This document shows, one piece after another, positions 1-49,578 of a stretch of 49,578 nt of DNA. Below the pieces are notes generated by a model, which had not been told where the DNA came from, made no database searches, and saw nothing but the letters and a program-made list of their open reading frames with translations. Both the position numbers and the translations under genes were made by a program. Position 1 is the first letter of the stretch, and every line of letters begins with the position of its first letter. The stretch covers positions 1 to 49,578 of the forward strand of contig SHZD01000015.1 in the NCBI GenBank assembly GCA_009692465.1, written 5' to 3'. Origin of the DNA: Myxococcales bacterium. GTDB taxonomy: Bacteria; Myxococcota_A; UBA9042.

Positions 1-60
1 AAGGCGAGCACCAGCAAGGCGAGCACCAGCAAGGCGAGCACCAGCAAGGCGAGCACCAGC
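1..60 (+). repeat. 15-bp tandem repeat (aaggcgagcaccagc) x4, encodes KASTS
   Basis: Four perfect in-frame units starting at the window edge; array probably continues to the left. Confidence 0.95.
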
Positions 61-1425
61 AAGGCCGGCAAGGGCAAATCAGCCGAGACCGGCGCTGCTC
101 GAACCGCTTCTCCAGATAGCTTGGACGAGACCGGCACTAGCAAGGCCAAGACCAAGGGCAAGGCCGAGACCAAGGGCAAGGCCGAGACCAAGGGCAAGGC
201 CGAGACCAAGGGCAAGGCCGAGACCAAGGGCAAGGCCGAGACCAAGGGCAAGGCCAAGGCCGAAACCACGGGCAAAGGCGAAAGGCCTGCCGCCGTCAAA
301 GCCAATCGCGACGGCGAGGACAAGGCCCTGAGCACCAAAGAAAAGAAAGCGGCGGCCAAAAAGACCGAGGCGCTCAAGAAGGAATGCGCCGACAAAAAGG
401 CGGCAAAGACTAAGAAATGCCATACATTTGCCAAAGAAGAGACCGAGCGCGCCTCCGCCGAAGCAGCAGCCAAGCTGGACGAAAAGTGCGCCGACAAGGC
501 CGCGCGCAAATCCAAGGAATGCAAAGCGCACCGCGCCACCCGCTCCAAGCCCGAAAAAGACCCGTGTGGTCGCCGGTATGGCCGTGCGCGCAAAGCCGAA
601 ACAGTGAGCAAGTTTGCCAAGCGTTACGGGGTGGCCGAAGCGCGATTGCGTGAGCTCAATGATGTGGGCGAAAAAGTCAAAAAACTGAAAGCGGGTAGGC
701 GCTTGCTGATCGCCAAGTCTGTCTACGACGGGGTGGTACTGGCTGGTGGCTTGCCGATGCCAGACGAGCCGGACTGCTACCGCTTGCGGCGGCCGTTCAA
801 TGCCTTTGGCAAGCCGCTGATGGTGGACATGCTCAGGTCGGCGGCCCGGCAAGTCCAGACCTACAGCCCGCTGCAACCTAAGTTAATGATTGGAGATATT
901 AGCAAGGATGGCGGTGGCTGCCTGCCGCCGCACAAGTCGCATCGCGGCGGCCTCGACGCCGATATCGGCTATTACCTGCGGGGCGCATTCACCGCGGACC
1001 GCCTGAGTGTGGCCACCGCCGATTCGCTGGACGCCGACCGCTCTTGGCTGTTCTTGCGCGCGCTATTGGCGACGGGTCGCGTGCAATACGCCTTTGTTCA
1101 CTATAGCTTGCAGCCGGCCTTGTACGACGCCGCGCTGCGGGCCGGCGAAACGCCGCACACTCTGGCCAAAATCATACAATACCCGCGCCCGCAGGCGGAT
1201 TGGCTACACACCGCGATTCGCCACCTCGACGGCCACGACGACCACCTGCACCTGCGCCTGACCTGTGGCGCGGAAAACTGCGACTTGTCGGCGGACGCCC
1301 AGCAGGCGATCGAAGCGCTGCACATCGATACACTGGGTGGCGGACCGCATCGCCAGCGTCTGGCAGTTCATGAGCGCCGTACTCAGGCGACAGCGTCACC
1401 TGTGCGCCCGAGCTTGTACCGCTAG
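1..1425 (+). CDS. Secreted/cell-wall protein with Lys/Ala-rich low-complexity N-terminus, LysM-like segment and penicillin-insensitive murein endopeptidase (MepA, M74-like) domain; 5' end outside window
   Basis: Frame is open from base 1 (KASTS repeats, then AETKGK repeats), so the listed start at 121 is not the real start. LysM-like 'VSKFAKRYGVAEARLRELNDV..LKAGRRLLIA'; MepA-like 'GGCLPPHKSHRGGLDADIGYY' and 'GHDDHLHLRL'. Confidence 0.8.
   Translation, partial: KASTSKASTSKASTSKASTSKAGKGKSAETGAARTASPDSLDETGTSKAKTKGKAETKGKAETKGKAETKGKAETKGKAETKGKAKAETTGKGERPAAVKANRDGEDKALSTKEKKAAAKKTEALKKECADKKAAKTKKCHTFAKEETERASAEAAAKLDEKCADKAARKSKECKAHRATRSKPEKDPCGRRYGRARKAETVSKFAKRYGVAEARLRELNDVGEKVKKLKAGRRLLIAKSVYDGVVLAGGLPMPDEPDCYRLRRPFNAFGKPLMVDMLRSAARQVQTYSPLQPKLMIGDISKDGGGCLPPHKSHRGGLDADIGYYLRGAFTADRLSVATADSLDADRSWLFLRALLATGRVQYAFVHYSLQPALYDAALRAGETPHTLAKIIQYPRPQADWLHTAIRHLDGHDDHLHLRLTCGAENCDLSADAQQAIEALHIDTLGGGPHRQRLAVHERRTQATASPVRPSLYR
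145..252 (+). repeat. 18-bp tandem repeat (gccgagaccaagggcaag) x6, encodes AETKGK
   Basis: Six 18-bp units, first is a variant (gccaag...), all in frame. Confidence 0.95.
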
Positions 1426-1584
1426 AGACCCGACCCATTAACGCCGAACCTCAAAGAATTCCCAAACAGAACGCAGCGGCCTGACGCCAACCCGCAGGCC
1501 ACTGAATAAGTGCCGCAGGCTCGCGACCCACAAAGCAAGCACTGAGACGCCGAGCAAATCTTATTTGATCGGCTAACTAGAAAC

Positions 1585-1605
1585 TTGGGGGCGCGCCGCC
1601 CCCAA
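1585..1605. terminator. Candidate bidirectional terminator hairpin between convergent genes
   Basis: TTGGGGGCG-CGC-CGCCCCCAA perfect 9-bp stem in the gap between convergent CDS ends (1425 and 1830); no clear T-tract. Confidence 0.45.
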
Positions 1606-1829
1606 ACCCCGCGGTGGTCCGCAGCTGCGGCCCACATTCCACATGCTGGTCAAGGAGTTTCATGTATCGTGGGTGCCGATTTGGCGGCATGCGGAACTGT
1701 CTAGAATGACCCTAGGCGTGCGCGTTGGGCCGCAGAGGACCAGTTCGGTGTGGTCGCCGTTGCTTATTCTGGCCGGCCGCCCCTACGCGTTGTCCAAGGT
1801 CTGCCCTGCTCGTTCTCCGAAGCCAGCGC

Positions 1830-4800
1830 TCAAAAGTTACGGTGAAACATGGTCGTTATGCGGGTGCTGATGGTGCCATCCTTGGCTCCCAAGCTGCAGA
1901 CATTGATAAACCCGAGGATAGCGTTGGGGCCAACCACTGCGTCCGAGCCGCTCAAAGCGTTGCCAATGCACGTAGCGTTGTAAGTCGGCGGATCGAGTGT
2001 TAATTCCGTCCAGTAGGGGAAACCACTTTGGGTATTGACCACTTCGTCGTGGGCCAAGAACAACGGCAACCGGCTTTTGGCGTTGAGCGGATCGGGCTTA
2101 CTGCCCAACAGCAGCGTAAAGCTACCGATGTGCAACACACTTTTGAAGTGGTAGTTGGATTGGACTGCCTTGGTGACGACCGCGCTAAACAACCCAGTCG
2201 TGCCATTTTTTTCGTAGGCCACTAGGCCCGCCGGCCCCACTAGCCAGCGCGCCGTGCTGCCCGTTTGCGGGGCCAAAAAACTCGTATTCGCTTGCCAAAT
2301 CCCGCCGCTGGTCACCGATGATGCCGCATAGGATGGCCCCAGCTTGGTCGCATAGGTGCTGCTCCACGGCGCTTCGTAGCTGTTGACGGCTTGGTACAGG
2401 CCAGCAGTGCTGCTCTGCGCCAGCCCAAGCACCACGTGCACGGGGGTCGCTGGACACGTCAGGCATAGCGTGTGCGTGCGGATGCGCGAATCCGTCATGC
2501 GCAGCTCTGGCGCGTAGGCCTTGAGCGTGCACTTGACCGCCGCTGCCCCGTTGACGTCGCCAGAGCACTGCGCCAGCACCGAAACTTTATTGATCGCCGA
2601 AAATCCGACCAAGCCGACATGCAGCGTTGAGGCGATGATCTTGCTGTCGACTGCGTACCAGTCGGTCGAGGCAGGGGAGACGGTCTGCAGTGCCGCAAAG
2701 AACGGGTTGGAGGACCATTGCCAGACAGCGCTACCTTGCGGCGAGAACCACACCTGCGAGCCATAGCCCGAGATGATTTGGTCCGAAATTCCGGTCAAGG
2801 GCTTGGCGGCACTACCGGCGCTCATCACTTGCTTGAAGGTCCAAGCAGTGGTGCCGCTGTGGGCAAACAGCCCCCACGCACCGACGTCGGTGCTTGAGAA
2901 CTTGGGTTCGGCCAGAGACGTCGTGTAGTAACCCGCTGGGCTGACGGTCGCCGCCACCGCAGAGCTGGGCCCGACAGGTCCAGGGTAATAGGCAAAGCCC
3001 TTGCACACTTGCTTGTAGCAAAAGTCGGCGCTGGTCCCAGCGTTGCCATCCGAACACAAGCTGAAATCGGGCAGCAGGGATCCGGCTGCGCACTTGCCTG
3101 CGCCATCGCAGGCATCGCCGCTGGTACACGGATTGACGTCATCACAAGCAGTGCCCTTGGTTTGCGCTTGGGTCGTGCAGCCCTTCACGGCTTCGGCACA
3201 CACGGCGGTAGTGCAGGCTGCCGGTTTGCTACACAAGGGAGGCGCTCCGCCCACGCACTTGCCGGTGCCGTTGCACAGGTCGCCGGTGGTGCAAAACAGG
3301 CCGTCATCGCAGGCCGTCGTATTGACCTTGGGCACCTTTTTGCATGCCGCGACCCCAACATTGTCGTAACAGCTGGCGGTGTTGCAGGCGTCGGCACTGG
3401 CGGCACAATCGTACGGCTTGGTCGCGTCGGGCACGCAGGCCCCAGAAGCGTCGCAGGCGCTGGCCAACGAGCACGGGTTCTTGTCGTCGCACCCGGCACC
3501 CGAGGTGATGGTATTTTGGCACTTGTTGGTCACGCACTTGTCCGTGGTGCACACATTGCCGTCGTTGCAGCCACTGTCGGCGGTGCACTGGCAGGTGAAC
3601 GCCCCGGCTTGGCATTTGCCGGTGGCATCACATTTGTCGCCCGTAGTACAGGCATTGAGGTCGTCGCACACGCTGCCCGCCGTTGGCGTGTAGATGCAGC
3701 CCTTGATCGGGTCACAGCTGTCTTTGGTGCACGCGTTTTTGTCGTCGCAGACTAGAGGATTGGCGCCTTTGCACAGTCCTACCGCATCGCAGGCGTCGGT
3801 GCCGGTGCACACGCTGCTGTCGGTGCACGCCGCGCCGCTCGCTGCAGGCTTGGTGGCGCATTTGTTGTTTAATTCGTCGCAGGTGCCCACGGCGCAGTTG
3901 GCGTTGGGGCAATTGATGGTGGCACTGCCCACGCACTTGCCGAGGCTGTCGCAATGGTCCCCGGTGCTGCAATACAGCGTGTCATCGCAACCCACCGTCG
4001 TTGCTTTTGGCACTTTGAGGCACTGTTTCTTGGTTTCGTCGCAAGTGCCGGTATTGCATGCGTCGTTTTGCGCCGCACACGACAGCGTTGCCCCGGCCGT
4101 GCATTTGCCGGCCGCGTCGCAGGTGTCCGCCGCCGTGCAATACTTGTCGTCTTCGCAGGCGGTGCCGGCTGCTTTGGGCAACGCGTTGCACGAAAAGGTG
4201 CCAGGGCCCGTCGACTTGCACACGCCATCGGCACACGGTGAGGCCGAACCGGCACAGTTGGCCGAATTTCCCGGCGTGCACTTGCCGGCCACGCACTTGT
4301 CGGCTTGGGTGCAGCCATTGGCGTCGGCGTCGCAGGATAAGCCATCGGGCTTGTTGCTGGTTTCACACTTTCCCGTCGCCTGGTTGCATGCCGAAGCCTG
4401 ACAGACCCCAGGTGCAGTGCACGCAATCAGCTTGTTGGAGGTCTTGCACGCTCCGGCGCCGCACACGCCGCTGCCCGCCACCTGGCACTTGTCGCCGGTA
4501 TCGCAGGGTTTGCCGTCTTGCGGCGCGGTTGCATTGGTGCACGTGCTGGCGCTGCAGGTATCGACGGTGCACGCATTGCTGTCGTTGCAGCCGCTATCGT
4601 CCTTGCATTGGCACACGGTGGTCGCCGTGCATTTGCCGGCCGCGCACTTGTTTTGGGTGCACGGATCGCCGTCTTCGCACACCGCGGCGTCGTTGGCAGC
4701 AAACTTGCAACCAGCCGTAGTGTCACAGGTATCCGCGCTGCACGGGTTGCCATCGTCGCACTTGCCGCTGTTGCTAGTGTTGGTGCACGCGCCAGTCTTG

Positions 4801-6143
4801 GCGTCGCAGGCGTCGGTCGTGCAGGCCACGCTGTCGTCGCAATTCTTGGCGGCACCGCCGCAGGCGCCCTTGCTGCACTGGTCGCCGGTGGTGCAGGCGC
4901 TGGCGTCCGTGCACGCCCCGTCGTTGGGCACGTAGGTGCAACCGGCCTGGGCATTGCAGACGTCGTCGGTACACCCATTCTTGTCGTCGCACTTGATGTC
5001 AAAAAGGCCTTCGCACTTGCCGGCTTCGCAGGTCGAGATGCTCGAGCATGCGTTGGTGTCGTCGCAGCCTTTGCCGTCGTCGACTGGCACGACCCCACAG
5101 GCGCCCGTCTTGGCGTCACACAGGTTGAGCAAACACGACGAGCCGGTGTTGCCGTCGCAGACCACCGCTTTGGTGGGGTCCGAGACGCACACGCCAGCCG
5201 AGCAAGTCGGCGCGCCCAAGCACAAGTTGTCTTGCTTGCAGTCGGTGTCGACCTTGCACGAGCAGGTCGCAGTGCCGCCGCACACACCCTTGTTGCTGCA
5301 TTTGTCGTCACTGCTGCAGGCGTTGCTGTCGTTGCATTTGCCACCGGTGACAAAGCTGTCCACTTTACAACCACTTGTTTTATCACACTTTTGCGCGGTA
5401 CAGGCGTCACCGTCGTCGCAGTTGGTGTCTTTGGCTTGGGCGACACAGCCGACCTTGGGGTCGCAGGTGTCGGTGGTGCACTCAATGCCGTCCGAACATT
5501 GGACCGGCAGGCCCTTGCACACGCCTTGCACGCAGGTGTCATTGGCCAGACAGGCATCACCGTCGTCGCAAAACGCAGTCAAGTCGGTGATCGGTTCATA
5601 AATCACCGCATCCCCTTGATTGCAGTAGTCTTTGGTGCACGCGTTGTTGTCGTCGTAGTCCGTGGCAGAAGCGCCGACGCACAGTCCAACTTCACACTTG
5701 TGGCCGCAGGCGCCTGAACCACAGCCCGCGCCGTCTTTCTTATTGAAAATTGAGCAGATACCATTGTCGTTGCACGCCATGCGTTCACATTCTAGCGGCG
5801 CCAACGACGAGTCGATGCACGGCGCATTGGCCGGTTTCTTCTTTGTTATACACTTGCCAGCGTCACAAACCGGCGGCGAACAAGGATTTTTGCCCTTGAC
5901 CGTAGACGACAACACGCAGTCGAAGTCTGTTTCGCACTCGGCTGGGACATCCGCTGCGGCAGTGTCCACTGCGCCGTCCGCCTGGCCTTGATCGCCGGAG
6001 CCGTTATCCCCGGCGACGGTCGTGTCGGCGCTGCCGTCGGCGTCTTCACTGACACCCACAGTATCATCGATTTTGACCTCACCACAGCCGGCAATCAAAA
6101 TGGTGCCCGTGGCCAGCAATACTAGGGGGTACAAGTGTTTCAT
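1830..6143 (-). CDS. Very large Cys-rich lipoprotein with dozens of CDDGxxCTxDxCD-type repeats and a ~340-aa Cys-poor C-terminal region
   Basis: Start MKHLYPLVLLATGTILIAGC (lipobox IAGC) at 6143; repeats such as CDDGDACTAQKCDKTSGC; distinct C-terminus from about YYPGPVGPSSAV onward. Confidence 0.9.
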   Translation of the reverse strand: MKHLYPLVLLATGTILIAGCGEVKIDDTVGVSEDADGSADTTVAGDNGSGDQGQADGAVDTAAADVPAECETDFDCVLSSTVKGKNPCSPPVCDAGKCITKKKPANAPCIDSSLAPLECERMACNDNGICSIFNKKDGAGCGSGACGHKCEVGLCVGASATDYDDNNACTKDYCNQGDAVIYEPITDLTAFCDDGDACLANDTCVQGVCKGLPVQCSDGIECTTDTCDPKVGCVAQAKDTNCDDGDACTAQKCDKTSGCKVDSFVTGGKCNDSNACSSDDKCSNKGVCGGTATCSCKVDTDCKQDNLCLGAPTCSAGVCVSDPTKAVVCDGNTGSSCLLNLCDAKTGACGVVPVDDGKGCDDTNACSSISTCEAGKCEGLFDIKCDDKNGCTDDVCNAQAGCTYVPNDGACTDASACTTGDQCSKGACGGAAKNCDDSVACTTDACDAKTGACTNTSNSGKCDDGNPCSADTCDTTAGCKFAANDAAVCEDGDPCTQNKCAAGKCTATTVCQCKDDSGCNDSNACTVDTCSASTCTNATAPQDGKPCDTGDKCQVAGSGVCGAGACKTSNKLIACTAPGVCQASACNQATGKCETSNKPDGLSCDADANGCTQADKCVAGKCTPGNSANCAGSASPCADGVCKSTGPGTFSCNALPKAAGTACEDDKYCTAADTCDAAGKCTAGATLSCAAQNDACNTGTCDETKKQCLKVPKATTVGCDDTLYCSTGDHCDSLGKCVGSATINCPNANCAVGTCDELNNKCATKPAASGAACTDSSVCTGTDACDAVGLCKGANPLVCDDKNACTKDSCDPIKGCIYTPTAGSVCDDLNACTTGDKCDATGKCQAGAFTCQCTADSGCNDGNVCTTDKCVTNKCQNTITSGAGCDDKNPCSLASACDASGACVPDATKPYDCAASADACNTASCYDNVGVAACKKVPKVNTTACDDGLFCTTGDLCNGTGKCVGGAPPLCSKPAACTTAVCAEAVKGCTTQAQTKGTACDDVNPCTSGDACDGAGKCAAGSLLPDFSLCSDGNAGTSADFCYKQVCKGFAYYPGPVGPSSAVAATVSPAGYYTTSLAEPKFSSTDVGAWGLFAHSGTTAWTFKQVMSAGSAAKPLTGISDQIISGYGSQVWFSPQGSAVWQWSSNPFFAALQTVSPASTDWYAVDSKIIASTLHVGLVGFSAINKVSVLAQCSGDVNGAAAVKCTLKAYAPELRMTDSRIRTHTLCLTCPATPVHVVLGLAQSSTAGLYQAVNSYEAPWSSTYATKLGPSYAASSVTSGGIWQANTSFLAPQTGSTARWLVGPAGLVAYEKNGTTGLFSAVVTKAVQSNYHFKSVLHIGSFTLLLGSKPDPLNAKSRLPLFLAHDEVVNTQSGFPYWTELTLDPPTYNATCIGNALSGSDAVVGPNAILGFINVCSLGAKDGTISTRITTMFHRNF

Positions 6144-6169
6144 CGCAATTGCCTCAGCCTTTTCACATA

Positions 6170-6305
6170 GGAACTGTCCCAAGAATAAGTCATTGTGTGA
6201 CTGGTTCCGTTTGCTTGCTTTGTGGGTCGCTAAGCTCGCGTCCTGAAAGGCCGACTCGCCGCTTTCGTATTGCGTAAGTCAATCGAATTACTCAAGGACA
6301 GGTCC
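6170..6305 (+). repeat. Structured repeat family 1, copy A (MITE-like)
   Basis: GGAACTGTCCC...GTTTGCTTGCTTTGTGGGTCGCTAAGCTCGCGTCCTGAAAGGCCGACTCGCCGCT...AAGGACAGGTCC; TA on both flanks. Confidence 0.85.
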
Positions 6306-6559
6306 TAAAATGCAGGTCATGTGGGCGTTGATCGCAGTTCGCCAGTCCACAATGACGCGACAGTGTAGCCGGTCCAAAGCGGTTGACGCTAGCGTCGACA
6401 AGGGCCATCTTGTCAGGGGCGAATGTTGAAATCGCCCGCTCCTGCCGCACTTGATGGTCCGCTCTATCGGCAGTTAGGGCTCAAAATGAGCGGATTTCAG
6501 GTTGTTGGCAGCGCAGTCGATCTGGCGCCGCCTGCCGCATTTCGGCCTAGGAAGCAACC

Positions 6560-6805
6560 ATGTTTGAAGTCACTTTGCACGCCGTTGCCGCCAATGCAGT
6601 CGAGCGCGTTGAGCGCGTCGTGCACAAACACAGTGGCGGAAAATTGGACCATCTGGCCCGAGTTGCCCTTTTGGCCAAGGTCGCCGCCGGTCAGCCGCAA
6701 GTGATCGCTCGCTACCACGAAGAGCTGTGCGCCGCCAATGTGATCACAGAGCTCACCCTGCTGCGGGCTACGGCCAGCGTGGGCAAAACAGTGGAGGTCG
6801 CGTGA
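6560..6805 (+). CDS. Small protein (81 aa), possible ClpS / L7-L12 C-terminal-like fold; translationally coupled to moaA
   Basis: MFEVTLHAVAANAVERVERVVHKHSGGKLDHLARVALLAKVAAGQPQVIARYHEELCAANVITELTLL; stop overlaps the proposed moaA GTG start (GTGA). Fold suggestion by eye only. Confidence 0.55.
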   Translation: MFEVTLHAVAANAVERVERVVHKHSGGKLDHLARVALLAKVAAGQPQVIARYHEELCAANVITELTLLRATASVGKTVEVA

Positions 6806-7920
6806 CCATTCAGTCGGCGTGTTCTGCGCCCGTTGTCGGTTCGCAACCACCGGCGCAATTGGCACTTTCGCAGCTGCGGTTGGCAGGCAGCGCCCGCACC
6901 ACCGTGCCGCCCAACCCGTTTTCGCTAGTCGATTTACAAGCTCGGCGTGTCGAGTATTTGCGCGTGAGCGTAACCGACCGCTGCAACTACCGCTGTTCCT
7001 ATTGCATGCCGGCCGAGGGCGCCAGTGTGGTTCCGCGCTTGGACTTGCTCAACTTTGACGAAATTACCACGCTGGTGCGGCTGTTTGTCGATTTGGGGAT
7101 CCGCAAAGTGCGCATTACCGGCGGAGAGCCGCTGGTTCGACGCGACATTGTCCGGCTGGTCGGCCAAATCGCGGCGATTCCCGGCGTGCAAGACCTGTCG
7201 ATGACCACCAACGGTCACCTGCTGGCAGACTTGGCCAAGCCGTTGCGCCAAGCCGGATTGCAGCGATTGAACGTCTCGATCGACACCTTGGACGCCCAGC
7301 GGTTTGCCATCGTGACGCGTCAGGGATCGCTGGCCGCAGTGCTGCGCGGGCTGCAGGCGGCCGACGCTGCCGGTTTTACCCACACCAAACTCAACGCGGT
7401 GGTGTTGCGCGGGCTCAACGACGACGAACTGGTGGCCCTGGCCGACTTTGCCAGTGATCGGGGCTACATCTTGCGTTTTATCGAGTACATGCCGATCGGC
7501 GTCGACAACTTTTGGGGGCCGGAGACCTTTTTGCCGATCGCTCAAGTCCGCGAACAATTGGCCACAGCGTGGCAGTTGACCGCCCAAGACGACCATGGTC
7601 TGCCGGGCGGTGGTCCGGCACGCTACTGGACCGCGGTCCGGCGCGATAATCCGGCGCGCACGCTGCGTTTGGGCTTGATCGCGGCCGTCAGCGAAAAGTT
7701 CTGCCAACTGTGTAACCGCGTGCGATTGTCGCCGACGGGGACCCTGCGCGAATGCTTGTCGACTGCGGGGTCGCTCAGTTTGCGCGACCTGCTGCGCGGC
7801 GGCCAGAGTGGCACGGTAGTGCGCAACGCGATCGCGGCTGCCTTGCTCGGCAAAGTCGACGGCCACCGGTTTGACCAGGCCCAGCCGACGCTGGAATCGA
7901 TGTCGGCCATCGGTGGCTGA
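6802..7920 (+). CDS. moaA: GTP 3',8-cyclase MoaA (molybdenum cofactor biosynthesis, radical SAM)
   Basis: CNYRCSYC radical SAM motif, ITGGEPLVRRD, C-terminal FCQLCNRVRLSPTGTLRECL cluster and terminal IGG. Confidence 0.95.
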   Translation: MTIQSACSAPVVGSQPPAQLALSQLRLAGSARTTVPPNPFSLVDLQARRVEYLRVSVTDRCNYRCSYCMPAEGASVVPRLDLLNFDEITTLVRLFVDLGIRKVRITGGEPLVRRDIVRLVGQIAAIPGVQDLSMTTNGHLLADLAKPLRQAGLQRLNVSIDTLDAQRFAIVTRQGSLAAVLRGLQAADAAGFTHTKLNAVVLRGLNDDELVALADFASDRGYILRFIEYMPIGVDNFWGPETFLPIAQVREQLATAWQLTAQDDHGLPGGGPARYWTAVRRDNPARTLRLGLIAAVSEKFCQLCNRVRLSPTGTLRECLSTAGSLSLRDLLRGGQSGTVVRNAIAAALLGKVDGHRFDQAQPTLESMSAIGG

Positions 7921-7936
7921 GCAGCATATTTAACCC

Positions 7937-9844
7937 TCAAACCGACGGCGTCATCTTGGGCGGCGCAGCCATTTGGCTGCGACTCGCGCGGCGACCGGAG
8001 TCGCCAAACCCATCGGACAACGGCCGCACCGGCAGGCGCACTTCAAACCGCGCACCACCCAAACTGCTGCTGTGCATCGCCTGCACTGTCCCGCGGTGGG
8101 CTTGCACGTTGCGTTCGACCAGCGCCAGCCCCATCCCCGTGCCTTCGCCTTTGGTGGTAAAGAATGGCTCAAACACTCGGCCCAATTGCACGTCGTCAAT
8201 CCCGGGCCCTGAGTCTTCCACCCACATCAGCCACATTTCACCGTCGCGCCGCACCCCCACTTCGATCTTGCGCTGATCTCCTTCCAGGACGGCTTGGCAG
8301 GAATTAAGCAAAAGATTCCATACACTTTGCCGCAGAAGCACCGCGTCTGCCACCAGCGGGGCGGACGGCTGCCCAAACTCCTCGCGCTCCAATTCGGCGC
8401 CTGCTTGCTGCCATGCAATCTCAGTTCCCGCCGAAACGACGCGTGGATCGTTGCGACACGCCTGCATGGTTTCATTTATAATTTCATATAGATCGCACGA
8501 CCCGCTCTGCAGTGGGCGCGGTCGCGCAAAGTCCAAGAACTCACCAATCCAGATGTTCAGCTGCGATGTCTCGCGCTGCACGATCTGCATGAGCTTGCGA
8601 TCGGACGCACCAACCCCGTCCATCGACTCCAGCAGCTGCACTGCGCCAAAAATCGAAGCCAGCGGATTGCGGATCTCGTGCGCCACCGCCGCCGCCATAC
8701 TGCCGATCACAGCCAGCCGTTCTCGCGACTGGTGGGCCGCCTCGCGCTGGCGGACCTCTGTCAGATCGCGAAAAACCACGACTCGGCCCCATTGGCCGCC
8801 CTGATCGCGCAAGGCCGCCACTCGGCAGGCCAAAACCTGCGCAGTGCCGTCGGTTCGGGTGCGCTGCACTTCCTGGGTCTGCTGCGGGTCGCCGACAAAA
8901 CTGGCCTGCGAGCGCGTGATTTCCCATTCGCCAGGCGGGTCGAGCAGGGCATCGGCGAGTTCGGGCAGCACTTGCATCAAACCCCTGCCGACCACCTCCG
9001 TCAGGGTCGCGCACAAGATAGCCAGCGCTGCCGGGTTGGCCGAAGTGACTGTCCCTGAAGGACCCAAGGTCAGCAGGCCATCGGGCAGGCTCGAGACCAC
9101 GTCATCGTAGCGCACGCGCAACGTCGCCAATTCGCGGCGTTGTTGCAGAGTTCGCCGCCGAGCATTGTCCAGTTCCACGACCAAATGCGACGACAAGAAG
9201 GCGGTGGCATAGGCGGCTGCGCCCTGCACCAGCAAATCCGTCAACGCTTCAAAGCCGGTCAGCGGCGTGCGCGGAGGCAGGGCTGACAGAAAGGCCACCC
9301 GCCACGGCGGCAGATCAAAATAGCCCATCTCTTGGCAGCCCATGGCGACAATGCCTACTGTAACCAGAGTCGCCGCGGTGACTGCGCCACTGCGCGCCAA
9401 GACCACCGAGGAATTGAGTACCGCCAGCGGCATCGCAAACTGAAACACACTCTGCAGGCCATCGGTCATGTAGACCAACGCCAGCGCAATCAGGGCGTCA
9501 ATCGCCACTGAGGCGTAGGCAATCTTAGGGACCACCGCACTATTGGTCCGAAACAGGTGGGCGGCCAGCAAGGCTAGAAACGACAGAACATAGGCCGCCG
9601 CCGCCCATTGGTACAAAAGTGTTTCAGGCACTTGGGCGGCGCGATGGGGCCCAATGCCCAAATCCAACGCGACGCCAAACAGCAGCACCGCCGTGATCAG
9701 GGCCACTCGCGCTAGCGTAGTCCACTTGATGCGCTCAACCGCCGAATCCTCGGCCGGCTGCGGCGCGTGGGTTTCGACGTCAAACGCCCCAGTGACCCAC
9801 CAAGGCGGTGGATTTGGCCGGGCATCATTCATGGTGGCTGACAC
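7937..9844 (-). CDS. PilS-like sensor histidine kinase (multi-TM N-terminus, PAS, HisKA, HATPase)
   Basis: HEIRNPLASIFGAVQLLESM H-box; GTGMGLALVERNVQAHRG G-box; N-terminal 6-TM-like region with 'VYMTDGLQSVFQFAMPLAVL'; next to pilC and pilB. Confidence 0.85.
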   Translation of the reverse strand: MSATMNDARPNPPPWWVTGAFDVETHAPQPAEDSAVERIKWTTLARVALITAVLLFGVALDLGIGPHRAAQVPETLLYQWAAAAYVLSFLALLAAHLFRTNSAVVPKIAYASVAIDALIALALVYMTDGLQSVFQFAMPLAVLNSSVVLARSGAVTAATLVTVGIVAMGCQEMGYFDLPPWRVAFLSALPPRTPLTGFEALTDLLVQGAAAYATAFLSSHLVVELDNARRRTLQQRRELATLRVRYDDVVSSLPDGLLTLGPSGTVTSANPAALAILCATLTEVVGRGLMQVLPELADALLDPPGEWEITRSQASFVGDPQQTQEVQRTRTDGTAQVLACRVAALRDQGGQWGRVVVFRDLTEVRQREAAHQSRERLAVIGSMAAAVAHEIRNPLASIFGAVQLLESMDGVGASDRKLMQIVQRETSQLNIWIGEFLDFARPRPLQSGSCDLYEIINETMQACRNDPRVVSAGTEIAWQQAGAELEREEFGQPSAPLVADAVLLRQSVWNLLLNSCQAVLEGDQRKIEVGVRRDGEMWLMWVEDSGPGIDDVQLGRVFEPFFTTKGEGTGMGLALVERNVQAHRGTVQAMHSSSLGGARFEVRLPVRPLSDGFGDSGRRASRSQMAAPPKMTPSV

Positions 9845-9906
9845 CTCGACCTGCGGCGTCGCACGCTTTAGCTGTGGTTATGCTTGAGGAAATGGCGCGG
9901 ACGGGC

Positions 9907-11118
9907 CTACTTGATCGTCTCGCCCATGGTGAAGATCGGCATGTACATGGCCATCATCACGGTGCCGATGACGCCACCTAGGACCACCATGATAATCGGT
10001 TCCATCATTGCGGTCATGCCGTCGATGGCCTCATCGACTTCGGCGTCGTAAAAGTCGGCGATCTTACCCAACATCACGTCCATGGCGCCGGTGGCTTCAC
10101 CCACTGCGATCATTTGCACCACCATCACCGGAAACACATGGGTCTCCATCAACGGCGCAGTGACATTGCGACCTTCCAAAATCTTGGCCCGCGTGTAGTC
10201 AATGGCGCGCTCGACCACCAGATTGCCGGACGTTTTGCCCACGATTTGCAACGCTTCAATGATCGGCACACCGGCGGACACCAATGTGCCCAACGTACGG
10301 GTAAATTTGGCCACCGACGACTTGCGCACCACCTCGCCGACCACCGGACCGTGGTACAGCATCCAATCGCGAAAATACGGGCCTTGCCGCGTCTTCATCG
10401 CCACTTTGTACAGCGCGACCATCCCGACCATCCCGGCCATCAAAAACGGCGCCTTGGCGGTAAAACCATCGGAAATGCCGACGACGAACTCCGTAATGGC
10501 CGGCAGTTCGGCGCGGCCCATCGACCGAAAGGTCGCCGCAAAACTGGGCACCACTTTCCACAGCAGACCCGCCGTGATGCTCATGGCGACCACCAGAACC
10601 GTCACTGGGTACTTCATGGCGCCTTTGACTTTGGCCTTCATTGCCGCGGCTTTTTCGATGTACTCGGCCAGCCGGTTCATAATGGTGTCCAAAATGCCGC
10701 CCATCTCGCCGGCTTGGACCAAGTTGACGTACAATTCCTCGAAAACTCTTGGGTATTTCTTCAGGGCGTCCGAAAACGACGAGCCCGATTCCACGCTCGA
10801 CTTGACGCCCAAAATGGTCTTTTTCAGCGTCGGATTGGGCTCAGAGTTGCCAATCAAATCGAGCGCTTGCACCAGTGGTAGACCGGCATCGATCATCGTC
10901 GCCATCTGGCGGGTGAAAATGACCATGCTCTTGATCGGCACCGTGTCGGTAAAACCCGGGATGACGATCTCGAATTCCTTCTGCTTTTTCTTGATCTTGA
11001 GGATCGAGACGCCCATTTGGCGCAATTTCAGGGTCGCGGCGCCCTTGGTATCGCCATCGACCTCACCACGGCGAAAATCGCCTTCAATGGTGGTGCCTTC
11101 GTATTGCCATTGGGCCAT
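9907..11118 (-). CDS. pilC: Type IV pilus inner membrane platform protein PilC (T2SF)
   Basis: FTRQMATMIDAGLPLVQALDLI...; repeated T2SF halves; C-terminal IGTVMMAMYMPIFTMGETIK. Confidence 0.93.
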   Translation of the reverse strand: MAQWQYEGTTIEGDFRRGEVDGDTKGAATLKLRQMGVSILKIKKKQKEFEIVIPGFTDTVPIKSMVIFTRQMATMIDAGLPLVQALDLIGNSEPNPTLKKTILGVKSSVESGSSFSDALKKYPRVFEELYVNLVQAGEMGGILDTIMNRLAEYIEKAAAMKAKVKGAMKYPVTVLVVAMSITAGLLWKVVPSFAATFRSMGRAELPAITEFVVGISDGFTAKAPFLMAGMVGMVALYKVAMKTRQGPYFRDWMLYHGPVVGEVVRKSSVAKFTRTLGTLVSAGVPIIEALQIVGKTSGNLVVERAIDYTRAKILEGRNVTAPLMETHVFPVMVVQMIAVGEATGAMDVMLGKIADFYDAEVDEAIDGMTAMMEPIIMVVLGGVIGTVMMAMYMPIFTMGETIK

Positions 11119-11250
11119 TGCAATCCTCCGCTCGGTGGCCTAAGCCGCCCCACGATGCCAGTGTAACAGTGTAACAGGCTCAAGTCGTGCGCCGCCAAAA
11201 AACGCGACAGGTCTACGAAAACGCGCTGGCTTAAGGCGCTGAGCACCGGC

Positions 11251-11342
11251 CATCGAGTCCATTCCGGCCCGATCGAGTCCATTCCGGCCCGATCGAGTCC
11301 ATTCCGGCCCGATCGAGTCCATTCCGGCCCGATCAAGTCAAT
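11251..11342. repeat. 20-bp minisatellite (gatcgagtccattccggccc), 4 units plus partial
   Basis: Units at 11251, 11271, 11291, 11311 and a degenerate partial at 11331; located in the pilB-pilC gap. Confidence 0.95.
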
Positions 11343-11385
11343 CGGCGCCAAGTTTGGGGGCGAGCTGGAGTGCCCCGGCTGGTCC

Positions 11386-13131
11386 TTAGTCCGACCGAGT
11401 CACGCGCTGCACTTCTTCCATCGTCGTCGCGCCTTGCGCCAGTTTCTTCAGCGCCGACATGCGCAAAGTCTGAAGGCCATCTTGGACTGCCACTTTCTTG
11501 AGCTCACCGGCCGAGCTGCCCTGCAACACCGCGTCGCGCAAGCCATCCGAGATCGGCATGATCTCGTAAATGGCCACGCGGCCCTTGTACCCCGAGTCGC
11601 CGCAGGTCTTGCAACCCTTGCCTTTCATGAACTTGGCGCTGTCGTAGTCCGCTTCGCTCATTCCAGCTTCCATGCACAGCTCGCGCTCGATTTGCGTCGG
11701 TTCTTTGCACTCGCCACATACGCGGCGCACCAGGCGCTGGGCGGCAATCAGATTCAGCGCCGCCGTGACCATGAACGGTTCCACACCCATGTTCAGCAGC
11801 CGGTTGATGGTCGACGGCGCATCGTTGGTGTGCAGCGTCGACAGCACCATGTGGCCGGTGAGCGCGGCCTTGATCGCGATTTCAGCCGTTTCAAAGTCGC
11901 GGATCTCGCCGACCATGAGCACGTCCGGATCCTGCCGCAAGAACGAGCGCAACACCGCCGCAAAGTTCAGGCCGATGGCGTCGTTCATTTGCACCTGATT
12001 GATGCCTTCCAGATTGAACTCGACCGGATCCTCAGCCGTACTGACGTTTTCAGTGACTTTGTTGAGTTCCGTCAGCGCCGAATACAGCGTCGTGGTCTTG
12101 CCCGAACCCGTCGGCCCCGTCACCACAACCATGCCAAATGGTTGGTGAATGGCGTGTTTGAACTTGAGCAACTCGTCGGCATCAAACCCGAGCTTGGTCA
12201 TGTCGGTCTGCAGGTTCGCCTTGTCCAACAACCGCATGACGACTTTTTCGCCAAACAGACACGGCAGCACCGACACCCGAAAGTCGCATTCCTTGCCGTC
12301 GGCCAACTTGAGCTTAATTCGACCGTCTTGCGGCAAACGCCGTTCGGCGATATCGAGCTGGGACATAATCTTTATACGCGACACGATGGCGTTGCGCAGC
12401 TTGAGCGGCGGCCGCATGATTTCGTGCAACACGCCGTCCACCCGATAGCGGACCCGAAAACTGCGCTCGTACGACTCGATGTGAATGTCCGACGCCCGCC
12501 GCTTGATCGCATCGATCAGGATCAAGTTGACCAAGCGCACCACCGGCGCTTCTTCGGACGCTGAGCGCAACTCGTTGGCGTCGACGTCGCTTTCCTCGGT
12601 CATGACTTCGAGGGTTTGGTCAATTTCTTCAAAGATTTGGAGCTGATCGACCGTGCCGTAGAGCTTTTGACGGACCTTGGCGATGTCCTCCTCAGGCGCC
12701 ACCACCATTTCGACGTTCAAGCCGGTCTTGAACTTGAGATCGTCCAGCGCGTGGTAATTGCCCGGATCGGCAATGGCGATGACCAACGTCGAGCCGTGGA
12801 TCGCGATCGGCAACAACTGATGACGTTCACACAATTCGCGCGGCACCAGTTTGGTCACGTCGCCCGAAATGTCCACCGCGCTCAAGTCGATCGACGGCAC
12901 CTGAAACTGGCGCGACAAAAAGTCGACCAAGTGGGCCTTGTCGACGTAGCCCAGCGCTTGTAGCGCCGACCCGAGGTGGCGACCGGTCTTGGCGGCCTCG
13001 GCAGCGGCGTTTTTCAGCTGCTCGACCGACACCATTTTCTCGCGCAGCAGCATTTCGCCCATGCCCTTGACGACGGCGGGCAGGTTTTGCGAAGCCTGAC
13101 GGGCGGAACGGAGTTGCGGGTCTTCGGCCAT
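11386..13131 (-). CDS. pilB: Type IV pilus assembly ATPase PilB (GspE/PulE family)
   Basis: VTGPTGSGKTTTLYSAL Walker A, EDPVEF, MVGEIRDFETAEIA, tetracysteine CGEC...CKTC; ATG at 13131 (MAEDPQLRS). Confidence 0.93.
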   Translation of the reverse strand: MAEDPQLRSARQASQNLPAVVKGMGEMLLREKMVSVEQLKNAAAEAAKTGRHLGSALQALGYVDKAHLVDFLSRQFQVPSIDLSAVDISGDVTKLVPRELCERHQLLPIAIHGSTLVIAIADPGNYHALDDLKFKTGLNVEMVVAPEEDIAKVRQKLYGTVDQLQIFEEIDQTLEVMTEESDVDANELRSASEEAPVVRLVNLILIDAIKRRASDIHIESYERSFRVRYRVDGVLHEIMRPPLKLRNAIVSRIKIMSQLDIAERRLPQDGRIKLKLADGKECDFRVSVLPCLFGEKVVMRLLDKANLQTDMTKLGFDADELLKFKHAIHQPFGMVVVTGPTGSGKTTTLYSALTELNKVTENVSTAEDPVEFNLEGINQVQMNDAIGLNFAAVLRSFLRQDPDVLMVGEIRDFETAEIAIKAALTGHMVLSTLHTNDAPSTINRLLNMGVEPFMVTAALNLIAAQRLVRRVCGECKEPTQIERELCMEAGMSEADYDSAKFMKGKGCKTCGDSGYKGRVAIYEIMPISDGLRDAVLQGSSAGELKKVAVQDGLQTLRMSALKKLAQGATTMEEVQRVTRSD

Positions 13132-13298
13132 GGGGTGTCCTTGGGTTGCGATAAAGTCTTGAAGTTTCAGCTGGTTGGCGGGCTTGAGCCAGCGAAACCG
13201 CAACGACAGTCGGATGTGGGAAGACTGGGTGCCGCGCCGACTTCAGGCGGGCCGCAACCGTAACAGAAGCACAAAAAGAGTCCAGCCTGCCGCCATGC

Positions 13299-13503
13299 TG
13301 CGATCCCCCGCTTTGGGCGCATCTGTGTGTCGCTGCGGCGCTTTCCTTCTAGACAGTTCGCAGGACTGTCTCATTGGCCTACGCAAGTGCGCCTCAGTCG
13401 GCAAGCCCCTAGCTCCTTGTCGAGCGATAGCGAGCGACAGCGAGCGACAGGGCACTGGCATCCCAAATCGGGGGTCGCGGGGAATTGCGGTGGTGAATTT
13501 GGG
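13299..13503 (-). repeat. Structured repeat family 2, copy 1
   Basis: Reverse complement: CCCAAATTCACCACCGCAATTCCCCGCGACCCCCGATTTGGGATGC...GATGCGCCCAAAGCGGGGGATCGC. Confidence 0.8.
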
Positions 13504-13531
13504 TGTGACCAGGCCGTCGCCCAGCCGCAAC

Positions 13532-13567
13532 CTAGGAGCGTGTCGGAGTATTCCGACTCGCTCCTAG
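13532..13567. repeat. Near-perfect palindrome CTAGGAGCGTGTCGGA-gtat-TCCGACTCGCTCCTAG
   Basis: 36-bp hairpin; arms resemble those of the 13665-13749 element. Confidence 0.75.
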
Positions 13568-13587
13568 CGCCGTCTGGCTAGACGGCG
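13568..13587. terminator. Short hairpin CGCCGTC-tggcta-GACGGCG
   Basis: Perfect 7-bp stem in intergenic DNA; function not established. Confidence 0.3.
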
Positions 13588-13664
13588 GCAACTGTCCGAA
13601 ACTGCACGGATTCACTTCGGGCAGTTCTCGGGCAGTTCTCGGACAGTTGAGAATAGTTGACTGG

Positions 13665-13749
13665 CTAGGAGCCTGCCGGATCGTAATAGATTCATTGTGT
13701 ATAACCTGATAGACATTTAATAACCGATTGATTTCCGACAGGCTCCTAG
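13665..13749. repeat. 85-bp MITE-like element with terminal inverted repeats CTAGGAGCCTGCCGGA / TCCGACAGGCTCCTAG and AT-rich interior
   Basis: 16-bp arms with one mismatch flank an AT-rich centre (cattgtgtataacctgatagacatttaataaccg); ends 4 bp from the lectin-lipoprotein stop codon. Confidence 0.75.
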
Positions 13750-13753
13750 GCCG

Positions 13754-15790
13754 TTAGCGCACGAAAACCCACGCCAGCGCCGCGGTCTTGGCATCGCCCC
13801 AATCGGGGCCCCAGCAGGCCAAGTTGCCCACGGTTGGCACCTCAGTGGCGCCACAGATCGTGGCCGTGGCCCCGACGCCAATCCATGAATCGACGCTGCC
13901 GCAGTCCTTTTCGTTGTTGCCAAAGATGCCGATTCGCGCTTTGACGCCGTTGGCTGCGGCGGTGTTGAAACCCTGCAGCAGGCAATGCGCTTGCAGTGAG
14001 CCAGTGGGCAGCAGGCTCTCCCACACCAACACCGGCAATTGGGTCTTGGTTGTCGCGGCAGTGAGCAGCGCGCGCAAACTGGCGGCCTGAACCGCAAACT
14101 CGATAGCGCGAACCGTGCCGCTGACCACCATCGCCACCCGCACATTTTTGACGGCAATTGTGCTGTAGCCGCCTAATCGTGCGGTAGAATTGTCAGGGAA
14201 AACACTCGCGCCGGCCGTCGGGGTCGCCTCGGTCCACAGCGGACTGGCATAAGCGCCGTCGGCCTTACTGCCGTCGACCTTGAGCACCAACGTCCAGCCG
14301 TTTTCGCAATAGGCGGCAAACGGCGCGTTTGGACCCAGCGCGCCATCGGGGTCGAGCAAGTGGACGCCTTTGTCCGTGATCGCGGTGCAACTTGTGGCAA
14401 TTGTACTCAGATCGACTGGCTTGGTCCATTGACAATAGCCGCTGCCGCACACGCCAGTGCCGCCACAGGCGCCGCCCTCTTGGACCGCCGTATGCCCGCA
14501 GCCTAAATTGACCGCGCAACCGTCCAGCGTGCACGGGTTGGCGTCGTCGCAGCTGACGGTAGGGGTGGGCGCGGCTGCGAACTGGCAACTGCCGTTGGCG
14601 CATGTGTTTTGCGCCGTACACAGATTGCCGTCGTCGCACAGACTTTGCAGCGGGCGCACGCACACCGCGCAGCTGAGCTTGGCACCTTCGGGCAGGTCGT
14701 TCCAGCCGCCGTCGGGCACCATCTCGACCGCGTCCTCGTTGCCATAGTCGTTGGGCTCGCCGCCATTCCAGTTGCCAAAGGCGCTGCCTAGGCCGTTGGC
14801 CCACACGAATTTGCCCTCTTGCGCGCGATCGTTCAGGCCAATCCACGCCGACGCTTTGCCGCAGGCCGCGTCCGCCACCTTGCGACCCAGCGCGTTGTCG
14901 TCGGCGTTGCGCAAACCGGCCAATTCACCCCCCCATTTCTGGCAGTTCTTGCGGGCCTGAGCCCAGTTGCTGTCAGCTTTGAGCGCCCCAAAGCACCAAC
15001 CTTGGGCCTGCGCGCCATCGCAACTGGTAATCGGCGCTGGCAAGGGCAGAAATTCACAGCCGACCTTAGGGTCACAGCCGTCGTAGGTGCAGCTCTTGCC
15101 GTCGGTGCACGGCTTGCCTTTGCCCTGCACGCATTGGCCCAACAGGCAATACGAAGCTTCAACACAGTCGTTTGCGTCTGAGCACTTGGCCGTGCTGGCC
15201 GCAAATTGGCAGCCTTGGCCGACCACGCAACTGTCGGCGGTGCAGCCATTGCCATCGTCGCAGGTCGCCGGCTTGCCGTTTTGGCAGGCGCTGTTGCCAC
15301 AGGTGTCGCCCAGGGTGCACGGATTGCCATCTTCGCACCAGTGGTCCTGCGCACTGTGGCTGCAATCGCCAGCAAGGCTGCACCAGTCGGTTGTGCACAC
15401 GTTGGCGTCGTCGCAATTGACCGCCGTCGCCGGGCCGCAGATGGCGTCCTGGCAGGTCATGCCCCACGTGCACGGGTCACCGTCGTCGCAGTCGCTATCT
15501 TGCTCGCACGGACAGGTTTCGCCGCCTGGGCAGTCGCCGCGGCCCTTGATCGCAACTACCGGCCTGGCATCGGCGCTGGCGTCCACCGGCACCACCCATT
15601 CGTCGTCAGGGGCATCGGCCGCCACTTCCGCTGCGATATCGGGTGGTTGGCGCAGCGCGTCGGCAACTTCGGTCGGTGCATCGGTGCTGACGGCAGCGTC
15701 AGGCACCACCGCCGCGGTTGGGTCGGCACAACCACAAAGCGCGACCGCGATCAGCCCTGCAATTCGTGCCCACCCTGCTGTGCCGGCCAT
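13754..15790 (-). CDS. Cys-rich lipoprotein with C-type lectin domain and fibrinogen-like C-terminal region
   Basis: MAGTAGWARIAGLIAVALCGC lipobox; CDDGNxCT repeats; CTLD 'WIGLNDRAQEGKFVW..NWNGGEPNDYGNEDAVEM..GGWND'; 'GVHLLDPDGALGPNAPFAAYCENGWTLVLKVDG'. Confidence 0.85.
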   Translation of the reverse strand: MAGTAGWARIAGLIAVALCGCADPTAAVVPDAAVSTDAPTEVADALRQPPDIAAEVAADAPDDEWVVPVDASADARPVVAIKGRGDCPGGETCPCEQDSDCDDGDPCTWGMTCQDAICGPATAVNCDDANVCTTDWCSLAGDCSHSAQDHWCEDGNPCTLGDTCGNSACQNGKPATCDDGNGCTADSCVVGQGCQFAASTAKCSDANDCVEASYCLLGQCVQGKGKPCTDGKSCTYDGCDPKVGCEFLPLPAPITSCDGAQAQGWCFGALKADSNWAQARKNCQKWGGELAGLRNADDNALGRKVADAACGKASAWIGLNDRAQEGKFVWANGLGSAFGNWNGGEPNDYGNEDAVEMVPDGGWNDLPEGAKLSCAVCVRPLQSLCDDGNLCTAQNTCANGSCQFAAAPTPTVSCDDANPCTLDGCAVNLGCGHTAVQEGGACGGTGVCGSGYCQWTKPVDLSTIATSCTAITDKGVHLLDPDGALGPNAPFAAYCENGWTLVLKVDGSKADGAYASPLWTEATPTAGASVFPDNSTARLGGYSTIAVKNVRVAMVVSGTVRAIEFAVQAASLRALLTAATTKTQLPVLVWESLLPTGSLQAHCLLQGFNTAAANGVKARIGIFGNNEKDCGSVDSWIGVGATATICGATEVPTVGNLACWGPDWGDAKTAALAWVFVR

Positions 15791-15951
15791 CTGCCCTTCA
15801 GTTGCCCATCGCGGGCGCCGCATGGTCCCCATTTTCGCAGGCCTTTGCAATGCGCATTGTGCTGGAGGCACAGTCCTGTGGGCGCAAACTTGCCCGTCGG
15901 TAGCGCAATGGTACGCTGCGGTCGCCGTACTGTTGCGGCTTGGGGTTCAGT

Positions 15952-16611
15952 TTGAGAGTCACATTCGTGCGCCACGGCGCCAACTTGTGGACGGGCACCC
16001 CGCGCCTGCTGGCGCGCACCGACGTGCCGCTGTCGGAATTGGGGCACCAACAGGCCAAAGCGGTCGCCGAGCGCTTAGCCGACCGGCCGTTTGACGCCAT
16101 CTGGACCAGTCCTCTGCAACGCTGTAGCGCGACGGCGCAGGCCATTGCCGACCGCATTGGTCGGCAGCCGCTGGCCGATGCGCGCTTGATGGAATGCAAC
16201 CTAGGCAAGCTCGAAGGCCTGTCCTTTGCCGACCTACCGTCGGGGCCGGGGACTTTTCGCGATCGCTGGCAAAAGCGGCCCGGAACTACCCGTTTTGCCG
16301 GTGGCGAAACGATAGCCGAGTGTGCGGCTCGCGGCTGGAAGGTACTGGAAGAACTGTATGATCGCCACCCCGACGGCCACGTCATCGTGGTCTGCCACAT
16401 GTTTGCGATTGGCGGCATGCTGACGCGGGTGTTTGGACTCAAGCCGCACCATTTTCGCACATTTGCAATTGATGTCGCGAGCTTGACTACGGTCAATATG
16501 GCGAAAGGTGGTTTTCGGCTGTTGCAGCTCAACGACGTCAGCCATTTGGAGAGCCTGCCGCCGTCGCCGACCATGACGCCGTGGGCGTTGCCGGCCAAAC
16601 GCGTGGCGTAA
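15952..16611 (+). CDS. Histidine phosphatase superfamily (phosphoglycerate-mutase-like) protein
   Basis: FVRHGANLWTGTPRLLARTDVPLSELGHQQA; second catalytic His in HVIVVCHMFAIGGML. Start codon (TTG 15952 or 15940) uncertain. Confidence 0.8.
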   Translation: MRVTFVRHGANLWTGTPRLLARTDVPLSELGHQQAKAVAERLADRPFDAIWTSPLQRCSATAQAIADRIGRQPLADARLMECNLGKLEGLSFADLPSGPGTFRDRWQKRPGTTRFAGGETIAECAARGWKVLEELYDRHPDGHVIVVCHMFAIGGMLTRVFGLKPHHFRTFAIDVASLTTVNMAKGGFRLLQLNDVSHLESLPPSPTMTPWALPAKRVA

Positions 16612-16745
16612 GGGCCCGTGCAAAATCAAGTCGATTTTGCACCTCGGCCCATTGCCTGTTTGGTGGGTCGCTAACTCGCGGCTTTTCAAGCCGCCTGCCC
16701 GCTCCGTTCCTCTCACGGCTCGACCGAGCAATTCTGGCACAGGCG
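16612..16745 (+). repeat. Structured repeat family 1, variant copy F1
   Basis: GGGCCCGTGCAAAATCAAGTCGATTTTGCACCTCGGCCC hairpin, TTGGTGGGTCGCTAACTCGCGGCTTTTCAAGCCGC; begins right after the stop codon of the upstream gene. Right end approximate. Confidence 0.8.
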
Positions 16746-16838
16746 CTAATTGCGGCGACAAGTGGCCGGGCCATGCTTGTGCGTGCTACGTTCCGCGCCG
16801 TTTTGCAGCCCCACCTGAGCGGCTGCGCGCGCCGAAAC

Positions 16839-19553
16839 ATGACCGACACTTCGATTAACCTAGCAGAAATACTACCTAAAAACTACGATCACCGCGAAGT
16901 CGAGCCGCGCTGGGTGCAGGCGTGGGAGGCCAGCGGCCTGCACCACTACCGGCCCGACAGCGCCGCCGCCCGCGCCGGTCGCACCTTCGCCATCGACACC
17001 CCGCCGCCGTACGTCAGCGCTGCGCATTTGCACACTGGCCACGCCATGTCGTACTCGCAGGCCGAATTCGTGGTGCGTTTCAAGCGCATGCGCGGCTACG
17101 AGATCTTTTATCCGATGGGTTTCGACGACAACGGGCTGCCCACCGAACGCTACGTCGAACAGAAATACAAGATCAACAAGGGCAAGATTTCTCGTAAGGA
17201 ATTCATAGATTTATGCCTAAAGGAGACCCGCGACGGCGCCGCCGTCTACGAAACGCTGTGGCGCAGCTTGGGGTTGTCGATCGACTGGCGGATGACCTAC
17301 TCGACCATTGCGCCGCGGGCGGTGCGCCACGCCCAGCACAGCTTTTTGGACTTGGTGAACAAGGGTCGCTTGGAGCGCCGCGTCGACCCGATTTTGTGGT
17401 GCCCCCTGTGCAGTACCGCGTTGGCGCAGGCCGACGTCGAATCAGGCGACGAGCAAAATCGGCCGATGCACGCGGTGCGCTTTGACGTCGACCCCGCTGC
17501 GCTGGTGGTCGGCGGGCCGACGAGCGGCCTCATCGAAACCACTAGGCCGGAACTGGTGCCCGCTTGCGTGGCGCTGGCCTGTCATCCTGACGATAAAAGA
17601 TTCAAGACCTTAGCCCAAGTGCGTTTTCAGGTGCCGCTGACCGATCTGAGGTTTGCAAAATCGGAAATTGCCAGCGATGACGGCACTGTGGCCAGTACCG
17701 GCGACGTGACCCGTGGCGACTACCGCACCATACCACTGATTTTTGACGAGTCGGTCGATCCGGAGTTTGGCACCGGCCTGATGATGGTCTGCACTTTTGG
17801 CGACCCCGAGGACATCGCCAAGTGGCGCAAACACAAGCTTGACACCGTGCTGATTATTGACGCTCAAGGGCGGATGATTACACCACATTTGCCCGATTTG
17901 GACGGCAAACGCGTCTACGTCGCCGCCAAAAACTCCAGTGTCTACAACGAGGCGCGGGCCGCAGCCTTGCAACTGCTGCGCGATCACAACTACTTGGAGC
18001 ACATCAAGGACAACGTGTCGCGGGCGAGCCTGCACGAGCGCTGCAGTACCCCCGTTGAAATTCAGGTTGCGCCGCAGTGGTTCATTCGCCTACTCGATCT
18101 GAAGGACCAATTGCTGCAACGTGGCCGCGATTTGGTGTGGAATCCGCCTGCGATGCGCGAGCGCTACGAGCAGTGGGTGGTCAACCTGCGCTGGGATTGG
18201 AACATTTCGCGCCAGCGCTTCTACGGTGTGCCCTTTCCGCTGTGGTTTTGCACAGCGTGTGAGGCGCCCAACTTTGCCCAGCTTGATGAATTGCCCATCG
18301 ATCCACTGATGACTTCCTGCCCAAGGCCGTGCAGTGCTTGTGGCTGTGCCGACTTACGTCCTGAGCCGGACGTGATGGACACTTGGATGACGTCGAGCCT
18401 GACCCCGCTCATCAACGCCAACTGGGCGATGTGGCAGGACCAGCCGGACCCGTCGTTGCCCTTGGCGGAACAAGCGCGGTCGGCCATCTACCCTGCGGGC
18501 ATTCGCGTTCAAGCCCATGAAATTATTCGAACATGGCTGTTCTATACCGTGGCCAAATCCCATCTGCACACCCAGTCGCTGCCGTGGCAAACGGTCATGA
18601 TCTCGGGCTGGGGCCTTGATCGGCACGGCAAGAAGATGAGCAAGCGGCTGGGCAACTTCGTCGAGCCGGGCGAGGTGATCGCCAAGTATGGCGCGGATTC
18701 ATTGCGGTATTGGGCTGCCGGCGCGACCTTGGGTCAGGACCTGCGCTACTTGGAAGACGACGTCAAAGGTGGCAAGCGCTTGCTGACCAAGTTGTGGAAT
18801 TCTACCCGTTTTGCCCTGTTGTACCTGTCCAATTGGCAGCCGGGCCAAGTGGCGCAAACGCCGACTGCCGCCGATCGCTGGATTCGATCGCGCGCGGTGC
18901 AAACCGTGCAAGCGGCGACCGAGGCCTTTGAGGGCTGTGAATACAACCGTGCCGTCCGCGCCGCCGAAGGCTTTTTTTGGAACGATTGGTGCGATAACTA
19001 CTTGGAAATCGTCAAGGATCGCTTTCGCGAAGGCACCCCGTTCGCTGGTGGCGAAGTCGAGGCTGCCCGGCACACACTGCTGCACGGTTCGTTTTTGCTG
19101 TTGCGGCTGTTTGCGCCGATTTTGCCATTTCTTACCGAGGAGTTGTACCAGTTGGCGCTCAAGAACCTGCTCGGCCCCGACGCCCCGCAATCGGTGCACA
19201 GCGCCGCGTGGCCGCAGGACGAACACAGCGGGCAAGTGACAGTGTTTGCAGGAGAGTTTTCAGCCGAGGCGCTGACTCAGGGTGAATTGCTGCTGGCGCT
19301 AATCGCCGCCGTGCGCAGTTGTCGCACCGCTGCCAAAATCGGCGGCGGACGGCCGCTCAGCGGCTTGTATGTGTGTGCCGATGCTCAGCAATGGGCGCAG
19401 CTTGAGCCGTTGCTGCCCGATTTTGTTGCGGCCTCGCGGGCGACTGGTTGTGAACGTGGCATCGCTGCGGACCTGGCCAGCGCTGAGGTGGCCGGGACGA
19501 CGCTCGCGGTGGCGATTGTGCCGCTAGTCGACGTGGTCGCCCAAGGCGAATAG
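16839..19553 (+). CDS. valS: Valyl-tRNA synthetase, archaeal/type-2-like
   Basis: LPKNYDHREVEPRWVQAWEASG, IDTPPPYVSAAHLHTGHAMSYSQAEFVVRFKRMRGYEIFYPMGFDDNGLPTERYVE, KMSKRLGN; ATG at 16839. Confidence 0.92.
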   Translation: MTDTSINLAEILPKNYDHREVEPRWVQAWEASGLHHYRPDSAAARAGRTFAIDTPPPYVSAAHLHTGHAMSYSQAEFVVRFKRMRGYEIFYPMGFDDNGLPTERYVEQKYKINKGKISRKEFIDLCLKETRDGAAVYETLWRSLGLSIDWRMTYSTIAPRAVRHAQHSFLDLVNKGRLERRVDPILWCPLCSTALAQADVESGDEQNRPMHAVRFDVDPAALVVGGPTSGLIETTRPELVPACVALACHPDDKRFKTLAQVRFQVPLTDLRFAKSEIASDDGTVASTGDVTRGDYRTIPLIFDESVDPEFGTGLMMVCTFGDPEDIAKWRKHKLDTVLIIDAQGRMITPHLPDLDGKRVYVAAKNSSVYNEARAAALQLLRDHNYLEHIKDNVSRASLHERCSTPVEIQVAPQWFIRLLDLKDQLLQRGRDLVWNPPAMRERYEQWVVNLRWDWNISRQRFYGVPFPLWFCTACEAPNFAQLDELPIDPLMTSCPRPCSACGCADLRPEPDVMDTWMTSSLTPLINANWAMWQDQPDPSLPLAEQARSAIYPAGIRVQAHEIIRTWLFYTVAKSHLHTQSLPWQTVMISGWGLDRHGKKMSKRLGNFVEPGEVIAKYGADSLRYWAAGATLGQDLRYLEDDVKGGKRLLTKLWNSTRFALLYLSNWQPGQVAQTPTAADRWIRSRAVQTVQAATEAFEGCEYNRAVRAAEGFFWNDWCDNYLEIVKDRFREGTPFAGGEVEAARHTLLHGSFLLLRLFAPILPFLTEELYQLALKNLLGPDAPQSVHSAAWPQDEHSGQVTVFAGEFSAEALTQGELLLALIAAVRSCRTAAKIGGGRPLSGLYVCADAQQWAQLEPLLPDFVAASRATGCERGIAADLASAEVAGTTLAVAIVPLVDVVAQGE

Positions 19554-19573
19554 TGCTGGGGAGTCGGCTAGTT

Positions 19574-20514
19574 TTACGGACCTTTTGTGCAAGTCTGCAC
19601 TCCGATTTCACCCTCGGTGGCGGCCAGCACGTTGGAACTCAACTGCGTAATCGCGCCCTTGCCGCCCTTATTCAGCAACATCATGTAGAGTTTGCCGTTT
19701 GGATGCAGGCAGTTGCCGGTCAGCGTCGCGACCATCGCCCCTTTGCCGTCGCTGGTGCCTTTGACCTTGGCGTCGGCCACCACCGCCCCGCCGTCCATCA
19801 GGCTAAGCTGAGCGGGCTGCCCTTTGCGCAACGCGAGTGAAACTTCGGGCGGCGCGCCACCGCCAAAACCACCGATACCGGCAGCTGCCTCTGCTTTCCA
19901 GCGGATCTGCACCGCTTTGGCGTCCGTTGGCGCGTTGAGCCAAAACTGCACGTAACCGGGGACGTCGTCGCCGTGCCCACACAGGCCAAGCGCGCGAGCA
20001 ACGGCAATTTGAGCCGGCACCACTGAAACTAGCGGGGCGGCGAGCGGCTCGATCGGCAGCATATCGCTGGTTACTGCACGAATCGCCCGCTGACTGTCGA
20101 GCGTAACCGTCAAGCTGCGGTCTAGGACCGGAGCGCGCCGCTGGCCAACTGTGCAGCTGTAGACCAAATGGACGGCAATTGCCGCCTTGCTGCGGACCAC
20201 CCGCTGAACGGTCAGGCCTTCGGGGTCAATTCCCCATAAATCCGCGTGACTTTGGCGAAAGCCAGCGCCGTGGCTTGCGCTGTTGCTGCGCTAGCTGTGG
20301 GCGCAAAACCAGTCAACAGCGCTGGACCGGCCAGCGTCTCCGTCCAAGTCGCATCTAAGTCGCGGTGTTGACTGCGCAGCGCCGCAACGCGGGTCTGCGC
20401 TGCGCGGCGCACGTGGGCAAATGCCGACGCCGGAGCTGCGCTCGCTTCGGTCGCGGTGCTTTGCGCCACGATTGCCAAAAGTAAGGTAGCCAACCGAAGT
20501 AGTTTTGCAGACAT
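19574..20514 (-). pseudogene. Secreted FTP (fungalysin/thermolysin propeptide)-like protein interrupted by an apparent -1 nt frameshift
   Basis: ORF A (MSAKLLRLATLLLAIVAQ...TASAATAQATALAF) continues in another frame as RQSHADLWGIDPEGLTVQRVVRSKAAIAVHLVYSCTVGQ...; HADLWGIDPEGL resembles the FTP consensus HADLFGLDP. Switch near 20257-20260. Confidence 0.7.
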
Positions 20515-20675
20515 GCCGCGCCTCACGCCCAGATCGGGCGGCGCAGTGTAAGGATGCGGATCCGCGGGGGTCAAGCCAAAAAATCGTCCGCATTGCCTCA
20601 GTTGGCCATCCGCGCCCACTGCACCAACGCCGCTGGCGCTAGTTCACTGGAATTTCGCAGATCTAACCGCAGCGC

Positions 20676-21407
20676 CTACTTCTTGACTTCCAATTGCGCC
20701 AGACAATGGACAATTTCAGCGGCAAACAGTTCGGCGTCGCGCGGCCAGCGGGCGGTGATCAAATTGCCGTCGCGCACCGCAAATGGGACCCACGGGGCAC
20801 GCCCCGTCAAGAACTGCTTTGGCGATGCTAGATTGCGGGTCACTTCGGCCTGAACCCACTCCGGATAGGTGCGGTAGTAGTCGCCCAGCCGCCAGGCCGT
20901 AGCCGCCCAACCACTGAATTCTAGGGATTTTGTCAGCGCGGTGCACTGCCGGTCTGCCAAAACCGAGCGACCAGTGCGGTTGTCGATGGTGCGCGCCAAC
21001 ACCACCACGCCGTGGCAAATCGCCGCCACCAGCTTGTTCGCCTGCCAAAACGCCAACACCAAGCGCCGCAGCGCTTCGCTCTCCAAGTATTGGCGCATGC
21101 CTTTGGCGTGGCCACCGGGCAGGATGACGGCCGAAAACGCCTCCGCGCTGACTTCGGCCAGCGCCAACGGCTGGCAGAATTCTGGCGACTGGCGCAGGCG
21201 GTCAAAGCGCTCCAAAGCGTCGGGTTCAGCCCCGAGTTGGCCGAACAGCACGCCGGTCAGCAACAGCGGGTCGGCCTGCGCAGCCTGGGCATTTTCGGTG
21301 GCAAAGGCCACCCGAAAGCCCGCTTCGCGCAGTCGATGCCAGGGAGTGGCGACCTCGGTCGGATCGAAATCGCAATTGGGCAAACAAATCAAGATGGCGC
21401 GTGGCAA
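20676..21407 (-). CDS. DJ-1/PfpI (type 1 glutamine amidotransferase-like) protein
   Basis: ILPGGHAKGMRQYLES; nucleophile elbow AAICHGVVVLA. Confidence 0.85.
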   Translation of the reverse strand: MPRAILICLPNCDFDPTEVATPWHRLREAGFRVAFATENAQAAQADPLLLTGVLFGQLGAEPDALERFDRLRQSPEFCQPLALAEVSAEAFSAVILPGGHAKGMRQYLESEALRRLVLAFWQANKLVAAICHGVVVLARTIDNRTGRSVLADRQCTALTKSLEFSGWAATAWRLGDYYRTYPEWVQAEVTRNLASPKQFLTGRAPWVPFAVRDGNLITARWPRDAELFAAEIVHCLAQLEVKK

Positions 21408-21455
21408 ACTGGCTCTCCGTGACTAGATGGGCTGGCGTGACTACCTGCCTTGCGG

Positions 21456-21565
21456 TAGCCCTGCGCGGTGGGTTCTGTAGCCCTGCGCGGTGGGTTCTGT
21501 AGCCCTGCGCGGTGGGTTCTGTAGCCCTGCGCGGTGGGTTCGGTAGCCCTGCGCGGTGGGTTCGC
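21456..21565. repeat. 22-bp minisatellite (tagccctgcgcggtgggttctg) x5
   Basis: Units at 21456, 21478, 21500, 21522, 21544; last two have TTCGG/TTCGC ends. Confidence 0.95.
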
Positions 21566-21674
21566 TGCTGGAGCCCGGACGTGGACCGCGCTGCGTCCTG
21601 CCCTCGGTTTTACCGCGCGATTGAACCTTGTGCAATTCGGCTGGCCCTGGACCGGTGCTGCCGTGCTGCCCACC

Positions 21675-21822
21675 CGCGATTCCCCGCTTTCGGCGCAACT
21701 CTGCGTCGGCGCTCCAGTCCGATGCTCAACGGCCGCGAAGGTCGCTTCCGCTTCGGGCTTCGCTTCTCCTTGATTTGCATCCGAAATCGGGGCTCGCGAA
21801 AGATTCGATGGGGAATTTGGGC
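21675..21822 (-). repeat. Structured repeat family 2, copy 2 (divergent)
   Basis: Reverse complement: CCCAAATTCCCCATCGAATCTTTCGCGAGCCCCGATTTCGGATGC...GACGCAGAGTTGCGCCGAAAGCGGGGAATCGCGGG. Confidence 0.7.
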
Positions 21823-21837
21823 CACTGCCTTGCCGAC

Positions 21838-22722
21838 TCAGGCGCGCCACACCGCCCAACCGCGAATGGGCAGAACGCGCACGCTGGGGGCGCTCGGGCA
21901 GTCCGCCACTTCGCGCAAGAATCCGGCCAAGTCGTTGCCGGGGATCTGCCGCGTCGCCCCATCGAGCGGTCGCCAAAACTGGTCCCAATGGCACGGAATG
22001 ACCAGTTTGGGCTGCAATGCGGCGACCGCGCGCCGGGTAAAATTAGGCACGCTTTGGCGGCCAACCGTGCAGCACAGCAAGATATCAGCTGTGATTCCTG
22101 ATAGTTCTGCTTCGACAAGGTTGGCGGAGCCCAGATGGTAGACGCTGCCGGCCGCGGTATTGAGGTGCAACCCAAAGGTCAGGCCGACTCGCCAGCGGGT
22201 GTAGCGCGCTGGTCCGCGCAAAATGGCGTCGATGCGGCCCGGCAGCGGCACTCGTCCAGCTAAAATCGGGCTGTGCGCGGACAGGATGGCCTTCAATTCA
22301 AACGGACCTTGGCGAAAGGACTCGCCTTGCCCATGCAGTTCGACCAACTGGCTCTCGGGCAAACCATAGCCACGGCACCAATTGAGGGTGTCACTAGAAC
22401 CGTATACCCGCGCCCCGGTCTTTGCCGCGATCGCCGGTGCATCCAGCGCATGATCAAAGTGCGAATGGCCTACTGCGACTGCATCGGCGGCATCGACGTC
22501 GGCAGCAATCTGGTCCAACCGCGGTTCGATTTTGCCAAAAGCCAGATCGCTCAGACTGTGGCGCGACAGATGGGGGTCCAGCCAAAAATGCTGGCCGCCT
22601 GCCATCACCCGAAATCCAGCCGTGCCTAACCACTGGATAGCCAAGCCGCAGGCGTTGGACGGCCGCGGTTCGTCGGCAAACCACGCCGGATCGATGGCTG
22701 TCGAAAAACGCGAAAATGCCAT
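21838..22722 (-). CDS. MBL-fold metallo-hydrolase (UlaG/NAPE-PLD-like)
   Basis: VGHSHFDHALD metal-binding motif; WLDPHLSRHSLSD; LVIPCHWDQFW. Confidence 0.85.
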   Translation of the reverse strand: MAFSRFSTAIDPAWFADEPRPSNACGLAIQWLGTAGFRVMAGGQHFWLDPHLSRHSLSDLAFGKIEPRLDQIAADVDAADAVAVGHSHFDHALDAPAIAAKTGARVYGSSDTLNWCRGYGLPESQLVELHGQGESFRQGPFELKAILSAHSPILAGRVPLPGRIDAILRGPARYTRWRVGLTFGLHLNTAAGSVYHLGSANLVEAELSGITADILLCCTVGRQSVPNFTRRAVAALQPKLVIPCHWDQFWRPLDGATRQIPGNDLAGFLREVADCPSAPSVRVLPIRGWAVWRA

Positions 22723-22743
22723 CGGTTCAACTCATGCAGCAAT

Positions 22744-23805
22744 TCAACGGGTTTGGGCGTACTTGTACTTGACGCTGGCGTCAATCACCACTGCCGGCTC
22801 GGCCGGATTAGGCTGCACTTCAGCTTGCGCTGTGCCCTTAATGACGTAGGTCACCGGGTGCATGAGCGTTCCGACGGCCTTGCGCGCCGCCCACGCCAAA
22901 TCGGCCAAATCGTCATCGCGGCCAACCTGTTTTTCGCCGGTCAGCTTGATCGCAGCCCGCGCAGTTCCTCGTTTGGCCAACACGCTAATACTATAGGGAA
23001 TACGATAATCCATGGTCGGGTCGGTTTTTTCCAATTCACGGGTCTCTTTTTGCACTTCGCCGGCAACCGTCTTGCCTTTGCCTGATGCAACCAGAAAGCC
23101 CAAAGGCCGACTGCCGCGCTCTTTGGGCAACACAATGTAGTCGACCACCAAATGCGGCGAGCCGAAATGGAAAAGCTGCACCGAGCGGTCATAAATCTGA
23201 TGGGCAGTGGTCGTCGACGCTTCGTGAACAGCGTAGGCAGTCGCGGTACCCTCAAAAGTCTTGCCGCCTGCATTGGCACAGGCGATCGCCAGCTTGCCCA
23301 TCGGCACCATGAGTTCGCGCCATGTGTAGCCCGAACTATTCTTGTCGACAACCGAAAACGGCGACAGCGCCGACGTGAGACTGACGCTGCCGGTGGTGGT
23401 GCCGAAATCGAACTTGGCGATCAACTGGCTGCCGGTCGATTCGAGGCTGTGTTTGCCGGCAGTCAGTCCCAACTTACTGGTTCCTAACACATAACTGCCC
23501 TTGGCGAAAGACTCCTTGCCGAAGAATGTCCCTTGCGGCGACTCTTGGCGAAAGGTCACTTCTAGCGTGCCCTTGCGAAAGCCGGCGTTGGCCAAGCTGA
23601 AGCGGACAAAAGTCTCCTGACCGGCGCCGGTCTTGGCGCGAATCGTTACGTGTTCAATGGCTTGGCTGTTTTCGGCAAAATCAGCCTTATTGTATTGCCA
23701 AGGCGTAGTGGCGACCCCAGCCCTAGCCGATTGCGGGACCAGCCAAGCGGCGCACTGCAGCATTGACAACAAAAACACGTTTATTCTACGCAAGTTGGGT
23801 CTCAT
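22744..23805 (-). CDS. Hypothetical secreted protein
   Basis: Signal peptide [29 protein letters not shown] from ATG at 23805; the longer ORF to 24183 is read-through of a tandem repeat and the rlmN-like 3' end. Confidence 0.7.
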
Positions 23806-23873
23806 AGGCGTCAAGAAGGTCTGCCAAAACCGCCGACCAAGCAGCGGGCCGACAACGAAGTGCGCACTTGGGC

Positions 23874-23993
23874 GATTCACGGGTTGGCCATTCGGGGGTT
23901 GGCCATTCGGGGGTTGGCCATTCGGGGGTTGGCCATTCGGGGGTTGGCCATTCGGGGTTGGCGATTCACGGGTTAGCGATCGTGGGGTTGCCG
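23874..23993. repeat. ~15-bp minisatellite (cattcgggggttggc), about 8 units including edge variants
   Basis: gattcacgggttggc, then cattcgggggttggc x4, a 14-bp variant, gattcacgggttagc, gatcgtggggttgc. Confidence 0.93.
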
Positions 23994-25078
23994 TTGGTCG
24001 TTGGCAGACCGAAAGGTGGTGGTGCCGGTCGCGCAGCCAACTGTCCGCACGCCCCCCCGACTTGTTGGCCATGCGGGTGGCGAACCATCGCCCGAATGCC
24101 GCCATCGAGCAAGTGCTTGTGAAAAGCCCAGATGCTGGACCGACTTGGCGCGCCAAGCGCAGGATCCGGGCCCGGATTGGCAATAATCAGGTTGACCCGC
24201 GCCGGCACTCCAGTTAGCCACTGCATCAGCAAGTCCGCGTCGGCCAGAGCATCGTTGTGCCCGCCGAATAAGATGTACTCGATCAGGACTTCGCGACCGC
24301 TAGGTAGATGCTGAACAATCGCACTTTTGAGCGCGGCCAGATCGCACCGATCGTTGATCGGCATCCATTGTGCTCGCCGCCGATCGTCGGGCGCATTCAG
24401 ACTGACCGCTAAGTTGGCGCGGACACTGGCAAAGAACTGCGGCAGCTTCCAAGCCACCCCGACCGTGCTGACCGTCACTTTGCGCCACGCCAGCCCCGCC
24501 GCGAGGTCGTCCGTCATCACCGCCACCGCATTGGCGACCGCCTCCAAGTTGTCCAATGGTTCGCCCATCCCCATGAACACCACATTGCTGATCGGCGGAC
24601 TACCGGCGGCAACCTGAGCCCACAGGCGCTGGGCCAGCAGCAGCTGGGTGGTGATTTCAGCGGCGCTCAAGTTGCGGGACAGGCCGAGCCGACCCGTTTC
24701 GCAAAACACGCAGCGGCGGCCACAACCGACCTGACTGGAGACGCACAACGTGGTGCGGCTGTCATCGGATGCAGGGATAATCACCGCTTCGATGAACTGG
24801 TCATCCGCCAAACGCACAAGCAGCTTGCGGGTGCCGTCGGTGTCCACGAGTTGGCGATCCACCACCATTGGCGGCAGATCGCCCGCTGTGGCCAGCAGCG
24901 CCGCCCTAGCCTGGCGACCCAAGCCGTCAGTGGCTGCGGCCCAATCCAGTCCGAGGTGCCAGATCGCCTTGCCAACGTGGTTTACCACTTGGCGCGCCTG
25001 ATTCGCCCGCAGCCCTCGCTGCTGCAAGGCCATTGCCAGCCGTTGGGGTGGCCAAGCCAAGATCGATTGCACGTCCAC
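23966..25078 (-). CDS. RlmN/Cfr-family radical SAM methyltransferase
   Basis: CGRRCVFCETG motif, VVFMGMGEPLDN, ACGQL near C-terminus; C-terminal tail NGNPTIANP is encoded by the edge of the minisatellite. Confidence 0.87.
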   Translation of the reverse strand: MDVQSILAWPPQRLAMALQQRGLRANQARQVVNHVGKAIWHLGLDWAAATDGLGRQARAALLATAGDLPPMVVDRQLVDTDGTRKLLVRLADDQFIEAVIIPASDDSRTTLCVSSQVGCGRRCVFCETGRLGLSRNLSAAEITTQLLLAQRLWAQVAAGSPPISNVVFMGMGEPLDNLEAVANAVAVMTDDLAAGLAWRKVTVSTVGVAWKLPQFFASVRANLAVSLNAPDDRRRAQWMPINDRCDLAALKSAIVQHLPSGREVLIEYILFGGHNDALADADLLMQWLTGVPARVNLIIANPGPDPALGAPSRSSIWAFHKHLLDGGIRAMVRHPHGQQVGGACGQLAARPAPPPFGLPTTNGNPTIANP

Positions 25079-25086
25079 TGCCCGGA

Positions 25087-27318
25087 CTACGCGATTTCGC
25101 CGCGCAAAAGCGCATCTTGCAGCGAAAACGCTGGCAATTCAGCCGCCGAGCGCACGTAACTGCCGTCGCCCTGCAACAGCCAACTGCAACTGGTGTCCGC
25201 GACGGCCCCATCCAGACATTGGGCGCGGATCCGACGCTTGGACTCGGCGTCGTCAATCGGAAAGGCAATCTCGACCCGCCGGTGCAAGTTGCGCTCCATC
25301 CAGTCGGCGCTGGAACAGAACAATTCGCCGCTGGTCGCAAACCACCAGCAGCGCGCGTGTTCCAAGAAGCGGCCGACCATCGCCCGAACCGTGATGTTTT
25401 CCGACAGGCCCGCTAGGCCCGGACGCAAGCAGCAGATGCCGCGAACGATGAGTTCGATGTGGACTCCGGCCAAACTAGCACGGTACAGGGCGCCGATGAT
25501 CGCTGGTTCAGTCAGCGCGTTCATTTTCGCAATGATCTTTGCTGGTTGTCCAGCATTGGCCGCATCAATTTCGGCGTCGATACGGGCAATCAACTCGGAC
25601 TGCAGGGTAAACGGGCTGTGCAACAAGCGCTTGAGCGAGCGGACCCCGCCCAACCCGGTCAACATCGAGAACACCGCGTGCACATCGGTGGTCACGGAGA
25701 GTTCGCTGGTCAACAAGCTGATGTCCGTGTACAGCCGCGCGGTGACCGGATGGTAGTTGCCCGTGCCTAAGTGCACAAAACTGCGCAGCTTTGTCCCTTC
25801 GCGCCGCACCACCAAGGTCATCTTGGCGTGGGTCTTGTGGCCGACGACTCCGTAGACGACGTTGGCGCCGGCGACTTGCAGTTCGGTCGCCAAGTCGATG
25901 TTGGCGGCTTCGTCAAAGCGGGCGCGCAGTTCCACTACGGCGGTCACGTCTTTGCCAGCCCGCGCCGCATCGATCAGCGCCCGCACAAACGGTGAACTCG
26001 GGCCCGTCCGGTACAGGGTCATCTTGATCGCCAGCACTTCGGGGTCCGTCGCCGCTTGGCGGACAAACTCGAGCACCGGCGCCGCCGAATCATACGGGTG
26101 ATGCAAGACCACTGGCGTATCGCGCAGCACCCTGAAAATGCCGCCTTTGCCATCCATCGCTTTGCCGGCTAGTACCGCCGGAATCCGCGGCACCATCTGC
26201 GGCCAGCGCAAATCGGGGCGATCGGCCAAGTCGATGAGCGCCGCCAGTCGGTGCAAGTTCACCGGCCCGGGCACCCGGTACAACTCGGCTTCGGTCAACT
26301 CAAATTGCGCCAGCAGAAAGCGCGCCATCTCCGCAGTGCACTGCTCGCCCACCTCAAGCCGCACCGCGTCGCCGTCGTTGCGCCGGTTCAGTTCGCCTTT
26401 GAGCGCCTCAAGTAGATCGTCGGTTTCTTCTTCAGCGACAAACAGATCGGAGTCGCGCGTGATCCGAAACGGTGCGCAGCCGACAATGGTCATGCCCGGA
26501 AACAAATCGCCGATAAACGCCTGCACCACTGTCGATAGCAGCGCAAAATCGCGGGTATACCCATCGGCCCCTGGTGGCAGGCGCAGAACCCGCGGCAGCG
26601 ATCGCGGCACCTGCACCACCGCAATGCCGGAGCGGCGACCAAAGGCATCGGCGCCGTCGAGCGACACAATCAACACGAAATTCTTGTTTTGGACGTGCGG
26701 AAAGGGATGCACCGGGTCCAGACCAATCGGGGTCAAGACCGGTAATACGTCGGAATTAAAATACTCTTGCAGCCACAACTCTTGGGCATCGGTCCAAGCG
26801 GCCTCGCGCAGCAAGCGAATCCCAGCCGCCTCTAGTTGGGGCAGCAGTTCGTCATCGAGAACGCGGTATTGATCTGCGACCAGTTTGTGGGCTTCGGCGG
26901 CCACTAGATCGAGGATTTCCGAGGCCGAACGGTCATCGGGGCTTTTGGCGGCCAAACCGTAGACGACTTGCTGCTGCAGACGCGACACTCGAATTTCAAA
27001 GAATTCATCGAGATTGGAGCAAGATATGGTCAGGAAGCGCAGGCGCTCCAGCAGCGGCACATTGGGATCGCGGGCCTGAGCCAACACCCGGGTATTGAAG
27101 GCTAATCGGCTCAATTCGCGGTTCAAGAAATGCTGCGGATTGGCCAAGTCCTCGCGAGCGGCGCGGTGAACGGCGCTGTACAGTCCGGAGGGAACTTGGC
27201 CCGGCGGGATGCCGCCATGGGCAGGGTCGTGTTCGAATGCAGAACCAGCGCGCTCGAAATGGTCGGGGTCCACGATCATGCAGTCGGCGAGGTCGGCGCG
27301 GGCGCAAAGACGGCCCAA
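25087..27318 (-). CDS. ppk1: Polyphosphate kinase 1
   Basis: FLNRELSRLAFNTRVL, DEFFEIRVSRL, VLHHPYDSAAPVLEFVRQAATDPEVLAIKMTLYRTG, HLGTGNYHPVTARLYTD; start may be the internal ATG near 27279. Confidence 0.93.
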   Translation of the reverse strand: MGRLCARADLADCMIVDPDHFERAGSAFEHDPAHGGIPPGQVPSGLYSAVHRAAREDLANPQHFLNRELSRLAFNTRVLAQARDPNVPLLERLRFLTISCSNLDEFFEIRVSRLQQQVVYGLAAKSPDDRSASEILDLVAAEAHKLVADQYRVLDDELLPQLEAAGIRLLREAAWTDAQELWLQEYFNSDVLPVLTPIGLDPVHPFPHVQNKNFVLIVSLDGADAFGRRSGIAVVQVPRSLPRVLRLPPGADGYTRDFALLSTVVQAFIGDLFPGMTIVGCAPFRITRDSDLFVAEEETDDLLEALKGELNRRNDGDAVRLEVGEQCTAEMARFLLAQFELTEAELYRVPGPVNLHRLAALIDLADRPDLRWPQMVPRIPAVLAGKAMDGKGGIFRVLRDTPVVLHHPYDSAAPVLEFVRQAATDPEVLAIKMTLYRTGPSSPFVRALIDAARAGKDVTAVVELRARFDEAANIDLATELQVAGANVVYGVVGHKTHAKMTLVVRREGTKLRSFVHLGTGNYHPVTARLYTDISLLTSELSVTTDVHAVFSMLTGLGGVRSLKRLLHSPFTLQSELIARIDAEIDAANAGQPAKIIAKMNALTEPAIIGALYRASLAGVHIELIVRGICCLRPGLAGLSENITVRAMVGRFLEHARCWWFATSGELFCSSADWMERNLHRRVEIAFPIDDAESKRRIRAQCLDGAVADTSCSWLLQGDGSYVRSAAELPAFSLQDALLRGEIA

Positions 27319-27455
27319 CGTGCCAGTATGCCATACACAACGCCAAATCGCCCAATTTACTGCGAACTACCGGACAAGCTCTCCGACAACTGCGTCCGTG
27401 TGGGCAGAGGCACAGGCTTGTTCTCGGCTTAGAGTTCTAAATATATTGGATTTAT

Positions 27456-28454
27456 CTAGATTTTGCCGGTGGCGTAACTCCACGCCAAGCGCGCCGCCAA
27501 GCGCGCCGTCGCGCCGTCCTGATCAAACCTTGGATTGAGTTCATACAGGCCCAACTGGTTGGCGATGCCCAGCTTGCCGACCATCGCCACCGCCCGCACC
27601 ACCGCACCGGCGGCGACACCTAAGGCTTGCGGCAGGCTCACCCCAGGTGCCATGGCTTGCGAAAATGCCGCCAGATCCACGCATATCGCCAAACCCTGAT
27701 GGTTATCAGCCAGTTGACGCACCTGCCCGCACAAGTCCGCGCCCGCTTTGCGCTCGTCGCCGTCGATATCCTCATAAAACACCGTAGGCACCGCGTGTTG
27801 GAGCAAAAACTGCAACGATGCCTGACAGTTGGCGCTGCGCTGGATCCCCCACTGCAGCAACGATGGCCCGGCCAAGCGCGCTGCTGGGTCAGACAACAGC
27901 CGCCGAAAGGCGGTGGTCGCGTGCGGCTCCTCACGGCCACTATCGTAGGCGGTGACATCGGCGATGGCGTCGACATGCACCGCTGCCAGCCGACCTTGGG
28001 CATAAGTTCGGCTCACCGCCCGCGCCAGCCCGGCAATGGCACCGTAGGCGTGATCGCCGCCGCCGCCAATGACCACGAACCGCGCGGCCCCAAAGCGCTC
28101 GCGCAGCACCGCAACTACCTCGGTCAACCGCGCATGGGTCTCTTGGGTGTGGCCAGCAGGCTCCAGATCGCCCGCATTGAGTACCGAACCGGCGCCAAAC
28201 TCGGCGGGCGCTGGCATCCGAAAGAAATGGTCGCGAAACTTGGTCGGCCCATCGGCGGCCCCCGCGCGGCCTCCTTGCAGTTGCACGCCGCGGCCATCGG
28301 CGACCCCTAGGACCACCAACTGCACCCGATCGGGCTGCGGGTCAGCGTCCAGCGTCACCAAGCGGTGCGACATGCGTGGATCGTCGCGGCGAGTCTTGAG
28401 CGCCGGGGCGTGCGGGGTGGTGTCGGCGCGGACAAAGCGCAAGGTGTCATTCAT
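27456..28454 (-). CDS. Ureohydrolase (arginase/formiminoglutamase) fold protein with degenerate metal site
   Basis: VIGGGGDHAYG, VHVDAIADVTAYDSG (canonical DAHxD), ICVDLAAFSQAMAPGVSLPQALGV (canonical SIDxDxxxPxxAPG). Confidence 0.75.
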   Translation of the reverse strand: MNDTLRFVRADTTPHAPALKTRRDDPRMSHRLVTLDADPQPDRVQLVVLGVADGRGVQLQGGRAGAADGPTKFRDHFFRMPAPAEFGAGSVLNAGDLEPAGHTQETHARLTEVVAVLRERFGAARFVVIGGGGDHAYGAIAGLARAVSRTYAQGRLAAVHVDAIADVTAYDSGREEPHATTAFRRLLSDPAARLAGPSLLQWGIQRSANCQASLQFLLQHAVPTVFYEDIDGDERKAGADLCGQVRQLADNHQGLAICVDLAAFSQAMAPGVSLPQALGVAAGAVVRAVAMVGKLGIANQLGLYELNPRFDQDGATARLAARLAWSYATGKI

Positions 28455-28511
28455 GCCGCGATTCCCCGCCGTGATCTAGATGGGAAACTGGAGTACGGTC
28501 GGCTCACGCAA

Positions 28512-29849
28512 TCACTTTTTCTTGGACGCGGGCTTGGCTGCCTTTGCTGGTAGTTCCTGAGTCGGCGCTGCGGGCGGCAGCGGCGCTGCGGTTGGCGTCG
28601 GCACCCCTGGCAAGTCGACCACTTCGCCTTTCTTGTATCGTTCCAGCTTGCTGCGCCGAATTTGGTTGGCCTCAATGGCGACCTCGACCTTGCGCCTGCC
28701 GTCGCGCGATTTCTCCGCCCATTCGCTACCCGAATCGCCCAGACGCTGAGCTAACTCGATATTTTTTTCGTAAATGGTCACGGCTCGTTTGGCCAGATGC
28801 TCGGTGTGGCCCCACAGGACGTCGCGGTAGACCTCCATGGTAAAAGCGTCGAGATCATTGGGTACTTCGGCGTTGTCGATGTCTTCAATCAGGCGCTGAT
28901 ACAGCGCGCCGACCCGAAAGCCGGCTGCCAGCGCCCACGGCTTGATGTGCAAGCGCACGCAGCGGTAGTACACCGCCTCGGCTTTGAGGAAAAGATTAGA
29001 CTTATCCTCCAGTTCTCGCTGCATGCGCTCCACCGGCAGCTTGAAGCGAATGCTGGCAAACAACTCGTAGTAGATCTCGGCGCGCTCAAAATAGGCCCGC
29101 GCCACCCATTCAGACTCGGCGATGGCACTGGTCTCGCGGTTGTCTTCGTACAGGCGCTCGACGCGCTTGAAGGCGGTGTCGGCATCCTTGGGCTCACCGG
29201 CGCGGCGCAGGCAAAACCCAAGCCGGGCCGCTGCTTCCAGTTCATCCAGCAACCCCAGCTTGCCGCCGATGTCGGCCTGAACCTGCTCATTTTCGAGAGC
29301 GCCGCGGTAGACGGCGGCGGCCTGAGCCCACTGCTCGGCGGCCTCGTGGCTTTCAGCGACCATAAACAGAGCGTCGCGGGCGTTGCGGGTCCCTTTGACC
29401 AACAGCTGCGATTTGGCAAAGCGCTGCACGGCGTCCAGTGGGCGACCGCCATTGAGCGCGCACAGGCCGGCGTTGAAGGCAAAGGCATAGGCAGACACAT
29501 CGGCCGCGAAGTCGACCATCATGCGATCAAAGCCTTTTTGGCACTCGTTCCAGTTCTTGGCTTTGAGCGCCGCGGAGGCAACAACCCGCATTTCTTCGCG
29601 GTCTTTGACGTAGACTTCGGGCTTGCCGCTGCTCTTGTCGGTTTTGAACACAATCGGGTCTAGTTCGACTATGCGCTTTTCCGTTGTTAAGTCACGAACT
29701 TGGGCGCCGCCACATCCAAGCACGGCCCCGCCACACACCAATACGGCCCCGCCACACACCAATACGGCCCCGCCACACACCAATACGGCGCCGACACTGC
29801 GCACAGCGAGACAAACGCCAAGGCAACACTGCGGGACGCTTCGGGCCAT
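28512..29849 (-). CDS. Putative TPR-like lipoprotein with repeat-expanded signal peptide
   Basis: N-terminus AVRSVGAVLVCGGAVLVCGGAVLVCGGAVLGCGGAQVRDL; helical repeat-like middle; Pro/Ala/Lys tail. Start codon uncertain. Confidence 0.65.
   Translation of the reverse strand: MARSVPQCCLGVCLAVRSVGAVLVCGGAVLVCGGAVLVCGGAVLGCGGAQVRDLTTEKRIVELDPIVFKTDKSSGKPEVYVKDREEMRVVASAALKAKNWNECQKGFDRMMVDFAADVSAYAFAFNAGLCALNGGRPLDAVQRFAKSQLLVKGTRNARDALFMVAESHEAAEQWAQAAAVYRGALENEQVQADIGGKLGLLDELEAAARLGFCLRRAGEPKDADTAFKRVERLYEDNRETSAIAESEWVARAYFERAEIYYELFASIRFKLPVERMQRELEDKSNLFLKAEAVYYRCVRLHIKPWALAAGFRVGALYQRLIEDIDNAEVPNDLDAFTMEVYRDVLWGHTEHLAKRAVTIYEKNIELAQRLGDSGSEWAEKSRDGRRKVEVAIEANQIRRSKLERYKKGEVVDLPGVPTPTAAPLPPAAPTQELPAKAAKPASKKK
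29721..29790. repeat. 21-bp tandem repeat (aatacggccccgccacacacc), ~3-4 units, coding on minus strand
   Basis: Units give GGAVLVC in the signal-peptide region of the 28512-29849 protein. Confidence 0.9.
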
Positions 29850-30057
29850 GGCAGCAGTGGAGCATCGCCTTCAAAATTGGTCAAATGGCCCGCGCGGCGG
29901 GCAGCAGTGTCAGGCCGGGATTGGCGTGTAAGCGGCGACATTAGTAGCAAAAAAGCCGCGGTTGTCCTGGTGTGCTGCCCCTTGCCGCCGCATTGCATCG
30001 CCCCTGCAATGCGGCTACTGTCCGCGCTCTGGCGCCCCGCGGTGCCGCGGCTTGGCC

Positions 30058-30582
30058 ATGCAGCCACCCTCCACGCAACCACTATCCAAACTGGCGCAAG
30101 CGCTGCAGCAAGCCCTGCAGCACGACTTGCCGGGCGCCCAAATCGACATCGACGATGGCGGCGATGCCGTGGCGCTCACTTTTGAGCATCCAGCCCATCA
30201 CGCGTTGTGCATCGCAATTTTGGAACCGGATGCGACGGCGGATGTCGCCCTTTTGGCCGCAGTCGTGGTGGCCGATGTGGCTGAGCTGAGTTCACCGCAA
30301 GCGCTTTTGGGGCTGATGACCTTCAACGCGCGGCTGATGACCTGTGCGCTGGCGGCGTTGCCCATCAACCAAGACGAGATGGCGATTGTGCTGTGCCGCC
30401 GCACGCCCGCCGCTGCCATGCCGCCCACTGAACTGGCGGCCCTGTACAACGACATGATTTGGGAATGGGCCCAAGTGTCCAAGCACGCTGACGAATTTCT
30501 TGGTCAAGGCCCAACTGCAGCGCCTAGAGCGCCCGCACCGCCAAGTCGACCGCGGATTATTGGCAGCCTTGATGAATTCTGA
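30058..30582 (+). CDS. Small acidic protein, possible YbjN / secretion-chaperone-like fold
   Basis: Start MQPPSTQPLSKLAQALQQAL; single domain plus Pro-rich tail; fold suggestion is weak. Confidence 0.6.
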   Translation: MQPPSTQPLSKLAQALQQALQHDLPGAQIDIDDGGDAVALTFEHPAHHALCIAILEPDATADVALLAAVVVADVAELSSPQALLGLMTFNARLMTCALAALPINQDEMAIVLCRRTPAAAMPPTELAALYNDMIWEWAQVSKHADEFLGQGPTAAPRAPAPPSRPRIIGSLDEF

Positions 30583-30689
30583 AGCCCAGTGGCGAATTTT
30601 AAAGCACTTTCGGTGCGTTGCTGACCACCGCCAATCGAATCGCAGAGCCGATCTTGGCCTAGACTAGCGTCGGCGATAGGGACACTATT

Positions 30690-32393
30690 GTGAAACATCT
30701 TGCCTATGTAACCGCCGAAATCGGCCTTACCACCGCGATACCAACCTACTCAGGCGGCTTGGGGGTGTTGGCGGGCGACCATGTCAAAGCGGCCGCCGAT
30801 TTGGGCCTGCCGCTGGTTGGAGTGACGCTGTTTTACAAGCGCGGTTATGGCTTGCAGTCGGTCGATAGCAGTGACCAGCAGCAGCTCGATTTCCCGCTGT
30901 GCGATCCGGGCGACGTGCTCGAGGACAGCGGTCACGTCGTCAAAATGCGCTTTGAAGGCGAAATCGTGCGCATCAAAGTGTGGCGGCGTTGGGTGCGCGG
31001 TCGGCGTGGTCACGGCTGCCCCGTCTTGTTCTTGGACACCGACGTTGACGGCAATTCGGCGGTGTGGCGACCCGTCTCCAACCTGCTGTATGGCGGCGAC
31101 AACCTCAACCGCTTGCGCCAAGAAGCTGTTTTGGGGATGGGCGGCTACGCGGCGGTCAAAGAGTGTGGGTACGGCGCCGACTTGTTTGCCCACCTCAACG
31201 AAGGCCACACCGCGCTGTTCGCCGCCGCCATGTGCGCCGAGCTCGGAAGCGTGGCTGAAACGCGCAAGCGGGTCCATTTTACCACCCACACCCCGGTCCC
31301 GGCAGGCTTTGACCGCTTTGAACACAGCGATGTGCAGCGGGTATTGGGCGATCTCCTCGACCCCAAAATCGCGCTACTGGGAGGCACCGAAACGCTCAAC
31401 ATGGCGTGGTTGGCCGCCTCGCTCGCCGGCCACGTCAACGGCGTGTCTGAAATCAATGCCAAAGTGGCCCAACCCCTTTTTACTGCTAAGCATTTGAAGG
31501 ATTTGCACGTCGACGCGGTGACCAACGGTGTCCATTTCGACACTTGGGTTTCGGCCCAAATGGGCGCGCTGTACGACCAGCACCTGTTTGGTTGGCGCGA
31601 TGACCCGCACCTGCTTGACAACATTACCAGTGTTGACCCCGATGCCTTTGACCGCGCCCGTCGGCGCAGCAAGTGCGATTTGCTCGAATACGCCAATGGC
31701 CAGACCCAGCAGGGCTTTGACCCCGATGTGCTCACTTTTGGCTTTGCTCGGCGCATGGCGACCTACAAGCGCGCTACGCTGATTTTTCGCGATTTGGACC
31801 GTTTGTTGGCGATCGGCCGTGGCAAGGTCCAAATCCTGTTTGCCGGCAAGGCCCACGAAAAAGACACCGAAGGCAAGGCGCTGGTCACCGAGTTGGTATC
31901 GCTATCGCATAAGCTGCGCGGCGAGCTGCGCATTGGGTTTTTGCCCAATTATAACATGTGGTTGGGGCACATGCTCACCGGCGGCGTCGATGTTTGGCTC
32001 AACAATCCGGTGCGACCCTTGGAAGCGTGCGGCACTTCGGGCATGAAGGCGGCGCTGAACGGCGTGCCCAACTGTTCGATTCTAGACGGTTGGTGGGCTG
32101 AAGGCTGTGTCGACGGCAAGAACGGCTGGGCGATTGGCCAGCAGTGGGACACCCGCGACGACGACCGCGACGCCAAGGCCCTGTATGACACCTTGGAACA
32201 CCGTGTGATTGCTTGCTATTACGGCGAGCGTGCCAAGTTTCGCCGCATTCAGATGGCGGCGGTGGCCAGCGCGCCTAAGTTTTCGGCCCGCCGCATGGTG
32301 CTGGATTACGCTGTAAAATACTATGGTTGGCAGCACGCGCGCGCCCATTTGCCCACCGCCGAAGGCATTTCGGGCGCCTATGTTGTAGTCTAG
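30690..32393 (+). CDS. glgP: Alpha-glucan (glycogen) phosphorylase, short GlgP-like form
   Basis: YSGGLGVLAGDHVKAAADLGLPLVGVTLFY, HLNEGHTALFA, VNGVSEINAKVA, RPLEACGTSGMKAALNGVPNCSILDGWW. Confidence 0.92.
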   Translation: MKHLAYVTAEIGLTTAIPTYSGGLGVLAGDHVKAAADLGLPLVGVTLFYKRGYGLQSVDSSDQQQLDFPLCDPGDVLEDSGHVVKMRFEGEIVRIKVWRRWVRGRRGHGCPVLFLDTDVDGNSAVWRPVSNLLYGGDNLNRLRQEAVLGMGGYAAVKECGYGADLFAHLNEGHTALFAAAMCAELGSVAETRKRVHFTTHTPVPAGFDRFEHSDVQRVLGDLLDPKIALLGGTETLNMAWLAASLAGHVNGVSEINAKVAQPLFTAKHLKDLHVDAVTNGVHFDTWVSAQMGALYDQHLFGWRDDPHLLDNITSVDPDAFDRARRRSKCDLLEYANGQTQQGFDPDVLTFGFARRMATYKRATLIFRDLDRLLAIGRGKVQILFAGKAHEKDTEGKALVTELVSLSHKLRGELRIGFLPNYNMWLGHMLTGGVDVWLNNPVRPLEACGTSGMKAALNGVPNCSILDGWWAEGCVDGKNGWAIGQQWDTRDDDRDAKALYDTLEHRVIACYYGERAKFRRIQMAAVASAPKFSARRMVLDYAVKYYGWQHARAHLPTAEGISGAYVVV

Positions 32394-32405
32394 TCGGAGT
32401 TCACC

Positions 32406-33872
32406 ATGCCCGCCGCCACTGATTGGAGTCTGAACCCGCGCGTCCGCAAGTGGGTAACGGGCTTGCCGTTGCCGATCAAGCTGCCTACCGTGCTGCTGCG
32501 CGGAGAACTGGGCGGCCACTACTTGGGCGAGCGCCGGGCCGTGCTGGTGCGCTTGCGTGACGCCATCGACTTGGCGCTGGCCGAAATGCTGTGCAGTCGC
32601 GGCGCCGCGCTGATGGTCACCGACCCACAGCCCAATGCCGAGTTGAAGTTGCGCATTTTGGCCTTGGGTGCTCGCTTTGTTGCGCAGGCGGCCGACCTGC
32701 CGTCAACGATTGCCTCGGCTTCGGCGCACGACGATCGGCGGCCGCTGTTGCTGGTGGCGCGCATTGTCGGCACCGAACCCACTGACAGCAGCGAATTGTG
32801 GGCCAATCTGGCCTCCAGCTCGGCAGGTGAGGTGCTGCTGCAAGTCGGTCAGGCGTTGGCGGCGGCGCCCAGACACAGCCGCTTGTGCGCATTGGTCGAC
32901 GAACCGCCGACCGCGACCCCACGCCAAACCGTGTTGGCGGCGGCGACGGCAGGCCTGTTGCGCTCGCTGCACAAAGAACTGGGACCAGTGGCGACTACCA
33001 GTCACCTGCTGCGGCTGGCTCACCCCGATCCGCAGGCGACCGCCGAGGTGGTCGGCTTTTTGGTGTCGCCCGCCGCTGCTTTTGTGACTGGCCTGGATTT
33101 GGTGCTGGGCCCCAATGCCGGGGCGCAAGACCACGCGGACGGTCGGCTGGCGCTGGTGACCGGTGCTGCTCGCGGCATTGGTGCGGCGATTGCTCAGCGC
33201 TTGGCGCTGTCGGGTTGCAACGTAGTGGTCAATGACATCCCCGCGGCTCACCAGACTGGGCAAGCGACGGTCGACGCCATTAGGGCCAGCGGTGGCCAAG
33301 CTGAGTTTGTCGGTGCCGATTGCAGTACGCCAGACGGGGCGCAAACCATCGCCGCTGCCGTCGCCCGCCACGGTCAATTGGCGGCGGTGGTCCACAACGC
33401 CGGCATCACCCGCGACCGCACCATGCGCAAGATGACCACTGCGCAGTGGCAGCAGGTACTCGCCGTCAATTTGGGTGCGATGGAATTGGTGCAGCGCGCT
33501 GTCGATCCGTGGCTGCAACCAGGCGCCGGGGTTGCGCTATTGAGCTCAGTGATGGGGATCGCCGGCAACTTTGGCCAGTGCAATTACACTGCCGCCAAAG
33601 CGGGTGTTTTGGCCTTGATGCGGCTGTGGGCGGTGCAGTATCGCGATCGGGCGATCCGCTGCAACGCGATTGCCCCCGGCTTTATCATCACCGACATGAC
33701 CGCGCAGGTGCCGCTATTCAACCGCGAAATGGCCAAGCAATTGACAGCGTTGCTGCAACCGGGCCTGCCTGCCGACGTCGCCGAAGTCGCGGCCTTTTTG
33801 TGCCATCCGGCTTCGCGGGCGCTGACCGGTCAAACCCTGCGCTGTGACGGCGGGATGGCGTTTGGCGCATAG
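32406..33872 (+). CDS. High-molecular-weight 3-oxoacyl-ACP reductase (FabG4-like SDR)
   Basis: C-terminal SDR: VTGAARGIGAAIAQRLA, NNAG-like HNAGITRDRT, YTAAKAGVLALMR; extra N-terminal domain as in FabG4-type proteins. Confidence 0.88.
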   Translation: MPAATDWSLNPRVRKWVTGLPLPIKLPTVLLRGELGGHYLGERRAVLVRLRDAIDLALAEMLCSRGAALMVTDPQPNAELKLRILALGARFVAQAADLPSTIASASAHDDRRPLLLVARIVGTEPTDSSELWANLASSSAGEVLLQVGQALAAAPRHSRLCALVDEPPTATPRQTVLAAATAGLLRSLHKELGPVATTSHLLRLAHPDPQATAEVVGFLVSPAAAFVTGLDLVLGPNAGAQDHADGRLALVTGAARGIGAAIAQRLALSGCNVVVNDIPAAHQTGQATVDAIRASGGQAEFVGADCSTPDGAQTIAAAVARHGQLAAVVHNAGITRDRTMRKMTTAQWQQVLAVNLGAMELVQRAVDPWLQPGAGVALLSSVMGIAGNFGQCNYTAAKAGVLALMRLWAVQYRDRAIRCNAIAPGFIITDMTAQVPLFNREMAKQLTALLQPGLPADVAEVAAFLCHPASRALTGQTLRCDGGMAFGA

Positions 33873-34045
33873 AGAGTGTATTCAAATATGCCGCTGCGAG
33901 GCTCAGGAGGCGCTCGGAAGGCAAGGCGGCGGTTGCCTGACGACCGAAACGCACTCGCAGTGCGTTGCAGGCAGGAAGACAATCGCCAACGCAGCATGCC
34001 GGGATGCATCCTGAACCGCAGCAGGCGTTTTTGAATACGCCCTCT
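33871..34045. repeat. 175-bp long imperfect palindrome with terminal inverted repeats
   Basis: AGAGAGTGTATTCAAATATGCCGCTGCG at left vs reverse complement of right end AGAGGGCGTATTCAAAAACGCC..GCTGCG; centre ACGCACT-CGC-AGTGCGT. Confidence 0.8.
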
Positions 34046-34047
34046 TA

Positions 34048-34190
34048 GGGCCGGGGCAAAATCAACTCGATTTTGCGCTTGGGCCCATTGCTTGCTTGGT
34101 GGGGCGCTAACGCGCGGCTTTGCAAGCCGACTGCACGCTCCATTCCTAGCGCGGATCGCTGCAGTCATTCTTGCTTGGGCCAGTTGATTT
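34048..34190 (+). repeat. Structured repeat family 1, variant copy F2
   Basis: GGGCCGGGGCAAAATCAACTCGATTTTGCGCTTGGGCCC, GCTTGCTTGGTGGGGCGCTAACGCGCGGCTTTGCAAGCCG. Right end approximate. Confidence 0.8.
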
Positions 34191-35109
34191 CGGTTCAAGG
34201 GGTAAGGCAGTCGACTTGGCCGAACACGGCATCGAAGTCTCGCGCATCGAAGCGCTGCCCGACCGCCGCCGCGGCGTAGCCCTGATGGTGACGGGCGCCC
34301 TGTGCTTTGCGGCGATGGCCGCGCTGGCCAAGGCCGCCAGCGCCGAGATCCCCACTTTTGAAGTTGTCGCCGTCCGCTCAGCGGTCACACTGGCGGTGAT
34401 GGAAGGGCTGCGTCGCCGGTTGGGCGCCAAGCTGCAGTTTTTCGACCTGCCCATACTCGCCTCAAGGACGATCGCGGGATTTGTGGCAATCGCATGTTAT
34501 TTTCACGCTTTGCGCATTATCCCGCTGGGCGAAGCGGTCCTGCTCAACAGCATGTCGCCGGTGCTGACTGCGGCGGGTGCTGTGTGGTTTCTTGGCGAAA
34601 AAATGACGTGGTTTCGTGTGGTTGCCATCGCGATCTCCGTCACGGGCCTGTGGCTACTGCTCGGTGCCCGCGACTTGGGAACGCTGCAAGGGCAAGGCGC
34701 GCTGATTGGTGCGGCTTCAGCGTTGGCCTCGGCGTGGGCATTGATATCCCTCAAGAAGGCTGGCAAGCGCAATCGTTCGCTGCTCATCGTGTGGGCGTTG
34801 GCGTTGGTGTCAACGGTTGGTTCACTGCTGTTTGCCGACAGTCGCTGGCAAGTCCCCGATGGCCAGGAAGCGTTCTTGCTGCTGGCGACTGGAGTGTCGG
34901 CGGCAGTGGCCCAGTTGCTGATGACCAGCGGCTACCGGCTGCTCGATGCCAGCGAGGCCAGCGTCTACGGCTTTTTGACCCCGCTGTTTTCGATGGTGTT
35001 GGGCGGTGTGTTGTTTGCCGAGTGGCCCCATCAGCGGGCGATCTTCGGTGGCGTGTTGATTCTGGGTGCCGGCATCGGGCTGGCTCTGCGGGTCGGCGAG
35101 CGCAAGTAG
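34171..35109 (+). CDS. DMT-family (EamA/RhaT-like) transporter
   Basis: Ten-TM-like protein with two EamA halves (ALMVTGALCFAAMAALAKAAS..., ...EASVYGFLTPLFSMVLGGVLFAEW). Start uncertain, possibly inside the repeat. Confidence 0.85.
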   Translation: MLGPVDFGSRGKAVDLAEHGIEVSRIEALPDRRRGVALMVTGALCFAAMAALAKAASAEIPTFEVVAVRSAVTLAVMEGLRRRLGAKLQFFDLPILASRTIAGFVAIACYFHALRIIPLGEAVLLNSMSPVLTAAGAVWFLGEKMTWFRVVAIAISVTGLWLLLGARDLGTLQGQGALIGAASALASAWALISLKKAGKRNRSLLIVWALALVSTVGSLLFADSRWQVPDGQEAFLLLATGVSAAVAQLLMTSGYRLLDASEASVYGFLTPLFSMVLGGVLFAEWPHQRAIFGGVLILGAGIGLALRVGERK

Positions 35110-35168
35110 AATTTGCCAGTGGCGACTGCACTTGGTCATGCTTGGGTCTCAATGCCAGTGGCGGCCGG

Positions 35169-35344
35169 CCCAAATTCCCCATCGAGATCCCCGCGGCCTC
35201 CGATTTGGGATGCCAGTGCCCTGTCACTCGCTGTCGCTCGACAAGGAACAAGGAGCTTTTCGCCCGGTGGCGTACTCGCGTACGTCGCTGGGCGAAAAGC
35301 GACGCAGTGACGCCGAGCTGCGCCCAAAGCGGGGATCGCGGCCG
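35169..35344 (+). repeat. Structured repeat family 2, copy 3
   Basis: CCCAAATTCCCC..CCCCGCGGCCTCCGATTTGGGATGCC...GCTTTTCGCCC/GGGCGAAAAGC...GCGCCCAAAGCGGGGATCGCGG. Confidence 0.85.
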
Positions 35345-35400
35345 GCATTTTGCCTTGCGGCCCGTCGCCACCCCACGCATAATGGCGGCCGGAGGCTCAA

Positions 35401-37369
35401 CTTGATTGCACAATTCACCGCCAATTCGAGCATTCGGACCGCGCTGTGGGCAATTGCGTTCGGCCTAGCGCCGGTGCTGGGATGCGCCGATGTAGGGGAC
35501 CTGACCCCAGCCAGCGCGCCTGACACCACCTACGCCACCCTGCACGCGCCGCTGACCTTTGCCTGCAAACAGACCAACGCCACCGGCTACGTCAATGGCA
35601 AAGCCTTTACCATTCAAGTGGTGACCGTCGACGGCAAGCCGGTCGAGACCAAAACCGCCAACGCCTACATCGTGATGGCGCAAGCCGCGGCCAAGGCCGG
35701 GATCAAGCTGCAAATCATCAGTGGTTTTAGGACGATGGCCGAGCAGCAGTATTTTTACAACTGCTACAAGTGCTGCTGCTGCAACTCGTGCAACCTCGCC
35801 GCCAGCCCTGGGTACAGTAACCACCAATCAGGCCACGCGCTGGACTTGAATACCTCCGCGGCGGGCGTGTACAACTGGCTCAATACCCACGGAAAAACCT
35901 ACGGCTTTAAACGTACGGTGCCGTCTGAGGCCTGGCACTGGGAGTGGTGGGGCGGCGGGCCCGGCGGCGGGCCGTGCGGAGACGCCGACGGCGACGGTGT
36001 CTTGGACGAGGTCGACAACTGCCCCAAAGTGGCCAACAAAGGTCAAGCCGACAGTGACAAGGACAAGAGCGGTGACGCCTGTGACGATGACGATGACAAT
36101 GACAAGATCTTGGACGCCAAGGATAATTGCGACTTTGTCAAGAATGCCGACCAGCTGGATACCGACAAGGACAAGACCGGCGATGCCTGCGATACCGACG
36201 ACGACAACGACAAGATTTTGGATACAAAGGATAATTGCGACTTGGTGGTCAACGCCAGCCAATTGGACACCGACAAGGACGGCAAGGGTGACCCATGTGA
36301 TGATGACGATGATGGCGACAAGATCCTAGACGGTAAAGATAATTGCCCGTTAGTTGCCAACTCGGGCCAGCTGGACAGCGACAAAGACGGCAAGGGCGAC
36401 GCCTGCGAAACCGACGACGACAACGATGGCGTGCTCGATGCCAACGACAACTGCCCGCTGGCTAAGAACGCCAGCCAGACCAACAGCGACGACGACAGCA
36501 AGGGCGACGCCTGCGACGACGACGACGATGATGACAAGGTTTTGGATTCAAAGGACAACTGCCCGCAGCAAGCCAATCCCAACCAAGCTGACTACGACAA
36601 AGATGGCTTGGGCGACCCGTGCGATGGCGACAAGGATGACGACGGCGAGCCCGATGCCAGTGACGTCTGCCCATTTGCTGCCGATCCGACCCAAACCGAC
36701 ACCGACGGCGATGGTCTGGGCGACGCTTGCGATGGCGACGACGACGGTGATGCGGTAGCCGATACCGTTGACAACTGCCCGCTGGCAGACAATCCGACCC
36801 AAACCGACATCGACAGCGACGGCTTGGGCGATGCGTGCGACACCGACAGCGACAACGACGGCGTCAGTGACAGCGACGACAATTGCCCGCTGGTCGCCGA
36901 TGGCAGCCAAAAAGACAGCGACGGCGACGGCATTGGCGATGTCTGCGATGCGGTGGGCGAGCCCGATCCCGCCACGGACGGTGGCGTAGCAGACGTGGGC
37001 GGTGGTGGCGAAATCACGGTAGCCGATGCCGGGAAAGCGAATGACAGCGCCCAATCTTCCGATCTAAACGGCAGTTCTGAAACCGGAGCAGAAACAATTG
37101 CCGCTAGCGACGTAGTGGCCACCGCAGACGACACTGTCGCTGACAAGGGTGCGTTGGCCGATGGCGCTGGGTCCAAAAGCGGCGAGGCAGGGGTCGGCGC
37201 GCCGGACGTTGCGGTCACGGCGGCGGCGGCGGCGGTCCAACCGGCAACGGCAGACTCGGGGTGTACAGCCAGCAGTCGCGGCCCGTTCGGCGGCTGGTTG
37301 GCGTTGCTGATGCCTGTGCTGTTTGGACTGTTCTGGCGACGGCGCTGCGCGGGCGCCGCGGTCCTCTAA
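35401..37369 (+). CDS. M15 D-alanyl-D-alanine carboxypeptidase with C-terminal thrombospondin type 3 repeats and MYXO-CTERM-like sorting tail
   Basis: SNHQSGHALDLN...EAWHWEWWGG; DADGDGVLDEVDNCPKVAN-type repeats (~11); tail SGCTASSRGPFGGWLALLMPVLFGLFWRRR. TTG start at 35401 inferred. Confidence 0.85.
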
Positions 37370-37387
37370 CGCGGTTTTAGGCCTTTA

Positions 37388-37522
37388 GGAACTGTCCCAG
37401 AATAAGTCATCGTGGGACTGGTTGCGTTTGCTTGCTTTGTGGGTCGCTAAGCTCGCGTCCTAAAAGGCCGACTCGCCGCTCCTGTGTTGCCCAGATCGAT
37501 CGAGTTATTTGAGGACAGTTCC
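37388..37522 (+). repeat. Structured repeat family 1, copy B (MITE-like)
   Basis: TTA-GGAACTGTCC...GGACAGTTCC-TTA with full core. Confidence 0.92.
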
Positions 37523-37525
37523 TTA

Positions 37526-37660
37526 GAAACTGTCCCAGAATAAGTCATTGTGGGACTGGTTGCGTTTGCTTGCTTTGTGGGTCGCTAAGCTCGCGTCCTG
37601 AAAGGCCGGCTCGCCGCGCCAGTGTTGCGCGAGTCGATCGAGTTATCTAAGGACACATCC
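37526..37660 (+). repeat. Structured repeat family 1, copy C, tandem with copy B
   Basis: Shares the TTA junction with copy B; GAAACTGTCC...GGACACATCC-TTA. Confidence 0.9.
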
Positions 37661-38720
37661 TTAGTGCGCCGAATAGGCGCGGATGCACCCGCAGGTACAG
37701 CCACGTTCCAACCACGGTGCCCACCAGCGTCAGGGCCAGCGCCATTGGCGTCGGCAAGTCGCGGCACGCCAACCAAGTCAGCCGTAACCACAGGACATGG
37801 CTCAGGTAGACCGCCAGCGACTGGCGGCCAATCAGCGCTAACCCAACACCCAACGCCATCGACCGCAGCTGGCGGGCCACTGGCGGCCCCCACAGCGCAA
37901 ATGTCAGCGCGCCGTAGACCATCGCTGGACTGCACCAAAAATCGTCAAAGCGCGGCGAGCTTTGCGGCCGCACCGCAATCCACAGGTGGACGGCCAGCGC
38001 TGGCACGGCCAGTTTTGGCAACCACGCTGGCGGCCGCCAACCCAGTGTAATCAATCGCCCTATCGTGGCGCCGACCGCAAAAAAACCAAACCAGTGCAAC
38101 GGCGTGCGCGCCTCCGTGTGCAGGAGAAACCCGGTGATGCCGCGCACCATCAGCCCGGACTGCACCGCGCTCTGCACGCTCGCCAACAGCGCCCAGTTTG
38201 CCAACAGCGCGCCTGTCCCCACGGCGATGGCGACGACCGCCCCGCCGCTACGCAGCAGCAAGCCCAGCAGCGGAGCCACCAACAGCAAGCCAAAATAGGC
38301 CGTCATGTAATAGAGTTGCTCGCTACCGTAGCCGAAAATCGCGCTCAGGATCCGGCCCGGCCACGGCAAGTCGCCGCCCAGCAAGGCCACTCCTTGAGCG
38401 TCCATGGGTGCCATAAAGGCATACCCAAAGGCCCAAGCCAAGTACGGCCAGCCCACCGCCCGCCAACGCCTGCCCAGCCACGCCGACCAATTATCAATCA
38501 GAACAGCGTCTTTTCCGACGCTCCAGCCCAGCACCGCCAGGAACAGCGGCACCCCAAACCGACTCAGGTGATCGGTGACCCGACCTGCCGCATACAAGGG
38601 ATCCTGCGGACCAATGCGCGCCACTAGGTGGATGACGACCACCCCGACCATCGCTAGGCCGCGCAGGATATCAATCTGCGGGTTGCGCAAGTGTGGTGAC
38701 GCGGTCGGTTGTGGGGACAA
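37647..38720 (-). CDS. Acyltransferase-3-like multi-TM protein
   Basis: NPQIDILRGLAMVGVVVIHL, SRFGVPLFLAVLGWSVGKD; last codons and stop lie in repeat copy C. Confidence 0.82.
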   Translation of the reverse strand: MSPQPTASPHLRNPQIDILRGLAMVGVVVIHLVARIGPQDPLYAAGRVTDHLSRFGVPLFLAVLGWSVGKDAVLIDNWSAWLGRRWRAVGWPYLAWAFGYAFMAPMDAQGVALLGGDLPWPGRILSAIFGYGSEQLYYMTAYFGLLLVAPLLGLLLRSGGAVVAIAVGTGALLANWALLASVQSAVQSGLMVRGITGFLLHTEARTPLHWFGFFAVGATIGRLITLGWRPPAWLPKLAVPALAVHLWIAVRPQSSPRFDDFWCSPAMVYGALTFALWGPPVARQLRSMALGVGLALIGRQSLAVYLSHVLWLRLTWLACRDLPTPMALALTLVGTVVGTWLYLRVHPRLFGALRMCP

Positions 38721-38729
38721 GGGCTGCAG

Positions 38730-39224
38730 CTACTTCTTGTTCGCAAGCCACGTTCGCGTGAAATCCGAGGCGCGATCGTAGCTCTTTTCGATGTCGGCGA
38801 TGATGAATCGTTCGACCGTGCCGCCGACAAACGGAATCTTGACGGTGACGTCGCCGTCGACGGTGCGCACCATTTGGCCGCCGATGGCCGAAAACGACAC
38901 CGTGCCGCGCGAGTCGACTTTATCGGTCATCACGCTGGAGACCGTCGACCACGTTGCCCGCCCGGAGCCAAATGTGTATTCAATGGTTTCAGTGTACTCG
39001 ATCTTGTTGGTGCCCAAGATCTTGGCCGCTGGGCCCGGAATTTCACGGTCGGGTGCCACTTTGACCACCCGGCGCAAGCGGCCATTGGTGGTGTCAATCG
39101 AAATCAGCGACCGCTGCAAGTTGACCGCCTTGCACAGCGCGACGTTAAACTCCTCGTCAAAGTACACTGCTTCATAATCAGCCAAAGTTAGGCCCAAAAA
39201 GCGGTGCTCACAGCGAAATTTCAT
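38730..39224 (-). CDS. DUF2505-like (SRPBCC/START-fold) protein
   Basis: MKFRCEHRFLGLTLADYEAVYFDEEFNVAL...DGDVTVKIPFVGGTVERFIIADIEKSY; ATG at 39224. Confidence 0.75.
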   Translation of the reverse strand: MKFRCEHRFLGLTLADYEAVYFDEEFNVALCKAVNLQRSLISIDTTNGRLRRVVKVAPDREIPGPAAKILGTNKIEYTETIEYTFGSGRATWSTVSSVMTDKVDSRGTVSFSAIGGQMVRTVDGDVTVKIPFVGGTVERFIIADIEKSYDRASDFTRTWLANKK

Positions 39225-39380
39225 GGGTTTTAGCGTCCGTGCGCCGTCGAAATGGCGTGGCGGCGAGTATAGCGTGGTGGACAAGACAGGCAAGGCTGCC
39301 AATGGTCAAAAACTTGACAGTAATCGGCCGCGCGCGACCCTTGGCCGTCGGTCGTGGTACCGGTGTGGACCGTGGATATG

Positions 39381-40310
39381 GCTTCTATCTCTCGAATGCC
39401 AACAGTTGCGCAGTCGTTGGGCGGCGCGCTGGGCCAAAAACTGTGGAATGCCGTCGGCGGTCTAGTGCAAGCGGCGCCGGCGGAGCCTCAGTTCAACGTC
39501 AGCAATACCTTGGCCAGTCGGGCCCAAGTCATCGCGGTGTCGGCCCAAAAAGGCGGCGTCGGCAAGACGACCACGGCGGTGCATCTGGCCGCAGGTCTGG
39601 CCCAACGCCACGGCTTGCAAGTGCTGCTCATCGATCTGGACGCCCAAGGTCATGTGGCGTCGAGCATGCGGGCGCATTTGCGCACCGGTTCGCAAAGCTA
39701 CGTTTCGCAAGCTCTTTTGGCCCAAGACCCCGACTTGGCAGCTGCGGCGGTGCCGACCACGCTCCATGGGCTGTCGATCACGCTGGCCGACAAACAATTA
39801 TCCAGTGCCGAAGCGCAGTTGGCGTCCAGGATGGGTCGCGACCTGATTGTCGCGCGCGCCTTGCGGACGGTGCGCGGTCGCTTTGATGCGATTGTGATCG
39901 ATTGCCCGCCCAATCTGGGGCTGCTGACGCTGAACGCCCTGTTCGCCGCCGATCAGGTGTTGGTGCCTTGCGATCTGTCGGTGTTGGCGCTCGAAGGCGT
40001 CGATGACTTGATGCGGACGTTGCAGACGCTGCAGTGGACGCTGGGCCGCAGCCCGCAGGTGCTGGGTTTGCTGCACACTCGGGTCGATCGGCGCAACCAC
40101 AAGCAAAACGCGGCGATGCGACGGGCCATCGGCCACAGTTATGCGGGGCTGTCACTGAATACCGAAATTGGAGTCAACACTGCGCTGCCTGGTGCGCAAT
40201 TGCAGGGCAAAGTGGTGTTCGCCGCCCAGCCTGATTCGAGTGGCGCCCGCGATTATGCCGAGCTGGCCGACGAAGTGCACCGCCGGCTGTTTGCCGCTTG
40301 CAAGCCGTAG
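39381..40310 (+). CDS. ParA/Soj/MinD-family ATPase (orphan)
   Basis: VSAQKGGVGKTTTAVHLAAGLA deviant Walker A, LLIDLDAQGH, VIDCPPNLGLLTLNAL; no ParB in window. Start among 39354/39381/39396. Confidence 0.9.
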   Translation, partial: ASISRMPTVAQSLGGALGQKLWNAVGGLVQAAPAEPQFNVSNTLASRAQVIAVSAQKGGVGKTTTAVHLAAGLAQRHGLQVLLIDLDAQGHVASSMRAHLRTGSQSYVSQALLAQDPDLAAAAVPTTLHGLSITLADKQLSSAEAQLASRMGRDLIVARALRTVRGRFDAIVIDCPPNLGLLTLNALFAADQVLVPCDLSVLALEGVDDLMRTLQTLQWTLGRSPQVLGLLHTRVDRRNHKQNAAMRRAIGHSYAGLSLNTEIGVNTALPGAQLQGKVVFAAQPDSSGARDYAELADEVHRRLFAACKP

Positions 40311-40373
40311 TCTCCAAGTGATCTATAAGCGTTTCGAATTGTTAGCGATCCGAGTCCGGCCAGCCCAGTTCGC

Positions 40374-41312
40374 TCAGCCCAGTTCGCTCAGCCACCGCGG
40401 GTCCACCCCGTTGCGCAACACCTGCAGCATTTCGGCTTCGGCACTGCCAGCGGGCGGCGTATGGTCGTAGGCCCAGTTCGCCGCGGCCGGCATCGACATC
40501 AGAATCGACTCGATGCGCCCGCCGGTCTTCAGCCCAAACAGCGTACCGCGGTCACATACCAAGTTAAACTCGACGTACCGGCCCCGCCGCAACAACTGCC
40601 ACTGCCGTTGCTCTGGCGTCCACGGCTGGTGCTGGTTGCGCTGGGCGATCGGCAGCCACGACGGCAAAAACGCCAAGCCGGCTTGCTGGACAAATCCTAA
40701 CATTTCAGTGGGGTTGTCCGTGTGGTGGTCGAAAAAAATCCCGCCCACCCCGCGCGACTCGCCGCGATGGGGCAAGTGGAAATAATGGTCGCACGCCGAT
40801 TCCAGCTGCGCAGGATCGACAAGGTGCCGATGGGCCTGACAAACCTGACGCCACGTGCGGCGAAAATGCACGATATCCGCTTGATTGACGTAATTGGGGG
40901 TCAAATCGGCGCCGCCGCCAAACCAGCCGACGCTACCTCGCTGTAACCGCCTAAAATTACAGTGAACAGTCGGAATGTGCGGATTGTGCGGATGCAACAC
41001 CACCGAAATGCCGGTGGCGCGAAAATGCAAGCCGTCGCCGGGCATCGACGCCGCAAACTGCTCGTGACCAAACACACCGTCGATTTGGGTGAAGGCGACC
41101 CCAGCGCGCTCGAGCACCCGACCGCCTTCGAGCACGCAGGTGCGCCCGCGACCGGCAATCTGCGGCAGGCCGCGCTCTGTGCCCGGGTCGTCGCGGCGCC
41201 ATTCGTCGCACCTAAAGGTGGTGTGACCTTCCAGATCCTCAAGAGCGGCGACAATTTGGGCCTGCAACTGCCCAAAAAACGCCGACGACTGCAGGAATAA
41301 TTCGTCATTCAT
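40374..41312 (-). CDS. hemF: Oxygen-dependent coproporphyrinogen III oxidase
   Basis: WFGGGADLTP, GESRGVGGIFFD, RRGRYVEFNLVCDRGTLFGLKTGGRIESILMSMP; ATG at 41312. Confidence 0.95.
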   Translation of the reverse strand: MNDELFLQSSAFFGQLQAQIVAALEDLEGHTTFRCDEWRRDDPGTERGLPQIAGRGRTCVLEGGRVLERAGVAFTQIDGVFGHEQFAASMPGDGLHFRATGISVVLHPHNPHIPTVHCNFRRLQRGSVGWFGGGADLTPNYVNQADIVHFRRTWRQVCQAHRHLVDPAQLESACDHYFHLPHRGESRGVGGIFFDHHTDNPTEMLGFVQQAGLAFLPSWLPIAQRNQHQPWTPEQRQWQLLRRGRYVEFNLVCDRGTLFGLKTGGRIESILMSMPAAANWAYDHTPPAGSAEAEMLQVLRNGVDPRWLSELG

Positions 41313-41341
41313 CGCAAGTTTCAGGCCAATGCAGACTTGTT

Positions 41342-43660
41342 CTAGTTGCCAACGGCCAAGCCAGCGCCACCGGCATAGCCGTAGCTGACGTCTTTGTCGT
41401 AGCCATAGACCACCAGTCCACCCTTTTTGGTCAGCTGCAAGCGATGGGCGCCGGCTGGCATCGCCAAGCGAGCGACTTGCCAGCCTGAGTTCATAATCGG
41501 GGTAAAACTCGCCGCAGTCACCGCTTTGCCGTCGAGCAGGGCCAGCGCATCGGTCGGCATGACCACGTTGACGAAGTTCAACTTGTATTTGTCGGGGACC
41601 AAGAAAATGTAATCGTCCAAGAACTGCGAGGTCGCCACCCCCAAAATCAGCGACGGGTCGCCGATCGGTGCACACAAGCTCGAAATGCCAGCTGGAACGC
41701 AGTTGCCCACAAATCCATACTTGCTCTTGCACTGGTCGCCGGTGGTGCAGGTGCCGCCTTCGGTGACCACGGTGGCGTACGATGACGCCATATATTGGGC
41801 CACCAACACCGGCTTGGTCGCGGTCAGGATAAAGTCTTTGTCCGTTTGAAATTCATGCCATTGCCCCTTGTTCAACACCGGAATCGCCGAGCCGATGTAG
41901 GGCTTGACGTTGATGGTGGTGCCGTCCTGCACGGCCAAGATGCGCCAGGCGTCCAGTTCTTTGCCGCGCGGCGACAAGCGAGTGCCGACATACGAAGTGC
42001 CCAAGGTGTTGATCGGAAACATTTGTTCTTCCAAATGGTCGGCGCAACACGCCGAAGTGCAGCCGGTGTCGGCGGCGCAGGTCTGCGGCACCAAGCCATT
42101 GGAAGAACTGGCGCAAATCTTGCCGCCCTTGGAGTATTGCACGCAGCTGCCGGTGTCGGGCGAGTTGGAAGCTTCCGAGCCGCCAAACACCGCGACGGGG
42201 CGATCCGCTTCGACCAGCGTGCCGCTGAGATCGCCATTGAGCGGATCGTCGCTTTCAATATTGAGCGCTTGGCCCTGTTGGAGCACAAAATTGGCGGGCA
42301 CTTTGGGTTGCATGACCGGCACCGACGGGCTGCCCAACGTCTTGCAGGTGGCCGTGACTTTGACCTTGGTGTCGCCGGGCTGGGTGGCAATGACATTGAG
42401 GTAACTGCGGTATTTATTGGCCAATTGCTTGCGGGTCAGGATGTAATAGTTTTCGCCCAACGCGGTGGTCGGCAACAGCAAGCTGGCGTCGTTGGAGAAA
42501 ACCCCAGCATTATCCAAGGGATTAAACTGGTAAGCCACAATCGGCTGGGTCGCTTTGATCCGGTAGACCATCTCATTGATGGTGCTGCCGTCTTGATTCT
42601 GATTGGCAACGCCCCACGATTTATCTGGCAAATTGATGACTTGCAAGCCTTTGCCCGGAACCGTGAAGTCCTTTTTCTTGAACTTGGGCGTCGCTTCTTT
42701 GCCCAGGGACACGCTTACGGTGGCTGGATTGTCCGAGGTGTTGGAGACCACCACCGCAAACTGCTTGTTTTGGGCGTCGTAGCTGCCTTCAATGGCATTG
42801 TCGAGGTCAACCGCCCAAAAATCGCAGCCCACGTAAGTATTGGATTTGACGTCGCCTGCACAGGCATTGACACACAAGCCACCCAAGCACGTCAGGCCCT
42901 TTTTGCTGCAATCTTCCTCGACATCCATAGCGTTGCCGTCATTGCTGCACGCCATGGCGACGTCGCCGTTGCATTGCTTGGTGCCGGGCACGCACACCAA
43001 GCACTTCTTGTTTTGGCAGACGGCCTCGCCCGCGCAAGCCTCGATAATCGTGGACGAATCGCCGGTCGCGTCGCATTTGCGCAAATTCTTGGAGGGCAGA
43101 CCGGTTTGCCCAGGTTCGCAAAACGTGCTGCCCGGCTCGCAGGACTTGCACGAACCGCCTACACAGGTGGGCTTTTCATCCGGGCATTTTTCGGTGGTGG
43201 TCGACTTGCCATCGGCATTGCAGGTGACCAGAAACAAGCCATCGCACGACGTTTCGGTTGGCTTGCAGGCAAACACGATGCACTTGTTCTTTTCGCAGTG
43301 GCCGGTGTCGACGCAGTGGCTGTCGAACAGGCACTGGACGCATTGTTTGAGCGAAATGGCGCAGAACGGGGCATTGGCCTCATTCTTGCACGCCGCAGTG
43401 GTGGTACACGCTGGACCTTCGTAGGTGTCCGGTTGCTCGGTGGCGCTATCGGCGTCTGGCCCCACTTGTTCATCGCCGGCCGTCGTTGTGGTGTCCGCTG
43501 CGTCTTTCTTGCTGACGATGTCGAGGCCCGGATCGTCGGTGTCCGTTACGCCGGTGCCGGCGGCCGGTGGACTGCTCGATCCCCCTTGGATGCAGCCCGC
43601 CAGCACTGTTGCTGCCAACAGCAGCGCCGCCATCTGTAGCCAAGGAACTGCTGCTCGCAT
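41342..43660 (-). CDS. Cys-rich lipoprotein with IgGFc-binding-protein-like domain
   Basis: MRAAVPWLQMAALLLAATVLAGC lipobox; NTYVGCDFWAVDLDNA..., AYQFNPLDNAGVFSNDASLLLPTTALGENYYIL, PVAVFGGSEASNSPD. Confidence 0.85.
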   Translation of the reverse strand: MRAAVPWLQMAALLLAATVLAGCIQGGSSSPPAAGTGVTDTDDPGLDIVSKKDAADTTTTAGDEQVGPDADSATEQPDTYEGPACTTTAACKNEANAPFCAISLKQCVQCLFDSHCVDTGHCEKNKCIVFACKPTETSCDGLFLVTCNADGKSTTTEKCPDEKPTCVGGSCKSCEPGSTFCEPGQTGLPSKNLRKCDATGDSSTIIEACAGEAVCQNKKCLVCVPGTKQCNGDVAMACSNDGNAMDVEEDCSKKGLTCLGGLCVNACAGDVKSNTYVGCDFWAVDLDNAIEGSYDAQNKQFAVVVSNTSDNPATVSVSLGKEATPKFKKKDFTVPGKGLQVINLPDKSWGVANQNQDGSTINEMVYRIKATQPIVAYQFNPLDNAGVFSNDASLLLPTTALGENYYILTRKQLANKYRSYLNVIATQPGDTKVKVTATCKTLGSPSVPVMQPKVPANFVLQQGQALNIESDDPLNGDLSGTLVEADRPVAVFGGSEASNSPDTGSCVQYSKGGKICASSSNGLVPQTCAADTGCTSACCADHLEEQMFPINTLGTSYVGTRLSPRGKELDAWRILAVQDGTTINVKPYIGSAIPVLNKGQWHEFQTDKDFILTATKPVLVAQYMASSYATVVTEGGTCTTGDQCKSKYGFVGNCVPAGISSLCAPIGDPSLILGVATSQFLDDYIFLVPDKYKLNFVNVVMPTDALALLDGKAVTAASFTPIMNSGWQVARLAMPAGAHRLQLTKKGGLVVYGYDKDVSYGYAGGAGLAVGN

Positions 43661-43675
43661 CGCGACCTCCGCTTA

Positions 43676-43810
43676 GGAACTATCCTGAAATAACTCGATC
43701 GATCTGGGCAACACAGGAGCGGCAAGTCGGCCTTTGCGGACGCGAGCTTAGCGACCAACAAAGCAAGCAAATGGAACCAGTCCCAGAATGACTTACTGTG
43801 GGACAGTTCC
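43676..43810 (-). repeat. Structured repeat family 1, copy D (MITE-like)
   Basis: TTA-GGAACTATCC...GGACAGTTCC-TTA; core on minus strand. Confidence 0.9.
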
Positions 43811-43974
43811 TTACCGCGTATCCATCAGTGCGTACTCAGTGCTGCGTACCCAAAAAAACTGCAGCCACGCCCTACACGGCTCTGGCGGCCGAATCGCACA
43901 CCGTAGCAGAAGTTAGCAGGTGAGGCCACGGTGTTCAGCACCCACAGCTTAGCGGCTCAGATCACTCACTGAGC

Positions 43975-44126
43975 CCCAAATTCACCACCGAAATTCCCCG
44001 CGGCCCCCGATTTGGGATGCAGATCAAGGAGCAAGGAGCTTTTCTGTCAGGGGCGTACTCTCGTCCGTCCCTGACAGAAAAGTGACGCAGTGACGCCCAG
44101 ATGCACCCAAAGCGGGGGATCGCGGG
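43975..44126 (+). repeat. Structured repeat family 2, copy 4
   Basis: CCCAAATTCACCACC..CCCCGCGGCCCCCGATTTGGGATGC; CTTTTCTGTCAGGG/CCCTGACAGAAAAG stem; GATGCACCCAAAGCGGGGGATCGCGGG. Confidence 0.87.
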
Positions 44127-44256
44127 AGCAGCCAGACCTTGACAGTCATCCCCTGCCGAACCTAGCCTGATTTGCTCGTCGTCAACGGCTGGCCTTTGGT
44201 TCAATCGGGCCACTGTGGGCCATCCAGCCTCACCCAATCGCCAGGACCCGCGCGCC

Positions 44257-45195
44257 ATGACTGCAACTCAAACTGGCGCCCAATCCGCCGCCTCGCCTGC
44301 CACCGCCCAGGTCAGCTACGCCCAAATTGTCGACGCCGATGACCCGCGCATCCTCGGCATGCACGCGCTGATGAGCCGGACCTTTGACCCCGCCGAGCTC
44401 GATACGCTGGAGGTCACCCGTGCGGAATTGCGCGACCATCCCGGTCGGCACTTGGTGTTTGTCGCCTACGATGCCCACAGCGGCGACGTGGTTGGCTATG
44501 CGACCGGAGCGCTAGTCTCTCTGCGCGACAGCGGCCAACAGCAGGTGGAGAATCAAGTTTTTGTGTGTGGCTGCTATCTCGACCGCGATCCGCGCTACCG
44601 GGGTCACGCCATCGGCGAGCGCCTGTTCGAACTGCGCCAGCACGCCGCACGGCTGGACGCGGAGCGCATGGGCCTACGCCTAGTGGGCTATTTGGCGGAA
44701 TGCTCCGACAAAGAAGGGTTTTTCAATCGCATGTCGGCAAAACGCCTGTATGTGAAGTCTGAAACTGAGCACTATGTCGAGCTGCCCTACCACCAGCCGC
44801 CGACCCATTGGGACGCTCTGGGCCACGCGGTTGGACCGGTTGCAGGTGAGGCCAGTGCCCCAAGTGGCGCGCCCGAACACTTGATGTTCGCCCCACCGGC
44901 TGGCCAGCCCCTGCCGAAAACCGTCGCTGTCACTGTCCTGCTACAGATGGTGCGCGGCTTGTTCTGGTACAACTCGCGCGAAAACCACTTTCTGACCAAC
45001 GGCACTTCAGACGCGCTGAAGCGCTTGCATGGCACGGTCGACGCCTTTGAGCAGGCGCTGGAGACCCTGTGTGCGCAGGCTGCCGACGGTCAGCTGATCT
45101 TGTTGTCCAAACTGGAGCGCGAACAGCTAGCTGCGCAAGGTGCCACTTTTGCGGAGCACCACCGGCGGCCCAAAGTCGGCAGCGGAACAGGTTAA
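44257..45195 (+). CDS. GNAT-like acyltransferase with long C-terminal extension
   Basis: MTATQTGAQSAAS; VFVCGCYLDRDPRYRGHAIGERLFELRQHA typical acetyl-CoA-binding region. Confidence 0.7.
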   Translation: MTATQTGAQSAASPATAQVSYAQIVDADDPRILGMHALMSRTFDPAELDTLEVTRAELRDHPGRHLVFVAYDAHSGDVVGYATGALVSLRDSGQQQVENQVFVCGCYLDRDPRYRGHAIGERLFELRQHAARLDAERMGLRLVGYLAECSDKEGFFNRMSAKRLYVKSETEHYVELPYHQPPTHWDALGHAVGPVAGEASAPSGAPEHLMFAPPAGQPLPKTVAVTVLLQMVRGLFWYNSRENHFLTNGTSDALKRLHGTVDAFEQALETLCAQAADGQLILLSKLEREQLAAQGATFAEHHRRPKVGSGTG

Positions 45196-45231
45196 GCGCG
45201 AGCCGATCGGGCGGGTGGGGTCGACAGCGGA

Positions 45232-46368
45232 CTAGCGGCCGAACAGCACTGGCACCAACAACGCAATGATCGCGGCCAAATACAGGCCAGTGCCCAGAAC
45301 CATGCCGCGGCGATTCAGTTTTTCTGCGCCTTCCGTGTTGCCGTTATCGACCAAGCGAGTGCCGCGCACGACTAAGGTAAATCCAAATATCACAAATAAA
45401 TACGTGGCGATGTAGACCTTGTCGATCAGGACCAAGTAGGCGACTTCGGGCAAGTTATCGTTCATGGTCATTTGCAGCGCCACCACAGTCAGCAGCGAAG
45501 TCACACCCAGCTCCACCCGTGAATCGACGTATTGCGCGCCAAACAAGAACATCATCGAGGCCACCAACACCACGCACAGCACCGGCAACAGCATCTTGAT
45601 CGCCTGTGGCACCATCGGCCGCTCAATCTTGAGCTCGATGCGCCCGCGCGAAAACGCGTCGTGGCCGGCCACCCGCACGTCGCCAAAGTTGGTTTCGTAC
45701 TTTTGGGTATTGACCGTAAAGCTGCCTTTGCCAATTTCAAAACCCGGCAACCGCAGCGCGGGGTTGATTTTGATCGGAACCTTATCGGGGACATAGCGCA
45801 ACGCGGTCGCTGCCAAATTGGAGTCCTCAAACTCGATAAACAGCGTTTGGCGGTCGAACGGGTAGTTGTACAGCGGCAGCTTGCACGAAAAGCGGCCCTG
45901 AACGTGAATGACGTTGTACAGCTCGCCCGTCGGCATTTTTTCGGCCTTTTCATAGTCGTTGGTGCGGGTGTGGCCCCACAGCTCGGACGGGTTGTTGAAC
46001 TCGAGCGTCGCCAGTGGATCGATTTCGGCGTCTTTCCAGCGAAACCACAGGTACAGGTCGGCGGCAAAGGTGTGGGTCTTCAGATCGAGGCTTTGGATAT
46101 CATTGAGGTAGGCCCCGACGATCACCTCTTCGGGCACCCCTGATTCGGCCTTTTCGGCTGGCTCCCCTGTACCAGGCTGAGCCGAGGCCGGCGCGGCGCC
46201 TTCTTCGGTCGCTGCGGCTGGCGACGCGGCTTCTGCTGCTGCGGTAGGCGTCGCCTCTTGGCCGCCTTGAACTTGAGCCTGCGCGGCGAAGGCAAAAAGT
46301 GGAATTCCTAGCATAATAACGTATTTGCGCATACCACGCAGGCGTGCCAGCTTGGATGTGTAGGTCAT
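45232..46368 (-). CDS. Prokaryotic pentameric ligand-gated ion channel (Cys-loop receptor superfamily, GLIC/ELIC-like)
   Basis: Signal peptide; VIVGAYLNDIQSLDLKTHTFAADLYLWFRW; CKLPLYNYPFDRQTLFIEFED; SRVELGVTSLLTVVALQMTMNDNLPEVAYLVLIDKVY M2-M3; four TMs. ATG at 46368 with upstream AGGAG. Confidence 0.9.
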   Translation of the reverse strand: MTYTSKLARLRGMRKYVIMLGIPLFAFAAQAQVQGGQEATPTAAAEAASPAAATEEGAAPASAQPGTGEPAEKAESGVPEEVIVGAYLNDIQSLDLKTHTFAADLYLWFRWKDAEIDPLATLEFNNPSELWGHTRTNDYEKAEKMPTGELYNVIHVQGRFSCKLPLYNYPFDRQTLFIEFEDSNLAATALRYVPDKVPIKINPALRLPGFEIGKGSFTVNTQKYETNFGDVRVAGHDAFSRGRIELKIERPMVPQAIKMLLPVLCVVLVASMMFLFGAQYVDSRVELGVTSLLTVVALQMTMNDNLPEVAYLVLIDKVYIATYLFVIFGFTLVVRGTRLVDNGNTEGAEKLNRRGMVLGTGLYLAAIIALLVPVLFGR

Positions 46369-46380
46369 TTGCTGCTCCTT

Positions 46381-46566
46381 GGGACCGGTGACAAAAAAAG
46401 TCGTTCTGTCATGGGTCCGTTTGCTGGTTAAGTCGGTCGCAAGTTCGCGTCTTTGCAAGACGACTCTGTACTCTGATGCTGTGCTCCGGTGCTGTGCTCC
46501 GGTGCTGTGCTCCGGTTCTGTGCTCCGGTTGAATACCAGCGATCGAATTGTTTGGTCGCAAATCCT
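46381..46566 (+). repeat. Structured repeat family 1, variant copy V with embedded minisatellite
   Basis: GGGACCGGTGACAAAAAAAGTCGTTCTGTCATGGGTCC, GTTTGCTGGTTAAGTCGGTCGCAAGTTCGCGTCTTTGCAAGACGACTC, GATCGAATTGTTTGGTC. Confidence 0.65.
46477..46528. repeat. 13-bp tandem repeat (tgctgtgctccgg) x4
   Basis: Three perfect units and one with a single mismatch (ttctgtgctccgg), inside repeat variant V. Confidence 0.93.
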
Positions 46567-46568
46567 TA

Positions 46569-46702
46569 GGAACTGTCCTCCACTAACTCGATCGATCTGG
46601 GCAACACAGGAGCGGCGAGTCGGCCTTTGCGGACGCGAGCTTAGCGACCAACAAAGCAAGCAAACGGAACCAGTCCCGCAATGACTTATTCTGGGACAGT
46701 TG
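46569..46702 (-). repeat. Structured repeat family 1, copy E (MITE-like)
   Basis: TTA-GGAACTGTCC...GGACAGTTGT-TTA; core on minus strand, adjacent to variant V. Confidence 0.9.
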
Positions 46703-46997
46703 TTTAGCCAAGAATCAGGGCGCGCAAGCAAAAGTGGCTTGCGCGAGCACAGGGCCGCGCGCAGGCGCCAAAGGTGAATGGTCAATCCTAGACGAACTGC
46801 ATTGCCTTGCAAGTGGTGAGAGAATTGTCTTTAATATTGACGACTACGGGCGCTGGTTGCCGCGACCAGTGCGATCGTTCGGTCGCAACCGCAACCACGG
46901 CATTAATCACAAACCAATGATATCAATAGTAAAACTGTTCAGCTCCCGCGCCAGCGCCGCATGGTTGTTTGCAGGTCGCCAACGACGACGGCACTGG

Positions 46998-48368
46998 CTA
47001 GTCACCGGCGGGTACGGTGGGCGTGGCTGCTGGCGCTGACTTTTCGGCATTTTTCCAGGGCGACCGCCCCGTGGCCTTGGTGAAGGCGTGGTAGCCGACC
47101 CAACGCAGCGGTTCGGGCGGAATTCCACCGGGGCGGTACATGTAAAATGCATACTTGCGCCACGGATCGTGATTGCCCTGATACAGGTCCGCCAACACTT
47201 TGCCGGCCAGATTGGCCAGCACAATGCCATGGCCGCTGTAGCCCAGCGCGTAGTACACGTTGGCGTGGCTGCCCATGACGCCCATCGCACAGTGCCGCGC
47301 CAACGTCAGGCCGAGCGGGCCACACCAGCGATAACCGATCTCGACACCGGCCAAATCGGGAAAGTAACCGCCGAGCGACGCCTTGAGCGCGCGCCCAGCT
47401 ACGTCGTCGATGGTCACGCTGCTCGCGGTCCGATTGCCGTAGTGGTAGCCGTAGGCGTGATTGCTGCCGCCGCCAAACAAGACGCGGCGCTCGCTGTCGA
47501 CGCTGCAGTAGGCAATGCGCGCCTGATCGTCCGAAAATGCGGTTGCGCTGCCAAATGCACTGGCCAGCAGCTCGGCCGGCAGTGGTCTGGTGGCAATGAC
47601 ATGCGAGATCACCGGCAGAATTCCGGTGCGGAAATACCCCAGCCGCGGCGTATACCCGTTGGTCGCCAGCACGACAGCCTTGGCGGTGATCTGGGCGTTG
47701 GCAGTCTGCAAGTGCACGACCTTGCCCTCGGCAATGCGCGTGATCGGTGTATCCTCATAGATCGCCACGCCTTGGCCTTGCAGGACCGGCCGCAGCCCGC
47801 GAATCAGGTCGACGCCGTTGAGCACGCCCTCGGTTGGGTCCACCACCGTGCCCGCCGCCCCGCGCGCGCGCAACACCGCGTTGAGTTGGCCTGACGGAAT
47901 GAACTTGAGCGGCAAACCAAGCGCGGCCAGCTTTTCAACGCGTTGGTGGGCGTACTCAGCCTCTGCAGCGGTGGTCGACACCTTGTAGCTGCCTTCGCGG
48001 CGCATCCGCACGTTTAGACCGTGGCGGTCGATCAGCCGCTGCAAGTCGTCCATCGCTGCCGTCGTCAGTTGATGCTCGCGCACCACTTGCTGCAGATCCT
48101 CGCTGTCCGCCGCAATGCCATTGAGCATCATGCCGCCGCTGCGACCGCTGGCGCCGTTGCCCAAGCGCTTGCCTTCGAACAAGGCGATCCCCAATTGCGG
48201 CAGGCGCCGGCTCAGCTCGTAGGCGGTCGATACGCCAGTAAAGCCGCCGCCGATGATCGCGACGTCCACCTGCAGGTCGCGTGTCAGTGCTGGCGCTGGC
48301 TGGTCGGGCGCGGCACCGGCCAACCACACCGATTGATTGTCGTCAAAAGTCTGACTGCTCCACGACAC
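46998..48368 (-). CDS. FAD-dependent oxidoreductase (DAO family; gamma-glutamylputrescine-oxidase-like)
   Basis: VDVAIIGGGFTGVSTAYELS dinucleotide fold; GASGRSGGMMLNG; GYRWCGPLGLTL; YALGYSGHGIVLANLAGK. GTG start overlaps the upstream stop codon. Confidence 0.85.
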   Translation of the reverse strand: MSWSSQTFDDNQSVWLAGAAPDQPAPALTRDLQVDVAIIGGGFTGVSTAYELSRRLPQLGIALFEGKRLGNGASGRSGGMMLNGIAADSEDLQQVVREHQLTTAAMDDLQRLIDRHGLNVRMRREGSYKVSTTAAEAEYAHQRVEKLAALGLPLKFIPSGQLNAVLRARGAAGTVVDPTEGVLNGVDLIRGLRPVLQGQGVAIYEDTPITRIAEGKVVHLQTANAQITAKAVVLATNGYTPRLGYFRTGILPVISHVIATRPLPAELLASAFGSATAFSDDQARIAYCSVDSERRVLFGGGSNHAYGYHYGNRTASSVTIDDVAGRALKASLGGYFPDLAGVEIGYRWCGPLGLTLARHCAMGVMGSHANVYYALGYSGHGIVLANLAGKVLADLYQGNHDPWRKYAFYMYRPGGIPPEPLRWVGYHAFTKATGRSPWKNAEKSAPAATPTVPAGD

Positions 48369-49578
48369 TAGCTGACCCCTGGGAGAAGGCCGCCAATGCT
48401 GACTAATTTGGTCTGCAGGTTGTCGAATAGGCCTTCGCGACCGCCTTCGTGGCCGAAGCCGCTGGCCTTGCGGCCGCAAAACGGCGCTTCGGTGGCTTGG
48501 GGGGCCCACTCGTTGACGCCGACCATGCCAAAGTCCAAGCGTTCGTAGGCGTACATCGCTGCGGCCAAATCGGTGGTGAACACGTAGGCCGCTAGCCCGT
48601 AGTCCGTTTGGTTGGCTAGCGCGATCGCTTCGTCCAATTGGTCGAACGCGGTCATGCACAGCAGCGGGCCAAATACTTCATCCGCAAACGCAGGCGTGTC
48701 GCGGCTGACGTCGCCGAGCACGGTCGGCTCTAAGAAAAAACCGCGGTCACAGTCCGGCGGCCGTCTTCCACCGCTGCACAAGCGCGCGCCGCTTTGGAGC
48801 GCCTGAGCCAAAATGCCTTGTACGCGCTCGAGGTGGCGTTGACTTGCCAGCGGTCCGACCCTGACGGCGGGGTCAAAACCCAGGCCGACTTTGAGTTTGC
48901 GCGACTCCTCCACTACCACTTGCTCAAATGTTTCCATGTGCTTGCGGGCTACTAGGAACCGCTGCGGGCTCACGCATACCTGACCGGCATTGCGAAAGCG
49001 CGCTGCGACCGCTGCCTTGGCCACCGCGACCAAGTCGACGTCGGGCAGGATCAGGACCGGCGCATTGCCGCCCAATTCCAGAGACAACCGAGTCACAGTC
49101 CGCGACGCCCCGTCCATCAGCAGCCGCCCGACCGCCGTGCTGCCGGTGAAGCTGATTTTGCGCAGCGCGGGATGGTCGAGCATGGCCTGCCCCATCGCCC
49201 ACGCGTCGCCATTGACCACGGACAGCACCCCTGGCGGCAGACCGGCATCGACCAGCGCCGCGCCAAACGCCATCGCCGACAGCGGCGTCAACTCCGAAGG
49301 GCGCACCACCACCGGGCAACCCGCAGCCAGCGCCGCCGACACCGCCCGCGCCGGGTTGTAGGCCGGAAAGTTCCACGCGGTAATCACGCCGACGACCCCA
49401 ATCGGCTCGTGCAGGACCAGCATACGCCGAGTGGGCGAGCGGGCTGGGATGGTGTGCCCATAGGCCCGCTTGCCCTCTTCGGCGTAAAACTCGCAAAAGT
49501 CGGCCGCAACCAGCCATTCGCGGGTTGCATCCAGCAACGGCTTGCCACACTCATGGACCGTCACGCGGGCCAGCTCAG
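48368..49578 (-). CDS. NAD(P)-dependent aldehyde dehydrogenase (GabD/SSDH-like), 5' end outside window
   Basis: VGVITAWNFPAYNPARAVSAALAAGCPVVVRPSELTP, SFTGSTAVG, LELGGNAPVLI, NAGQVCVSPQRFLV; frame still open at the right edge. Confidence 0.92.
   Translation of the reverse strand, partial: ELARVTVHECGKPLLDATREWLVAADFCEFYAEEGKRAYGHTIPARSPTRRMLVLHEPIGVVGVITAWNFPAYNPARAVSAALAAGCPVVVRPSELTPLSAMAFGAALVDAGLPPGVLSVVNGDAWAMGQAMLDHPALRKISFTGSTAVGRLLMDGASRTVTRLSLELGGNAPVLILPDVDLVAVAKAAVAARFRNAGQVCVSPQRFLVARKHMETFEQVVVEESRKLKVGLGFDPAVRVGPLASQRHLERVQGILAQALQSGARLCSGGRRPPDCDRGFFLEPTVLGDVSRDTPAFADEVFGPLLCMTAFDQLDEAIALANQTDYGLAAYVFTTDLAAAMYAYERLDFGMVGVNEWAPQATEAPFCGRKASGFGHEGGREGLFDNLQTKLVSIGGLLPGVS

Follow-up and report, generated by a model that had tools for sequence, protein, structure and literature searches.

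In the M4 and M36 zymogens the propeptide, with its FTP and PepSY domains, is joined to the catalytic domain in one chain. In vibriolysin MCP-02 and in fungalysin it lies over the active site and helps the enzyme to fold. Two other systems use a separate protein in such a role. SUB1-ProM of Plasmodium is a stand-alone subtilisin propeptide-like protein that inhibits its protease in trans (PMC6993865). Lif, the lipase-specific foldase of Burkholderia, comes from a gene of its own and acts as a steric chaperone on a secreted enzyme (PMC3352829).

In this work we analysed a locus within a 49,578-nucleotide stretch of DNA (the window) from an uncultured Myxococcota lineage. Many of the named relatives of this lineage are bins from lake metagenomes. 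The intact operon found in relatives codes first for a secreted FTP/PepSY propeptide-like protein (gene 1) and then for a lipoprotein zinc protease of M36/M4 fold (gene 2). This pair resembles the M4/M36 zymogens in the propeptide fold, in the HExxH...E catalytic fold and in the propeptide-then-protease order. It differs from them in that the clade to which the remnant in the window belongs has two genes and two proteins, that the protease of the clade bears a lipobox cysteine, and that the copy in the window has no catalytic domain. Gene 1 shares with SUB1-ProM a propeptide-like product with a gene to itself, which lies beside protease genes, but SUB1-ProM is of the subtilisin family and not of M4/M36, it is eukaryotic, and the subtilases there retain their own propeptide (PMC6993865). 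By analogy, gene 1 would also resemble Lif as a chaperone-type protein encoded apart from the secreted enzyme. The enzyme served by Lif is, to our knowledge, unrelated to the gene 2 protease, and we know of no evidence of homology. The locus in the window is very probably a deletion-fusion pseudogene of this two-gene operon, recently broken and carrying an additional frameshift.

Structure of the locus

The locus lies on the minus strand, running from 20514 to 19574, and its translation meets an early stop in one frame (frame A), while the -1 frame (frame B) continues past it. The frame A ORF (20212..20514, minus strand) has 100 amino acids and a stop, MSAKLLRLATLLLAIVAQSTATEASA...ATALAFAKVTRIYGELTPKA, and carries the signal peptide and the N-terminal part of the propeptide gene; its amino acids 87-100 are an out-of-frame tail. 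The Sec-type signal peptide MSAKLLRLATLLLAIVAQSTATEASA (approximately 20437..20514, minus strand), already recognized in a first-pass annotation of this DNA, is seen in the translation, and the signal peptides of the relatives lie at the same place. Frame B (20290-19574, minus strand) includes RQSHADLWGIDPEGLTVQ and ends in TCTKGP and a stop codon.

In single-locus searches, frame A matched gene 1 up to ALAF (E 3e-12 against G001/L026 and 2e-7 against G002/L025), and frame B matched the same gene from RQSHADLW onwards (E 3e-15 against G004/L024). The end of frame A homology and the start of frame B homology place the frameshift at 20254..20262 (minus strand), in agreement with the -1 break previously put near 20258. 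Alignment to homologues, which had been proposed as a check, gave a continuous gene 1, open across this position in five relatives (G004, G002, G001, G003 and G007). As both frames match one gene that is uninterrupted in these five genomes, the frameshift is real in the given sequence.

A second lesion became apparent when the frame B protein was searched against 53 genomes, several of which gave two groups of matches. Residues ~10-104 of frame B match the small gene 1; this remaining FTP/PepSY propeptide-like part, RQSHADLWG...ALGLC (19979..20262, minus strand), has 42-45% identity to gene 1 of G004 (E 3e-15), and the similarity ends at residue 104, near 19979. Residues 108-236 match the C-terminus of gene 2, with 63% identity over 129 amino acids in G004 (E 2e-45) and 61% in G002. 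This C-terminal domain of an M36-like protease, including the stop codon, occupies 19574..19969 (minus strand), in frame with the propeptide part. The two matches are 1,565 bases apart in G004 (gap 7455-5891, L024) and 1,529 bases apart in G002 (gap 5938-7466, L025). At the deletion junction (19970..19978, minus strand) the locus lacks approximately 1.5-1.6 kb that is present in the relatives, comprising the end of gene 1, the start of gene 2 and the whole gene 2 catalytic domain. The frame stays open through the junction, for which the chance is 1 in 3. At the DNA level only the C-terminal part of the locus aligns with the relatives, at 70% identity.

The description of the locus as FTP-propeptide-like therefore holds only for the first ~190 residues, which resemble the fungalysin/thermolysin propeptide (FTP/PepSY), and fails for the last ~130, which are the C-terminal domain of another protein. 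If the frame were open, its product would not be the stand-alone propeptide first proposed but a chimera, in which the N-terminal part of gene 1 runs into the gene 2 C-terminal domain and the catalytic domain is lost; annotation of the locus as a 'stand-alone FTP-like protein' would be false. No family, including FTP and PepSY (PF07504, PF03413), was found on the window pieces with Pfam (E up to 5) and NCBIfam. The HExxH zinc site and catalytic domain are present neither at the locus nor elsewhere in the host's own genome, so that the metalloprotease domain is indeed missing, as noted earlier. The search for the gene 2 catalytic domain elsewhere in the assembly returned only the C-terminal piece, and neither the propeptide part nor the C-terminal part has a convincing second copy in this genome.

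The convergent neighbour of the locus is a valyl-tRNA synthetase-like gene, valS (16836..19553, plus strand). In G004 and G002 valS (76% and 74% identity, respectively) adjoins gene 2 of the unbroken pair, and the two converge as they do in the window, which indicates a loss in place, as seen from the valS side at least. On the other flank lies a DJ-1/PfpI-like gene, at 20676, which is absent from G002 and G004. In the same-genus genome G005 a contig end cuts valS, and the site is not covered. The internal deletion and the frameshift relative to the intact orthologues, together with the valS synteny, bear out the pseudogene among the options first considered.

The intact gene pair of the relatives

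The gene 1 product is a secreted FTP/PepSY propeptide-like protein of ~230 amino acids (stop-to-stop frames of ~240-370 codons). In a Pfam search of 13 gene 1 relatives (E<=1), FTP was found in 6 (best 1e-8) and PepSY in 7 (best 1e-4). The model of G004 gene 1 (pLDDT 88) matched best the YpeB C-terminal domain, the vibriolysin MCP-02 propeptide (E 6e-7) and the Aspergillus fungalysin propeptide (E 6e-4), the foldseek hits being 3nqz_A, 3nqy_A, 4k90_B and 5boi; as the TM-scores are moderate (0.36-0.49), the resemblance is at the level of the fold.

Gene 2 starts with a lipoprotein signal, the lipobox cysteine of which is invariant in 17 sequences. It carries HEYTH...NEGFADYF, with HEYTH and the third ligand, Glu277 (E277), invariant in the same number of sequences, and it scores above the Pfam M36 cut-off. 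Its model (mean pLDDT 82) matches aureolysin (E 2e-10), pseudolysin, thermolysin and M36 proteases. Judged by sequence and model, the predicted product is a lipoprotein and zinc protease of M36/M4 fold that also has a beta-rich domain of its own at the C-terminus.

By analogy with the zymogens, gene 1 probably acts on the gene 2 product outside the cytoplasm. The propeptide protein, exported separately, would aid folding of the protease and/or keep it inactive in trans, a mechanism that we infer for the intact pair.

Origin and age of the lesions

In the reading that we favour, a deletion of ~1.5-1.6 kb would have fused the front of gene 1 with the stretch of gene 2 that encodes its C-terminal domain, eliminating the HExxH catalytic domain, and a separate -1 frame break would end translation after 100 codons. 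Each lesion by itself would leave no complete pair. The order and the age of the lesions, as well as the loss of function, are inferred.

Relative to G004, the C-terminal piece has 36, 30 and 64 changes at codon positions 1, 2 and 3, respectively. Its pN to the outgroup G001 is 0.383, vs 0.385 for the intact G004 gene, with synonymous sites near saturation. As the C-terminal piece shows no sign of decay, either the lesions are recent or the fused product had a use for some time. The GC content at third positions is 0.60-0.65 in the propeptide part, vs 0.65-0.79 in other genes, which is a weak hint of drift. In a separate tree of frame B the window sequence lies on a long branch, so that the two rate tests disagree for the propeptide part; the frame A and frame B trees are both poorly supported. 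The gene closest to frame A (20257-20514) is that of G001 (44% identity), whereas the best match of both frame B and the C-terminal piece is in G004 (42-45% and 63%). A mosaic history is thus possible, on this poorly supported evidence.

Either lesion could also reflect faulty assembly or variation between strains. The first alternative is that the locus was collapsed or mis-joined during metagenome assembly and/or lost a base there, and that the organism has the intact pair. The draft genome is fragmented, in 294 contigs, and the undecayed C-terminal piece would fit such an artefact. It would, however, need two independent errors within 0.3 kb of an otherwise clean 49.6-kb contig, the other long ORFs of the window (some 42 kb) having no similar break by inspection. 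The catalytic domain is on no other contig of the assembly, and the open frame across the junction also speaks against an error, which we therefore regard as improbable, while taking it more seriously than any other alternative.

The in-frame junction, the lack of any extra stop in frame B and the conservation of the C-terminal piece could also be read in favour of a functional fusion, in which the propeptide part and the protease C-terminal domain would form a secreted inhibitor or binding protein and the frameshift would be an error or very recent. Such a propeptide-CTD fusion was found in none of the 52 related genomes, the target protease is gone from the host's own genome and the frame is broken; we give this explanation little credence. 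Programmed frameshifting to the full protein, raised in the first-pass annotation, has in its favour only that the frame change is -1, and it can be set aside almost entirely, given the single open frame at that site in the relatives and the lack, by inspection, of a canonical X_XXY_YYZ slippery heptamer in frame at 20255-20262.

Origin of the split layout

Scanning 84,980 species genomes yielded 80 loci. In 33 of these, mostly from Myxococcota (L064-L098, L103 and L114), the gene 1 profile matches a distinct ORF directly upstream of gene 2, and in 30 distant loci it matches the protease's own ORF, ahead of the protease. The 'same ORF' label covers 42 rows, 11 of which received it by default, the profile having found no propeptide; L143 was matched in both places. 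In a tree of 77 catalytic cores, the root of which is not known, all 31 'separate' loci that could be included fall to one side of a branch supported at 99/99, a side that also holds 4 loci cut by contig ends.

These sequence comparisons suggest that a zymogen underwent one gene fission in Myxococcota; since the one-chain form occurs across many phyla, a single event is the simplest reading. On balance we lean towards the view that the source operon arose when the gene of an M36/M4 zymogen split, once only, within Myxococcota, that the separate propeptide must find a surface lipoprotein protease and fold or inhibit it in trans, and that the genome of the window illustrates one way of losing the pair. 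The open-access literature gave us the subtilisin and lipase parallels but no split M4/M36 propeptide; an earlier report elsewhere is possible.

If this is so, the intact relatives offer a natural system with a thermolysin/fungalysin-type propeptide as a separate protein, in which the chaperone and inhibitor roles of the propeptide could be studied without cutting a zymogen by hand. They matter more than the broken gene, which shows that one lineage has lost a secreted protease.

Elsewhere in the window, tandem repeats were observed at 21455-21563 (22 bp, 5 copies) and at 23881-23990 (15 bp, 7.4 copies), the latter overlapping the 3' end of a radical SAM (RlmN-like) ORF (23966-25078). Two large proteins encoded on the minus strand (1830-6182 and 13754-15871) have Cys-rich Dicty_CTDC repeats, and one of them has a C-type lectin domain. 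Within the ORF at 35066-37369 (plus strand), 108-bp repeats at 36074-36860 encode thrombospondin type 3 repeats, and the same protein has a VanY-type domain. Directly after this TSP_3/VanY protein, at 37385-37664, a 138-bp unit is present twice, the two copies being 90% alike.
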